From the IMG/VR virus record IMGVR_UViG_3300032308_001756, positions 1 to 34,733 of that record: a stretch of DNA of 34,733 nucleotides; one strand, written 5' to 3'. The position numbers and the translations under genes are program-made. Source of the stretch: a virus. Below the pieces are notes generated by a model. The model had not been told where the DNA came from. It did not search any database and saw only the letters and a program-made list of their open reading frames with translations. Below, piece after piece: positions 1 to 34,733 of this stretch. How positions within the stretch are numbered: the stretch's first letter is position 1; each line of letters opens with the position of its first letter.

Positions 1-1
1 A

Positions 2-286
2 CCACTAAACCCAGCTACAGATGATTCAATAGTTTTATTGAGACGTATATTAAGAGCTTTAGAAGCTTCGTCTAACGCAGATTCATCTCAAAGACAGAGA
101 ATTACTATAGACTCTATAACATCGAATTTAACATTACAGACAGTGACTGCTGTAACAGCTATAACCAACCCCTTACCGGTAGGTACAAACTCAATTGGTA
201 ACTTTGGTGGTTATACAAACAACGACTTTCAGATGATGAACCAGAGAATAATGTATAATACGGGAATAAGAAGTAATATATCATAA
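2..286 (+). CDS. C-terminal end of a virion protein (partial, runs in from upstream)
   Basis: The reading frame is open from the first bases of the window, so this is the tail end of a longer gene and no start should be placed here; an internal TTG at 38 is not a convincing start. The visible 94 residues begin with a PATDDSIVLLRR-type stretch and end in a Gly/Asn-rich segment with QMMNQRIMYNTG. Such tails are familiar from phage structural proteins, but I cannot name the family. It is 18 nt upstream of the next gene, a long repeat-containing virion protein, which suggests joint late transcription. Function as a virion component is inferred from context. Confidence 0.6.
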   Translation, partial: PLNPATDDSIVLLRRILRALEASSNADSSQRQRITIDSITSNLTLQTVTAVTAITNPLPVGTNSIGNFGGYTNNDFQMMNQRIMYNTGIRSNIS

Positions 287-304
287 AAATATAAAATAAA
301 TAAT

Positions 305-3139
305 ATGAATGTAATTAATAATAATAAACTTGGAATAGATTTACCAATTTTTGAAATGTTAAGAGATGCGCAAGGGGGCGCTAGTTCAGCTGTGAGTTCT
401 ACTTGTACTAGCATGAATTCAGTTATGCATGTAAACTTTGGTCGGTTCATTTATTATTTGAATGCAGCTGCGAGTTTTTGGAAATATGATACATGGACAG
501 ACACATATCTTCAGCTTGCTTCACCACCAATAACACCGGCTACATTTTCAACTATGCGCTTTTCTTCGGGGGCTGGAATCGAAGGTAATATAATATCTGC
601 TGGTTCTAACACTGCTTATATACCAGCTTATTTCGGAAAAGCTTTAAAAGGATATGATATATCAATAATCGCCGGAACAGGTGTTGGTCAAAGAAGAACT
701 ATTACTGATGTTGCCGACGCCACTATAGAAGATATAGCAGTGGCAACAACTGTGTCAAACACACTTGGCACATTAAACTTAACAGACGCTACCAAAAACT
801 GGAGAGTAAACCAATGGGTGGGATTTCAAGCTAGAGTTATACAGGGTTCTGGTATAGGACAAGTAAGAAGAATAATTAGTAATAGTATTAATACACTTGT
901 TTTCGGTGATTCCACTTTGTCGGCGTATGAAGTTTTTTGTAACCCTTCTATTTTTTCCCCGGCTATTGCTACAACTGCGGGTTCTCAGACAGTAGTGCAA
1001 ATCGAAGCTTCTATTGTGACGGTGGATACCCCATGGGCAATCACCCCGAATAACACTTCTAGATATAAAGTTGAAGGAGGTACTGTATTTTTAATTTCTT
1101 CTGCTGCCGCAACACCATTTTATACTTTTCAACAATATGACACATTGAGTGATATATGGTATATTAGATCAGCTGTTACTAACAATATAGCTGCCGTTGG
1201 AACAGACGCCTCATTGGAGAGAACGGGTGACCAATCTTCTATATGGGACAGAGGTAGAGTTAGTATATCCGGTACAGTAAATAGTTTATCAGATACCACA
1301 AAAAGTTGGAACACTAACCAGTGGGCCACAGGTAGCAACTCTTATTATGTTAGATTTTGGAGTGGGGAAGGCGAAGGGCAGCAAGCTAAAATATTATCTA
1401 ATACATCTACCACTTTGACATATGAATCTATGTCTGCGGTACCTAATAATAGCACTCAATATTTTATTGATGGATTTGATGCGGGTAAAGCGACAGCCGG
1501 TTCAAATATTTCTATAACTGATTCTTCTAAAAACTGGAGTATTAATAGGTGGAAAAATTATGTAGTTAGAATAGTTAGTGGAAGTGGTAACGGCCAGGTA
1601 ATTCCTATTTTATCAAATAACTCAAGTTCAATAAACTTTTACAGGACTTCTTCTGCTGTATTAGATAGTACTTCTGTATATAATATAACAGCAGACCCGG
1701 ATAAACTTTATTTAACTTTGGGTTCAAATACCACGTTCAATATTTTAAATCTGACAGATGATTTACTGACATTAGGAAGAATAGAAGATAGTGGTGTAGC
1801 TTGTAATGCGTCAGTTAGGTTAGGGGCTAATAAACAACAGGCAATAACTTCATTAGTTTTTACCGGTACTTCCGCAACGGCATCAATGGCTGTAGCACAT
1901 AACTATAGAATTAGTCAATCTGTAACTGTTCGTGGGGCAACAGACGCAAACTTCAACGGCACTTTTACTATAACTGGTGTGCCTAGTACAACGACCATTC
2001 AGTACACTATGGCAGGAACACCTGTGTCAACCACATTAGTGGGTTCTCAAACAACTACCACTTTATTCGATGCCACTAAAAACTGGGTGACTAACCAATG
2101 GGCGGGATTTATTATTTACATGAATACTAGTGCTATGACTGCAGCAAGTGGTCTTGTTAATGGTCAAAATATGATTATATTATCAAATACTGCAAATACT
2201 ATAACTTTTAATTCACCGAATACTGCGCCCACAAATGGGGTGACTAGATACGTTATAACTAGAAGAGATACAATAGGAAACATGTTTTCAGGTTTTGCTT
2301 CCGGAACACAGTCTACTACTCTTCTGACAGATGTTAATACAGCATTTACTGGTTCTGCTTCAATTGCTGGTAATAATATGACTGTGACGGCTATAACTAG
2401 TGGTTATTTAGGAATAGGTTCTATGATAACTGGTAGTGGTATTTTAACGGGTTCGTTTATCACCTCTTTTGGACCGAATACTTTTGGTGGCACCGGATCA
2501 TATACAATATCAGTATCACAGAGTTTTGCTCTTGGACCTATATCCTCATCAGGATGGATGACAAACTTTCATGCTGGTAGAAGGGTCAAGATTATTTCGA
2601 CTCAAGGACAAGGACAAGAAGCTTCGATAACAAGTAATACCGCTAACGCATTAACATTCGGTGCAATAACAACTGCTCCTGGCAACGTAAGTTCATCATA
2701 TTCTATATTACAGCAACCCGCAAGAGGTACTGGGATAGAATTCAACTGGGGATGTAATACTAGTGACCCTAATTTGAAAGGAAGAAGAATGTTTATACCT
2801 AGAGGTGGAGGTATAGCTAATATTGATTATATTGATATACCTACAGATAAAGTGGAACCTATGGTTATTACTCCGCAAAGTGAAACTTGGACTACTGGAA
2901 CTATGTGGACATATGACGGTGATGATAGGATATATTTTACTAAAGATGCTACCATGAGATTTTATTATATGGATATTGTTACCAACACTATCTATGGCGC
3001 TGGTTTCGCTCCTTTTGGGACTGGTGCGGCTATTATAGGTAATAGAATGGAAGTGTTTTCTACTCCAGACGGTTTAAAATATTTATGGTTTGTTAAACAT
3101 ACATCGGCAAACGTTATGAGATCAATGTTATACTATTAA
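305..3139 (+). CDS. Large repeat-built virion protein (944 aa)
   Basis: A Ser/Thr/Asn/Gly-rich protein without cysteine clusters or membrane segments. It contains at least four clear copies of a module of about 40 residues that starts with (L/I)xDxxKxW-xxNxW, continues with a strand of the type VRIxSGxGxGQ, and ends with ILSNxxxTLxF. The copies begin near residues 159, 329, 405 and 587, with a weaker fifth copy near 749 (WMTNFHAGRRVKI). Repeated beta-rich modules of this kind are typical of tail, baseplate or fibre proteins. The C-terminal 120 residues (from about 820) are non-repetitive. It lies directly upstream of the small-protein/sheath/tube block. The exact structural role is not determined. 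Confidence 0.75.
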   Translation: MNVINNNKLGIDLPIFEMLRDAQGGASSAVSSTCTSMNSVMHVNFGRFIYYLNAAASFWKYDTWTDTYLQLASPPITPATFSTMRFSSGAGIEGNIISAGSNTAYIPAYFGKALKGYDISIIAGTGVGQRRTITDVADATIEDIAVATTVSNTLGTLNLTDATKNWRVNQWVGFQARVIQGSGIGQVRRIISNSINTLVFGDSTLSAYEVFCNPSIFSPAIATTAGSQTVVQIEASIVTVDTPWAITPNNTSRYKVEGGTVFLISSAAATPFYTFQQYDTLSDIWYIRSAVTNNIAAVGTDASLERTGDQSSIWDRGRVSISGTVNSLSDTTKSWNTNQWATGSNSYYVRFWSGEGEGQQAKILSNTSTTLTYESMSAVPNNSTQYFIDGFDAGKATAGSNISITDSSKNWSINRWKNYVVRIVSGSGNGQVIPILSNNSSSINFYRTSSAVLDSTSVYNITADPDKLYLTLGSNTTFNILNLTDDLLTLGRIEDSGVACNASVRLGANKQQAITSLVFTGTSATASMAVAHNYRISQSVTVRGATDANFNGTFTITGVPSTTTIQYTMAGTPVSTTLVGSQTTTTLFDATKNWVTNQWAGFIIYMNTSAMTAASGLVNGQNMIILSNTANTITFNSPNTAPTNGVTRYVITRRDTIGNMFSGFASGTQSTTLLTDVNTAFTGSASIAGNNMTVTAITSGYLGIGSMITGSGILTGSFITSFGPNTFGGTGSYTISVSQSFALGPISSSGWMTNFHAGRRVKIISTQGQGQEASITSNTANALTFGAITTAPGNVSSSYSILQQPARGTGIEFNWGCNTSDPNLKGRRMFIPRGGGIANIDYIDIPTDKVEPMVITPQSETWTTGTMWTYDGDDRIYFTKDATMRFYYMDIVTNTIYGAGFAPFGTGAAIIGNRMEVFSTPDGLKYLWFVKHTSANVMRSMLYY

Positions 3140-3160
3140 TCATAACAATAATTAATCAAA

Positions 3161-3322
3161 ATGACCGTCAACGAAATAGTAATTTTACTAGAGAATAAAA
3201 TATACAAATTAAACGTATTAAGAAATCTATTTTTCAATAATGGGGACCTTGAAAGTTTGATAAAAATAGATAAAGAAATAATAGAAACACAAGACGCTTT
3301 AGATAGAATAAAAAATTGTTAA
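3161..3322 (+). CDS. Small hypothetical protein (53 aa)
   Basis: ATG start 21 nt after the preceding stop, preceded by an A-rich leader (attaatcaaa) like those of neighbouring genes. The protein starts MTVNEIVILLENKIYKLNVL and has an acidic, helix-prone C-terminal half ending in KNC. It has no recognisable motif. Its position inside the tail gene block and between two real genes supports it as a gene, although it is short. Function unknown. Confidence 0.55.
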   Translation: MTVNEIVILLENKIYKLNVLRNLFFNNGDLESLIKIDKEIIETQDALDRIKNC

Positions 3323-3328
3323 TAAAAA

Positions 3329-3360
3329 TTTGGTTTTCTTAATATTTTATATTATATTTG
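3329..3360 (+). promoter_or_regulatory. Bacteroidota-type promoter (TTTG-N20-TATATTTG)
   Basis: TTTG at 3329-3332 and TATATTTG at 3353-3360 are separated by exactly 20 nt, matching the known Bacteroidota primary-sigma consensus TTTG / TAnnTTTG. Transcription would start a few bases before the ATG at 3373, which also argues that the TTG at 3358, inside the -7 box, is not the start codon of that gene. Confidence 0.7.
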
Positions 3361-3372
3361 TATAAAAAATCT

Positions 3373-3606
3373 ATGTTAAAATTAGTTGAAATAGCGAAGG
3401 CTTGGATTATAGAAATGGATCCAACTGAAGAACAGCAAAAAATAGCTGAAGAAAGATTAACAATTTGTCAAGGTTGTGATTCACTGAAACAAGAACAAAA
3501 TACCGGAGTATATTATTGCGGTATATGTTATTGTCCCATTAAAAAAAAGATATACAGCCCTTTACCGGGTAAAGATGCTTGCCCATTAGCTAAATGGAAA
3601 GATTAA
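3373..3606 (+). CDS. Small zinc-ribbon-like protein (77 aa)
   Basis: The start is placed at the ATG at 3373 because the upstream TTG lies inside the promoter. Cysteines form two pairs plus two extra: C32-x2-C35, C49-x2-C52, C54 and C70 (in DACPLAKW), a pattern expected of a small zinc-binding fold. The N-terminal 30 residues are helical and acidic (EMDPTEEQQ). Similar short cysteine-rich proteins are common beside tail genes of large marine phages, but their role is not known. It has its own Bacteroidota-type promoter, so it may be expressed independently of the late genes. Confidence 0.7.
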   Translation: MLKLVEIAKAWIIEMDPTEEQQKIAEERLTICQGCDSLKQEQNTGVYYCGICYCPIKKKIYSPLPGKDACPLAKWKD

Positions 3607-3617
3607 AATAAAAAGTC

Positions 3618-3875
3618 ATGAAAAAGTTAACAGAACAAGAGTTATTAGAACTAAAAAATCTTAGACAAGAACATTATAGCACAGTATATGATATTGGCGA
3701 TGTTAATGTTAAAATAGAAGAGTACAATAAATTAATTCAAGAATTAGTAGAAGAAAAGACTGTATTATTGGGTAAATATGCTAACATATTACTCAAGGAA
3801 CAAGAGATGGCTAAGGGACTTTCCACCAAATATGGAGAGGGTCAAATAGACGTGGATACAGGAGAAATATCGTAG
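3618..3875 (+). CDS. Coiled-coil small protein (85 aa)
   Basis: Highly charged and predicted helical across residues 3-70 (LTEQELLELKNLRQEHYS..., IEEYNKLIQELVEEKT), ending in a GEGQIDVDTGEIS tail. Proteins with this plan, a coiled coil plus a short glycine/acidic tail, occur in T4-like marine phages as hypothetical proteins. Starts 11 nt after the zinc-ribbon gene and so is likely co-transcribed with it. Its location just before the sheath gene suggests a role in tail assembly, but that is inference. Confidence 0.65.
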   Translation: MKKLTEQELLELKNLRQEHYSTVYDIGDVNVKIEEYNKLIQELVEEKTVLLGKYANILLKEQEMAKGLSTKYGEGQIDVDTGEIS

Positions 3876-3914
3876 TTCAAGCTAAATGTTATTTAATTTT
3901 TGATTACATTTTTT

Positions 3915-3924
3915 GATATTTATA
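3915..3924 (+). promoter_or_regulatory. Putative late-promoter motif GATATTTATA before the sheath gene
   Basis: GATATTTATA lies 42 nt upstream of the sheath ATG. The same or nearly the same 10-mer precedes the tail tube gene, the 468-aa coiled-coil gene and the minus-strand gene at 8982-9380. Recurrence upstream of late genes is the only evidence; there is no experimental support. Confidence 0.45.
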
Positions 3925-3966
3925 ATAGTATTAATAGATTCAATTTAATTAAATAATATATTTAAA

Positions 3967-6237
3967 ATGCCAGAACAAATAATTTCACCCGGTGTTTATC
4001 AAACTGAGAACGATCAATCATATGTACCCCCGGGTCAAGCAGACGCCGGTTTAGCCGTAGTTGGGCCCACAGTTAAAGGTGCTGCCTTTGTTCCCACCGA
4101 TATTACATCGTATTCTGAATACGTGGCCGCTTTTGGAGCTGGCGGTGATACATACGTTCCTCAAACTGTTTTTAATTATTTACAAGCAGGAAATAGTGTA
4201 AAAGTTACTCGTGTGTTAGGTAACGGTGGATGGCAGTATGATACTACCAACAAATTAGTTGCTGTAGTATCTAGTTCTGTTATATTGGCTGTTATGTACC
4301 CATCTAAAAATGAGAACTCTACTACTTCAAATTTGAATAACACTCGTTTTTCAACCTTGCTTCCAGGTAGCTCCAGCTTTAATAGTCTTCGTTTTGAACT
4401 TTCTGGTTCAACCACAGACGTATTGAAATATGTTACTGCTTCTTTTAATCCCGCTGATAATAACTATATAACTAAAGTATTAGGTACAGATGCAAATTAT
4501 CAGACTTCATCTGCTTTTCCTTATTTATTCTTTGGTAATTTTATCACAAGTTCAGTTGGAGTTGGTAGTTACACAAACTCTAGTGCTTCTTTAGTACTTA
4601 GCACCACTAGCTGTACTTTCACTAGTTCATTCCCCGGTGGTTACGACCATGCACAAACACCTTGGATTATATCCGATGGTGGAATTAAATTGTTTAAATT
4701 CCATCACTTATCAGATGGTTTCCAAAGTAATAAAGATATTAAAATCTCGCTTTCTAATATAACTAAATATAGCAGCAATAGTGTTTATTCTACTTTTAAC
4801 GTCTTAATTAGAGACGCTAAAGATACGGATAAAAACCAGTCTGTATATGAGCAATACATAGGAGTTACTTTAGACCCAAATTCACCTAATTATATAGCTA
4901 GAGCTATCGGTGATAGATATTCTAGATACGAGTATACTACTAATAAGGTGATCGATTATGGTAATTATAGTGCCATATCTGACTACATTCGTATAGAAAT
5001 GGATGGTGGTGTAGACGCCGGTGCTGTTTCTCCCAACGTTATACCCAATGGATTTGAAGCTGTTTATGAGCCTATTGCGGGCTTTGGAACAAACTTCCTT
5101 CCTTCTGCCTCAATGATACAGAGTAATACTTCATCTATAGTTTATTCTGGATTTGATTACGCTAATACAGATAACGTTTATAACTACTTAAATCCGATTC
5201 CAACTCAAGCTGGCGTTGGAAGAAATGCTAATTTCTCTATCATATCTCAATTTGATAATAAATTTACAGTTCCTTTCCAAGGTGGAACCGACGGAATGAA
5301 CTACAATGTCATTAAGAAAATGGGTGCAAATATTGCCTCAAACGGTACCAATTTGTTTGGATTTAATCTATCTACAAGTACAACTGCCGGTAGTGTGGCC
5401 TATAATACCGCTTTCAATATACTTTCTAATACTGAGATGTATAGATTCAAATTGCTGACGGTTCCTGGCGTATTAGAGCAGTACCACTCAGCTGTAACCC
5501 TCCTGGCTCAAACCATGGTAGAAAACAGAACTGATGCCGTTTATTTGAGAGATTTGACGGGTGTTGACCAAACTATCGCAACTGCTGTTGCAACTATATC
5601 AGGTGTTGATTCTAGCTACAGTGCTACTTACTATCCTTGGGTTCGTGTTAAAGATATAAATTCTAATAGAGAGATATATGTTCCACCTAGTGTGGTTGTA
5701 CCTCAAGCTTACGCTTACAATGATAAAGTGGCAGCTGAATGGTTTGCTCCTGCTGGATTGAATAGAGGTGGATTGGGTGGTGTTATCGATACTAGAATTC
5801 GTTTAAGTAAATCTGATAGAGATACTTTGTACGCTAGTCGTATCAACCCGATTGTTAAGTTCCAAGATTCTAACGTTGTGATATGGGGTCAAAAAACTCT
5901 TCAAGTTAGAGAAACCACATTGAACAGAATAAATGTTAGACGTTTGTTAATTGAACTGAGAGACTTCATTGGTAATTCTTCTAGAAACTTTGTATTCGAA
6001 CAGAATACATTAGCTACCAGGGATAAATTCTTAGCAATTGTTACTCCTTACATGGAATCAGTACAATCTAGACAAGGTCTTTATGCATTCAGAATTCAAA
6101 TGGACGAAACTCTGAATACTAATGATGTGATTGATAGAAATCAATTGGTTGGTAAAATATACATTTCTCCGACTAAAACTATCGAATTCATCTTGTTAGA
6201 ATTCAACATTCAACCGACCGGTTCAACGTTTGTATAA
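3967..6237 (+). CDS. Tail sheath protein (contractile tail, gp18-like)
   Basis: 756 residues. The N-terminus (SPGVYQTENDQSYVPPG, then AVVGPTVKGAAFVPTDITS and YLQAGNSVKVTRVLG) is the characteristic opening of contractile-tail sheath proteins. The C-terminal 200 residues carry the conserved sheath core, with NREIYVPPSVVVPQAYAYND, GLNRGGLGGV, VIWGQKTLQ, VRRLLIELRDFIG and a final strand ending TGSTFV. The middle section is phage-specific and Ser/Asn-rich. Sheath subunits polymerise around the tube and contract on infection. The tube gene follows 52 nt downstream, the usual order. The length is somewhat above T4 gp18 (659 aa), consistent with inserted surface domains. Confidence 0.95.
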   Translation: MPEQIISPGVYQTENDQSYVPPGQADAGLAVVGPTVKGAAFVPTDITSYSEYVAAFGAGGDTYVPQTVFNYLQAGNSVKVTRVLGNGGWQYDTTNKLVAVVSSSVILAVMYPSKNENSTTSNLNNTRFSTLLPGSSSFNSLRFELSGSTTDVLKYVTASFNPADNNYITKVLGTDANYQTSSAFPYLFFGNFITSSVGVGSYTNSSASLVLSTTSCTFTSSFPGGYDHAQTPWIISDGGIKLFKFHHLSDGFQSNKDIKISLSNITKYSSNSVYSTFNVLIRDAKDTDKNQSVYEQYIGVTLDPNSPNYIARAIGDRYSRYEYTTNKVIDYGNYSAISDYIRIEMDGGVDAGAVSPNVIPNGFEAVYEPIAGFGTNFLPSASMIQSNTSSIVYSGFDYANTDNVYNYLNPIPTQAGVGRNANFSIISQFDNKFTVPFQGGTDGMNYNVIKKMGANIASNGTNLFGFNLSTSTTAGSVAYNTAFNILSNTEMYRFKLLTVPGVLEQYHSAVTLLAQTMVENRTDAVYLRDLTGVDQTIATAVATISGVDSSYSATYYPWVRVKDINSNREIYVPPSVVVPQAYAYNDKVAAEWFAPAGLNRGGLGGVIDTRIRLSKSDRDTLYASRINPIVKFQDSNVVIWGQKTLQVRETTLNRINVRRLLIELRDFIGNSSRNFVFEQNTLATRDKFLAIVTPYMESVQSRQGLYAFRIQMDETLNTNDVIDRNQLVGKIYISPTKTIEFILLEFNIQPTGSTFV

Positions 6238-6250
6238 AATATATTTGATT

Positions 6251-6260
6251 GATATTTATT
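6251..6260 (+). promoter_or_regulatory. Putative late-promoter motif GATATTTATT before the tube gene
   Basis: Nine of ten positions match the GATATTTATA element found upstream of the sheath gene; it lies 29 nt upstream of the tube start. It could give the tube gene extra expression over the sheath transcript. Confidence 0.4.
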
Positions 6261-6289
6261 AATAAGAACAAAACAAAAATAATAAAAAA

Positions 6290-6781
6290 ATGCCAATATT
6301 AGACGCCAATACAGAAATGTTAGGTCAATTATTCGAACCGATGTTGCAGCACAGATTCATCGTTTACTGCGACGGTATCCCATCATTCTTAATTAAAAAA
6401 TTGGATGGTCTGGGATTCGACGATGGTGAGGTTACTATTGATCATATTAACTCATATGTTAAATTCAGAGCCAAGAGACGTTGGAATGATATTAACATGA
6501 GTTTATATAATGCAGTTAGTCCATCCGGTGCGCAAGCTATGATGGAGTGGGCGAGATTACAATATGAAACTGTTACTGGTCGTGCCGGTTATGGTGATTT
6601 CTATTGGAAAGATTTGACTTTCAGAGCTATTGACCCCGTAGGTAGTGTTGTAAACGAATGGATTATAAAGAAAGCTTTTATTAAGAATATTTCTAATTTC
6701 GGTTCATGGGATTGGAGTGCTGATGAATACACAACTATCGATTTTGTATTAGCTAATTCAGGATGTATATTAAATTTCTAA
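6290..6781 (+). CDS. Tail tube protein (gp19-like)
   Basis: 163 residues, the usual size of the T4 gp19 family. Features typical of the fold are visible: an N-terminal LFEPMLQHRFIVYCDGIPSF segment, a central MSLYNAVSPSGAQAMMEW helix, and a C-terminal half with DPVGSVVNEWIIKKAFIKN followed by GSWDWSADEY. These proteins form stacked hexamers that make the inner tube through which DNA passes. It follows the sheath gene and is followed by a strong terminator, so the sheath-tube pair ends this transcription unit. Confidence 0.93.
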   Translation: MPILDANTEMLGQLFEPMLQHRFIVYCDGIPSFLIKKLDGLGFDDGEVTIDHINSYVKFRAKRRWNDINMSLYNAVSPSGAQAMMEWARLQYETVTGRAGYGDFYWKDLTFRAIDPVGSVVNEWIIKKAFIKNISNFGSWDWSADEYTTIDFVLANSGCILNF

Positions 6782-6830
6782 TTCATAATTTTAGAATTAA
6801 TAATTACTATATACACATAAATTGATTCGA

Positions 6831-6871
6831 AAAAGAACTTTATTCTGAAAAAAATAAAGTTCTTTTTTTTT
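6831..6871 (+). terminator. Rho-independent terminator after the tail tube gene
   Basis: A perfect 13-bp stem (AAAAGAACTTTAT at 6831-6843 with ATAAAGTTCTTTT at 6854-6866) around a 10-nt loop, followed by an unbroken T run to 6871. Confidence 0.92.
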
Positions 6872-6914
6872 GAAGTTATTTAACACGGTTTATTGAAAAA
6901 TTAAATATTATTTT

Positions 6915-7508
6915 ATGAAAAAGGAGGAATTAGAATTTAAAGAGTTCGTTAAATCCGAGTGTAAAAAACATAAAGTAAAATGTAAAATAAAAAATGTTAA
7001 ATATTTAATTTTAAGTAAAAATATAAAATGTGGTGGTTATTTTGATTCGGATGGGGGAGTTCTAGCGGTTGCTTCTAATAATGTTAATTATTTAGGTATA
7101 TTAGCCCACGAGTATTCACATATGACACAATGGCTGGATAAAATAGAATTGTGGGATTTATCAGCTGATAGTTTAAACTTTGTAGATGAATGGTTGGCTG
7201 GCAAGGAAGTCGACGATATAGAAAAACATATGAGTGCAGCCAGGGATCTAGAATTAGACAATGAGAAAAGAACTGTAAAAATAATAAAGAAACACAAATT
7301 AGATATAAATGTAGAAAGTTATATACAAAAAGCTAACGCCTATATATATTTTTATACTTATATGTTGCAATCTAGAAAATGGTGTAAACCTAATAATAGC
7401 CCCTATAATAATAAGATATTGGTTGATGCAATGCCTAAAAAATTTGTAAAAAATTATAATAAATTACCTAAAAAAATAGAAAAAATATTTATAGAACAAG
7501 ATATATAA
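6915..7508 (+). CDS. Putative zinc metallopeptidase-like protein (HExxH)
   Basis: 197 residues with a zincin signature: H65-E66-x-x-H69 in the context GILAHEYSHMTQWLD, preceded by a beta strand. Acidic residues that could be the third ligand follow downstream (E92 in DEWLAG, E113 in DLELDNE), but I cannot tell which. The N-terminal 40 residues and the C-terminus are lysine-rich and helical; no signal peptide or membrane segment is seen. Phages of the T4-like group carry comparable small HExxH proteins beside structural genes. Maturation of virion proteins is possible, but the substrate is unknown. It starts after a terminator, so it needs its own promoter. Confidence 0.65.
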   Translation: MKKEELEFKEFVKSECKKHKVKCKIKNVKYLILSKNIKCGGYFDSDGGVLAVASNNVNYLGILAHEYSHMTQWLDKIELWDLSADSLNFVDEWLAGKEVDDIEKHMSAARDLELDNEKRTVKIIKKHKLDINVESYIQKANAYIYFYTYMLQSRKWCKPNNSPYNNKILVDAMPKKFVKNYNKLPKKIEKIFIEQDI

Positions 7509-7526
7509 TTTATATATATTTTCTAA

Positions 7527-7542
7527 ATATTTATATAAAATA
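7527..7542 (+). promoter_or_regulatory. Putative late-promoter motif ATATTTATATAAAATA before the 468-aa gene
   Basis: The 16-mer ends 9 nt before the ATG at 7552. The identical 16-mer, in reverse orientation, lies just upstream of the minus-strand gene that starts at 9380, and shorter versions precede the sheath and tube genes. A 16-nt identity in front of two genes on opposite strands supports a transcription signal. Confidence 0.5.
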
Positions 7543-7551
7543 CATTATTCG

Positions 7552-8958
7552 ATGATATCCAACGAAGCTAAAACAAGTAAAGTTAGAAAATCTCCCGCTG
7601 AGTACCGTGCAACTTTTTTATCAAAGAAAAAACAAGAGCTTACTGATAAATCTAAACTATATTTAGTTGATATAGATCCCTATGATATGTTTAAGAAATC
7701 CGATGAGGATCCTCTAATAAAAAAAATCGATGTAAGTAAAAGTAAAGACGCTTCGAATAAAAGAATAAGTACCGATGAAGAAAGGTTAGAACTTGCGTGG
7801 GACGATTTATTTGAAAAATATAAAGATAAATTAGGTATAAATTATTTTATCCTAGATAGCGAAAAATATGAAGATTTACAGAAAATACAAGATATCAATG
7901 AGAAAATAGGAGAAATGAAAAATCAAATTTCTAGTTATGAAAAATTAAAAAATGATACCGCATATAATTTTTTTATCATAGATAGGAAAACAGGTAAAGT
8001 CGTTGATTCCATAAAAAAGAAAGACCCCGAATTCGTACAAAATTATTTTGAAGATAAATATGAAGATAACATAGATGATTATCAATTAGTAGATAAAAAA
8101 CATATTTCTGACGTATTGGCTTCAAGTAACTCTATTATAAAAGATTTAGAAAAGACAGTCACGGAAAAACAAAATAGCATAAAAGCTTTTACAAGAACTC
8201 AAAGAATAAAAAGACATAAAATGTTAAAAGAATCTAGCTCATGGCTTATAGCCGACGCAAACGGAAATTTCATTAAAGCTTTTAAAGCAGAAAATGAAGA
8301 GTACGCAAAAAATAAATTTTCTAAAGAATACGCCGATAAATTAAATGAATTCCATTTAATCAACGCGATGGAATTAAAAGAAGAATTACAAAACCAGACA
8401 GAAGATACCATCATATCTACTATGGACGGTACCTCCAACACCATGACGTCAGCAGATAAAATAAAAGCACAAAAAGCTTTACAAAGAAAGGATTCAGTTA
8501 AGACAGTTAAGATTGGTCAACCTCTAAGAGAAGACGAATTGGAAGAAGTAGAAGCTAGTCTAAGCGAAAAATTAGAAAGCGCGTTGGACGAATTTGTTCA
8601 AGAAATTTCCGCACTAGCAGAAGGCACAGACGATAAGAAATACAAAAGAGTGATGGAAAATGTTGTTAAGCATCTAGTTAACGCCAAGACCGCATTGGAA
8701 GCTGTTAAAACTCATGAGTCATTTCTTGCAGAAAAGAAAAACGCAGAAGAAGAAAAAGGTGCCGAAAAGAATATTGGGTCAGTTAGAAAGAATATGGCCA
8801 AGGTAATAAAAGATAAAGATTTGGTAGATCGCATTATGAAAAAATATAATAGCGCTACAGCCAGAAAAATTCAACAGAGAATGCCAGATGCCGATCCAGA
8901 AAAACTAACTAAAGCTATTATCAAGCATTTTATAAAAGAAGAAAAAAATCTAATATAA
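7552..8958 (+). CDS. Coiled-coil protein with an internal repeat (468 aa)
   Basis: Lysine/glutamate-rich, largely helical protein with no membrane segment. A degenerate repeat is visible: NFFIIDRKTGKVVDSIKKKD followed by a YFEDKYEDNIDDYQLVDKK stretch (about residues 139-185) resembles SWLIADANGNFIKAFKAENE followed by KFSKEYADKLNEFHLINAM (about residues 227-275). A less complete third copy may lie near YFILDSEKYEDLQ (about residue 100). The C-terminal 150 residues are helical and end FIKEEKNLI. It could be a scaffold or virion-internal protein, but the family is not recognised. It ends just before a convergent terminator. Confidence 0.65.
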   Translation: MISNEAKTSKVRKSPAEYRATFLSKKKQELTDKSKLYLVDIDPYDMFKKSDEDPLIKKIDVSKSKDASNKRISTDEERLELAWDDLFEKYKDKLGINYFILDSEKYEDLQKIQDINEKIGEMKNQISSYEKLKNDTAYNFFIIDRKTGKVVDSIKKKDPEFVQNYFEDKYEDNIDDYQLVDKKHISDVLASSNSIIKDLEKTVTEKQNSIKAFTRTQRIKRHKMLKESSSWLIADANGNFIKAFKAENEEYAKNKFSKEYADKLNEFHLINAMELKEELQNQTEDTIISTMDGTSNTMTSADKIKAQKALQRKDSVKTVKIGQPLREDELEEVEASLSEKLESALDEFVQEISALAEGTDDKKYKRVMENVVKHLVNAKTALEAVKTHESFLAEKKNAEEEKGAEKNIGSVRKNMAKVIKDKDLVDRIMKKYNSATARKIQQRMPDADPEKLTKAIIKHFIKEEKNLI

Positions 8959-8960
8959 TA

Positions 8961-8992
8961 AAAAAGGGGGCGTAAATAAAATTACTCCCCTT
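8961..8992 (-). terminator. Convergent terminator (best on the minus strand)
   Basis: AAGGGGG-C-GTAA (8964-8975) pairs with TTAC-T-CCCCTT (8982-8992), with one internal mismatch. Read on the minus strand the stem is followed by a T run, so it ends the 8982-9380 transcript. On the + strand the U-tract is poor, although it may still slow the incoming transcript. Confidence 0.6.
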
Positions 8993-9380
8993 CATTCATT
9001 TTAACAACAGAGAAATAATGGTTTATTTCTTGTATAATAGGTCTCATTACTTTTGCTAATTCCGGTAGGTCTTTACTGTATTTATTGTATATTTTTATGA
9101 AATTTCTTATTACAGATACCTCAAATTCAGTTAAATAGTTCTTAGAAAAGAATCCCGTGTCAAATATTCCATTCATAGGATGAAAAAGTGCTGTATAAGC
9201 AGCCTTTATACGAGCAGCTTTTATAGGGTCTTTTTGATTAATGTATGTATTTTTCCACCATACATCGTCAAATAAAGGCGAATTTATCATATCCCATATG
9301 ATATAACGGTCCATAGGCATACCATCTTTGTTCTCTTCGTCGTCGAAATAGTCGTAACTATTCATAATTTCTCTCAACAT
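8982..9380 (-). CDS. Hypothetical protein, the only minus-strand gene (132 aa)
   Basis: The start is taken at ATG 9380 (MLREIMNSYDYFDDEE); a TTG two codons upstream is less likely. The protein is acidic at the N-terminus and helical afterwards, with an aromatic core (DRYIIWDMIN, DVWWKNTYIN, AALFHPMNGIFDTGFF) and a final KMNEGE. It has no recognised domain. It faces the preceding coiled-coil gene, its stop codon lies within the shared terminator hairpin, and a late-type ATATTTATATAAAATA motif sits 8 nt upstream of its start. That arrangement supports a real gene expressed late in infection. Confidence 0.7.
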   Translation of the reverse strand: MLREIMNSYDYFDDEENKDGMPMDRYIIWDMINSPLFDDVWWKNTYINQKDPIKAARIKAAYTALFHPMNGIFDTGFFSKNYLTEFEVSVIRNFIKIYNKYSKDLPELAKVMRPIIQEINHYFSVVKMNEGE

Positions 9381-9388
9381 TGTCAAAT

Positions 9389-9405
9389 TATTTTATATAA
9401 ATATC
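9389..9405 (-). promoter_or_regulatory. Putative late-promoter motif for the minus-strand gene
   Basis: On the minus strand the sequence reads GATATTTATATAAAATA, containing the same 16-mer found before the gene at 7552. The element lies 8 nt upstream of the start codon at 9380, so it may instead act at the start region of the message. Confidence 0.45.
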
Positions 9406-9658
9406 ATAAATATATATGATTTTTTTTGTTTTTTGGTACCATACGAGTTAAAAAAGGTAAAATCTTACTACGGAAAAACATATTTTTTTACCCCCGGAGG
9501 GTATAATTGGTTCATTTGCCACGGAAACAGCCCAAATTTCGCTTTAAATCTCGCCTTAATACGATGTGTTTAACAGAAAAGATGTTCTAAATTTGAGGCT
9601 TATTTCAACGAATTTGACCATTTCTATTTATATCTTAGTCAAAATATCTTAAAATTTA
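9406..9658 (+). other. Intergenic spacer with no supported gene
   Basis: This stretch between the divergently placed minus-strand gene and the Hsp20 promoter contains no convincing coding frame. It holds a GC-rich palindrome, ACCC-CCGG-AGGGT (about 9490-9503), and two copies of an ACGGAAA word (near 9470 and 9522). It may be the 5' regulatory region of either flanking gene, or part of an unrecognised small RNA. Confidence 0.4.
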
Positions 9659-9690
9659 TTTGGTTTTTGTTAAAAAATTACGTATTTTTG
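9659..9690 (+). promoter_or_regulatory. Bacteroidota-type promoter of the Hsp20 gene
   Basis: TTTG at 9659-9662 and TATTTTTG at 9683-9690 are separated by exactly 20 nt, the same spacing as the promoter at 3329. The implied leader is about 100 nt long and carries two hairpins. Confidence 0.7.
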
Positions 9691-9730
9691 TAAAAATCGT
9701 ATATATTTATATATAGAAATTGAGATACTA

Positions 9731-9742
9731 TCGGTAGGTCTC
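9731..9742 (+). repeat. 12-nt element complementary to the Hsp20 trailer
   Basis: TCGGTAGGTCTC here is the exact reverse complement of GAGACCTACCGA at 10445-10456, just after the Hsp20 stop. Locally it can also form a 5-bp hairpin, TGAGA/TCTCA (9721-9743). The two arrangements are mutually exclusive, so the leader could switch. Confidence 0.55.
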
Positions 9743-9763
9743 ACGTTCTAAAATTAAATAATC

Positions 9764-9780
9764 GCACACCCTAGGGGTGC
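9764..9780 (+). promoter_or_regulatory. Leader hairpin just before the Hsp20 start
   Basis: GCAC-A-CC pairs with GG-GTGC around a CTAG tetraloop, 15 nt upstream of the ATG at 9796. A stable hairpin this close to a start codon in an otherwise A-rich leader could affect translation or message stability. Evidence is the base pairing only. Confidence 0.45.
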
Positions 9781-9795
9781 AAAAAACACAAAAAA

Positions 9796-10437
9796 ATGAA
9801 TAATAAATCAAATGTTTACGTTGTGTCCAATGGATTGGGATCAACAACAGGAACGTACTACGCTTCAACAACCGCTGCGTTCCCCGGAACTGCTACTACG
9901 ACGGTATCCGGTTATGCTACCGGGATAGTATTAAACGCTAATAGCTCCGCTATTAACACGTTACCACAACAGTACAAACAAACTTTATCTAAAGGATTGT
10001 CTTACGACGATTATTGGCACTTTAACGAAGAATTCGACCTATTATGGAAGTCTTTCTTTGACAGTAATTCCGTATTCAAGCCGGTAAAGGAAAAAGTAGT
10101 TAATCACCCATGTGATATCAGGGAAACAGACGATGGTCTTAGAATCGAGTTAACCGCCGTAGGTATAGAAGAACAAGAACTCGATATTATCGTAGATTCG
10201 GAAACACTCCGTGTAGCATACCGCAAAACCGAAGACGAAAAGAAAGAAGAAAAAAATCAATACCGGTATTTACACCGCTCTATTAAAAAGGCAAGTTTTG
10301 ACATCGCATGGAAAATCTCCAGTAAGTATGATTTACACAAGTTAGTAGCAACCTTAGAAAAAGGGTTACTTATTTTGGATATCCCATACGCAAAAGAAAA
10401 CAAGCCTAAGAAAATCACTATAGGTAAAAGCAAATAA
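9796..10437 (+). CDS. Small heat-shock protein (Hsp20/alpha-crystallin family)
   Basis: 213 residues. The first 65 are a Ser/Thr/Ala/Gly-rich, probably disordered extension that is longer than usual. A helical section follows (FNEEFDLLWKSFFD), then the alpha-crystallin domain from about residue 100: CDIRETDDGLRIELTAVGI, the acidic dimer-loop segment DEKKEEKNQYRYLHRSIKKA, SFDIAWKIS, and LVATLEKGLLILDIPY, which holds the conserved GLL motif near the end. These ATP-independent holdases bind unfolding proteins. T4-like marine phages carry comparable genes near structural genes, perhaps to aid virion assembly. It has its own promoter and a structured leader. Confidence 0.88.
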   Translation: MNNKSNVYVVSNGLGSTTGTYYASTTAAFPGTATTTVSGYATGIVLNANSSAINTLPQQYKQTLSKGLSYDDYWHFNEEFDLLWKSFFDSNSVFKPVKEKVVNHPCDIRETDDGLRIELTAVGIEEQELDIIVDSETLRVAYRKTEDEKKEEKNQYRYLHRSIKKASFDIAWKISSKYDLHKLVATLEKGLLILDIPYAKENKPKKITIGKSK

Positions 10438-10444
10438 ATAAAAA

Positions 10445-10456
10445 GAGACCTACCGA
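10445..10456 (+). repeat. 12-nt trailer element complementary to the Hsp20 leader
   Basis: GAGACCTACCGA is the exact complement of 9731-9742. It lies 7 nt after the stop codon. No T-tract follows, so it is not simply a terminator. Confidence 0.55.
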
Positions 10457-10499
10457 AGGTATTTCAAAAAAATTAAATCACTAAATAAAAATTAAACAC

Positions 10500-11138
10500 A
10501 TGAAAAAAAATTACACACACATCGTTTTGTTAATCGATAGATCCGGGTCAATGACCTCCATTAAAAAAGATATGGAAGGGGGGCTAAAAGAATTTATTGA
10601 AAAGCAAAAATTAGAATTAGGTAAATGCACTTTCACTGCAGCACAATTCGACCATACATATGAAGTAATTCATAAAATGAAAAATTTACAAGAGGTAGAA
10701 GACATCACTATAAACCCAAGAGGTAACACCGCATTAATTGATTCAATGTGTAAACTGATTGATGAAGTCGGTAATGAATTATCTGAACTACCAAAAAACG
10801 AAAGACCCGATAAAGTATTGTTTATTACTATTACAGACGGCGAAGAAAACGCTTCTCGTGAGTTTACCAACGAACAATTAAAAGAAAAAATTAAACTCCA
10901 AGAAGAGGCATACAAATGGTCTTTTACTTACATCGGTGCTAACCAAGATGCTTTTGGTGTTAGTAGAAATTTCGGAGTTAAAGGCAATAGTACTTTAAAT
11001 TTTAGTGCTACAAGTAAAGGATCAGGTGTTATGTTTGACTCTTTAAATACGGCAACCGTAAGATATAGAGGTTCTGCGATAACAGAAAGTTTTAATTATA
11101 CAGTACAAGAACAAGAAACAACAGAAAATGCAAAATAA
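10500..11138 (+). CDS. von Willebrand factor type A (vWA) domain protein
   Basis: 212 residues with a complete MIDAS metal site: D13-x-S15-x-S17 in LIDRSGSM, T77 in NPRGNTAL, and D113 in ITDGEE. The Rossmann-like core covers residues 5-150 (FTAAQFDH, KVLFITITDGEE, WSFTYIGANQDA). No signal peptide or membrane segment is present, so it acts inside the cell or in the virion. vWA domains mediate metal-dependent protein contacts. Proteins like this are common in phage genomes without a settled role. It overlaps the next gene, a tail-tube-like protein, by 11 nt, indicating translational coupling and perhaps a shared complex. Confidence 0.85.
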   Translation: MKKNYTHIVLLIDRSGSMTSIKKDMEGGLKEFIEKQKLELGKCTFTAAQFDHTYEVIHKMKNLQEVEDITINPRGNTALIDSMCKLIDEVGNELSELPKNERPDKVLFITITDGEENASREFTNEQLKEKIKLQEEAYKWSFTYIGANQDAFGVSRNFGVKGNSTLNFSATSKGSGVMFDSLNTATVRYRGSAITESFNYTVQEQETTENAK

Positions 11139-11550
11139 TAAACTCATGATAAATAATGAACTATTTGAACCGGCAAAGCAAAACCGGTTCATAATAAAAT
11201 TTAAAGAAGGTTACGCACTTAGTGCAATTCCGTCGTACTGTATTTATAAAGTTTCAGAATTACATAGACTAAACTATGATGGCATTGATTCTTTTACTTC
11301 ATTCGAATTATATAATCCTTTAAGTATATGTATTCCTAGCATCATTGAAGATGCTTTAAAAGATGATGCTTCTGTCAAAGCAGAAATAAATATTCTTAAT
11401 GCCGTCGGCGAAGTATTTTACACATGGGAAATATTAGGAAAAATAGATACAGTGACGTATGGAGGTTTATCTTGGAATAGCGATGAACTTAATGTTACTA
11501 AAATAACCATACAGCATAAAGATACAGATATAAAATTGATTGTACCATAA
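11128..11550 (+). CDS. Tail-tube-like protein (second gp19-type fold)
   Basis: 140 residues whose layout mirrors the tail tube protein at 6290. The start LFEPAKQNRFIIKF parallels LFEPMLQHRFIVY; IPSYCIYKV parallels IPSFLIKKL; and the end GEVFYTWEILGKIDTVTYGG followed by WNSDELNVTKITI parallels GSVVNEWIIKKAFIKNISN followed by WSADEYTTIDFV. This suggests a paralogue used at another place in the tail, for example an initiator, terminator or baseplate-hub tube ring such as T4 gp54 or gp48. Translation is probably coupled to the vWA gene by an 11-nt overlap. The exact role is inferred. Confidence 0.6.
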   Translation: MQNNKLMINNELFEPAKQNRFIIKFKEGYALSAIPSYCIYKVSELHRLNYDGIDSFTSFELYNPLSICIPSIIEDALKDDASVKAEINILNAVGEVFYTWEILGKIDTVTYGGLSWNSDELNVTKITIQHKDTDIKLIVP

Positions 11551-11563
11551 AAATTAAATACTA

Positions 11564-12091
11564 ATGAATAAAAAAATAGGTTTTGATAAAGTATTTTTAC
11601 TTTTTATAAAATGGCTTTTAGATGACATGATATTGTTAAAAGCTATTATATATGGAATAGTAGGAGGAATAATCGGATTAATAGCAGGTAACGTAATAGC
11701 AGGAGTAATACCATTTTCAATTATAGGTGGAGTAATAGGATATCTTTCTAAAAAGCAGATATACTTCTTTAAGAAAAAGACTCCAAAGGTAAATAATAAT
11801 GGTTATTATCCTAATTATAAAGTCCGACAGCAATATACTGCATCTATTAGTCCCGGCCCCAATCCCAACTTCTCTACAAAAGCAGAATCCCAAGAACCCC
11901 CACCATATTTTTCAACTTGGTCTTTTCTCGACGACTCGAGTATCGCCAAACAAGAATATCTTAGTAAATCTCAAAATAGAGGCGTAGTAGGTTCTTATAG
12001 TAGTAACCCTTCAATAAAAAGAATGCAACAATTAGCCGGCATTAAAGAAGAGGTTTTATCTGAAAAAGAGTTGGCTAATTATGTAGATTAA
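11564..12091 (+). CDS. Membrane protein with glycine-rich helices and cytosolic tail (175 aa)
   Basis: Two hydrophobic, glycine-zipper-like segments (about residues 24-62: IIYGIVGGIIGLIAGNVIAG then VIPFSIIGGVIGYL) are followed by a basic stretch (KKQIYFFKKKTPK) and a Pro/Ser-rich, probably disordered tail. The tail ends with a helix containing SIKRMQQLAGIKEE; an RMQxLAGI motif recurs at the C-terminus of several virion-associated phage proteins. It could be a tail or injection-related membrane protein, but no family is recognised. It begins 13 nt after the tail-tube-like gene. Confidence 0.6.
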   Translation: MNKKIGFDKVFLLFIKWLLDDMILLKAIIYGIVGGIIGLIAGNVIAGVIPFSIIGGVIGYLSKKQIYFFKKKTPKVNNNGYYPNYKVRQQYTASISPGPNPNFSTKAESQEPPPYFSTWSFLDDSSIAKQEYLSKSQNRGVVGSYSSNPSIKRMQQLAGIKEEVLSEKELANYVD

Positions 12092-12113
12092 AAAAAAACA
12101 TTAAATTTATAAT

Positions 12114-12410
12114 ATGAAAAAGAAAAGAATTCTTATTAAAATGACCTCAGAACAGCAATTAGAGTTATGGGATGGGGTATACTTTATTGGTAATAGTTAT
12201 GAAATAGAAGGTGAAACATATATAAGTGTTGATAAAATAAACAAATCAGATTATTCGGATGGCCCATCATGGGATTATATAGTGCAAAGAAAATCAGACG
12301 ATAAGTTTTTTAAATTTAACATATGGGAGGCCGGAGGTAATAATGGATACCTATGTCAAGACAAAGGTTTACAAGAAGTGTTTCAAGTAACCAAAACTAC
12401 ATACGAATAA
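12114..12410 (+). CDS. Hypothetical protein (98 aa)
   Basis: Soluble, mixed alpha/beta composition, rich in aromatic residues (YFIGNSYEIEGETYISVDKI, SWDYIVQRKSDDKFFKFNIW), with no motif I can assign. The leader ATTAAATTTATAATATG is shared exactly with the next gene, which suggests that the two arose or are controlled together. Confidence 0.6.
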   Translation: MKKKRILIKMTSEQQLELWDGVYFIGNSYEIEGETYISVDKINKSDYSDGPSWDYIVQRKSDDKFFKFNIWEAGGNNGYLCQDKGLQEVFQVTKTTYE

Positions 12411-12426
12411 ACATTAAATTTATAAT

Positions 12427-12699
12427 ATGATACCCGAAAAAATAATAGACTTATTATACACATCAGTAAAATCAGAAGGTGGAGATGGAGATGCTATATG
12501 GCTAACTAAATATACACCTTTATCAGAGATTCCCTCAGTTCTGAATAAGTATAATGAAAAACATAATACCAAATGGGTAGTCACTATAAACCAAGATCAC
12601 ATTCTATGGGGTGATAATCAAGAATGGGTAATGATTACCGAGAGTAGAGAGTTCTATGATAAACAACCCAATTGGATCATACTAAAAATAGACTGTTAA
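12427..12699 (+). CDS. Hypothetical protein (90 aa)
   Basis: Begins 16 nt after the previous gene, with the same ATTAAATTTATAATATG leader. Tryptophan-rich (five Trp: AIWLTKYTP, TKWVVTIN, HILWGDNQEWVMI, PNWIILKI), with a final cysteine. The alternating strands suggest a small beta-rich domain. No known motif; function unknown. Confidence 0.6.
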   Translation: MIPEKIIDLLYTSVKSEGGDGDAIWLTKYTPLSEIPSVLNKYNEKHNTKWVVTINQDHILWGDNQEWVMITESREFYDKQPNWIILKIDC

Positions 12700-12725
12700 A
12701 TAAATAAAAAAGAAAATTAAATAAT

Positions 12726-12992
12726 ATGATACAAATAGTACATACTCAAGAATTGTCAATTGAAATAAATGGAGTTAAAAAAGATGTAATTACACGTAGA
12801 TTTCCCGCTAGACAGGAATACGAAGAAGATATATTCACGTTGTTTTATAAACACTTAAAATTATATGAAGAAGAAGGTTATAAAACTTTTCACATGTATT
12901 CTATGTGGACTCAACATGAAGGAGAGTGGGAATCGCATGGCACAATCATGCCGCCGACGGTAACATTGTGGGTGAGAGGAGTATTCTCTTAA
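12726..12992 (+). CDS. Hypothetical protein (88 aa)
   Basis: Last gene of the unit before the terminator at 13036. The C-terminal half has the pattern MWTQHEGEWESHG followed by TVTLWVRGVFS, and the first half contains ELSIEINGVKKDVITRRFPA. It looks like a compact alpha/beta protein. No recognised family. Confidence 0.6.
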   Translation: MIQIVHTQELSIEINGVKKDVITRRFPARQEYEEDIFTLFYKHLKLYEEEGYKTFHMYSMWTQHEGEWESHGTIMPPTVTLWVRGVFS

Positions 12993-13035
12993 AAAAATTA
13001 GGCATTTTTTTTAATCGCCTTTTAATAAATTTTTA

Positions 13036-13068
13036 CCCTTTTAGTTGTATAGCTAAAGGGGTTTTTTA
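13036..13068 (+). terminator. Rho-independent terminator bounding the RNA island on the left
   Basis: CCCTTTTAG (13036-13044) pairs with CTAAAGGGG (13053-13061), 9 bp with one G-U, and a TTTTTT run follows. It isolates the upstream gene cluster from the promoter arrays. Confidence 0.88.
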
Positions 13069-13205
13069 TTTGGGGGGTATGAATTTAGAAAGCATTTAAT
13101 GTCGTATATACGTATATATTGATGGTAGTCGAAAAAATAGCCTCGCAAAGAAGAGTGAGGTGCGCGATCCCAAATGTTAAAATTTTGTTAATAGAGCTAC
13201 AAATA

Positions 13206-13296
13206 TTAACACTTTTTTAACGAAAATTGTTAACAAACTTTAACAAAATCTTTTTTGATTTTAACATTTTTTAACGCAAAATTATTTGTATATTTG
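13206..13296 (+). promoter_or_regulatory. Promoter module 1: six phased TTAAC boxes plus TATATTTG
   Basis: TTAAC occurs at 13206, 13217, 13230, 13240, 13261 and 13271 (spacings 11, 13, 10, 21, 10). TATATTTG, matching the Bacteroidota -7 element, begins at 13289, 18 nt after the start of the last box. There is no TTTG at the -33 position; the last two boxes occupy that zone. This suggests that a DNA-binding protein lying on one face of the helix replaces or assists -33 recognition. A short hairpin, GTAGG/CCTAC (13315-13329), would lie in the leader. Confidence 0.65.
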
Positions 13297-13337
13297 TATT
13301 GTTGAAAGGGAATAGTAGGCACTACCTACACACAATT

Positions 13338-13418
13338 TTAACATTTATTTAACATTTGGTTTTAACAATACTTTAACATTCGTTAACATTTTTTAACACA
13401 AAAATTGTTGTATGTTTG
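13338..13418 (+). promoter_or_regulatory. Promoter module 2: six phased TTAAC boxes plus TATGTTTG
   Basis: TTAAC occurs at 13338, 13349, 13362, 13373, 13383 and 13393 (spacings 11, 13, 11, 10, 10). TATGTTTG begins at 13411, again exactly 18 nt after the start of the last box, as in module 1. The segments around the last two boxes and the -7 element are nearly identical in the two modules, so this is a tandem duplication. The leader downstream carries a 9-bp hairpin, AGGTAATAT/ATATTGCCT (13438-13461). Confidence 0.65.
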
Positions 13419-13556
13419 TAAGGTGTTAGGGTAACAAGGTAATATATACCAATATTGCCTACCCACAACGATACAGATAGTTAATTCACACGTTGTATCA
13501 ACTTTTATTGCAGGTTTGACCTACCTTATTGGGTATTAAACAGCCCGATTATTCAT

Positions 13557-14165
13557 ATGAGTGATTCAATTGAAGCTAGTAACGAGCTTACGTTACAAGT
13601 AGTAGGAAAAGCCAAAGGGGTAGAAACTGTTTTCACTATCCCACCTGTTGACCTGTCTAATGTTGATAACAAAGACAACAAGCCAACGAAGTTAATTTCG
13701 GAAGCACTGAAGTCATTGTCTAATGCATTGGGTAAGCAGCGGTTGACTGATTGTCACGTGGTAGTAGGTTGGAGGGGACGTAAGTCATCCTTTGCCATCA
13801 AGCCATCAGACGCATTCAATCGGGTAAGTCGCGGTATGTATGTATCTCTATCAACGGTTCTGTTCCCACAGAATGCGTATGAGTACAACACGAACAAACA
13901 TCAAGACCCACTTGTAGTTTTAATCGCGCGCATCTTTGGGTTGAAAAGTGAAAACGGAGTATCTTTTCTTGAGTTCCGCACCGCAATCAAATTCAAATTT
14001 GACGAGGTAGAAACCATTGAGAAGATTCAAGAGATTCAGGCACAGCGTGAACTTTTGGAAAACTCCCCCTTGCCTCAACTGTTGGCACAACTGAAGGATG
14101 TTCGCAAGGCATTCAAAGAAAGGCTGAAAGAATTGCAGGCATTACCGGCTCCTACTACGGCTTAA
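13557..14165 (+). CDS. Unknown protein encoded ahead of the giant RNA (202 aa)
   Basis: Starts about 140 nt downstream of promoter module 2. The protein is soluble, with an N-terminal beta-rich part (LTLQVVGKAKGVETVFTIPP), a central segment with VVVGWRGRKSSFAIKPSDAF and LVVLIARIFGLKSENG, and a C-terminal coiled-coil helix (about residues 150-195, IEKIQEIQAQRELLEN onward) ending LPAPTTA. I recognise no family. Its GC content and codon choice (CGC, CTG, GGG) are clearly higher than in the neighbouring AT-rich genes and resemble the RNA region that follows, which suggests that the two arrived or evolve together. It could bind that RNA, but this is inference. Confidence 0.7.
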   Translation: MSDSIEASNELTLQVVGKAKGVETVFTIPPVDLSNVDNKDNKPTKLISEALKSLSNALGKQRLTDCHVVVGWRGRKSSFAIKPSDAFNRVSRGMYVSLSTVLFPQNAYEYNTNKHQDPLVVLIARIFGLKSENGVSFLEFRTAIKFKFDEVETIEKIQEIQAQRELLENSPLPQLLAQLKDVRKAFKERLKELQALPAPTTA

Positions 14166-14696
14166 CAGCCGCCCCCTCAAACATTAGTGTTTATCTGTTT
14201 CGCTAACAGGAGGGGGGCTACAGGTTAACCATCCCTGTAAAATGTAGCACCACCATCGCTACATTCAAGGAAGTGTGTTTGTGTAAATGAAAAGAGGGCT
14301 TTCGAACAGCTCTATGACAGGGGCTGCATATTGTGGGCTAAAAGGTGGGGCTACATCATATACCAATGATGCCACTAATAACCCGTGCGACACGTGGCAC
14401 ATACCTAACAAATGTGTGTTCATAAGTGTGTAGTCGCACTATCCTAGAGGATGGAACAATGCCAAGTTCCTAATGAGGTGACCATTCGCATACCAGTGAA
14501 TGACTAACCATCTCAGTACCTTGTTTGACAGGTAGTGATAGATTACATCTCTTATCCCGTTGGAAGCACAGCAATCTGCAGACTCGCAGAATCAATAGTA
14601 CAGTGGTGTACTCCCCCGGGACGTAAAGGCCAAGGGAGACATATGCCTATGCAGGTCGTATGTCAGTCTTTACAATGTGTGGGAAAATCGCTAGTT

Positions 14697-14727
14697 CCTC
14701 TATGCTATACTAGGCATGGGGGTTTTC
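14697..14727 (+). terminator. Internal terminator-like hairpin in the RNA region
   Basis: CCTCTATGC (14697-14705) pairs with GCATGGGGG (14714-14722), 9 bp with three G-U pairs and an 8-nt loop, followed by TTTT-C-TG-TTTT. If active, it would define a first RNA of about 560 nt after the CDS and leave the downstream part to read-through or a separate start. Confidence 0.45.
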
Positions 14728-15477
14728 TGTTTTACGTTATACGTATTACAGCTACTTTTAGTAGGGCACACGCGGGGCAGGTACATGCAAACTAATAGCC
14801 ATTATACAATCGATTCGGAACAACCTACTAAAAAATTAAACAACCCACGTGCATGGAATTATCCGCCTTGCGTTTCCTGTTTTTTGCCTATCATAGCAAA
14901 ATCTAAGCAGTTAATGTAAGGGGGCTAAGATATTTTTATATCGTCATTTCCCTGCATGAGAAATCCTTTGCAAAGGTACTACAAGTGGAATGTAGTATCA
15001 ATGATAACACTAAGGTAGTGAATACGATAAATATGTGCGTATGGGTAATCATAGCCTACAGGTTTGGCTATTCCCCAGAATATGCCCCACTGATTCTTAA
15101 AAGCAACGTCATAGCCCAATGACGGTGAATTAGTTCGGGACTTGATTACCAATGAATATATGAGCTTGTTGGTATAGCTGGTGGCTTCGTACTGTAATAT
15201 GGTGAGGGGAATATATCACCGAATGAGTACGTCGTAGGAACCCAAAGAAAGAAAACGGGTATGAGGGATTCTATCCGTATTTTGCTATTGTTGTGTATGT
15301 CTGCACACATTAGTTTTTCAAGAGAAAACACGTAAGACAATATACATTATATACCTATGCTTATAGGGCTGCGTAATTTATTATAATTACAGCCATAAAA
15401 TAAAATAAGGCATATATAGGTATTATTATGTATAGAAAAATAGTTAGTATGAATTTAGTTTTATGCTAATTATTAGG

Positions 15478-15535
15478 CGGGGTAGATGGTCAAAGCCGGC
15501 TTAACCGGTACTTCGGTTCGATTCCGAATACCCCA
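15478..15535 (+). ncRNA. Minimal tRNA-like structure (no D arm) at the end of the RNA region
   Basis: GGGGTA (15479-15484) pairs with TACCCC (15529-15534) as an acceptor-like stem. TTCGG-TTCGATT-CCGAA (15512-15528) is a perfect T arm with the conserved TTCRA loop. Only 27 nt lie between them, and they hold one hairpin, GCCGG-CTTAA-CCGGT (15495-15509), instead of separate D and anticodon arms. At about 58 nt this is too short for a normal tRNA. It could be a tRNA mimic recognised by CCA-adding enzyme, RNase P or RNase Z, or a decayed tRNA. A further hairpin, CGACGC/GCGTTG, follows (15536-15550). Confidence 0.6.
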
Positions 15536-15587
15536 CGACGCATTGCGTTGATATATATTTGTTTGTTGGGGTTTAAGTTTGGTTGAT

Positions 15588-15627
15588 GGAGGGAGTTGGC
15601 AGACCAATATGCCACTCCCTTTTTCTT
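15588..15627 (+). terminator. Rho-independent terminator closing the RNA island
   Basis: AGGGAGT-T-GGCA pairs with TGCC-ACTCCCT (one bulged T) around an 8-nt loop, followed by TTTTTCTTTT. Together with the terminator at 13036 it brackets the promoter arrays, the 202-aa gene and the RNA as one unit. Confidence 0.88.
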
Positions 15628-15819
15628 TTCCTATGCTATATTTTCCCTATGGCTTTCCGAAATTTTACGGTTATTCATTATTTATTTATCATATATACAC
15701 TTTATGTCTATATCTCTATGTGGTAAACCTTACCATATTGAATATTATCATTTTATATCTTATTTTTAATAATATAACCTTTTAACACATTTATTCATTT
15801 TTTAATACACACGATCGTT
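15628..15819 (+). other. AT-rich leader region before the small-gene cluster
   Basis: No gene is supported. A 9-bp hairpin with a 3-nt loop, ATGTGGTAA/TTACCATAT (15718-15738), is visible. The remainder is T-rich and ends in an A-rich leader before the ATG at 15820. A promoter for the cluster is expected here, but I find no clear TTTG-N20-TAnnTTTG match. Confidence 0.4.
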
Positions 15820-16044
15820 ATGAGTAAACAAATTACTATTAAATGGGACGTATTACGTGCAGGACTTTTTCCTTCTGATTCATTAATAAAAATTGGGTTT
15901 GATGCGTCTATATTGAATGTTTCTTTTTATGAACAAGAGATAACAATAAAGTCCCATCGTACAGATAATGATGGCGATATTACACTTGAAGATGCATTTA
16001 ATATAGGGTGTATAATTACCAATAGTATGTGGGCTAGAAAATAA
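15820..16044 (+). CDS. Hypothetical protein (74 aa)
   Basis: First of the small genes after the RNA island. MSKQITIKWDVLRAGLFPSD is followed by a beta-rich middle (LNVSFYEQEITIKSHR) and an acidic DNDGDITLEDAF segment. No metal-binding or catalytic motif is certain, although DNDGDITLE faintly resembles a calcium-loop pattern. Soluble; function unknown. Confidence 0.6.
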   Translation: MSKQITIKWDVLRAGLFPSDSLIKIGFDASILNVSFYEQEITIKSHRTDNDGDITLEDAFNIGCIITNSMWARK

Positions 16045-16056
16045 ACCATTTTATAT

Positions 16057-16164
16057 ATGAAAAAGAAAACCTATAATGGCGGTTTGATAATTGGTATATC
16101 GGCTACTGCAATAATATATTCAATTATATTTTTAATTCATTGTTTTCTGTCACATAACGGGTAG
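16057..16164 (+). CDS. Tiny single-pass membrane protein (35 aa)
   Basis: ATG 12 nt after the previous stop. Basic N-terminus (MKKKTYNGG), then a hydrophobic helix (LIIGISATAIIYSIIFLIHC) and a short tail. Many genes in this cluster encode similar one- or two-helix peptides, which supports a real gene despite its size. Likely inserts in the host inner membrane; function unknown. Confidence 0.5.
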   Translation: MKKKTYNGGLIIGISATAIIYSIIFLIHCFLSHNG

Positions 16165-16202
16165 GCATTTAAAACACTGATATAAACCAATAAAATACAA
16201 CT

Positions 16203-16391
16203 ATGGGTAAGTACGTAGTCAAAGAGTATAGTGTAAACTGTTTTGCTGTGGTTAATGCTTCAGACAATTCGTTGGTTTGTACATACGATACAAAAGAAAA
16301 AGCAGAAAAATTGGCTGAGTTCCTTGAAGATGAAAATTGGTGGGAAAAGTTAACATCTACAGTATTAAATAATGCACTAAAGCTACCCTAA
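16203..16391 (+). CDS. Hypothetical protein (62 aa)
   Basis: Begins MGKYVVKEYSVNCFAVVNAS, followed by TYDTKEKAEKLAEFLEDE. The beta-hairpin plus KEKAExLAEFL helix pattern is typical of small phage proteins in which a residue-display strand is followed by a helix. The leader shares the word ATATAAACCAATAAAA with the gene at 16684. Its function is not known. Confidence 0.55.
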   Translation: MGKYVVKEYSVNCFAVVNASDNSLVCTYDTKEKAEKLAEFLEDENWWEKLTSTVLNNALKLP

Positions 16392-16393
16392 TA

Positions 16394-16432
16394 AATATCT
16401 TATAGCATTAACGTATCCTTAACAATAAACAC
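16394..16432 (+). repeat. 39-nt leader repeat, copy 1
   Basis: This sequence, beginning AATATCTTATAGCATTAACG and ending AACAATAAACAC, is identical over 39 nt to 17972-18010. Both copies sit immediately upstream of a start codon (16434 and 18020). It may be a promoter/leader module copied between genes or a recombination site. Confidence 0.75.
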
Positions 16433-16433
16433 T

Positions 16434-16640
16434 ATGGAAAAATCTTTGACAAAGGTTATAGGAAAAATTGATATTCCTGATGATTATAAATCTAAATGTA
16501 CTTGTGACGATTGTGGATGTGTGTTAAATGATAACTATGGTGACCCGAGAGTTCGAGTAGTTATTCGTCATAAGGATGGTTCTACAGATGTGAAATGGAT
16601 TTGTGAGCTTTGTGTTGATGAGATATTTGGAGTTGGATGA
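16434..16640 (+). CDS. Small zinc-ribbon-like protein (68 aa)
   Basis: Cysteines are arranged as C22-x-C24-x2-C27-x-C29 (KCTCDDCGC) and C57-x2-C60 (ICELC), enough for one zinc site. Between them lies a beta-rich segment (DPRVRVVIRHKDGSTDVKW). Such two-knuckle ribbons commonly bind nucleic acid or RNA polymerase subunits, so a regulatory role in taking over the host is possible. No family assigned. It is preceded by copy 1 of the 39-nt leader repeat. Confidence 0.65.
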   Translation: MEKSLTKVIGKIDIPDDYKSKCTCDDCGCVLNDNYGDPRVRVVIRHKDGSTDVKWICELCVDEIFGVG

Positions 16641-16683
16641 GGATGTTATAACCCATTAATATAAACCAATAAAACTAAACACT

Positions 16684-17145
16684 ATGGATACAAACTTCCC
16701 GGGAACAGGTAGAATATTCTATGCTGAACCTATTTCTAGTATAAGAAAATGCCCAGAGCCTGTAGTTAGACCAAGTTATTTCTACCTACACAAACAGGCA
16801 GAAATGATTAATGGATACGACATCTGCATGGCTAATATTGAGGCTATGAAATACTGTTTAGATAAAGGTGCTTTTCTGTGCCAAATATCCTTTGCTGATG
16901 ATACGATTAAGAATGCCATATGTTTTACGTCATTTGTTGAGGATAGGAGAATGGAAGGGTTGATTTGTTTGTTGGATGATATTGAGGGGATACAAAGCTG
17001 TATTAAATATTTTAACATTAGAGAGATGGTACATATGTATACCGATGAAAAGGAATATCTTTTCTCTATAGATGGGATGAAAGACGCTATAAAAAAAGCT
17101 ATAAAAACCTATAATAGTACACTAAAATATTTAAAAAACAATTAA
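16684..17145 (+). CDS. Hypothetical protein (153 aa)
   Basis: Soluble alpha/beta protein with several cysteines scattered along its length (not paired as CxxC), segments ISFADDTIKNAICFTSF and EGLICLLDDIEGIQSCI, and a basic C-terminal helix (MKDAIKKAIKTYNSTLKYLK). No motif is recognised. The leader repeats the ATATAAACCAATAAAA word found before 16203. Confidence 0.6.
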   Translation: MDTNFPGTGRIFYAEPISSIRKCPEPVVRPSYFYLHKQAEMINGYDICMANIEAMKYCLDKGAFLCQISFADDTIKNAICFTSFVEDRRMEGLICLLDDIEGIQSCIKYFNIREMVHMYTDEKEYLFSIDGMKDAIKKAIKTYNSTLKYLKNN

Positions 17146-17160
17146 TACAAAAACATATAT

Positions 17161-17364
17161 ATGAAAACAAGTTTTAGAAAAATAAAAAACATTGCTTTAG
17201 CAGTCTTGTATGTAACAATCTTTTGCATTGTACTAGGGGGACTTAGTTTGATTGTAGTTAATTACCCGATGTTTAGCATTAAATGCGCGTTTTTTATTTG
17301 TATTATTTTAATTATCTGGGCTGTTTACGAAGTGTTAGAAAACAATGATCCCAAAAAAAATTAA
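17161..17364 (+). CDS. Two-helix membrane protein (67 aa), paralogue of 20069-20269
   Basis: A basic start (MKTSFRKIKNIALAVLYVTI) leads into two hydrophobic helices separated by VVNYPMFSIKC, ending EVLENNDPKKN. The gene at 20069 has the same plan (KKIRNILLAILGTAI, VNIPLFMLYC, RVIDGNDL), so the two are paralogues. Short membrane proteins of this type may affect host envelope functions or lysis, but there is no direct evidence. Confidence 0.6.
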   Translation: MKTSFRKIKNIALAVLYVTIFCIVLGGLSLIVVNYPMFSIKCAFFICIILIIWAVYEVLENNDPKKN

Positions 17365-17380
17365 ATACTAATTAGTTATG
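17358..17380 (+). repeat. 23-nt leader repeat, copy 1
   Basis: The word beginning AAATTAAATACTAATTAGTT and running into the ATG is identical at 17802-17824. Shorter forms (AATTAGTTATG) precede 18859 and 20288. It probably marks a shared translation-initiation leader. Confidence 0.6.
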
Positions 17381-17719
17381 AAACATGTTAGAATCTACGA
17401 CCTCCAACAGCTCAAAGACTATGTATCTCTTGAAGAGCCTGTAGAATTTAAAGGATTTAAAGCTGTAGGTTATTTCCCTTATGAGAAAGCACAGCTTAGT
17501 AATACTGAATGTGTTGCTGTTTCTCGTAATGTATTCTCAGAGATTGAAAACGTATTAGCGCGTACTAGATATATGGATAATAAAGTTGTCTTCGTGTTTG
17601 AAGACACAAACCGTTTTGGTACTGATAATTTTGCTATTCAGTTTAAAGATGGTTTTTGTAAAATGGGTAATCTTGAACAAATAATGGGGTACGCGTGTAG
17701 AACATTGATAAAAAAATAA
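17378..17719 (+). CDS. Hypothetical protein (113 aa)
   Basis: MKHVRIYDLQQLKDYVSLEE opens an alpha/beta fold with PVEFKGFKAVGYFPYEKAQL, NKVVFVFEDTNRFGTDNFAI and a final helix (EQIMGYACRTLIKK). Soluble, no signal peptide. No motif is recognised. Directly followed by a small structured RNA element. Confidence 0.6.
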   Translation: MKHVRIYDLQQLKDYVSLEEPVEFKGFKAVGYFPYEKAQLSNTECVAVSRNVFSEIENVLARTRYMDNKVVFVFEDTNRFGTDNFAIQFKDGFCKMGNLEQIMGYACRTLIKK

Positions 17720-17720
17720 G

Positions 17721-17789
17721 AGGGTGAAACGCCAATTGCTGAGATGGACTATAACCATTGTAACCCAATCACATTGGGCAGCACACCCT
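17721..17789 (+). ncRNA. Small three-stem RNA element
   Basis: The closing stem AGGGTG/CACCCT (17721-17726 with 17784-17789) encloses two hairpins: ATGG-actataa-CCAT (17744-17758) and CCCAAT-CAC-ATTGGG (17764-17778). A TTTTCT run follows. It could be a branched terminator or a regulatory element between the two small genes. Evidence is complementarity only. Confidence 0.5.
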
Positions 17790-17801
17790 TTTCTAAACAA
17801 G

Positions 17802-17824
17802 AAATTAAATACTAATTAGTTATG
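17802..17824 (+). repeat. 23-nt leader repeat, copy 2
   Basis: Identical to 17358-17380; it includes the start codon of the gene at 17822. Confidence 0.6.
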
Positions 17825-17983
17825 ATAGTCTTTTTTATAAAATTTATTTGTTATTCTCTTATTTGGACTGCCGTATACATAGGTAGAGATAAGAACAGTG
17901 ATATTAAATTGTTCAGTAAAAATTGGTGGATTGCTGTTTTATTAGTATCGATATCTACGATTACACTAATGAATATCTTATAG
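17822..17983 (+). CDS. Small membrane protein (53 aa)
   Basis: Two hydrophobic stretches (MIVFFIKFICYSLIWTAVYI and WWIAVLLVSISTITLMNIL) flank a short charged loop (GRDKNSDIKLFSKN). Its last four codons and stop lie inside copy 2 of the 39-nt leader repeat, so the gene end and the next leader are fused. Function unknown. Confidence 0.55.
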   Translation: MIVFFIKFICYSLIWTAVYIGRDKNSDIKLFSKNWWIAVLLVSISTITLMNIL

Positions 17984-18010
17984 CATTAACGTATCCTTAA
18001 CAATAAACAC
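17972..18010 (+). repeat. 39-nt leader repeat, copy 2
   Basis: Identical to 16394-16432. Here it overlaps the 3' end of the preceding membrane-protein gene, which suggests that the repeat was inserted or copied as a unit rather than conserved only as an untranslated leader. Confidence 0.75.
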
Positions 18011-18019
18011 CCACAAACC

Positions 18020-18823
18020 ATGTCAAAAAAACTACAAGTAAGAAGAGAATTTGTTCAAGAAGCATATAATGTTGCAGATTATAATTGGAAAGACAGAATC
18101 AACAAAGAGTTTCCCAAGTTATTTAAACTCATTATTCTTGAAGAATTAGGAGGAATGGCTCTTGATTGTTACAAGCTTAACCGTAAAGACTACACTGATT
18201 TTTCTATTGGTGAACATATTACGATTCTACCTGCTTATGATGTTGATTTTTATGTGGCAGTTAGGCTTCCTGGTGCTAATAAAAGATGGTCACTTTCTGC
18301 TTTTGCTTTTATTCGTCATTTTATAGAATACATGGAGGCGAAAGAAATAAGTGCCTTTCCTTGGCATAGTACCAAAGATGTTAAAGAAGTTAGTGATAAG
18401 CTTGGTTGGTCGTTATCAGGATGTCTGCTTATATATGTACAAAATCGAACAACATCTGTATTAGCTGTTGATGGAAAAGAATTGCTTGAAACCTCTGAAG
18501 AGTTTGTTAGAGAAGCGCACAAAGCAGCATGTAAAGATTGGAAAAAGAAAATAGAACATGAATTAATTGAGCTGTTTGAAGATGAAAAGACATATTCAAT
18601 AGGCACTAGAGTGATGATTAATTCACCTTTATTAGGTAATGAAGAATATATTCTTACATCTATTCAAGATAAAAGTTATTTGATTTGTATTAGAGATGGA
18701 AAACCTTGGAATAGCGAAAATTATATGAATATTGTTGATAACCAAGTCACCCATTCACAGCTAAAAAAATATGTATCGTGCCCATTCAATATTATAACAT
18801 GGTACAACAGACAGATAAATTAG
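18020..18823 (+). CDS. Hypothetical protein with two repeated domains (267 aa)
   Basis: The segment EFVQEAYNVADYNWKDRINK near residue 10 is repeated as EFVREAHKAACKDWKKKIEH near residue 160, each followed by a leucine-rich helix and a beta-rich part with a GxHI/GTRVMI-type strand. The protein is thus a tandem duplication. In the first copy ALDCYKLN and HITILPAYDVDFYVAVRL follow; in the second, RVMINSPLLGNEEYILTSI. Soluble. No family is recognised. It is one of the longest genes in the small-gene cluster and follows copy 2 of the 39-nt repeat. Confidence 0.65.
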   Translation: MSKKLQVRREFVQEAYNVADYNWKDRINKEFPKLFKLIILEELGGMALDCYKLNRKDYTDFSIGEHITILPAYDVDFYVAVRLPGANKRWSLSAFAFIRHFIEYMEAKEISAFPWHSTKDVKEVSDKLGWSLSGCLLIYVQNRTTSVLAVDGKELLETSEEFVREAHKAACKDWKKKIEHELIELFEDEKTYSIGTRVMINSPLLGNEEYILTSIQDKSYLICIRDGKPWNSENYMNIVDNQVTHSQLKKYVSCPFNIITWYNRQIN

Positions 18824-18858
18824 TTTACAATTAAAATAATCATATAAATCAATTAGTT

Positions 18859-19122
18859 ATGCAAAAGTTCTTAAAGTATGTTATGTATTTTTCTTACATT
18901 TCTGGCGCAGGTTTATTATTATTTGGCCTGTACATTATGTTCAACCCATCTTCGTTTAAAGACAAAGATTTATTTCTTGTTGTTTCAAACGGATTAAATT
19001 TTATAATACTGTACTTTATACTTGAGTATCATTCGAGTAAAGTTAAAAGAGGGAATATTAATTCGTTGTATTTCTCACTTGCGTGTAGTTTTATAATGAC
19101 TATATTATCGCTTTGTATATAG
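18859..19122 (+). CDS. Three-helix membrane protein (87 aa)
   Basis: Hydrophobic segments at about residues 5-28 (LKYVMYFSYISGAGLLLFGL), 40-57 (LFLVVSNGLNFIILYFI) and 70-87 (SLYFSLACSFIMTILSLC), with a short basic loop (SSKVKRGN). No signal peptide cleavage site. The leader AATTAGTTATG matches other genes in the cluster. Function unknown. Confidence 0.55.
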   Translation: MQKFLKYVMYFSYISGAGLLLFGLYIMFNPSSFKDKDLFLVVSNGLNFIILYFILEYHSSKVKRGNINSLYFSLACSFIMTILSLCI

Positions 19123-19154
19123 TATCTTAAACTGAATACTAAAAATTAAATATT

Positions 19155-19268
19155 ATGATAAAAATAATTAATGGAAGGCTTATCTACTTTGGTGCGTATG
19201 GTTACATGTTTAGAGATGTCAGTGACGATTACTTAAAATTTATTTTAAAAGGTAAAAAGATAACGTAA
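19155..19268 (+). CDS. Tiny hypothetical protein (37 aa)
   Basis: MIKIINGRLIYFGAYGYMFR followed by DVSDDYLKFILKGKKIT. It has the cluster's typical AAATTAAATATTATG leader and ends 3 nt before a tRNA-like RNA. Too short to assign; plausible as a gene because of the leader. Confidence 0.4.
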   Translation: MIKIINGRLIYFGAYGYMFRDVSDDYLKFILKGKKIT

Positions 19269-19271
19269 CAT

Positions 19272-19379
19272 AGTCAGGTGGCGGAATTGGTAACCATAAG
19301 AGAAGCAAAGCTAATTAGTGTTGTTGTTGTTTATAAGTTGACCTAAGTAGAAGTGGTAATTAGTTGAGTTACCTAACTA
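19272..19379 (+). tRNA. Degenerate tRNA-like gene (Leu-type framework) with inserted helix
   Basis: The 5' part AGTCAGG-TGGCGGAATTGGT is that of the tRNA-like genes at 27422 and 30475, and 3' CCTAACT (19372-19378) pairs with AGTCAGG except for one mismatch. The interior differs: a 9-bp helix, AGCTAATTA/TAATTAGTT (19309-19317 with 19357-19365), replaces the anticodon and variable region, and the T arm lacks the GGTTCGAATCC core. GGTAAC/GTTACC (19289-19294 with 19368-19373) offers a competing fold. It is likely a pseudo-tRNA or a noncoding RNA derived from a tRNA, ending at the adjacent terminator. Confidence 0.4.
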
Positions 19380-19384
19380 CTATT

Positions 19385-19414
19385 CCCCCGGTATGTCTAT
19401 ACTGGGGGTTTTTA
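19385..19414 (+). terminator. Rho-independent terminator after the tRNA-like RNA
   Basis: CCCCCGGTAT (19385-19394) pairs with ATACTGGGGG (19399-19408) around a GTCT loop, followed by TTTTT. Confidence 0.9.
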
Positions 19415-19451
19415 TTTAATCTAAAGATTATTAAAATAAATTGTTACAAGA

Positions 19452-19685
19452 GTGGAAAAAGAAAATAACGCACAAGAAGTCAATGCTGCTAGAGAGTTAC
19501 TGAAAAAGAATGGATATTTTGTAGATAATCTCTGGCACATCCGTGACATACAGACAAAGTTTAACGTTCAAGATGATGTAGCTTATAATGTACTTAGCAT
19601 ACTTCTAGACTCCGACTATCATAAGGATAGAGTAAATCAAGATATATCCGATACGGGGAAAGACATGGGTCTTCCTAGAATATAG
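19452..19685 (+). CDS. Hypothetical protein (77 aa, GTG start)
   Basis: GTG is the only reasonable in-frame start; no ATG precedes it in frame after the terminator. Residues 8-35 (VNAARELLKKNGYFVDNLWH) and 38-60 (DIQTKFNVQDDVAYNVLSIL) form a pattern of two or three helices often seen in small phage proteins. It ends SDTGKDMGLPRI. No known domain. Confidence 0.55.
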   Translation: MEKENNAQEVNAARELLKKNGYFVDNLWHIRDIQTKFNVQDDVAYNVLSILLDSDYHKDRVNQDISDTGKDMGLPRI

Positions 19686-19731
19686 TATACTGTCAATAAT
19701 TAAAAATAAACCAATTCAAATATTTTATAAA

Positions 19732-19971
19732 ATGGAAATGACGCCTTGCTGCAAATGTGGTGGTGATATGCCATTATTGCGCTATACAAGATTTGGTTAC
19801 ACAGATTGTATTAACTGTTCCACAGTTGAAAAAGTAGGGGGTGTTAAAATTGCCAATCATAAGACTGGTAATGAGATACAAATTGTTGCTATGGAAGATG
19901 CCGAAAGGATTAACGCTTTAGGGAACAGACGTGGGTATGGTGTTTGTAATGGTATGAAAGGTACTAGATAA
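19732..19971 (+). CDS. Small zinc-ribbon-like protein (79 aa)
   Basis: CCKCGG (C6, C9) and DCINC (C26, C29) give two CxxC knuckles 17 residues apart, a classic small zinc ribbon. The second half (GNEIQIVAMEDAERINALGN, ending RRGYGVCNGMKGTR) has a helix and a basic glycine-rich tail suitable for nucleic-acid contact. Similar small ribbon proteins occur in large phages, with no known role. Confidence 0.65.
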   Translation: MEMTPCCKCGGDMPLLRYTRFGYTDCINCSTVEKVGGVKIANHKTGNEIQIVAMEDAERINALGNRRGYGVCNGMKGTR

Positions 19972-19986
19972 ATAAAAAATAATTAT

Positions 19987-20064
19987 ATGTACTGTTATAT
20001 TAACGGAATTCGTTGCTTTACTATTGAACAGATTAAAGCCGCTACTAAAAAAAATAAAAAATAA
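19987..20064 (+). CDS. Very short possible gene (25 aa)
   Basis: MYCYINGIRCFTIEQIKAAT followed by a lysine-rich tail, preceded by the leader AATAAAAAATAATTATATG. The same AAAAAATAATTATATG context is reused in front of the next gene at 20069, which supports initiation at both. Coding status uncertain. Confidence 0.35.
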   Translation: MYCYINGIRCFTIEQIKAATKKNKK

Positions 20065-20068
20065 TTAT

Positions 20069-20269
20069 ATGAAAAAGAATACTGTTCTTAAAAAAATCAG
20101 AAACATCCTTTTGGCCATTCTAGGCACAGCAATAATATTTGGTCTTATATGGCTTTTCTTTTACCTGCTAGTAAACATCCCTTTATTTATGTTGTATTGT
20201 GGTGGGGCTTTGGTATTATTACTATGTGCCGTATTCCTCTATCGCGTCATAGACGGCAACGATCTTTAA
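20069..20269 (+). CDS. Two-helix membrane protein (66 aa), paralogue of 17161-17364
   Basis: The ATG at 20069 is chosen over a TTG at 20024 that lies inside the upstream short gene, because the AATTATATG leader sits directly before it. Basic N-terminus (MKKNTVLKKIRN), then two hydrophobic helices separated by VNIPLFMLYC, ending YRVIDGNDL. Same architecture and matching positions as the protein at 17161. Confidence 0.6.
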   Translation: MKKNTVLKKIRNILLAILGTAIIFGLIWLFFYLLVNIPLFMLYCGGALVLLLCAVFLYRVIDGNDL

Positions 20270-20287
20270 TCAACCAAACAATTAGTT

Positions 20288-20374
20288 ATGAGTAACAAAA
20301 TAAAGAATCAAATTGCTATAATTTTAATAGTATTACTTATTATATTAGCAGGCATGATATTCATAAACAAATAA
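20288..20374 (+). CDS. Tiny single-pass membrane peptide (28 aa)
   Basis: MSNKIKNQIAIILIVLLIIL and a short tail: a basic start and one hydrophobic helix. The leader AACAATTAGTTATG is shared with other small membrane genes here. Probably real but too short to classify. Confidence 0.4.
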   Translation: MSNKIKNQIAIILIVLLIILAGMIFINK

Positions 20375-20379
20375 ACAAT

Positions 20380-20610
20380 ATGATAACAGAATTAAAACCA
20401 TCCCCGTCAAGGACTTATGTTTCTATTATGTACAAAGGTTCTGGATTCGACACCTTGTGTTTCCGGAAATTTAAGCTTCCCGAAGAATATGATAATACTG
20501 TATCAAAAGCCCAATGGTATTATTATAACAAATTAGACTTATTCGGTTGCGGGAAAGAAGTTATACCCTTTGAAATGTATTCTGATTTATCTGAAGTAAA
20601 AATAAATTAA
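20380..20610 (+). CDS. Hypothetical protein (76 aa)
   Basis: Beta-rich N-terminus (MITELKPSPSRTYVSIMYKG, then FDTLCFRKFKLPEEYDN) followed by an aromatic segment (AQWYYYNKLDLFGCGKEVIP). Soluble; no motif recognised. Starts 5 nt after the preceding membrane peptide, so probably co-translated. Confidence 0.55.
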   Translation: MITELKPSPSRTYVSIMYKGSGFDTLCFRKFKLPEEYDNTVSKAQWYYYNKLDLFGCGKEVIPFEMYSDLSEVKIN

Positions 20611-20634
20611 AAATAAATAAAACCACAAACTCGT

Positions 20635-21543
20635 ATGAAACAAAATCATCTTTCAGACAAAGGTCTCAGTTTGAGCCAAGCACAATCTATCAGCAATCTT
20701 TGTAACCAAAGAGCTAAAGAGATAGAAAGAACTATTGCTTCTATTAACAATCACGGCAGCGAATTCAATTACGAAGGGAAAACTTACCCGCAGCGAACAC
20801 CGGTTCCTATGCCGGTGAACATTGTTGACGCGTTAATAGAAAAAGCTAATCTGCACGCAACACAATCTTTCTTGATGGAAAACATTAAAGCAAAGGAAGA
20901 ACTGTTAAAAGCAGCCCAATTAATGGTCTTACAAAGAAAAGAATCACCTAAATCCCCCGACTTCACACCATGTGATACTAAAGCAATGGTTAATGAGAAT
21001 TGGGGATGGGAACAGCTTAGTAAGGAAGAATTGTCTGAATATTGGAGAGCAGAGGCATACGCTGGCCATGTTGGTCAGTTCATACATAAAAATGGTAAGT
21101 TAGACTTACTTCGAAATGAACTGAATAATATCGCGCCTTTAGATTTTATATCTTTAGAAGAAGGGAAAAAAATTCCAATGGTTAATAAAGTGCATCACAC
21201 TTCTGACCAGTTACTTAAATTGCACGAAGAGTTGGCAGCTACTCATAGAGAGTGGGAACAAAAAGTCAATTACTATAAAGCTAAAGTAAAAAATCTTACT
21301 ACTTTAGAGAACGCGCGTATCTCTGAAGAGAATGCAAGACTCCGGTCGGAATGGAATACTCGATATGCATTAGCACTCGATGAATACCAAGTCGCTTATA
21401 AAAAATACGAAAACGACCATGAGGCTTTATTGCAAAAGTTTGAAGAAAACAGGCATAACTTAATCAAAAAGATTTCAAACTATCGGATTAATGTGCCAGA
21501 AGAATATCAGTCAACAATCGATTTTTTCATGCCTAAAGAATAA
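20635..21543 (+). CDS. Coiled-coil protein (302 aa)
   Basis: Almost entirely helical. Residues 15-40 (SQAQSISNLCNQRAKEIERT) and about 60-105 form helices. Residues 185-290 form a long charged coiled coil (QLLKLHEELAATHREWEQKV, LTTLENARISEENARLRSEW), and the chain ends in IDFFMPKE. No membrane segment. The middle contains NWGWEQLSKEELSEYWRAEA. No family is recognised. It precedes a 250-nt structured RNA. Confidence 0.6.
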   Translation: MKQNHLSDKGLSLSQAQSISNLCNQRAKEIERTIASINNHGSEFNYEGKTYPQRTPVPMPVNIVDALIEKANLHATQSFLMENIKAKEELLKAAQLMVLQRKESPKSPDFTPCDTKAMVNENWGWEQLSKEELSEYWRAEAYAGHVGQFIHKNGKLDLLRNELNNIAPLDFISLEEGKKIPMVNKVHHTSDQLLKLHEELAATHREWEQKVNYYKAKVKNLTTLENARISEENARLRSEWNTRYALALDEYQVAYKKYENDHEALLQKFEENRHNLIKKISNYRINVPEEYQSTIDFFMPKE

Positions 21544-21594
21544 TAAAAAAGGTGGGTAGGATAACTGTCACAAGACTTATTATTCTATCCTTTA

Positions 21595-21844
21595 CATCTG
21601 GGTGGTGGATAATTTATTAATTAAAACAGAAAAAAATACTCTTTTAAAGTAAATAAAATTTAAACTATCGCTCTTTCTACAAAAATTCTTTTCTTGATTT
21701 CTATTATGATGCCTGTTACAAGAACAGGTTTTTAATTCTAATAGAAAAAAAGACTTGGATTTTGTCTTTGCCTTTGAACGTAGAGAGAGGTCTTTGTTTT
21801 TAATTTTGATTTTGTTTTAGTCTATATAATCTACTACCCAGATG
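21595..21844 (+). ncRNA. Multi-helix noncoding RNA closed by a 16-bp stem
   Basis: In a 330-nt gap without a gene, CATCTGGGTGGTGGAT (21595-21610) pairs over its full 16 nt with ATCTACTACCCAGATG (21829-21844), with two G-U pairs. Inside, TTTCTATTA/TAATAGAAA (21698-21706 with 21739-21747) encloses CCTGTT-acaag-AACAGG (21712-21728), and AAAGAC/GTCTTT (21749-21769) forms another hairpin. Just upstream AGGATA/TATCCT (about 21559-21590) adds a further stem. The nested, non-overlapping stems indicate a real RNA fold; no known family is recognised. Confidence 0.6.
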
Positions 21845-21872
21845 ACTTTTTTAATTATATAACAAATAACCT

Positions 21873-22049
21873 ATGGCACAACAAATAGTAGACGAGTCTA
21901 AAATAACAAGACTAGAAATAATAAACCATGCGGAAAACACTCTTCAAACAGGTAGACTTCTTGTTCTTTATCAAGAACTAGGGAGTTTTAAATCAATATC
22001 AATGTCTGTTCAAGATGATGGTAAAACACTTAAAATATTCTTAGAATAA
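21873..22049 (+). CDS. Small hypothetical protein (58 aa)
   Basis: MAQQIVDESKITRLEIINHA, then ENTLQTGRLLVLYQELGSFK and a beta hairpin (SISMSVQDDGKTLKIFLE). Good A-rich leader (ACAAATAACCTATG) after the structured RNA. No recognised domain. Confidence 0.5.
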   Translation: MAQQIVDESKITRLEIINHAENTLQTGRLLVLYQELGSFKSISMSVQDDGKTLKIFLE

Positions 22050-22059
22050 AAAAATAATC

Positions 22060-22362
22060 ATGTTATTAAAACAATCTATTTCAATCGAGGTATTTCCATA
22101 TGATTTAGGTATAATGTCGTGGCAAGAATCAGTAGAAGCTTGTCAAAAGCTTGAAGGTGATTGGAGACTACCCACAAGAAGTGAACTTAATCTTTTGTTT
22201 ATTAACAGAGATAATAGTTTTTCTTTTACTAATTCATATTGGAGTTCTACAGCCGGTGATGATGAAACAATTTGGGTACAGCAATTCTTTTATGGTTCAC
22301 AGATGCTTTCTGATAAAAGTAAACTCTTTAATATTAGACCTGTGAGAAATAAATTATTTTAA
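22060..22362 (+). CDS. DUF1566/Lcl-like domain protein (100 aa)
   Basis: The pattern MSWQESVEACQKL followed by WRLPTRSELNLLF, then SYWSSTAGDDETIWVQQF and a terminal FNIRPVRNK, matches the core of the DUF1566 (Lcl C-terminal) family, related to the FGE-sulfatase/C-type-lectin-like fold. In bacteria it occurs in secreted or surface proteins. Here it stands alone without a signal peptide, close to the minimal domain. Its role in the phage is unknown. Confidence 0.7.
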   Translation: MLLKQSISIEVFPYDLGIMSWQESVEACQKLEGDWRLPTRSELNLLFINRDNSFSFTNSYWSSTAGDDETIWVQQFFYGSQMLSDKSKLFNIRPVRNKLF

Positions 22363-22383
22363 ATTAATAAAAATCAAATAGTC

Positions 22384-22791
22384 ATGGAAAAATTAGTAAT
22401 TGATCGTTCTAAATGGAGAACCGGTGCAAGTGGTGATAGTAAGACCGGTTTAGGAAATACATTTCTTTTAAATAATGAAGGATTCATGTGTTGTCTTGGT
22501 TTCTTTTGTTTAAGTGCTGGTTTAAAAGAAAATCATATACGTAGTGCCGGTACGCCCCGAGACGCGGTTTTTGACCATAATATAAATTTAATGCCAATAG
22601 CAGAATCAAATAGTGATGATGATGATGGTATATATATAGATACAGATTTTGGTAGTGGTGCCGTTGATATAAATGATTCTGAGACAATAGATTCTAAAAC
22701 AAGAGAGATTCAGGTTAAAGATCATTTTGCTACTGTTGGCATTGAAGTTGAATTTATAGGAGAATACAAATACGAAAATATTTTAACATGA
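22384..22791 (+). CDS. CCLGF-motif protein (135 aa), paralogue of 25696-26100
   Basis: Begins MEKLVIDRSKWRTG and carries the motif FLLNNEGFMCCLGFFCLSAG (C36-C37). It continues with an acidic loop (NSDDDDGIYIDTDFGSG) and ends with a domain KDHFATVGIEVEFIGEY. The gene at 25696 shares all of these landmarks. The YMCCLGF element is widespread in small phage proteins without a known function; paired cysteines hint at metal binding or redox chemistry. The stop overlaps the next start (ATGA), indicating coupling with the HAD nucleotidase gene. Confidence 0.65.
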   Translation: MEKLVIDRSKWRTGASGDSKTGLGNTFLLNNEGFMCCLGFFCLSAGLKENHIRSAGTPRDAVFDHNINLMPIAESNSDDDDGIYIDTDFGSGAVDINDSETIDSKTREIQVKDHFATVGIEVEFIGEYKYENILT

Positions 22792-23249
22792 TAGTATACA
22801 TTGATCTAGACAAAACTTTTTGTGACTTTGATTCGGCGGTAGATTTTTGGAGAGACAAAGCTGTCAGCGAAATAGAACAAAAGTGGCCTTGGTCACAAAA
22901 AGGATTCTTTAACTCCTTGGCGCCCATGCCTGGTGCTATAAATTTCTATTATGAATTTAATAGTAGATGTGACTTATGGTTTTTAACTAGACCATCTGTA
23001 ATGAACATTCATTGTTACGAAGAAAAAGCAGAATGGATTTATAGACACTTTGGATATGACGGATTAAATAAATTAATATTATCACCAATGAAAAATATTT
23101 TTATAGGTGATTTATTAATAGATGACAACAACGAAGCTGGTCAGGATTCTTTTAGAGGAGATTGGTGGAGATTTGGAACAGGAGAATATTCAAATTGGGA
23201 TAAAGTTTCAAAAAAGTTTTATGAGTCTTACGGGTATAAATTAAATTAA
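22788..23249 (+). CDS. HAD-family 5'(3')-deoxyribonucleotidase-like phosphatase
   Basis: 153 residues. HAD motif I is IDLDKT (D6 nucleophile, D8 acid/base), motif II is the Thr in FLTRPS (T67), motif III is a lysine in LSPMKNIFIGD (K102), and motif IV is IGDLLIDDN (D108, D112/D113). The order and spacing match the NT5C (deoxy)nucleotidase branch, which removes phosphate from deoxyribonucleoside monophosphates such as dUMP or dTMP. Phages use such enzymes to adjust nucleotide pools. It overlaps the preceding CCLGF gene by 4 nt. Substrate is inferred from family. Confidence 0.82.
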   Translation: MIVYIDLDKTFCDFDSAVDFWRDKAVSEIEQKWPWSQKGFFNSLAPMPGAINFYYEFNSRCDLWFLTRPSVMNIHCYEEKAEWIYRHFGYDGLNKLILSPMKNIFIGDLLIDDNNEAGQDSFRGDWWRFGTGEYSNWDKVSKKFYESYGYKLN

Positions 23250-23253
23250 AAAT

Positions 23254-23463
23254 ATGACAAAGAAACAAATAAAAAATTTAAATGATAGATTATTTTCTGT
23301 GTCTGGAATAATATATCTTTTATTAATAACATACGTGTTAGATAAAAAAGATTTTAGTATTAGTTTTGGTGATATGATTATTTATTTTATTCTTTTACCC
23401 ATTTTATTTTTTATAATAACATTAGCAATTGGTTTATTCATATACTTAATTGATGATCTTTAA
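23254..23463 (+). CDS. Two-helix membrane protein (69 aa)
   Basis: A basic, charged N-terminus (MTKKQIKNLNDRL) followed by hydrophobic segments (SVSGIIYLLLITYVL and MIIYFILLPILFFIITLAIG) and a short acidic end (LIDDL). Starts 4 nt after the HAD gene and ends 18 nt before a tRNA. Function unknown. Confidence 0.55.
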   Translation: MTKKQIKNLNDRLFSVSGIIYLLLITYVLDKKDFSISFGDMIIYFILLPILFFIITLAIGLFIYLIDDL

Positions 23464-23481
23464 TATTATACAATAGTTTTT

Positions 23482-23555
23482 GGACTTGTAGCTCAGTTGG
23501 TTGGAGCGCTGGCCTCATAAGCCATAGGTCCCTGGTTCGAGCCCAGGCTGGTCCA
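23482..23555 (+). tRNA. tRNA with CAU anticodon (Met, or Ile2 if modified)
   Basis: 74 nt with a normal cloverleaf. Acceptor GGACTTG/CTGGTCC has one T-T mismatch; the D arm is AGCTC-AGTTGGTTG-GAGC. The anticodon loop is CTCATAA with anticodon CAT on stem CTGGC/GCCAT (outer pair mismatched), and the T arm is CCTGG-TTCGAGC-CCAGG; discriminator A. No CCA is encoded. Sequence alone does not separate elongator Met from lysidine-modified Ile2. Confidence 0.92.
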
Positions 23556-23579
23556 CTTTAATAATAAAAATTAAACAAA

Positions 23580-23861
23580 ATGGTATACATAGTATTTGTT
23601 ATTGTTGCGGTTACTATTCTCATTGTTTCTTATTTAACTCTAAAGAAATCTGATGAAGATGAACCACACGAGATAAATGAAGTGTACGTTGGGTACACTT
23701 TTAATGACGGTTTAAACGATGTAATAGTAACAGATATAAATTCTAGGTATAACGTTGTGACTGTGGAAAAGTTAAACAACGATAATAATTGGAATTCATA
23801 TTCGTCTAAAGCAGAAACATTTGGATTCTATTTTAAAGAAAATAAATTATATAAAAAATAA
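23580..23861 (+). CDS. N-terminally anchored small protein (93 aa)
   Basis: Residues 2-21 (VYIVFVIVAVTILIVSYLTL) are a membrane anchor. They are followed by an acidic linker (KKSDEDEPHE) and a beta-rich soluble part (VYVGYTFNDGLNDVIVTDIN, AETFGFYFKENKLYKK). The topology is probably N-out/C-in by the positive-inside rule, because lysines follow the helix. No known domain. Confidence 0.6.
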   Translation: MVYIVFVIVAVTILIVSYLTLKKSDEDEPHEINEVYVGYTFNDGLNDVIVTDINSRYNVVTVEKLNNDNNWNSYSSKAETFGFYFKENKLYKK

Positions 23862-23866
23862 AAAAA

Positions 23867-24253
23867 ATGGAAACAAGAGTAGTTTATAGAATAGAAAACC
23901 CGGAAGATAAAGATGGTATGTGGTATACTAAAGATGGTATACTAAGAAAAAAGATTCATATCTTATGTCCCAACGGTATAGCAAAAGACTTTCCAATGCC
24001 GTTTAATCCTATCCATAAAAGAGATGGGTTCACTTGGCAAAGTGCTGGCAAGAATGTTGAGAACATGAATCAATGGTTTACAGCAGACGACGCAATTAAC
24101 TTATATAACAATGGTTTTAAACTATTCGAGTTTGAAACCACTATGTTTCAAGAACTTGAAATGGAAATCTTATTCTGTCGTACCGGAGTAATTAAACAAA
24201 AAGAAATCCCATTAGAAAGTATCTGGGATATATCATCAGTGTTAGGTAAATAG
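23867..24253 (+). CDS. Hypothetical protein (128 aa)
   Basis: METRVVYRIENPEDKDGMWY opens a soluble alpha/beta protein with ILCPNGIAKDFPMPFNP, FTWQSAGKNVENMNQWF and a beta-rich end (KLFEFETTMFQELEMEILFC). Proteins with a YRIEN...DGMWY opening occur in many large phages as uncharacterised accessory proteins. It is followed by a terminator. Confidence 0.65.
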   Translation: METRVVYRIENPEDKDGMWYTKDGILRKKIHILCPNGIAKDFPMPFNPIHKRDGFTWQSAGKNVENMNQWFTADDAINLYNNGFKLFEFETTMFQELEMEILFCRTGVIKQKEIPLESIWDISSVLGK

Positions 24254-24281
24254 AAAACTTTTTTGCATATGGTTGAAAATT

Positions 24282-24317
24282 AAAGCCCTAATGTTTCTAC
24301 ATTCCGGGGCTTTTTTA
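24282..24317 (+). terminator. Rho-independent terminator
   Basis: AAAGCCC (24282-24288) pairs with GGGCTTT (24307-24313), with an inner AATGT/ACATT stem (24290-24303) and a TTTTTT run. Confidence 0.87.
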
Positions 24318-24337
24318 TTTAAAATTAAAACAAAATT

Positions 24338-24805
24338 ATGGAAAAGTATTTTTGCATTGCCAAAATGTTCAACAAAATCGTACCGTTTTTACCAAAAGAA
24401 ACAAAAGACTTTCATGAGGTAAATGATGAAATTATTGATAACTCTAAAATACTATGGTCTGATGATCCATCAGAGTTATACTTAATGTATTTGGATTGCA
24501 AAAAAGATGAAAACATAATCGGCATTAAAAGTAATGTCGTGGTTTTAAATGAAGGAACTTTCGATGAAAGCGAAATGATTGCCTTAAAATGGATGCATGA
24601 ATCAAATATAATCTTTAAAAAGATTATTAAAAAGATAACATCGGAAGTAAAATACTATTTTATCCCAGGAGATGGTTATGAGCTAATGGATAATGAAGTT
24701 GTTGTAAACGATATTAATAGTGAAGAAGTAGGTAAAAAATATTTAAATAAATTATTAACTCGACGTTTGTTAAGAGTAGAAGAAGACGCAATAATCTTAG
24801 AATAA
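24338..24805 (+). CDS. Hypothetical protein (155 aa)
   Basis: Soluble and acidic, with a N-terminal MEKYFCIAKMFNKIVPFLPK, a DPSELYLMYLDCKKDENIIG segment, and a lysine-rich helical middle (SNIIFKKIIKKITSEVKYYF). The C-terminal helix is LNKLLTRRLLRVEEDAIILE. No motif is recognised. First gene of a unit after a terminator, so a promoter is expected close upstream. Confidence 0.6.
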   Translation: MEKYFCIAKMFNKIVPFLPKETKDFHEVNDEIIDNSKILWSDDPSELYLMYLDCKKDENIIGIKSNVVVLNEGTFDESEMIALKWMHESNIIFKKIIKKITSEVKYYFIPGDGYELMDNEVVVNDINSEEVGKKYLNKLLTRRLLRVEEDAIILE

Positions 24806-24829
24806 TTTCTCATCATAAAAAACCGTAAC

Positions 24830-25162
24830 ATGAACAAAAAATCAATTGTAAGTACTTTGGTATCCAATGTAAATTCAAAAGAATTAGTTGGTGTAATCAT
24901 TTCTAAAAATGAAATGTTATTTCAATGGAAAGATTCTAATGAAGTTTTTAAGCGGCCTTTGATTAGACCTAGTAAAGAACGTCTGATTAAATTCCCAAAG
25001 GAAGTTCTTTTATCCATGCTTAATATGGCGGGTGAAGAAAATGTAGTTAGCACCGGTGTTGTGAAATATACTTCTGTAAATGAACATCAGATTTTAGAAG
25101 TAGAACAGACTAAGTATTGTTCAAACGATACTGGTGAGAACTGGGTTATTGATAGTAAATAA
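24830..25162 (+). CDS. Hypothetical protein (110 aa)
   Basis: Beta-rich N-terminal part (VGVIISKNEMLFQWKDSNEV), a basic segment (RPLIRPSKERLIKFPKE), and a C-terminal part with VVSTGVVKYTSVNEHQILEV and GENWVID. No cysteine motif and no membrane segment. Ends 6 nt before tRNA-Glu. Function unknown. Confidence 0.58.
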   Translation: MNKKSIVSTLVSNVNSKELVGVIISKNEMLFQWKDSNEVFKRPLIRPSKERLIKFPKEVLLSMLNMAGEENVVSTGVVKYTSVNEHQILEVEQTKYCSNDTGENWVIDSK

Positions 25163-25168
25163 TTCGGG

Positions 25169-25240
25169 GGCCTCGTCGTCTAATGGTCAGGACGGAAGAT
25201 TTTCATTCTTCAAACGAGAGTTCGATTCTCTTCGAGGCTA
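25169..25240 (+). tRNA. tRNA-Glu (UUC)
   Basis: 72 nt with a complete cloverleaf: acceptor GGCCTCG/CGAGGCT, anticodon stem GAAGA/TCTTC with loop TTTTCAT (anticodon TTC), and T arm GAGAG-TTCGATT-CTCTT; discriminator A. No CCA is encoded. GAA is likely a common codon in this AT-rich phage, which would explain carriage. Confidence 0.93.
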
Positions 25241-25266
25241 CTATTTTTTAATCTAAAATAAAAAAG

Positions 25267-25491
25267 ATGAAAAAGTTAATTAAAAGAAATATAAATGCTA
25301 TACTAGCATGTGTATGTTTAATTAGTATGGCTTTATGCTGGTATTATTTTTACCCTAGTTCTGATAGGGGTATGGTTATAATGGCGGTAGTTACTGTCAG
25401 CGTATTTTTTGCGTTTTCTTATTTAATAATAAAACAAGTCACTTATGATGACGACCGACTTTGGAAAGATGAATTAAATATAAAAGATTAA
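25267..25491 (+). CDS. Two-helix membrane protein (74 aa)
   Basis: Basic N-terminus (MKKLIKRN), then hydrophobic helices INAILACVCLISMALCWYYF and MVIMAVVTVSVFFAFSYLII, and a charged cytosolic tail (DDDRLWKDELNIKD). The short loop SSDRG separates the helices. One of several such peptides in this genome. Function unknown. Confidence 0.57.
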   Translation: MKKLIKRNINAILACVCLISMALCWYYFYPSSDRGMVIMAVVTVSVFFAFSYLIIKQVTYDDDRLWKDELNIKD

Positions 25492-25513
25492 TAAACCACA
25501 AAAACAAAAACAA

Positions 25514-25690
25514 ATGAAAAAGTTTCTAATGTTTATTCTAGCTGTAAGTTTTTTATCCTCATGTGCTTCGTCAAAAAACGCTTCTTGTCCCACAAATGAC
25601 AAGAATTATTTTTTTAAGAAACAGGGAATAAAAAGCAAAATCAAATATGACAGAAATTCTGTTCGTTACAACCCCATGTGGAAAAAATAA
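25514..25690 (+). CDS. Small predicted lipoprotein (58 aa)
   Basis: Signal peptide MKKFLMFILAVSFLSSC with a lipobox-like FLSSC (C17 would be lipidated), followed by ASSKNASCPTND and a basic tail (KKQGIKSKIKYDRNSVRYNP). Small phage lipoproteins may act in superinfection exclusion or lysis (spanin-like), but the chain is very short and has no coiled coil. It overlaps the GTG-initiated extension of the next frame, which is why that extension is not used. Confidence 0.6.
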   Translation: MKKFLMFILAVSFLSSCASSKNASCPTNDKNYFFKKQGIKSKIKYDRNSVRYNPMWKK

Positions 25691-25695
25691 AGATT

Positions 25696-26100
25696 ATGAA
25701 AAAAGATTACCTAATTATTGACCGTTCCCGATGGAGAACAGGAGGAAATTCTATTACATTTAATAAAACAGGCGAAGGATCTACAGCATTGTTAAATGAA
25801 GAAGGATATATGTGCTGTTTAGGCTTTAGATGTGAACAAATGGGTGTTCCTAAAAAGGATTTGTTACACAAACCAAATCCTGATTCTTTATCTTATGATT
25901 GGGATATTCCTGACTTGCTTGATACACTTGGAAATGAAACACTGTTTACTCGTGAAGCTGTAAGAATTAATGACAATATTAGTTACACATCTCAATATAG
26001 AGAAGAGAAAATCACAAAGCATTTTGCCACTATTGGTGTAACAGTGGAATTTACAGGTAAATACGTAAAGCATTTCTCAACATTAAAACACACATTATGA
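25696..26100 (+). CDS. CCLGF-motif protein (134 aa), paralogue of 22384-22791
   Basis: Start at ATG 25696; an in-frame GTG at 25678 lies within the lipoprotein gene and is rejected. LIIDRSRWRTGG, ALLNEEGYMCCLGFRCEQMG (C40-C41) and the end ITKHFATIGVTVEFTGKY align with the protein at 22384, so the two are duplicates that have diverged in the middle. The stop overlaps the next start (ATGA). Function unknown, as for the family. Confidence 0.65.
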   Translation: MKKDYLIIDRSRWRTGGNSITFNKTGEGSTALLNEEGYMCCLGFRCEQMGVPKKDLLHKPNPDSLSYDWDIPDLLDTLGNETLFTREAVRINDNISYTSQYREEKITKHFATIGVTVEFTGKYVKHFSTLKHTL

Positions 26101-26963
26101 CTGTAGATGAATTTCCAATAGAAATACGACATCTTATGATGTATAGACAGAAAGAACAACATGGTAAGAAAGATTGGAGCGTATTTCAAGGAAATAAAAC
26201 TTCTGGTTTTACATGGTCTGAAACACCCGAAAAAGATTATTTCTGGGCTGTTGTTATTAATAGAGAAGAGTTTGACTACTTCTATGATAACTATCCAAAG
26301 GTGCGTTATCCAAAAGCTATGCCTGAAGAAATCATTATGTTAGCTCTTGATAGAAGAGTAGAACAAAGATGGACAGAAAGAAATAATGATACTTTAGGAT
26401 TTATATGGATGGACACACCTGAAGGAGATCCGTTTTGGTTAAGTATAAGTTGTGGTGAATATAAGGTTTATTATGAAAAATATGGTGGTATACCTTCTCC
26501 TGCTAAACCTTCTCTTTCATACGGAGGAAAAATAGCTGATTTTCCTTGTGAGGTGGTAGAAATGATGCTTCAAAGACAGTTTGAACAAGTAGGTAAGCGT
26601 GATGTATCTGTGTTTGAACATGAAAAAACTGCTTGTTGTTCTGATGGTGGATTTTCATGGTCTGAAACACCCGAATACGGTAGTTTCTGGCATGATGTTA
26701 TTAAGCAAGAAAATTTTGACGTATTCTTTGAAAAATATCCTAAAGAGTCTCTTATTTTTTCACATATAAAAACAAAACAAAATGAACGAAACACAACAAT
26801 CAATGGAACAACAACCAGCAGTAGTACAGGTATTAAAGTACAGAGACCTGTTGCAACAATCACAGAAGGAGAAAGACGAACAGCAAGTGGAGTTTCAGGT
26901 AGAAGAAGCTCAACAGCAGTTGCAAGCAGACGTATTGGCTACCAAACGGTCACTGGCATCTAG
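26097..26963 (+). CDS. Triple-repeat protein with overprinted tail (288 aa)
   Basis: Three repeats of about 60 residues (5-66, 74-130, 148-215) follow the plan FPxEIxxLMxxRQxEQxGKxDxSVF, then GFxWSETPExxxFW, then a hydrophobic helix and FDxFFEKYP. The repeat unit is common in uncharacterised phage and bacterial proteins. From residue 229 on, the chain is an Arg/Ser/Thr-rich stretch that lies in another frame over the start of the next gene and looks unlike a natural domain. The original stop was probably near 26780 and was lost. The first 220 residues are the reliable part. Confidence 0.65.
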   Translation: MTVDEFPIEIRHLMMYRQKEQHGKKDWSVFQGNKTSGFTWSETPEKDYFWAVVINREEFDYFYDNYPKVRYPKAMPEEIIMLALDRRVEQRWTERNNDTLGFIWMDTPEGDPFWLSISCGEYKVYYEKYGGIPSPAKPSLSYGGKIADFPCEVVEMMLQRQFEQVGKRDVSVFEHEKTACCSDGGFSWSETPEYGSFWHDVIKQENFDVFFEKYPKESLIFSHIKTKQNERNTTINGTTTSSSTGIKVQRPVATITEGERRTASGVSGRRSSTAVASRRIGYQTVTGI

Positions 26964-27096
26964 TAGACAATCTTTACTAGCTGCTAAATCTGCAAGACCG
27001 TTTAATTCTCAAAATGTCATCAATGCACAACTTCAAATTGAAGGATTGGAAGATGGTCTTAACAGATTGAATGGTTTGTTAGCAGAGTTGTTCTAA
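26782..27096 (+). CDS. Gln-rich coiled-coil protein (104 aa)
   Basis: ATG with a strong A-rich leader (aaaacaaaacaaa), typical of starts in this genome. The protein is MNETQQSMEQQPAVVQVLKY, then helical, with heptad-like stretches EKDEQQVEFQVEEAQQQLQA and VINAQLQIEGLEDGLNRLNG. Its first 182 nt overlap the end of the preceding reading frame in a different frame. The amino-acid composition of this frame is normal for a coiled coil, so I take this as the original gene and the overlap as a read-through extension of its neighbour. Confidence 0.65.
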   Translation: MNETQQSMEQQPAVVQVLKYRDLLQQSQKEKDEQQVEFQVEEAQQQLQADVLATKRSLASSRQSLLAAKSARPFNSQNVINAQLQIEGLEDGLNRLNGLLAELF

Positions 27097-27106
27097 ATTA
27101 AAAAAA

Positions 27107-27300
27107 GCAACCAACTGATTAACACTAGACAGTAATTATTTGGATTAATAATCCAAGAAGCCTTGGTAGAGGGTCCGTAGCTATCAATTACCTCACAGTT
27201 CTAAGATGTGAGTGGTTTAGGTTAACGTATGATACCAGTTACTGCTATCTGTAAACAGTCAGATTATCATATCCTACTTAGAAGGTAGTTGGTTGTTTTT
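27107..27300 (+). ncRNA. Multi-helix noncoding RNA (about 190 nt)
   Basis: GCAACCAACT (27107-27116) pairs with AGTTGGTTGT (27287-27296) as the closing stem, followed by a T run. Inside are CAGTAATT/AGTTACTG (27130-27137 with 27237-27244), TTGGATT/AATCCAA (27140-27156), GGTA/TACC (27164-27192), CTCACA/TGTGAG (27192-27212) and ATCTG/CAGAT (27247-27264). Most stems nest without conflict, giving a branched fold that ends in a terminator-like closing helix. I recognise no known family. It precedes a tRNA-like gene. Confidence 0.6.
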
Positions 27301-27351
27301 AAATTTAATTGTGACTACTAATTTATTATTAATAATTTAAATTATAACATA

Positions 27352-27414
27352 ATGGATGAAGATGAAATTCCAATGGAAGTAGGTATTACTGATAGTGATA
27401 CAGGAATACTTTAA
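27352..27414 (+). CDS. Possible 20-aa peptide gene
   Basis: MDEDEIPMEVGITDSDTGIL, very acidic, with an AATTATAACATAATG leader and a stop just before the tRNA-like gene. Listed because the leader resembles those of real genes; coding is uncertain. Confidence 0.25.
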   Translation: MDEDEIPMEVGITDSDTGIL

Positions 27415-27421
27415 AACAAAT

Positions 27422-27508
27422 AGTCAGGTGGCGGAATGTTGGCCGTCTTAGAGAATGCGAACACTGCTAGAACTCAAGTGTGTACAGGTTCGAATCCTGT
27501 CCTGACTA
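27422..27508 (+). tRNA. tRNA-like gene, class II (Leu-type) framework, anticodon unclear
   Basis: 87 nt. The acceptor stem AGTCAGG/CCTGACT is perfect, the T arm ACAGG-TTCGAAT-CCTGT is perfect, and the discriminator is A. The 5' TGGCGGAAT is typical of tRNA-Leu. The region between is not standard: a GGC/GCC D stem is possible, CTTAGAG could be a loop with anticodon TAG (Leu) but its stem has mismatches, and ACACT/AGTGT (27461-27481) forms a strong helix where the variable arm should be. It is either a divergent tRNA-Leu or a tRNA-derived RNA. Confidence 0.6.
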
Positions 27509-27549
27509 CTAAACATTTTTTATTCATTAACAATCAAAAACAAAAAAAA

Positions 27550-28380
27550 ATGAAAATTTCCATCGACAAAGAGTTAGAAAAAATAACTCAAAAAAAGAAA
27601 GAAGAATCTAATCTCGATCCGGTAAAGGAAATGAAACTTTTGTTGGAAAGTAATTCTGTAGAAGACGCAAGAATCATTCGGCTTTTATCTGAGAATTCTC
27701 ATTTTAACCGAGTCGAAAAAGTGCGAGGTAATCAGATTGCATTAGAGAAAATGGAGAAAGACTTTGATGGTAAAGTTTACCATATAAATGAAATCAAAAA
27801 ACTCTGCGTTGATTACCGCCTTCGTTTTTTATCAAGTAAATATTATACCGGTTCTTACGATGTTGAAGTTGCGTCAAAAATCAAAGAGTTTTCTAAAAAT
27901 ACAAACTCTCCTATCGACGAGTATTCATTACCACGCAGGTATTTTATTATGGCCCCAGCAAGTATGTTTGAACTCAGAGAGACAAAATATATTTCTAAAG
28001 CGGAACTGAGAGCTCAAGAAGACCCGGCAATCTTTTTTAAGATTGATGAAAACCATTACCGATTGATTCATAAGTGGGGCAACGATTTCACGGTGTTCCG
28101 TTTTATCGAAGCTTTCCGTTGGAGAAATTGGTGGTCTCACCAATTATTTAATACGGCGACTATTATGCCTGTCGTATCTTTTCTGTACTTCCTTATATTC
28201 TTTAGTTCGCCAGCAGCTCAATTTGATAACCACCCATTGTTTAATGGTTTTACTATAATGGCGATAAGCTTTTTATTAGCTTTTATTTTCTGCGGTATTA
28301 GAACTCAAGATGAGGGTGTGCCAATAGCAGGGTTCTTTAATGAATCAAATTGGAACAGTGATAGTAAATTAAAAAGATAA
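27550..28380 (+). CDS. Membrane protein with cytosolic N-terminal domain (276 aa)
   Basis: The ATG at 27550 is chosen; upstream in-frame codons lie inside the tRNA-like gene. Residues 1-180 are soluble and highly charged (KELEKITQKKKEE, IRLLSENSHFNRVEKVRGNQ). They are followed by two hydrophobic helices (TIMPVVSFLYFLIFF and FTIMAISFLLAFIFCG) and a short tail. The WRNWWSHQLF segment before the first helix would lie at the membrane surface. No domain is recognised. Leader and position suggest expression with the downstream small genes. Confidence 0.6.
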   Translation: MKISIDKELEKITQKKKEESNLDPVKEMKLLLESNSVEDARIIRLLSENSHFNRVEKVRGNQIALEKMEKDFDGKVYHINEIKKLCVDYRLRFLSSKYYTGSYDVEVASKIKEFSKNTNSPIDEYSLPRRYFIMAPASMFELRETKYISKAELRAQEDPAIFFKIDENHYRLIHKWGNDFTVFRFIEAFRWRNWWSHQLFNTATIMPVVSFLYFLIFFSSPAAQFDNHPLFNGFTIMAISFLLAFIFCGIRTQDEGVPIAGFFNESNWNSDSKLKR

Positions 28381-28413
28381 TCAAATCAATTATTCAAAAT
28401 TTAAAAAAATAAA

Positions 28414-28698
28414 ATGAAAAAGTTTATTATTGTTTCTTACTTTATTCTAATGTTTTCATTGACTTACATTGGAGCAAAATCTGCTATCTTCATGCGGTTT
28501 TCTGATATTGAAATAAAAAATCGAGAGTCAGAACACACTCTAAATGATACCGAGATAGAAAAAAACCATATCGTAAAAGAAGAAGGTAAAAAAGTAGTTC
28601 AAGAAATTCATACTAAAGAAACTAGAACTAAAACTCTATACGGTTGGGATACAAAAATTGATACTGTATCTTCAGGATTTTTAAACCGTAGTGAATAA
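28414..28698 (+). CDS. Signal-anchored small protein (94 aa)
   Basis: MKKFIIVSYFILMFSLTYIG is a membrane anchor or uncleaved signal peptide. It is followed by a charged, probably periplasmic coiled-coil segment (EIKNRESEHTLNDTEIEKNH, EEGKKVVQEIHTKETRTK) and a short end. The architecture (TM plus short coiled coil) is reminiscent of inner-membrane spanin subunits, but no other lysis gene is identified nearby. Followed by a strong terminator. Confidence 0.55.
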   Translation: MKKFIIVSYFILMFSLTYIGAKSAIFMRFSDIEIKNRESEHTLNDTEIEKNHIVKEEGKKVVQEIHTKETRTKTLYGWDTKIDTVSSGFLNRSE

Positions 28699-28721
28699 TA
28701 TCATTTCGTTCGAAAACAAAT

Positions 28722-28764
28722 AAAAGTTAAGTACTGTTTATTATAGTGCTTAACTTTTATTTTT
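28722..28764 (+). terminator. Rho-independent terminator immediately before a tRNA-like gene
   Basis: AAAAGTTAAGTACT (28722-28735) pairs with AGTGCTTAACTTTT (28745-28758), 14 bp with one G-U, then ATTTTTGG. The tRNA-like gene begins at the very next bases, so the mature RNA must come from read-through or an internal start. Confidence 0.88.
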
Positions 28765-28847
28765 GGCTAGGTGGCGGAGTGGGATACGCATGGTAAGTCT
28801 ATTTTATATAGGCTCACCACACACAGGTTCGAATCCTGGACTAGCCG
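28765..28847 (+). tRNA. tRNA-like gene with an extended anticodon arm
   Basis: 83 nt. Acceptor GGCTAGG pairs with ACTAGCC (last pair mismatched), the D arm is GCG...CGC, and the T loop TTCGAAT sits on a CAGG/CCTG stem; discriminator G. The anticodon arm is abnormal: GGT-A-AGTCTAT pairs with ATAGGCT-C-ACC, an 11-bp arm (28791-28817) instead of 5 bp. If the usual 7-nt loop ATTTTAT is read, the anticodon would be TTT, but the framework is not that of tRNA-Lys. Identity unresolved. Confidence 0.55.
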
Positions 28848-28883
28848 CGAATATTTAGCAATTAATAATTTAATATAATAATT

Positions 28884-29180
28884 ATGAATGAATCTAATTT
28901 TTCTGAGATTCTTATTGATGAAAATATGAATTTTTCTATTCAAAGTAATACATACGTTACTTGTAAAGATAGATTAACATTAAGAACAGAAGGAGGTAAA
29001 GTTTTTGAACTAGAAGTAGATATTAAATCTAATTTCAAAGACATACCATCTGAGTATCAACATATTTTTGTAAGTATGATGACAGCAAAATACTGTTCAA
29101 TTGTAACTACAAGTAGTTCAAAAGAGTCCCCATTTGTTTATCAAAAAAAGAAAAACAAGTGGTATCAGTTCTGGAAATAA
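28884..29180 (+). CDS. Hypothetical protein (98 aa)
   Basis: MNESNFSEILIDENMNFSIQ, then a beta-rich segment (TYVTCKDRLTLRTEGGKVFE, LEVDIKSNF) and a basic end (YQKKKNKWYQFWK). Soluble; it looks like a compact beta fold. No recognised family. Confidence 0.57.
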   Translation: MNESNFSEILIDENMNFSIQSNTYVTCKDRLTLRTEGGKVFELEVDIKSNFKDIPSEYQHIFVSMMTAKYCSIVTTSSSKESPFVYQKKKNKWYQFWK

Positions 29181-29211
29181 ATTTTATATAACAATTAAAA
29201 CCTAAACAAAA

Positions 29212-29409
29212 ATGTCAAAGCAAAAAATCCTTAAAGAAAAAAAAGAATTATTAGCTGAATTGCAAAAAAAGAATGTTGAGGTTGTTGACCTTGCTGATGG
29301 TCATAACTACGAAGATATAAACACCGATATAAAAAACGGTAAATACAAAAATGCTATAACCATGGCCAATATAGACTCTTCGATAAAGGCGGATTATTTT
29401 TATTATTAA
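29212..29409 (+). CDS. Hypothetical protein (65 aa)
   Basis: A lysine-rich helix at the start (MSKQKILKEKKELLAELQKK) is followed by NVEVVDLADGHNYEDINTDI and a tail ending DYFYY. No motif. Located 21 nt upstream of the SPFH gene, with the A-rich leader typical here. Confidence 0.52.
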   Translation: MSKQKILKEKKELLAELQKKNVEVVDLADGHNYEDINTDIKNGKYKNAITMANIDSSIKADYFYY

Positions 29410-29430
29410 CAAAAAAAAACAAAAAAAGTT

Positions 29431-30360
29431 ATGATTGGAGTTTTAACATTCCTCATTGTAGGAATTATTTTATCGTTTATTTTTAAAATTTTTGATTCAG
29501 ACACATGGACAAAAAATGATGGGGAAGATTTTAAACCATTCGGGATATTTAAATTGCTGGGAGTAATACTTGTTTCAGCTTTTGCCGGTCTTATAATCCC
29601 CTATGACGTAGAAAGAGTGGATTCGGGTAAAGTCGCCATTCTTGTTGAAAATGTGGGAGACAATAAAGGTATGTCAAAAGTAGAGTATAAACGAGGATGG
29701 GTACTTTATAATTCATTCACCCAACGTTACTATGAATTCCCGGTATATCAACAACATATTGATTACGAAGAAAACACAGTAATTACCAGAGGAGGATTTC
29801 AAGCTACGATTAAACCAAGCTTTAACTATTCTTTAAATCCCACAACGGTAGATCAAATGTTTCAGAACTTGCGATTAGATATTAAGCAAGTAGAACAAGG
29901 ATGGCTAAAGAATGCTATCATATCATCTGTCAATGACGTAGCTAACTTATTTACTGTAGATTCAATCTTTAATCATAGAGCAGAATTTGAAGCAGCTATT
30001 GTTACGGAGTGCAATAAGAGGATAGGAAAATGGTTTACAGTATCACAGTTAAGAACTAATATCGCACCACCTCCAGCTATTACAAAAGCTATTGAAGAAA
30101 AAACAACAGCTGTGCAAGAAGCACAAGCAGCTATAATGCGAAAAACAGTTGCTGAAGCAGAAGCACAAGAGAAAATAGCAAGAGCTAAGGGTGATTCAGC
30201 AGAAGCTGTTATTGCTGCTTCGGGAGAAGCTAACGCTATTAAATTAAAACAGTTATCTTTGACCCCGGAATACATTGAGTTTATACGTGTAACTAGATGG
30301 GATGGTAAGTATCCTACTACTGTAGCAGGTAACGCTAATTTCTTATTGGGTCTGAAATAA
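29431..30360 (+). CDS. SPFH/prohibitin-like membrane protein (309 aa)
   Basis: An N-terminal helix (IGVLTFLIVGIILSFIFKIF) and a second hydrophobic segment (LLGVILVSAFAGLIIPYDV) are followed by an SPFH (band 7) domain from about residue 66: VDSGKVAILVENVG, GWVLYNSFTQRYYEFPVYQQ, FQATIKPSFNYSLNP. A long Ala/Glu-rich coiled coil (about 215-280) contains KTVAEAEAQEKIARAKGDSA, and the chain ends LLGLK. These proteins oligomerise into membrane scaffolds and often restrain membrane proteases such as FtsH. Phage versions may protect phage proteins or remodel the host membrane, which is inference. Confidence 0.82.
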   Translation: MIGVLTFLIVGIILSFIFKIFDSDTWTKNDGEDFKPFGIFKLLGVILVSAFAGLIIPYDVERVDSGKVAILVENVGDNKGMSKVEYKRGWVLYNSFTQRYYEFPVYQQHIDYEENTVITRGGFQATIKPSFNYSLNPTTVDQMFQNLRLDIKQVEQGWLKNAIISSVNDVANLFTVDSIFNHRAEFEAAIVTECNKRIGKWFTVSQLRTNIAPPPAITKAIEEKTTAVQEAQAAIMRKTVAEAEAQEKIARAKGDSAEAVIAASGEANAIKLKQLSLTPEYIEFIRVTRWDGKYPTTVAGNANFLLGLK

Positions 30361-30474
30361 CAAATCAGAAGAGTTATATTATACATGGTTATAGATAATA
30401 TTTTTAACTAAACCAATATCGGGAATTGAAAGGGATAATAGAGCTCTCCACACTCAAATTTAGTTAGAAAGGTT

Positions 30475-30551
30475 AGTCAGGTGGCTGAATTGGTGACAGA
30501 GGCACTCCGTTAAACAACGGGTGGATGCAGGTTCGAATCCTGTCCTGATTA
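30475..30551 (+). tRNA. tRNA-like gene with a lengthened anticodon arm
   Basis: 77 nt. Acceptor AGTCAGG/CCTGATT, D stem CTG/CAG, and T arm GCAGG-TTCGAAT-CCTGT are all present, with discriminator A. In place of a 5-bp/7-nt anticodon arm, CAC-T-CCGTT pairs with AACGG-GTG around an AAAC loop (about 30500-30522). TAA (Leu) could be read within GTTAAAC only if the upper stem opens. Framework is shared with 27422 and 30796. Confidence 0.6.
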
Positions 30552-30576
30552 CTAATTATTAAAAAATAAAACAAAA

Positions 30577-30789
30577 ATGAAAAATAAAGAATTGCTTATC
30601 AATGCTTTAAACACTTTATTTTGGTCGTTTGGAAGCGAACCCCCACCCGAAGTAGTTTGGGGAGCAAATGAACTACTTGTTTGGATTGAAAATGAATACA
30701 ATGTAAAATTTAAAAATCATTTCACAGAAGATACATCAACACTGAATGATGATTTTAATAAGGTTATCGAAGAAATTAAATCTATGTAA
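30577..30789 (+). CDS. Hypothetical protein (70 aa)
   Basis: MKNKELLINALNTLFWSFGS, then EPPPEVVWGANELLVWIENE and an acidic helical end. The chain looks fully helical and soluble. It lies between two tRNA-like genes with only a few bases on either side. No known motif. Confidence 0.55.
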   Translation: MKNKELLINALNTLFWSFGSEPPPEVVWGANELLVWIENEYNVKFKNHFTEDTSTLNDDFNKVIEEIKSM

Positions 30790-30795
30790 AACAAT

Positions 30796-30909
30796 GGTCA
30801 GGTGGCGGAATGGTAGACGCTGAATGATAAAGTAGAGTCCAGACCCAGTTGGAGGAAATTAATTTCGATAGGTGTACAACTAATACAGGTTCGAATCCTG
30901 TCCTGACTA
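30796..30909 (+). tRNA. Oversized tRNA-like gene (114 nt), Leu-type framework
   Basis: Acceptor GGTCAGG/CCTGACT (one G-U) is present, together with a canonical class II D arm GCG-GAATGGTAGA-CGC (30805-30820). The T arm is ACAGG-like, TTCGAAT-CCTGT, with an A before it, and the discriminator is A. Between the D and T arms lie about 65 nt instead of about 32, with GAAATT/AATTTC (30856-30867) and AGTTG/CAACT pairing inside. No 7-nt anticodon loop can be placed with confidence. It could be a tRNA with an insertion, or a tRNA-derived RNA. Confidence 0.5.
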
Positions 30910-30933
30910 CTTAAAATAAAAAAACTAAAAATA

Positions 30934-31284
30934 ATGGATACTGGAATGATTAGCTTAATCAACTTTAGTAAAAAGTTTTTTGAAGGGAAAAATATTAATT
31001 GGATTGGGTCAGTGGGTTTTATATCTATAAATAATTGTGTTGTTAGAATATCATATATAAATGATTTTAGGGCTAATGGCTTTCATGTTCAAGTTGACGA
31101 CAAAATAACAGGAGCCAATTATACATACATATTTATGTTTTATGAATTTTTAACATTCCCAGATGGCACAAAATCAGCTAATCCTAAATGGAAAGGATTT
31201 GATTTAAATTGGGAAGTAGAACCATTAAATAAAACAGATATGGTAGATAAAATTTTTGAGTTTATTAATTTTTATGTTCACTAA
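30934..31284 (+). CDS. Hypothetical protein (116 aa)
   Basis: Aromatic-rich, mainly beta composition: GSVGFISINNCVVRISYIND, FHVQVDDKITGANYTYIFMF, FPDGTKSANPKWKGFDLNWE, then a helix ending FINFYVH. Soluble, no cysteine pair. No family recognised. Confidence 0.57.
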   Translation: MDTGMISLINFSKKFFEGKNINWIGSVGFISINNCVVRISYINDFRANGFHVQVDDKITGANYTYIFMFYEFLTFPDGTKSANPKWKGFDLNWEVEPLNKTDMVDKIFEFINFYVH

Positions 31285-31296
31285 AATAAAATTATT

Positions 31297-31500
31297 ATGT
31301 TATACTTAGTAAATTGTGAAGTAAGAAAAAATTACTATATGAGTGATGAACAAGATAAAAAGGAAAAAAATCATATTGTTGAAGCTGATACAGAAGATGA
31401 AGCCGAAGAAAAAGTTAGAAAATATTATGAGTGTAAAGATCACCTTTATACTTTTACTCATTATGTAATTATTAATTATTGTAATGAAATGATTCGATAA
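31297..31500 (+). CDS. Hypothetical protein (67 aa)
   Basis: MLYLVNCEVRKNYYMSDEQD, then an acidic helix (EADTEDEAEEKVRKYYECKD) and a beta end (LYTFTHYVIINYCNEMIR). The strand-EADTEDEAEEK-strand layout is common among small phage proteins of the ferredoxin-like type. Function unknown. Confidence 0.55.
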   Translation: MLYLVNCEVRKNYYMSDEQDKKEKNHIVEADTEDEAEEKVRKYYECKDHLYTFTHYVIINYCNEMIR

Positions 31501-31515
31501 AACAAATTAAAAATT

Positions 31516-32583
31516 ATGAATTTAGCAAGCGTACAAAAAATAATTAAAATAACTGCTATTGAAGGCGCAGACTTTATTGAGACAGCCACCGTATTAGGTT
31601 GGGAAATCGTTGTTAAAAAAGGGGAATTTAAAGTAGGTGATTTATGTTCTTACATTCAGATTGATACTGTCGTACCAGAATTACCAGAGTTTGAATTTTT
31701 AAGGGAAAGAAAATTTAGAGTAAGAACTATAAAACTTCGTAAGCAAATTTCACAAGGATTGGTAATACCATTACCAGAAGGAAAATGGAAAGAAGGAGAT
31801 GATGTTACAGAAGTTATTGGTGTTAAAAAATATGAAAAGCCGGATAACAATCCAGATAGGTATGAAAAACCGAGGATGCCTAAAAAATGGTATAAAAGAT
31901 TAATTTACTTATTTAAGTATAATCTTCTTTACAAAATGTTTCCTGGATTGCAAAAATCAAATCGTTCACCCTTTCCTAGAAATCTGGTATCAATTACTGA
32001 TGAGGAAAGAATACAAAACATTCCGCAAGTTTTAACTCAATATGCCGGCAAATTATTTGTAGTTAGCTATAAACTTGATGGAAGCAGTATTACTATTATT
32101 CATTCTGAATTTCTAAATAAAAGTTATTTTAGAATATGCAGTAGAAGATTTGAATTACATAACAAAAATAATGACTGGCATAAAGTTTTTATAGATACCA
32201 ATTTTCAAAAAGAAATTCTAAAACTTGTCAGGTATTACAAAACCAATGATATAATTGTTCAAGGTGAAGCCGTAGGTAAATTTAATGGCAATCATCATAA
32301 CTTACAAAGAAATGAAATTAGATTGTTCAATATCTATGTTAATGGGAAAAGATTAAATCAACAAGAGTTTATTCAAGTTTGTTTAATGTTAGAAATTCCC
32401 CATTGCCCAATTTATAAAAAAATTGTTTTAAATCATACGCTGCCTGAGATATTAAAATTATCTGAGATAAAAGATATACTTAATCCGGCTGTTGATGCAG
32501 AGGGATTAGTTTGGCGTTGTGTTGAAGATAATTTAAGTTTTAAAGTTATCAATAATAAATACCTTATTAAAAATAACGAATAG
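31516..32583 (+). CDS. RNA ligase (DRB0094-like family)
   Basis: 355 residues. An N-terminal OB-like region (about 1-100: IETATVLGWEIVVKKGEFKV, GDLCSYIQIDTVVPE, FRVRTIKLRKQISQGLVIPL) is followed by the nucleotidyltransferase domain. That domain has motif I K186-L-D-G (SYKLDGSS, the adenylated lysine), a following RICSRRFEL strand, Q249-G-E, FNIYV, motif IV E329-GLVWR and motif V SFKV (K343). This order, with the N-terminal extra domain, fits the Deinococcus RnlA/DRB0094 branch of RNA ligases that seal nicked RNA. It sits in a tRNA-rich stretch, so repair of cleaved tRNA is a plausible role. Confidence 0.85.
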   Translation: MNLASVQKIIKITAIEGADFIETATVLGWEIVVKKGEFKVGDLCSYIQIDTVVPELPEFEFLRERKFRVRTIKLRKQISQGLVIPLPEGKWKEGDDVTEVIGVKKYEKPDNNPDRYEKPRMPKKWYKRLIYLFKYNLLYKMFPGLQKSNRSPFPRNLVSITDEERIQNIPQVLTQYAGKLFVVSYKLDGSSITIIHSEFLNKSYFRICSRRFELHNKNNDWHKVFIDTNFQKEILKLVRYYKTNDIIVQGEAVGKFNGNHHNLQRNEIRLFNIYVNGKRLNQQEFIQVCLMLEIPHCPIYKKIVLNHTLPEILKLSEIKDILNPAVDAEGLVWRCVEDNLSFKVINNKYLIKNNE

Positions 32584-32621
32584 AAAATAATAAAAATTTT
32601 TATAATTTAAAACAAATCAAA

Positions 32622-33029
32622 ATGAAAAAAATCTTATTAATCTTAATGTTGTTACCTTGCCTTTCTTTTGCTCAGAATAAATATATCAGACCTATTGTTA
32701 TATTTGACGCTCCTATTCAAAAAACTATGTTTGGTGGCGCATCTAGTCATGTGGGTTTATTATTCGGAGAAGAGAAATTTGTACAGATTGGATTACTTCT
32801 AGGTTACAGAATAGTAGATACTAAACAATCAGCTAGTTTTTCTTTTATGTGGAAAGCTCGATTTAATAAAATATTAATCGCTCCAATGTTTAGCTATTGT
32901 AGTAAAGAATATCAGGATATAAGTTTAAGATTAGGTTATTCTTTTAATAGAGAAAAATCATCTTTTATACACGTGTTTGGATCTACACAAATGGGTTATG
33001 GTATAGGAGGAACTTTTTGTTTAAAATAA
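32622..33029 (+). CDS. Secreted outer-membrane-like protein (135 aa)
   Basis: A clear signal peptide (MKKILLILMLLPCLSFAQ, cleavage expected near SFA/Q) is in the style of flavobacterial proteins. The mature part alternates hydrophobic and polar residues (VGLLFGEEKFVQIGLLLGYR, FSFMWKARFNKILIAPMFSY, ISLRLGYSFNREKSSFIHVF) and ends in FCLK, consistent with a small beta barrel or a cupped beta sheet. It may be a host-derived gene that changes the cell surface, for example blocking further infection. That role is inference. Confidence 0.65.
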   Translation: MKKILLILMLLPCLSFAQNKYIRPIVIFDAPIQKTMFGGASSHVGLLFGEEKFVQIGLLLGYRIVDTKQSASFSFMWKARFNKILIAPMFSYCSKEYQDISLRLGYSFNREKSSFIHVFGSTQMGYGIGGTFCLK

Positions 33030-33039
33030 AATTAATAAA

Positions 33040-33591
33040 ATGGATAAAGTACAATGGTGTATTGAACAACACAGAAAAACCAATCATTTCTACGATACAT
33101 ATCTTCCTTATGAATTTCATTTAAGGATGGTGAATCAAGTAGCTCAGGATTTCAAAGGTATATTAGATAATACAGTTGATTACTATGGAGGTAGTCGTGG
33201 TATTATAGTTACACTACAAGATTCTTGTTTACTAGCAACTTGGGGACATGATTTAATTGAAGATACTCGTACATCTTATAACGATGTGAAAGAACATCTT
33301 GGTCAAGCAGCTGCCGATATTATTTATGCTGTTACAAATGAGAAAGGAAAGAACAGAGCAGAAAGAGGTAACGATAAATATTATGAGGGTATTTGTAATA
33401 CAAAAGGTGCCATGTTTGTTAAACTTTGTGATAGAATAGCAAATGTTCAATACTCTAAAATGACAAAGAGTAGAATGTTTGAAATGTATAAAAAAGAAAA
33501 TAGTAATTTCTTAAATAAATTAAAATATGAATTTCGATCTAATGAATATCAACCTTTATTTGAGTATCTTATAAAATTGTTCATTGACTAA
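33040..33591 (+). CDS. HD-domain hydrolase of the SpoT/MESH1 type
   Basis: 183 residues. Metal-binding pattern: H27 in YEFHLRMV, H70-D71 in WGHDLIEDT with E74-D75, and D131 in VKLCDRIANV. The spacing and the sequences HDLIEDT and KLCDRIANVQ are those of the (p)ppGpp hydrolase domain of SpoT and of the stand-alone MESH1 enzymes. The region after HD contains AAADIIYAVTNEKGKNRAER, as in that family. It would hydrolyse (p)ppGpp or a related nucleotide in the cytosol and so relieve the host stringent response. No synthetase domain is present. Substrate is inferred. Confidence 0.78.
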   Translation: MDKVQWCIEQHRKTNHFYDTYLPYEFHLRMVNQVAQDFKGILDNTVDYYGGSRGIIVTLQDSCLLATWGHDLIEDTRTSYNDVKEHLGQAAADIIYAVTNEKGKNRAERGNDKYYEGICNTKGAMFVKLCDRIANVQYSKMTKSRMFEMYKKENSNFLNKLKYEFRSNEYQPLFEYLIKLFID

Positions 33592-33609
33592 TAATATATT
33601 TTTCCCCTT

Positions 33610-33939
33610 ATGTTTCCCAAAAAAACAAACTTTATGAAAAAAATTGAGGTATATACAAATTGTGATAATAAAGATTATTTAACAAATGATTATAACATTA
33701 TTCAAGATGAAGAATGTCTTACAGAAATGAGTAGATCTATATCAAATGATTGGACTAATCCCGGAGAAAAGATAGCCACATGCTTAGAAGAAAATGACAA
33801 ATACAAGATTGAAATCAATGGTAAAAAAATAACTTTAGGCGCCGAAGAAATACATGAGTTATTTATTCTTTTTGGAATTGTTCAAGACATGGGTAAAATA
33901 GAATATCGAGAATCTAAATTAATTAAATCAATTGGATAA
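33610..33939 (+). CDS. Hypothetical protein (109 aa)
   Basis: Two possible starts: ATG 33610 (MFPKKTNFMKK) and ATG 33634 (MKKIEVYTNCDNKDYL). The second has an A-rich leader and may be the true one. The protein is acidic with YNIIQDEECLTEMSRSISND, a beta segment (YKIEINGKKITLGAEEIHEL) and a final helix. It overlaps the next gene by one base (TAATG). Function unknown. Confidence 0.57.
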   Translation: MFPKKTNFMKKIEVYTNCDNKDYLTNDYNIIQDEECLTEMSRSISNDWTNPGEKIATCLEENDKYKIEINGKKITLGAEEIHELFILFGIVQDMGKIEYRESKLIKSIG

Positions 33940-34160
33940 TGAAAATTTTATTATTATTTCTTACGATATATTCTGTAGGAATATATTATACTTTTCTTTT
34001 ATTTCGTATATTCATTCCAAAAATAAGTCGTAGAAACTGGAAAACACCTTTAATTAACATATTAACGGGAATTGGAATAGTTTTGTTAGTTGGTTGGGTG
34101 TTCTTCTTTATTCAATGCTACAAGTTTTGTAGCAACATCATTGTAAAAGAAACTATATGA
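33939..34160 (+). CDS. Two-helix membrane protein (73 aa)
   Basis: Hydrophobic segments MKILLLFLTIYSVGIYYTFL and LINILTGIGIVLLVGWVFFF are separated by a basic loop (KISRRNWK). The start overlaps the previous stop (TAATG), and the stop overlaps the next start (ATGA). This makes a tightly coupled three-gene set. Function unknown. Confidence 0.58.
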   Translation: MKILLLFLTIYSVGIYYTFLLFRIFIPKISRRNWKTPLINILTGIGIVLLVGWVFFFIQCYKFCSNIIVKETI

Positions 34161-34585
34161 AAACAAGTAAAAATTTAGTAGAAATAACAGAGATTCCTTA
34201 TATCTATCTTGATAAGTATAGTCTTTTTGAAGGAACCTTAGAAGAAGTGAGTGACAAGATTTTAGGTATAAAGAATATGTTAGCTGATGCTATAGAAAAA
34301 ATTGATAAACAATATGAAAGTACGAAAGGACGCACTCCTTTACTTCCAATAACTTCATACAAAGAAATCAGAATCAGTCTTGAAAGTGATTATGATAATG
34401 GTTTTGATATTCGTATTACTTGTTTTAGAGAACAAACTGAAACTGAACGCAAGCTAGAAGAAATAAGAGCTAAAATGAGAGTAGAATCAGCAAAAAAAGC
34501 TGCTATTACTAAAGCAGAAGCTAAAGCAAAAAGAGAAAAAACTTTATATGAAAATCTTAAAAAGAAATTTGAAAATGAAAATTAA
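34157..34585 (+). CDS. Hypothetical protein with basic coiled-coil tail (142 aa)
   Basis: The N-terminal part is alpha/beta (VEITEIPYIYLDKYSLFEGT; a helix with VSDKILGIKNMLADAIEKID; a strand EIRISLESDYDNGFDIRITC). A long Lys/Ala/Glu-rich helix ends the protein (KKAAITKAEAKAKREKTLYE). The helix could be a coiled coil or an RNA-binding tail. No known family. Overlaps the next gene by 11 nt. Confidence 0.57.
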   Translation: MKTSKNLVEITEIPYIYLDKYSLFEGTLEEVSDKILGIKNMLADAIEKIDKQYESTKGRTPLLPITSYKEIRISLESDYDNGFDIRITCFREQTETERKLEEIRAKMRVESAKKAAITKAEAKAKREKTLYENLKKKFENEN

Positions 34586-34733
34586 ATACAAGTTACAACA
34601 ATTTAGATGGGTAAAAGCTTTATTTAGCCCATTTAAACCTCCATCTATTAGTTGGTATAGAGGAGAGACACAAATAGGTGTTCCTTATTCCCTACCAAGA
34701 AAATGGGTGAAAGCAACACCTAAACTAGCTTTA
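34575..34733 (+). CDS. Start of a hypothetical protein (partial, runs off the window)
   Basis: ATG at 34575, within the 3' end of the previous gene, followed by 53 open codons to the window edge. The segment ALFSPFKPPSISWYRGE and then IGVPYSLPRKWVKATPK matches a pattern I know from uncharacterised proteins of large phages (PFKPP ... GxPYFLPRKWV). The C-terminal part is missing, so length and function cannot be judged. Confidence 0.6.
   Translation, partial: MKIKYKLQQFRWVKALFSPFKPPSISWYRGETQIGVPYSLPRKWVKATPKLAL

What the first reader, a model, noticed from the sequence alone, without database searches (positions are those of the whole stretch)
13070..15627. Self-contained island: phased promoter arrays, unknown 202-aa protein and 1.4-kb structured RNA
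Between two good terminators (13036 and 15588) lie twin promoter modules, one gene of unusual composition, about 1.4 kb with no credible gene but more than a dozen perfect hairpins, and a tRNA-like fold. GOLLD and ROOL, known giant phage RNAs, also occur near tRNAs and are hairpin-dense, but a Bacteroidota-phage member with its own promoter arrays and an upstream protein gene is not one I recognise. It could be a new giant RNA class or RNA-protein system.
Basis: partly seen in the sequence, partly recalled or inferred. Interest (0 to 1): 0.92.

Follow-up and report, generated by a model that had tools for sequence, protein, structure and literature searches.

The report
Orphan giant phage RNA with protein
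A virus of Bacteroidota-type bacteria carries a self-contained unit with two strong-looking promoters, one protein of unknown family and about 1.3 kb of unusually hairpin-rich, non-coding sequence that matches no known RNA family; it is probably a new large phage RNA, but with no relatives found its structure could not be confirmed by evolution.

Summary
The anatomy is real. Two phased TTAAC-box arrays, each ending in a TAnnTTTG promoter, precede a true coding gene (202 aa, foreign composition). About 1.3 kb with no credible gene under three genetic codes follows, then a strong terminator. The non-coding part holds 28 perfect hairpins (stem of 5 or more) against 10.5 expected, never reached in 200 shuffles. 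It exceeds every other segment of the window and 85 non-coding gaps of other fetched contigs. Folding energy favours the transcribed strand (z -5.0 against -1.9), though other window segments reach z -4.7. It is not GOLLD, ROOL, OLE, tmRNA or a group I intron by Rfam; the same search does find GOLLD, tmRNA and group I introns in other Bacteroidota-type phage contigs, so the negative is informative. The tRNA-like end has a T arm and acceptor but no D stem, and scores far below tRNA cut-offs. No relative of protein or RNA turned up in IMG/VR, GenBank phages or bacterial genomes, so covariation, the decisive test, could not be run. Best reading: a horizontally acquired cassette making an unclassified large structured RNA, working like GOLLD/ROOL but not shown to be a member.

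The parts
13035..13062 (+). Upstream terminator (boundary; 12-bp stem, T run)
   Evidence: z -2.7
13206..13300 (+). Promoter module 1: TTAAC boxes at 13206, 13217, 13230, 13240, 13261, 13271; -7 element TATATTTG at 13289-13296
   Evidence: Bacteroidota promoter form is established knowledge
13338..13420 (+). Promoter module 2: TTAAC boxes at 13338, 13349, 13362, 13373, 13383, 13393; -7 element TATGTTTG at 13411-13418
   Evidence: array-plus-promoter pattern found once in the window and 0 times in 100 shuffles
13419..13479 (+). 5' leader hairpin of the P2 transcript
   Evidence: z -3.8 for 13412-13480
13557..14165 (+). 202-aa protein gene, pI 9.1, no known family; foreign composition
14158..15560 (+). 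Unclassified structured RNA region (first hairpin spans the stop codon of the gene)
   Evidence: hairpin counts and folding; no coding; no Rfam match
14172..14217 (+). CCCCCTC/GAGGGGG helix enclosing one or two hairpins (three-way junction in the centroid)
   Evidence: 14155-14240, z -3.6
14697..14722 (+). 10-bp stem followed by TTTTCTGTTTT: possible internal terminator, could split the RNA
15208..15234 (+). 5' arm of possible long-range helix with 15536-15558, enclosing the tRNA-like part
   Evidence: duplex -23.6 kcal/mol; 24 of 2743 random pairs as good
15439..15474 (+). 15-bp hairpin with G-U pairs
   Evidence: 15436-15476, z -6.6
15477..15536 (+). tRNA-like element: T arm and acceptor present, D stem absent, 5-nt anticodon-like loop
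   Evidence: not called by ARAGORN
15589..15621 (+). Terminator of the unit
   Evidence: (z -3.9)

Best explanation
It is a horizontally acquired, self-contained phage transcription unit. Two tandem Bacteroidota-type promoters, boosted by helically phased T-rich TTAAC boxes (UP-element-like), drive one transcript that carries the 202-aa protein gene and then a large (about 1.3-1.4 kb) structured non-coding RNA ending at a strong terminator. The RNA, as the 3' part of this transcript or released from it by processing, is expected to be abundant and to act as a structural RNA in the manner of GOLLD and ROOL (a big folded scaffold or assembly), with the basic co-transcribed protein as a candidate partner. 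Shown here: anatomy, coding status of the gene, excess of hairpins, absence from known RNA families. Inferred: transcription, abundance, one RNA rather than several, processing, scaffold function, partnership with the protein.
For: Twin arrays and promoters; hairpin excess unique in the window and highest among 85 non-coding gaps of other contigs; strand-biased folding energy; no credible reading frame, also under alternative codes; gene and RNA both GC-rich in a 32% GC genome, and the relatives fetched around the tail-tube gene lack the island, which suggests a cassette; no Rfam match with working positive controls. Precedent: in phage ICP1 the most abundant transcript is an orf-less RNA of about 800 nt, compared there with GOLLD and ROOL in length (PMC7567579); ROOL is as abundant as 16S rRNA in one strain and both ROOL and GOLLD form RNA-only cages (PMC12286853). 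A second unclassified 1.4-kb structured RNA lies in contig L107.
Against: Single sequence: no homologue, hence no covariation. Folding energy alone is not unique in the window. A terminator-like hairpin at 14697-14722 could cut the RNA in two. Unlike typical GOLLD and ROOL it does not lie in a tRNA island (nearest tRNA at 23482). No transcription data. The AlphaFold model of the protein is too poor (pLDDT 49) to suggest RNA binding.
Confidence: 0.5

Rival explanations
1. Several smaller RNAs rather than one: a 0.55-kb RNA ending at the internal terminator-like hairpin (14697-14722), and a downstream RNA with the tRNA-like end, separated by termination or by tRNA-type processing.
For: Terminator-like site at 14697-14722 with a T-rich tail; both halves are hairpin-rich on their own (z 4.9 and 5.0) and GC drops from 46% to 35% between them; tRNA-like element at 15477-15536.
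Against: No promoter of the TAnnTTTG type between 13420 and 15550 on the + strand; a predicted 9-bp helix 14381-14389/15038-15046 joins the two halves (prediction only).
Confidence: 0.2
2. A long structured 3' untranslated region that stabilises or regulates the mRNA of the 202-aa protein, with no separate RNA function.
For: The first hairpin spans the stop codon, and the only promoters found lie upstream of the gene.
Against: 1.3 kb of dense structure is far more than mRNA stability needs; known large phage RNAs of this look are independent RNAs (PMC12286853).
Confidence: 0.12
3. A member of GOLLD or ROOL too diverged for the covariance models.
For: Size, hairpin density, phage context; GOLLD occurs in other Bacteroidota-type phage contigs.
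Against: No match up to E 10 in a focused search, while L095 and L106 score 288 bits. Rfam's GOLLD model has 416 positions, and PMC12286853 calls the 3' region universally conserved.
Confidence: 0.08
4. A replication or partition site: phased boxes as iterons, the protein as their binder, the rest non-transcribed structure.
For: Two arrays of boxes at about helical spacing upstream of a small basic protein.
Against: Both arrays stand at a fixed distance from a TAnnTTTG element, and similar TTAAC-plus-TAnnTTTG arrangements occur upstream of ordinary genes in Bacteroidota genomes (L083, L087); folding energy is biased to the transcribed strand.
Confidence: 0.05
5. Decayed foreign genes without function.
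For: Foreign composition; no conserved reading frame.
Against: Decay does not create a z 7 excess of perfect hairpins with intact promoters, intact gene and intact terminator; the three longest ORFs have no Pfam match.
Confidence: 0.05

Closest known systems
GOLLD RNA (Rfam RF02032)
   Same: Large, hairpin-dense, phage-borne, no ORF; occurs in other Bacteroidota-type phage contigs fetched here (L095, L106)
   Different: No covariance-model match in the window; not in a tRNA island; co-transcribed with a protein gene behind twin promoter arrays
ROOL RNA
   Same: Large, ornate, phage-borne
   Different: No covariance-model match up to E 10; twice the length of the 659-nt ROOL solved in PMC12286853; not near tRNAs
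ICP1 orf-less abundant transcript (about 800 nt; PMC7567579)
   Same: Large non-coding phage transcription unit outside tRNA islands, of no named family in that paper
   Different: No sequence comparison made here; ICP1 infects Vibrio; no co-transcribed protein gene described in the passage read
Unclassified 1.4-kb RNA in phage contig L107 (about 2701-4090, minus strand)
   Same: GC-rich, strand-biased folding (z -5.9 against -1.9), TAnnTTTG promoter, terminator, no Rfam match
   Different: No significant sequence similarity to the window RNA (best local score also reached by shuffles); no protein gene; lies next to tRNAs and tmRNA

Membership tests
GOLLD (RF02032) | Match to the covariance model of the conserved region | tested here: not met
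   No match at gathering cut-off or up to E 10; positive controls L095, L106 at 288 bits
GOLLD (RF02032) | Location near tRNA genes (typical) | tested here: not met
   Nearest tRNA at 23482, 8 kb away
GOLLD (RF02032) | RNA-only 14-mer cage | not testable with these tools
   Needs cryo-EM; feature described in PMC12286853
ROOL | Match to the covariance model | tested here: not met
   no ROOL positive control was seen
OLE | Match to the covariance model | tested here: not met
   no OLE positive control was seen
tmRNA (RF00023) | tRNA-like domain plus tag reading frame, model match | tested here: not met
   positive controls in L039, L107, L106, L139
Group I intron (RF00028) | Conserved catalytic core, model match | tested here: not met
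   positive controls in L050, L045, L056, L095
tRNA (RF00005) | Cloverleaf with D arm at 15477-15536 | tested here: not met
   No D stem; not called by ARAGORN or RF00005
Evolutionarily conserved structured RNA (any class) | Covarying base pairs across homologues | not testable with these tools
Element E of other phages (model R1) | Match to model R1 | tested here: not met
   Best window score 10.4 bits, E 1.6

The most novel reading that the evidence does not exclude
A new class of giant phage RNA that works as a ribonucleoprotein: the co-transcribed 202-aa protein binds the RNA and the two form one assembly, moved between phages as a cassette with its own very strong twin promoters.
Probability: 0.2. 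Interest if true: 0.85.

Novelty: new variant of a known kind. Interest (0 to 1): 0.57.

Why it matters
Large ornate RNAs are few, their functions in phages are unknown, and GOLLD and ROOL were recently shown to build RNA-only cages. A further class that comes with its own protein gene and dedicated strong promoters would give a handle on function (a genetic partner and a defined transcription unit) that GOLLD and ROOL lack. Related phages appear rich in unclassified structured RNAs, so Bacteroidota phages may be a good place to look for more.

Tried and rejected
Homologues of the 202-aa protein: none in IMG/VR (two scans), 84,980 species genomes, 395 genomes of one Bacteroidota class, GenBank phages, plasmids, Pfam, PHROGs, NCBIfam, PADLOC, PDB; the peptide-pattern scans see only close relatives. 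Homologues of the RNA: none by distant blastn, by nhmmer over all fetched loci, or in genomes; two 32-33 nt hits in bacterial genomes judged chance, as nothing beyond the short stretch matches and no tRNA lies there. Neighbour genes as anchors: no relative found, so synteny across the island could not be traced. Promoter sequence as anchor: pattern scans gave no homologous unit. Similarity of the window RNA to the L107 RNA: rejected, not above shuffles. Internal repeats as a source of covariation: none useful in the RNA. AlphaFold of the protein without an alignment: pLDDT 49, not used for fold search. Folding z-scores on 150-nt windows: only weakly separated from the rest of the window; hairpin density is the robust statistic.

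Full report
What the window is. The window is a 34.7-kb IMG/VR virus record, a fragment. Its tail sheath is nearest to Microcystis phage Mel-JY01 (40% over the whole length) and Flavobacterium phage immuto (48% over half), and its promoters have the Bacteroidota form TAnnTTTG (the consensus is established knowledge). Relatives of its tail-tube-like protein (6290-6781) were found in 29 IMG/VR contigs. None of the loci fetched around that gene carries the island, and 15 of these records searched whole lack the 202-aa protein.

Boundaries and promoters. A terminator closes the upstream gene (13035-13062) and another closes the island (15589-15621). Between 13206 and 13420 lie two modules, each of six TTAAC boxes at spacings of 10, 11 or 13 bp (one gap of 21), the last box ending 13 bp before TATATTTG (13289) or TATGTTTG (13411). 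The modules share a 38-nt repeat. A search for three boxes plus TAnnTTTG finds only module 2 in the window and nothing in 100 shuffles. Arrangements of the same kind, with fewer boxes, stand before ordinary genes in a Flavobacteriaceae and a Sphingobacteriaceae genome (L087, L083). I therefore read them as strong host-type promoters with upstream activating boxes, not as replication iterons; that reading is inference.

The protein gene. The 202-aa ORF has coding statistics (frame score z 4.9; no ORF of that length in 2000 shuffles of 13407-15560), but its third-position GC (0.44) is foreign to the window (0.18-0.32 in the genes compared). It is basic (pI 9.1), has no family in Pfam, PHROGs, NCBIfam or PADLOC and no credible match among solved structures, and no relative was found in any collection. 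An alignment-free AlphaFold model is unusable.

The non-coding part. From the stop codon to about 15560 no reading frame is credible under table 11, TAG=Q or table 4. Perfect hairpins with stems of at least 5 bp number 28, against 10.5 +/- 2.7 in dinucleotide-preserving shuffles (0 of 200 reach it); with stems of at least 6, 9 against 3.2 (1 of 200). The z of about 7 is far above every other 1310-nt segment of the window tested (highest 3.4) and above 85 non-coding gaps in other fetched contigs, some of which contain tmRNA with a group I intron or GOLLD. Folding energy is better than shuffles on the transcribed strand (z -5.0) and less so on the other (z -1.9), but other window segments reach -4.7, so energy alone would not convince. 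Single elements are strong: the hairpin 15439-15474 (z -6.6), the hairpin 14241-14265 (z -4.1), the junction at 14158-14240 (z -3.6). A possible long-range helix 15208-15234/15536-15558 (about the best 1% of random pairs) would enclose the tRNA-like element, making it a part of the RNA rather than a free tRNA.

The tRNA-like element. It has a canonical T arm (TTCGG-TTCGATT-CCGAA) and a 6-bp acceptor, a short anticodon-like stem-loop and no D stem. ARAGORN and RF00005 do not recognise it; tRNA-Sec scores 19 bits against a cut-off of 47. It is a resemblance, not a tRNA.

Known families. No Rfam family reaches its cut-off in the island, and a permissive search to E 10 shows no GOLLD, ROOL, OLE, tmRNA or group I intron. 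The same search recognises GOLLD (288 bits, L095 and L106), tmRNA and group I introns in other Bacteroidota-type phage contigs, so for those three the negative is meaningful. One of these contigs, L107, also carries an unclassified 1.4-kb RNA with promoter, terminator and strand-biased folding (z -5.9 against -1.9), without significant similarity to the window RNA.

Mechanism. The most likely account is a cassette that makes, from two strong promoters, one transcript with the protein gene and a large structured RNA, the latter working as a structural RNA as GOLLD and ROOL are thought to (PMC12286853). Phage ICP1 offers a precedent for a very abundant orf-less RNA outside tRNA islands (PMC7567579). 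Steps shown: anatomy, coding, structure excess, lack of family. Steps inferred: expression, abundance, unity of the RNA, function, partnership with the protein. A terminator-like hairpin inside (14697-14722) keeps open that there are two RNAs.

Limits. All structural evidence comes from one sequence. The search tools for IMG/VR need exact peptide or DNA words and see only close relatives; metagenome contigs could not be scanned.

Noticed in passing
82 IMG/VR contigs, loci L089-L170; also L054 around 14198-14217, L050 15502-15521, L046 1058-1077, L039 13677-13696 (-): A ~100-nt structured element (TGACACGCACGGCAACC...TACCTCACNGTGCGTAGGTAAG...) with very strong covariation (11 of 18 predicted pairs with compensatory changes) and no Rfam match. 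In 21 of 82 contigs it sits inside a tRNA-Leu-like gene in place of the anticodon arm, in 24 next to such halves. Looks like a new widespread phage RNA family; absent from the window and not found as DNA in GenBank phages.
   Followed up: partly
window 27422-27509, 28765-28848, 30475-30552, 30796-30910; 5' half only at about 19271-19300: Family of tRNA-Leu-like genes in the window sharing GTCAGGTGGCGGAAT...CAGGTTCGAATCCTGTCCTGACTAC (one variant GGCTAGG) but with odd or missing anticodon arms; the 30796 copy is 114 nt long and resembles stretches of L101 and L151.
   Followed up: partly
L107 about 2701-4090, minus strand: Unclassified 1.4-kb non-coding region, GC-rich, hairpin-rich, with TAnnTTTG promoter and terminator, beside tRNAs and tmRNA. 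Candidate second large phage RNA.
   Followed up: partly
L095 5677-6083 (+), L106 3770-4174 (-): Clear GOLLD RNAs (288 bits) in contigs of Bacteroidota-type phages that also carry the tRNA-embedded element.
   Followed up: no
L050 11679-11902 (+), L045 15082-15305 (+), L056 19595-19810 (-), L095 7035-7258 (-): Phage tmRNA genes apparently interrupted near the 3' end by a group I intron; the related contig G003 (49984-50393) has the uninterrupted gene.
   Followed up: no
L069 6972-9825: 2.85 kb without an ORF of 75 aa and hairpin-rich; may be an alternative genetic code rather than RNA.
   Followed up: no

What the first reader, a model, noticed from the sequence alone, without database searches (positions are those of the whole stretch)
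13206..13418. Twelve TTAAC boxes in two arrays at near-helical spacing, each exactly 18 nt from a -7 element
Boxes start at 13206, 13217, 13230, 13240, 13261, 13271 and at 13338, 13349, 13362, 13373, 13383, 13393. Spacings are mostly 10-11 nt, so most boxes face the same side of the helix, with a 13-nt step after the second box of both arrays. In both arrays the last box starts 18 nt before TAnnTTTG, and there is no normal TTTG -33 box. This looks like cooperative binding of a regulator or a phage sigma/activator, duplicated in tandem.
Basis: seen in the sequence. Interest (0 to 1): 0.82.

Follow-up and report, generated by a model that had tools for sequence, protein, structure and literature searches.

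The report
Paired regulator-docking arrays before phage promoters
Two back-to-back promoters in a virus of Bacteroidota bacteria each carry six copies of a short DNA word spaced about one helical turn apart; the same word marks phosphate-starvation promoters in the host bacteria, so the virus probably lets a host-type regulator switch on this region.

Summary
In detail: twelve TTAAC boxes sit at the stated positions, six before each of two TAnnTTTG -7 elements, and both last boxes start exactly 18 nt upstream. No shuffle reproduced this. Two further boxes, 11 nt apart, lie on the minus strand just upstream.

The box is the core of the Bacteroidota Pho box: at 40 host pst loci, TTAAC pairs recur at 11 and 22 nt and almost nowhere else.

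The window's boxes at -28/-38/-49 share that register. Its 10-nt proximal steps and -18 box are closer to another viral contig whose promoters carry boxes at strict 10-nt period. Hosts also have a conserved 10-nt array before dapF.

Best reading: tandem activator-dependent sigma-A promoters, bound head-to-tail by an OmpR/PhoB-family regulator. PhoB is the leading candidate but unproven, because the window breaks the strict 11-nt rule. They drive a 202-aa ORF and about 1.2 kb of GC-rich, probably structured RNA. No evidence for a phage sigma factor. All of this is sequence inference.

The parts
13176..13191 (-). Two TTAAC boxes on the minus strand, 11 nt apart, pointing away from array 1
   Evidence: inverted repeat I1
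13206..13275 (+). Array 1: six TTAAC boxes (13206, 13217, 13230, 13240, 13261, 13271), at -83 to -18 from the -7 start
13289..13296 (+). -7 element TATATTTG of promoter 1; start site expected near 13301 (inferred from -12 to -5 placement in PMC9723704)
13338..13397 (+). Array 2: six TTAAC boxes (13338, 13349, 13362, 13373, 13383, 13393), at -73 to -18 from the -7 start
13411..13418 (+). -7 element TATGTTTG of promoter 2; start site expected near 13423 (inferred)
13557..14165 (+). First ORF downstream, 202 aa, no known relatives; coding-like frame, unusual composition
14166..15350 (+). GC-rich stretch without convincing ORFs, probably a structured RNA on the same transcript (inferred; boundaries approximate)

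Best explanation
Two tandem, duplicated, activator-dependent sigma-A promoters of a Bacteroidota phage. In each, the usual -33 element is replaced by an array of TTAAC half-sites. An OmpR/PhoB-family response regulator binds these head to tail on one face of the helix and holds RNA polymerase at the TAnnTTTG -7 element. The most likely protein is the host's PhoB (then the promoters fire under phosphate starvation; about 0.4 for PhoB itself). Second choice is another host regulator of the family, such as the one that reads the 10-nt TTAAC array before dapF. The transcript carries a 202-aa ORF and then about 1.2 kb of probably structured RNA. Shown by sequence: boxes, geometry, non-chance, identity of the box with the Bacteroidota Pho box core, recurrence in other phages. 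Inferred: protein binding, activation, phosphate control, start sites, transcript extent.
For: Arrays are real and not chance. An unbiased word count at 40 Bacteroidota pst loci finds TAACA/TTAAC/CTTAA repeated at step 11 only; pair distances peak at 11 and 22 nt and other loci show no peak. Three boxes plus TAnnTTTG in 395 Bacteroidota genomes lie before PstS, phosphate-selective porins and TonB-dependent receptors. Viral contigs hold the same architecture in large number, with last box mostly at -25 to -28, against 10 hits for a wider-step control. The window's -28/-38/-49 boxes fit that register. All array classes share the helical phase to the -7 element. Host PhoB binding to phage promoters is known in cyanophages (PMC10976474).
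Against: Host Pho boxes are strictly 11 nt apart, whereas only 3 of 10 steps here are 11; the -18 box does not match the host -15 box. The ORF and RNA have no known link to phosphate. PMC10976474 warns that Pho boxes predicted in phages are often not bound. The host is inferred only to phylum. No binding or expression data.
Confidence: 0.55

Rival explanations
1. A phage-encoded activator, not a host one, reads the arrays as a phage-wide promoter signal, working like T4 MotA at middle promoters. The likeness to the Pho box would be convergence or capture.
For: One 93-kb viral contig has at least six arrays at strict 10-nt period (boxes at -17 to -67) before a DNA ligase, a UvrD-type helicase and other genes; a second contig has nine three-box arrays. 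The window's proximal boxes (-18,-28,-38) are closest to this class, and strict 11-nt Pho spacing is not kept.
Against: No Trans_reg_C domain in seven array-bearing records and no regulator shared by the window, the two contigs and pT24. Hosts themselves have 10-nt TTAAC arrays before dapF, so a host factor can explain the 10-nt class too.
Confidence: 0.25
2. The boxes bind a repressor, so the arrays are operators that keep the tandem promoters silent.
For: Box -18 lies between the -33 and -7 positions, where bound protein could block polymerase; the tandem operators and the minus-strand pair resemble phage control regions in general layout.
Against: No -33 element is present to be repressed, whereas other promoter-like sites in the window have one; most boxes lie upstream at -28 to -83, as for activators; in host pst promoters the same boxes belong to an activated regulon.
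Confidence: 0.1
3. The arrays are iterons of a replication origin bound by a phage initiator; the promoters are incidental.
For: AT-rich DNA with helically phased repeats in both directions is typical of origins; pT24 has divergent TTAAC clusters in intergenic DNA.
Against: The spacing to the -7 element is fixed, both here twice and in other phages; one contig has several arrays, each before a gene. No initiator gene was recognised nearby.
Confidence: 0.05
4. The arrays are a chance product of AT-rich sequence.
For: The window is 32% GC and the region about 26%.
Against: No shuffle came near it, and the same architecture recurs in unrelated phages and in hosts.
Confidence: 0.01

Closest known systems
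Pho box (PhoB / PhoP / SphR tandem direct repeats)
   Same: Tandem direct repeats on one helical face before the promoter. The TTAAC core is the one found here at Bacteroidota pst loci and in cyanobacterial SphR sites, CTTAACCT (PMC1906773).
   Different: Steps of 10, 11 and 13 nt instead of strict 11; six boxes instead of two to four; an extra box at -18; downstream gene not a known phosphate gene.
PhoB-controlled cyanophage promoters (PMC10976474; earlier work on cyanophage pstS cited there)
   Same: Phage promoters with host Pho boxes.
   Different: A different host phylum and promoter type, larger and more regular arrays, and PhoB binding shown there but not here.
T4 MotA-dependent middle promoters (from memory)
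   Same: An activator box replaces the -35 element while the host -10 element is kept.
   Different: MotA has a single box and a phage-encoded activator; here there are phased arrays and no activator identified.
Conserved TTAAC array before dapF in Flavobacteriaceae-type hosts (found here)
   Same: 10-nt steps; TTAAC boxes before TAnnTTTG.
   Different: The dapF arrays have three perfect boxes and a variable gap to the -7 element (N16-N21); their regulator is unknown.

Membership tests
Bacteroidota Pho box | TTAAC core in tandem direct repeats | tested here: met
Bacteroidota Pho box | Strict 11-nt step between repeats | tested here: not met
   Steps 11,13,10,21,10 and 11,13,11,10,10 against 11/22 only at host pst loci
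Bacteroidota Pho box | Register to the -7 element (-26/-37/-48 in hosts, -27/-38/-49 in many phages) | tested here: inconclusive
   Boxes at -28,-38,-49 agree within 1-2 nt; the -18 box has no counterpart at the host -15 position, and array 1 lacks -38
Bacteroidota Pho box | Controls phosphate-related genes | tested here: not met
   First ORF has no known relative, then ORF-poor DNA
Bacteroidota Pho box | Bound by PhoB and induced by low phosphate | not testable with these tools
   Needs binding and expression assays
Phage array-promoter class with strict 10-nt period (as in IMGVR_UViG_3300020045_020105) | All steps 10 nt, last box at -17 | tested here: not met
   Window: -18, -28 with mixed 10, 11 and 13-nt steps
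Phage array-promoter class with strict 10-nt period (as in IMGVR_UViG_3300020045_020105) | Several array promoters in the same phage genome | tested here: inconclusive
   Only this tandem pair in the 34.7 kb held; the record is probably a fragment
Bacteroidota sigma-A promoter | TAnnTTTG -7 element | tested here: met
Bacteroidota sigma-A promoter | TTTG/TTTGG -33 element | tested here: not met
   Absent at both array promoters, present at 3353 and 9683

The most novel reading that the evidence does not exclude
Many phages of Bacteroidota use tandem TTAAC arrays as a dedicated promoter class that replaces the -33 element and borrows a host PhoB/OmpR-family regulator, so that phage replication genes and, here, a large structured RNA are tied to the host's phosphate or envelope state.
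Probability: 0.35. Interest if true: 0.75.

Novelty: new variant of a known kind. Interest (0 to 1): 0.6.

Why it matters
It gives a concrete candidate for how Bacteroidota phages time their genes, which is poorly known, and a computed Pho box for Bacteroidota, for which the papers searched here gave no published consensus. If host PhoB drives these promoters, the cyanophage precedent of nutrient-sensing phage promoters extends to another major phylum, where the arrays are common. The second, 10-nt class points to an unidentified regulator that may be shared by phages and the conserved host dapF promoter.

Tried and rejected
DNA relatives of 13000-14200 among phage records: none. Relatives of the 202-aa ORF: none in viral contigs, phages, Pfam, PHROGs, or PDB sequences above noise; its single-sequence AlphaFold model is poor (pLDDT 49.5), so no fold search was run. 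Relatives through the tail sheath and through the 10500-11138 protein share no synteny past about 9 kb and have no array there. Rfam: nothing over the arrays or the RNA that reached threshold. PstS alone (PF12849) in Flavobacteriaceae gave mostly LysR-type hits and few pst promoters, so PstC was used instead. Phage-sigma reading rejected: the -7 element is the normal one. Chance rejected by shuffles. Part of the 'N13' class from the first scan is a selection effect: for example L007 has a second -7 match at the canonical distance. A shared regulator among the window, two array-rich contigs and pT24: none found by blastp or Trans_reg_C. Literature for TTAAC with TAnnTTTG in Bacteroidetes: no paper. 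A scan for the window's own geometry (two boxes 10 nt apart, N12-N14 to the -7, one box upstream) found only the 93-kb 10-nt contig and one likely chance hit.

Full report
OBSERVATION. The twelve TTAAC boxes, their starts, the 13-nt step after the second box of each array and the 18-nt distance from the last box to TAnnTTTG are all exact. From the -7 start the boxes lie at -83,-72,-59,-49,-28,-18 and -73,-62,-49,-38,-28,-18. Twenty thousand dinucleotide shuffles of the region never reached 12 boxes (mean 1.7, maximum 8), and 300 shuffles of the whole window never placed six boxes in 90 nt. The 38 nt around the proximal boxes and the -7 element are 87% identical between the two arrays, so the promoter looks duplicated. 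Two more boxes, 11 nt apart, lie on the minus strand at 13187-13191 and 13176-13180. Neither array has a TTTG -33 element, while two other TAnnTTTG sites of the window have TTTGG exactly 24 nt before the -7 start.

WHAT KIND OF GENOME. The record is a 34.7-kb viral contig of a contractile-tailed phage: tail sheath and tube, Hsp20-like protein, RNA ligase, several tRNA genes. None of 56 listed ORFs has a Shine-Dalgarno sequence and the region before start codons is A-rich, as in Bacteroidota. The sheath is related to Flavobacterium phage immuto (48% identity over half the protein) and over its full length (40%) to a phage deposited as a Microcystis phage.

THE BOX IS THE BACTEROIDOTA PHO BOX CORE. 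The first scan for three boxes plus TAnnTTTG in genomes returned mostly Bacteroidota, but also a Na/Pi-cotransporter-like gene in Clostridioides and a PstS-like gene in a Chthonomonadaceae genome (gene names read by me from the sequence). I therefore took the upstream DNA of 40 pst operons across Bacteroidota and counted, without choosing any word, which 5-mers repeat at steps of 7-15 nt. Only step 11 stands out, with TAACA (12 loci), TTAAC (7) and CTTAA (5). At these loci TTAAC pairs occur 16 times at 11 nt, 12 times at 22 nt and 0-2 times at every other distance from 6 to 30 nt, while other Bacteroidota loci show no peak. Searched without the pst context, three boxes plus TAnnTTTG occur in 20 of 395 Bacteroidota genomes; the genes behind them include two PstS, two phosphate-selective porins and nine TonB-dependent-receptor-like proteins (three of the nine checked by Pfam). 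Host boxes stand at -48/-37/-26, often with a fourth at -15. This agrees with the cyanobacterial SphR site CTTAACCT at 11-nt step (PMC1906773) and with the 11-nt PHO box unit reviewed in PMC4415409.

THE ARCHITECTURE IS COMMON IN PHAGES. With the spacer to the -7 element left free (4-30 nt), 119 viral stretches matched before the scan stopped at its limit. A control with 12-14-nt steps gave 10. Of 59 non-redundant sites, 33 have the last box at -25 to -28, with peaks at -26 and -27. Tenacibaculum phage pT24, a cultured phage, has a five-box array of this type upstream of its prohead scaffold gene, and other TTAAC arrays in intergenic DNA. The window's -28/-38/-49 boxes are in this register; the -18 box and the distal boxes are extra.

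A SECOND, 10-NT CLASS. One 93-kb viral contig carries six arrays of three to six boxes at exactly 10 nt, at -17,-27,-37,-47,-57,-67, before an NAD-dependent DNA ligase, a UvrD-type helicase and other genes. Six -7 matches have a box at -17 against 0.15 expected. Another contig has nine 10-nt arrays upstream of what reads as a TTTGG -33 element (my reading). Hosts also show a conserved 10-nt TTAAC array before dapF: 16 of 20 fetched host sites, one checked by Pfam. The window arrays mix 10, 11 and 13-nt steps and so fit neither class cleanly; the proximal part (-18,-28,-38) is closest to the 10-nt class.

MECHANISM. The simplest account is an activator of the OmpR/PhoB family binding tandem half-sites on one face of the helix and contacting RNA polymerase at a promoter that lacks its -33 element. 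Host PhoB is the first candidate because the box is that of host pst promoters, and because host PhoB is known to bind cyanophage promoters (PMC10976474). Against PhoB: its sites in Bacteroidota are strictly 11 nt apart, and that test is not met here. A second host regulator (dapF type) or a phage protein remains possible; no Trans_reg_C domain was found in seven viral records including the window. I put about 0.4 on PhoB itself and 0.55 on the wider statement. Nothing supports a phage sigma factor.

WHAT IT DRIVES. The first ORF (13557-14165, 202 aa) has no detectable relative, and a coding-like frame with unusual composition. After it, about 1.2 kb without convincing ORFs is 39-48% GC over most of its length against 32% for the window, and 981 nt of it fold better than 20 of 20 shuffles (z -5.2). 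A separate scan of 250-nt pieces gives a mean z of -2.0 over 13.4-15.6 kb against -0.6 elsewhere. So the duplicated promoter probably serves a large structured RNA, but without relatives this cannot be tested by covariation.

LIMITS. No expression or binding data exist. No homologue of this locus was found. The viral scans were capped, so counts are lower bounds. The host is known only to phylum, and by inference.

Noticed in passing
window 14166-15350: About 1.2 kb of GC-rich (39-48%), ORF-poor DNA folds much better than shuffles (z -5.2 for 981 nt) and matches no Rfam family: a candidate large structured phage RNA.
   Followed up: partly
window 15477-15536: A tRNA-like element with acceptor and T-arm but a shortened middle, just after the candidate RNA; a sub-threshold tRNA-Sec match.
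   Followed up: no
window 16395-16430 and 17973-18008 (approximate): A near-identical leader, AATATCTTATAGCATTAACGTATCCTTAACAATAAACAC, stands before two different genes, with two TTAAC boxes 11 nt apart but no -7 element.
   Followed up: no
L428-L444 (host loci): Conserved TTAAC triplet at 10-nt step before dapF in 16 Bacteroidota genomes, with two gap lengths to the -7 element differing by a TAAT; regulator unknown.
   Followed up: partly
L415-L419 (IMGVR_UViG_3300020045_020105): A 93-kb phage contig with six arrays at exact 10-nt period, all on one strand, before DNA ligase, helicase and other genes: an apparent phage-wide promoter class.
   Followed up: partly
L356-L360 (Tenacibaculum phage pT24), record positions near 60662, 79856, 138957, 181870, 119275 and 211369: Repeated TTAAC arrays in 550-650-nt intergenic stretches, four alike with 9 and 11-nt steps and two with divergent clusters; purpose unknown.
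   Followed up: no
window 305-3139 and 3967-6237: Their best phage relatives are deposited as cyanobacterial phages (Pseudanabaena phage Pam2, 47%; Microcystis phage Mel-JY01, 40%), although this phage looks like one of Bacteroidota; the host labels or the gene exchange deserve a check.
   Followed up: no
window 28765-28848 and 30475-30552: ARAGORN calls a tRNA with anticodon CTA (labelled tRNA-Pyl, possibly an amber suppressor) and a tRNA with a four-base anticodon.
   Followed up: no

Follow-up and report, generated by a model that had tools for sequence, protein, structure and literature searches.

The window analysed here, the whole of a 34.7 kb virus record from IMG/VR, contains three tRNA-like genes that are alike at their ends and unrelated inside, and we wanted to know what kind of RNA such genes encode. 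They start at positions 27422, 30475 and 30796, and we refer to them as elements A, B and C. The same window encodes a contractile-tail module with a tail sheath (1.9e-68) and a tail tube. About half of this sheath aligns to the sheath of the Flavobacterium phage immuto group, with 48% identity, and an RNA ligase gene (31516-32583) is located near the tRNA-like elements. The region as such has no match among cultured phages.

The description of the three genes given in the original prediction, one framework with different interiors, proved correct. The acceptor, D and T arms are shared and take the form AGTCAGG/GGTCAGG-TGGC.GAAT...CAGGTTCGAATCCTGTCCTGAYT, while the interiors, about 27-64 nt long, are mutually unrelated. 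Element A (27422..27509, + strand; 35.6 bits with the Rfam tRNA model) is a tRNA-like RNA without an anticodon arm; its body spans 27422-27507, followed by A73 at 27508 and C74 at 27509, its acceptor is AGTCAGG/CCTGACT and it contains the pair A15:T48. No known relative of its interior was found. Element B (30475..30552, + strand; 36.7 bits), with a body at 30475-30550 followed by A73 and C74, has an extended hairpin with a 4-nt loop as its interior (CAC-CCGTT-AAAC-AACGG-GTG), for which there is a single close relative, in L381. Element C (30796..30910, + strand; 38.1 bits) has a body at 30796-30908, again followed by A73 and C74, and an interior of 64 nt with relatives in L053, L378, L379 and L380; compared with these, its D stem and one interior hairpin show compensatory changes. 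The E-values of the three elements are 1e-4 to 5e-4 for the window, and their scores are to be compared with 62 bits for tRNA-Met and tRNA-Glu, the two ordinary tRNAs that the window contains. ARAGORN, proposed as a check, called element A a tRNA-Leu(tag), reported element B as “tRNA-???” with a 4-nt anticodon, and missed element C. tRNA finders either overlook such elements or class them as odd or undetermined tRNAs.

Two other places in the window belong to the same question. The gene at 28765..28848 (+ strand) had been considered unrelated to the others, with an 11-bp anticodon arm. The extended hairpin is indeed predicted, an 11-bp hairpin (4+7 bp, with one mismatch) replacing the anticodon arm in the fold. 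The gene scores 24.2 bits with Rfam, which is below the cut-off, and has the acceptor GGCTAGG/ACTAGCC (one mismatch) and C74; because its D-arm and T-arm sequences and its G15:C48 pair are shared with the family, we read it as a divergent, weaker member. The sequence and fold at 19272..19378 (+ strand), previously taken for a decayed form, suggest a degenerate or divergent member. It contains the 5' half AGTCAGGTGGCGGAAT and a pairable 3' acceptor strand (CCTAACT, one mismatch); its T arm is absent or replaced, and a terminator-like hairpin lies downstream. Decay may apply to this member alone.

A pattern fixing only the ends of the elements matched in at least 119 other viral stretches of IMG/VR, and the recurrence of the same framework in so many stretches excludes a chance origin. 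Two more IMG/VR scans used as their anchor the 5' half or, with no constraint on the acceptor, the D and T arms; with their matches added, at least 422 elements were found in at least 233 viral stretches. Among the matches listed, the elements are 61-209 nt long and reach 11 per stretch; the 3' half alone occurs at up to 14 sites per record. In cellular genomes, the framework was found among 84,980 GTDB species genomes on only two short MAG contigs, and the 3' half, with one mismatch allowed, in none of 295 sampled Bacteroidota genomes besides the MAG used as the centre, so that we rejected the possibility that the elements are host-derived tRNAs. Among the 50,697 phage records of INPHARED, the element query gave partial matches only, which, where annotated, were to ordinary tRNAs. 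As a description of this RNA family was not found in the open-access literature (subscription journals were not covered), the elements apparently form a large, hitherto undescribed class of phage RNA.

The part of the elements that resembles tRNA is well preserved. A 7-bp acceptor stem and a 5-bp T arm with a TTCGANT loop are present and covary, and their pairs are standard in 96-100% of the 249 elements among the matches listed. Part of the acceptor had been set in the first search patterns, and its pairing was therefore rechecked with the other anchors. Among the matches listed, the 5'-half anchor retrieved 76 new sites, at 72 of which the 3' half was present and at four of which it was missing, and the anchor on the D and T arms, with a free acceptor, retrieved 67, of which 39 had a TCAGG-type acceptor and 12 had one of nine other acceptors, complementary at 7/7 positions. 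The elements also have a D arm and the tertiary pair 15:48 of the elbow (the Levitt pair), which covaries: A15:T48 occurs in 219/249 elements, and C48 in all six that have G15 (among the matches listed). Both ends bear tRNA-type processing marks. In the same 249 elements among the matches listed, nucleotide -1 is T in 82%, nucleotide 73 is A in 91% and G in 8%, and C74 is found in every one, with CCA not being encoded; the genuine tRNAs of these loci have like marks (C74 in 326/335 and -1 T in 238/335). Although AGTCAGG is frequent as an acceptor, the acceptors of a given phage change together, for instance AGTCCTG and AGTCTTG in G022, and TGTGTGG and AGTGTGG in G025. The acceptor-free scan, which gave other acceptors on the same interiors, made it less likely that AGTCAGG serves as an invariant identity tag.

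The anticodon arm, in contrast, is generally missing. With a relaxed test (four of five pairs, a 7-nt loop and U33), an anticodon arm was detected in 4.6% of 431 elements among the matches listed and in 98% of 147 genuine tRNAs, that is, a canonical arm is missing in 95% of the former versus 2% of the latter; shuffled interiors score in 2.9% under the same test. A few genes with AGTCAGG look ordinary (one tRNA-Lys-like, one tRNA-Pro-like and one tRNA-Ile(tat)), the last of which occurs elsewhere with its own acceptor, GCTCTCG.

The region that takes the place of the anticodon side is highly diverse in sequence. Among the matches listed, the interiors of 248 elements form 157 sequence clusters, 126 of them singletons, and a larger set of 593 bodies, which includes some ordinary tRNAs, forms 390 clusters. 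There is no common interior motif, save a D-arm sequence that is displaced where the D loop bears an insert, and no known RNA family was found inside the interiors in Rfam at E up to 1. Nevertheless, the interiors are structured. When 109 distinct interiors were compared with dinucleotide shuffles, a helix ending with its 3' strand against the T arm exceeded the shuffles (mean rank 0.71, null 0.50 +/- 0.03), and so did a pseudoknot on that helix (0.75, against the same null); because nested alternatives are likewise above the shuffles (0.71), the pseudoknot is favoured but unproved in general. A universal pseudoknot would be too strong a claim, as a long nested hairpin is used in some families. 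Covariation in the interiors is limited because the interior families are small, and it is seen in three of them. In one, of five sequences, the helix abutting the T arm shows six double changes, all of which leave it 100% paired; another family is pseudoknotted, and in it this helix shows three double changes and the other pseudoknot helix varies one-sidedly; in a third, an 8-bp arm shows double changes at five pairs. The same interior can occur with different acceptors (L245 with L007 and L071; L254 with L114 and L123), and a D-loop insert of about 34 nt was found with two unrelated interiors, so parts have been exchanged. These comparisons support the view that the interiors are held by selection, and that the ends and the anticodon side evolve differently, in agreement with the selection on the anticodon side that had been suspected for the genes of the window.

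The elements are intergenic, with 6% covered by reading frames of at least 80 codons versus 58% for random places, and in all 106 stretches with two or more of them (among the matches listed) every element is on the same strand. No conserved promoter or terminator was found at the 249 elements among the matches listed. At six loci that we examined, the elements lie within or close to large groups of ordinary phage tRNA genes, and the phages carrying them have near-complete sets of ordinary tRNAs. At five loci, AGTCAGG-type acceptors are present on nearly all non-canonical Rfam tRNA matches, the exception being L188:7918 (TGGCTAT).

Taken together, the sequence comparisons make it very probable that the elements are a phage family of non-decoding, tRNA-scaffolded RNAs, and they look like functional RNAs, not decayed tRNAs. 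Of the tRNA body, each element retains the acceptor stem, the T and D arms and the tertiary pair of the elbow, the anticodon and variable arms being replaced by a modular structured domain, often with the helix abutting the T arm and a pseudoknot. The tRNA-type flanks and the intergenic, co-directional placement suggest that an element is transcribed inside polycistronic messages and that RNase P, together with the 3' tRNA pathway, cuts it out; it would then be CCA-tailed and persist as a stable RNA. As to its action, we tentatively propose that it might serve as a decoy or inhibitor, which would be a wider form of the decoy suggested in the original prediction. It may offer a tRNA-shaped surface to some host factor recognising the acceptor, T arm or elbow, candidates for which would be a tRNA-directed defence enzyme or toxin, a synthetase or a translation factor, and an arms race could conceivably set the fast-changing central domain. 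Immunity directed at that end of tRNA exists, as in Cas12a3, which engages tRNA at the acceptor stem, the T arm and the CCA tail (PMC12851939).

Other explanations have to be weighed against non-decoding, tRNA-scaffolded RNAs. Mitochondrial transcripts are punctuated by tRNAs, and the elements could in the same way be mere cut sites for RNase P and RNase Z between phage genes, with the interior as filler. Their intergenic and co-directional placement, the processing marks and the lack of a promoter or terminator of their own all agree with such a role. However, there is covariation in the interior helices, interiors are conserved between phages, and cutting needs neither hundreds of interiors nor D-loop inserts, so we consider this explanation unlikely.

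The elements might also be charged without decoding, supplying or sequestering aminoacyl-tRNA for non-ribosomal use. LeuRS is independent of the anticodon, and leucine would for this reason be the probable amino acid. The leucine-type D arm TGGCGGAATTGGTAGACGC, A73 in 91% of elements and the A15:U48 pair (A15:T48 in the DNA) make leucylation without decoding a serious rival. Yet G73 in 8% and D arms of other than leucine type in several elements do not fit a general rule, and the diverse structured interiors are left unexplained, which makes this a rather improbable account of the family.

An engineered tRNA scaffold serves to stabilise RNAs, and the elements, with a hypervariable insert inside a scaffold that is constant and processed, are similar in design; the interiors could thus act as antisense RNAs by pairing with messages of the phage or the host. 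However, a comparison of 30 elements from three records with their own genomes gave longest complements that did not exceed those of shuffled interiors, so that an antisense guide to the phage's own genome was rejected, and the interiors are mostly folded. We regard an antisense role as improbable.

Decaying tRNA genes, with ends kept alike by recombination between copies, would account for the concerted change of acceptors within a phage, the swapping of modules and the partly degenerate appearance of the member at 19272. They would not account for the compensatory changes in the acceptor, in the pair 15:48 and in the interiors, nor for interiors shared across different acceptors, and a genuine decay series is absent, all of which makes decay very improbable. 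Two of the functions put forward in the original prediction, tRNAs with tiny unrecognised introns or with anticodon arms altered against anticodon nucleases, can hardly be right: escape mutations in phage tRNA anticodon loops have been proposed (PMC10264068), but nuclease resistance is left unsupported by the 95% of elements that have no arm to protect and by the near-complete ordinary tRNA sets alongside, and against introns, no intron family at E up to 1, no common interior boundary motif and no group I or II intron in an intact anticodon arm was found.

The phage tRNAs that evade anticodon nucleases (PMC10264068) are, like the elements, altered on the anticodon side, but they keep a decoding anticodon arm. 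The allo-tRNAs and irregular tRNAs of soil metagenomes are likewise non-canonical tRNA genes known mainly from metagenomes (PMC7609411); in allo-tRNAs, however, the acceptor domain is 12 bp long (8/4 or 9/3) and an anticodon is retained (PMC7609411), whereas the elements have a 7/5 acceptor domain and no anticodon arm. Some of the irregular metagenome tRNAs are neither charged nor used by E. coli, and phage goes unmentioned in the allo-tRNA review (PMC7609411). tmRNA shares with the elements a tRNA-like end domain, pseudoknots and the lack of an anticodon arm, but it has an alanine-type acceptor, an mRNA-like tag frame and some 350 nt, and no element matched the tmRNA model RF00023 with E up to 1. 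In one phage that carries elements, a tmRNA occurs separately. GOLLD is also a phage RNA adjoining tRNA genes; it differs in being large (416 positions in the Rfam model) and in lacking a tRNA framework of the element type. A GOLLD RNA is present in one element-bearing phage, L190 (262 bits).

The closest known analogue of the elements is RNA C of phage T4 (species 1 RNA; NC_000866, 70908-71046), which has RNA D beside it; both are late RNAs of unknown function (2022 study, PMC9697503). RNA C lies, like the elements, in a phage tRNA cluster and has a T arm, an acceptor-like stem and a large non-tRNA middle. In a comparison of T4, EcL8g and fHe-Yen9-01, both its T stem and its acceptor show compensatory changes, and 32 nt at its 3' end match a tRNA-Asn region of phage AV115 without a difference. 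Unlike the elements, RNA C is one sequence family in Tevenvirinae, has acceptor mismatches in T4, and lacks both a leucine-type D arm and a multi-copy hypervariable set. No RNA C-like interior was seen among the element clusters, which were compared by eye only. The elements provide comparative material for T4 RNA C.

It is conceivable, and we offer it as a speculative extension, that the elements make up a modular, hitherto unrecognised phage RNA system in which a tRNA end-and-elbow cassette, with an acceptor shared per phage, bears hundreds of exchangeable structured domains, of which each phage would keep about a dozen at most as RNAs for counter-defence or host takeover, with T4 RNA C as a long-known single member. 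If hundreds of “phage tRNAs” are non-decoding, what has been argued about phage tRNAs in relation to codon use has to be corrected, and the elements would, if the reading is true, constitute a large new pool of phage RNA that probably engages the tRNA-handling machinery of the host.

A short distance downstream of the tRNA-like elements of the window, a gene encodes an RNA ligase (positions 31516-32583; PHROG 968, 1.2e-61), which might have a role in RNA repair. A structured RNA is present between genes at positions 27100-27305, in which a long stem closes the structure (z -3.5), and blastn detected relatives of this RNA in four element-bearing contigs (L343, L041, L246 and L363).

The region spanning positions 14170-15480, about 1.3 kb, lacks a credible reading frame, and its predicted fold is 3.8 SD better than those of shuffled sequences (n = 20). 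No match to this region was found in Rfam, in phage records or in the viral loci collected here, and we consider it a candidate giant noncoding RNA. A tRNA-like sequence that lacks a D arm and is about 56 nt long is located at positions 15479-15536; it is called by neither ARAGORN nor Rfam. It contains an acceptor (GGGGTA/TACCCC), a T arm (TTCGG-TTCGATT-CCGAA) and a single hairpin, and an A and a C are located at the places expected for A73 and C74.

Other RNAs were observed in element-bearing phages. One of these phages, L190, contains a GOLLD RNA that scores 262 bits (positions 3366-3783), together with a phage tmRNA represented by its 3' end (positions 1-66). In two other viral stretches, the acceptor common among the elements, AGTCAGG/CCTGACT, is carried by an otherwise ordinary tRNA-Ile(tat), located on the minus strand near position 8843 of L250 and near position 6644 of L286; in other phages the acceptor of this tRNA is GCTCTCG.

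Finally, we analyzed the rnaC sequence of phage T4 (positions 909-1047 of stretch L374). A T arm is present in T4 RNA C, its acceptor-like stem covaries, and its 3' end is identical to a tRNA-Asn region of phage AV115. Together, these sequence features suggest that T4 RNA C descended from a tRNA.
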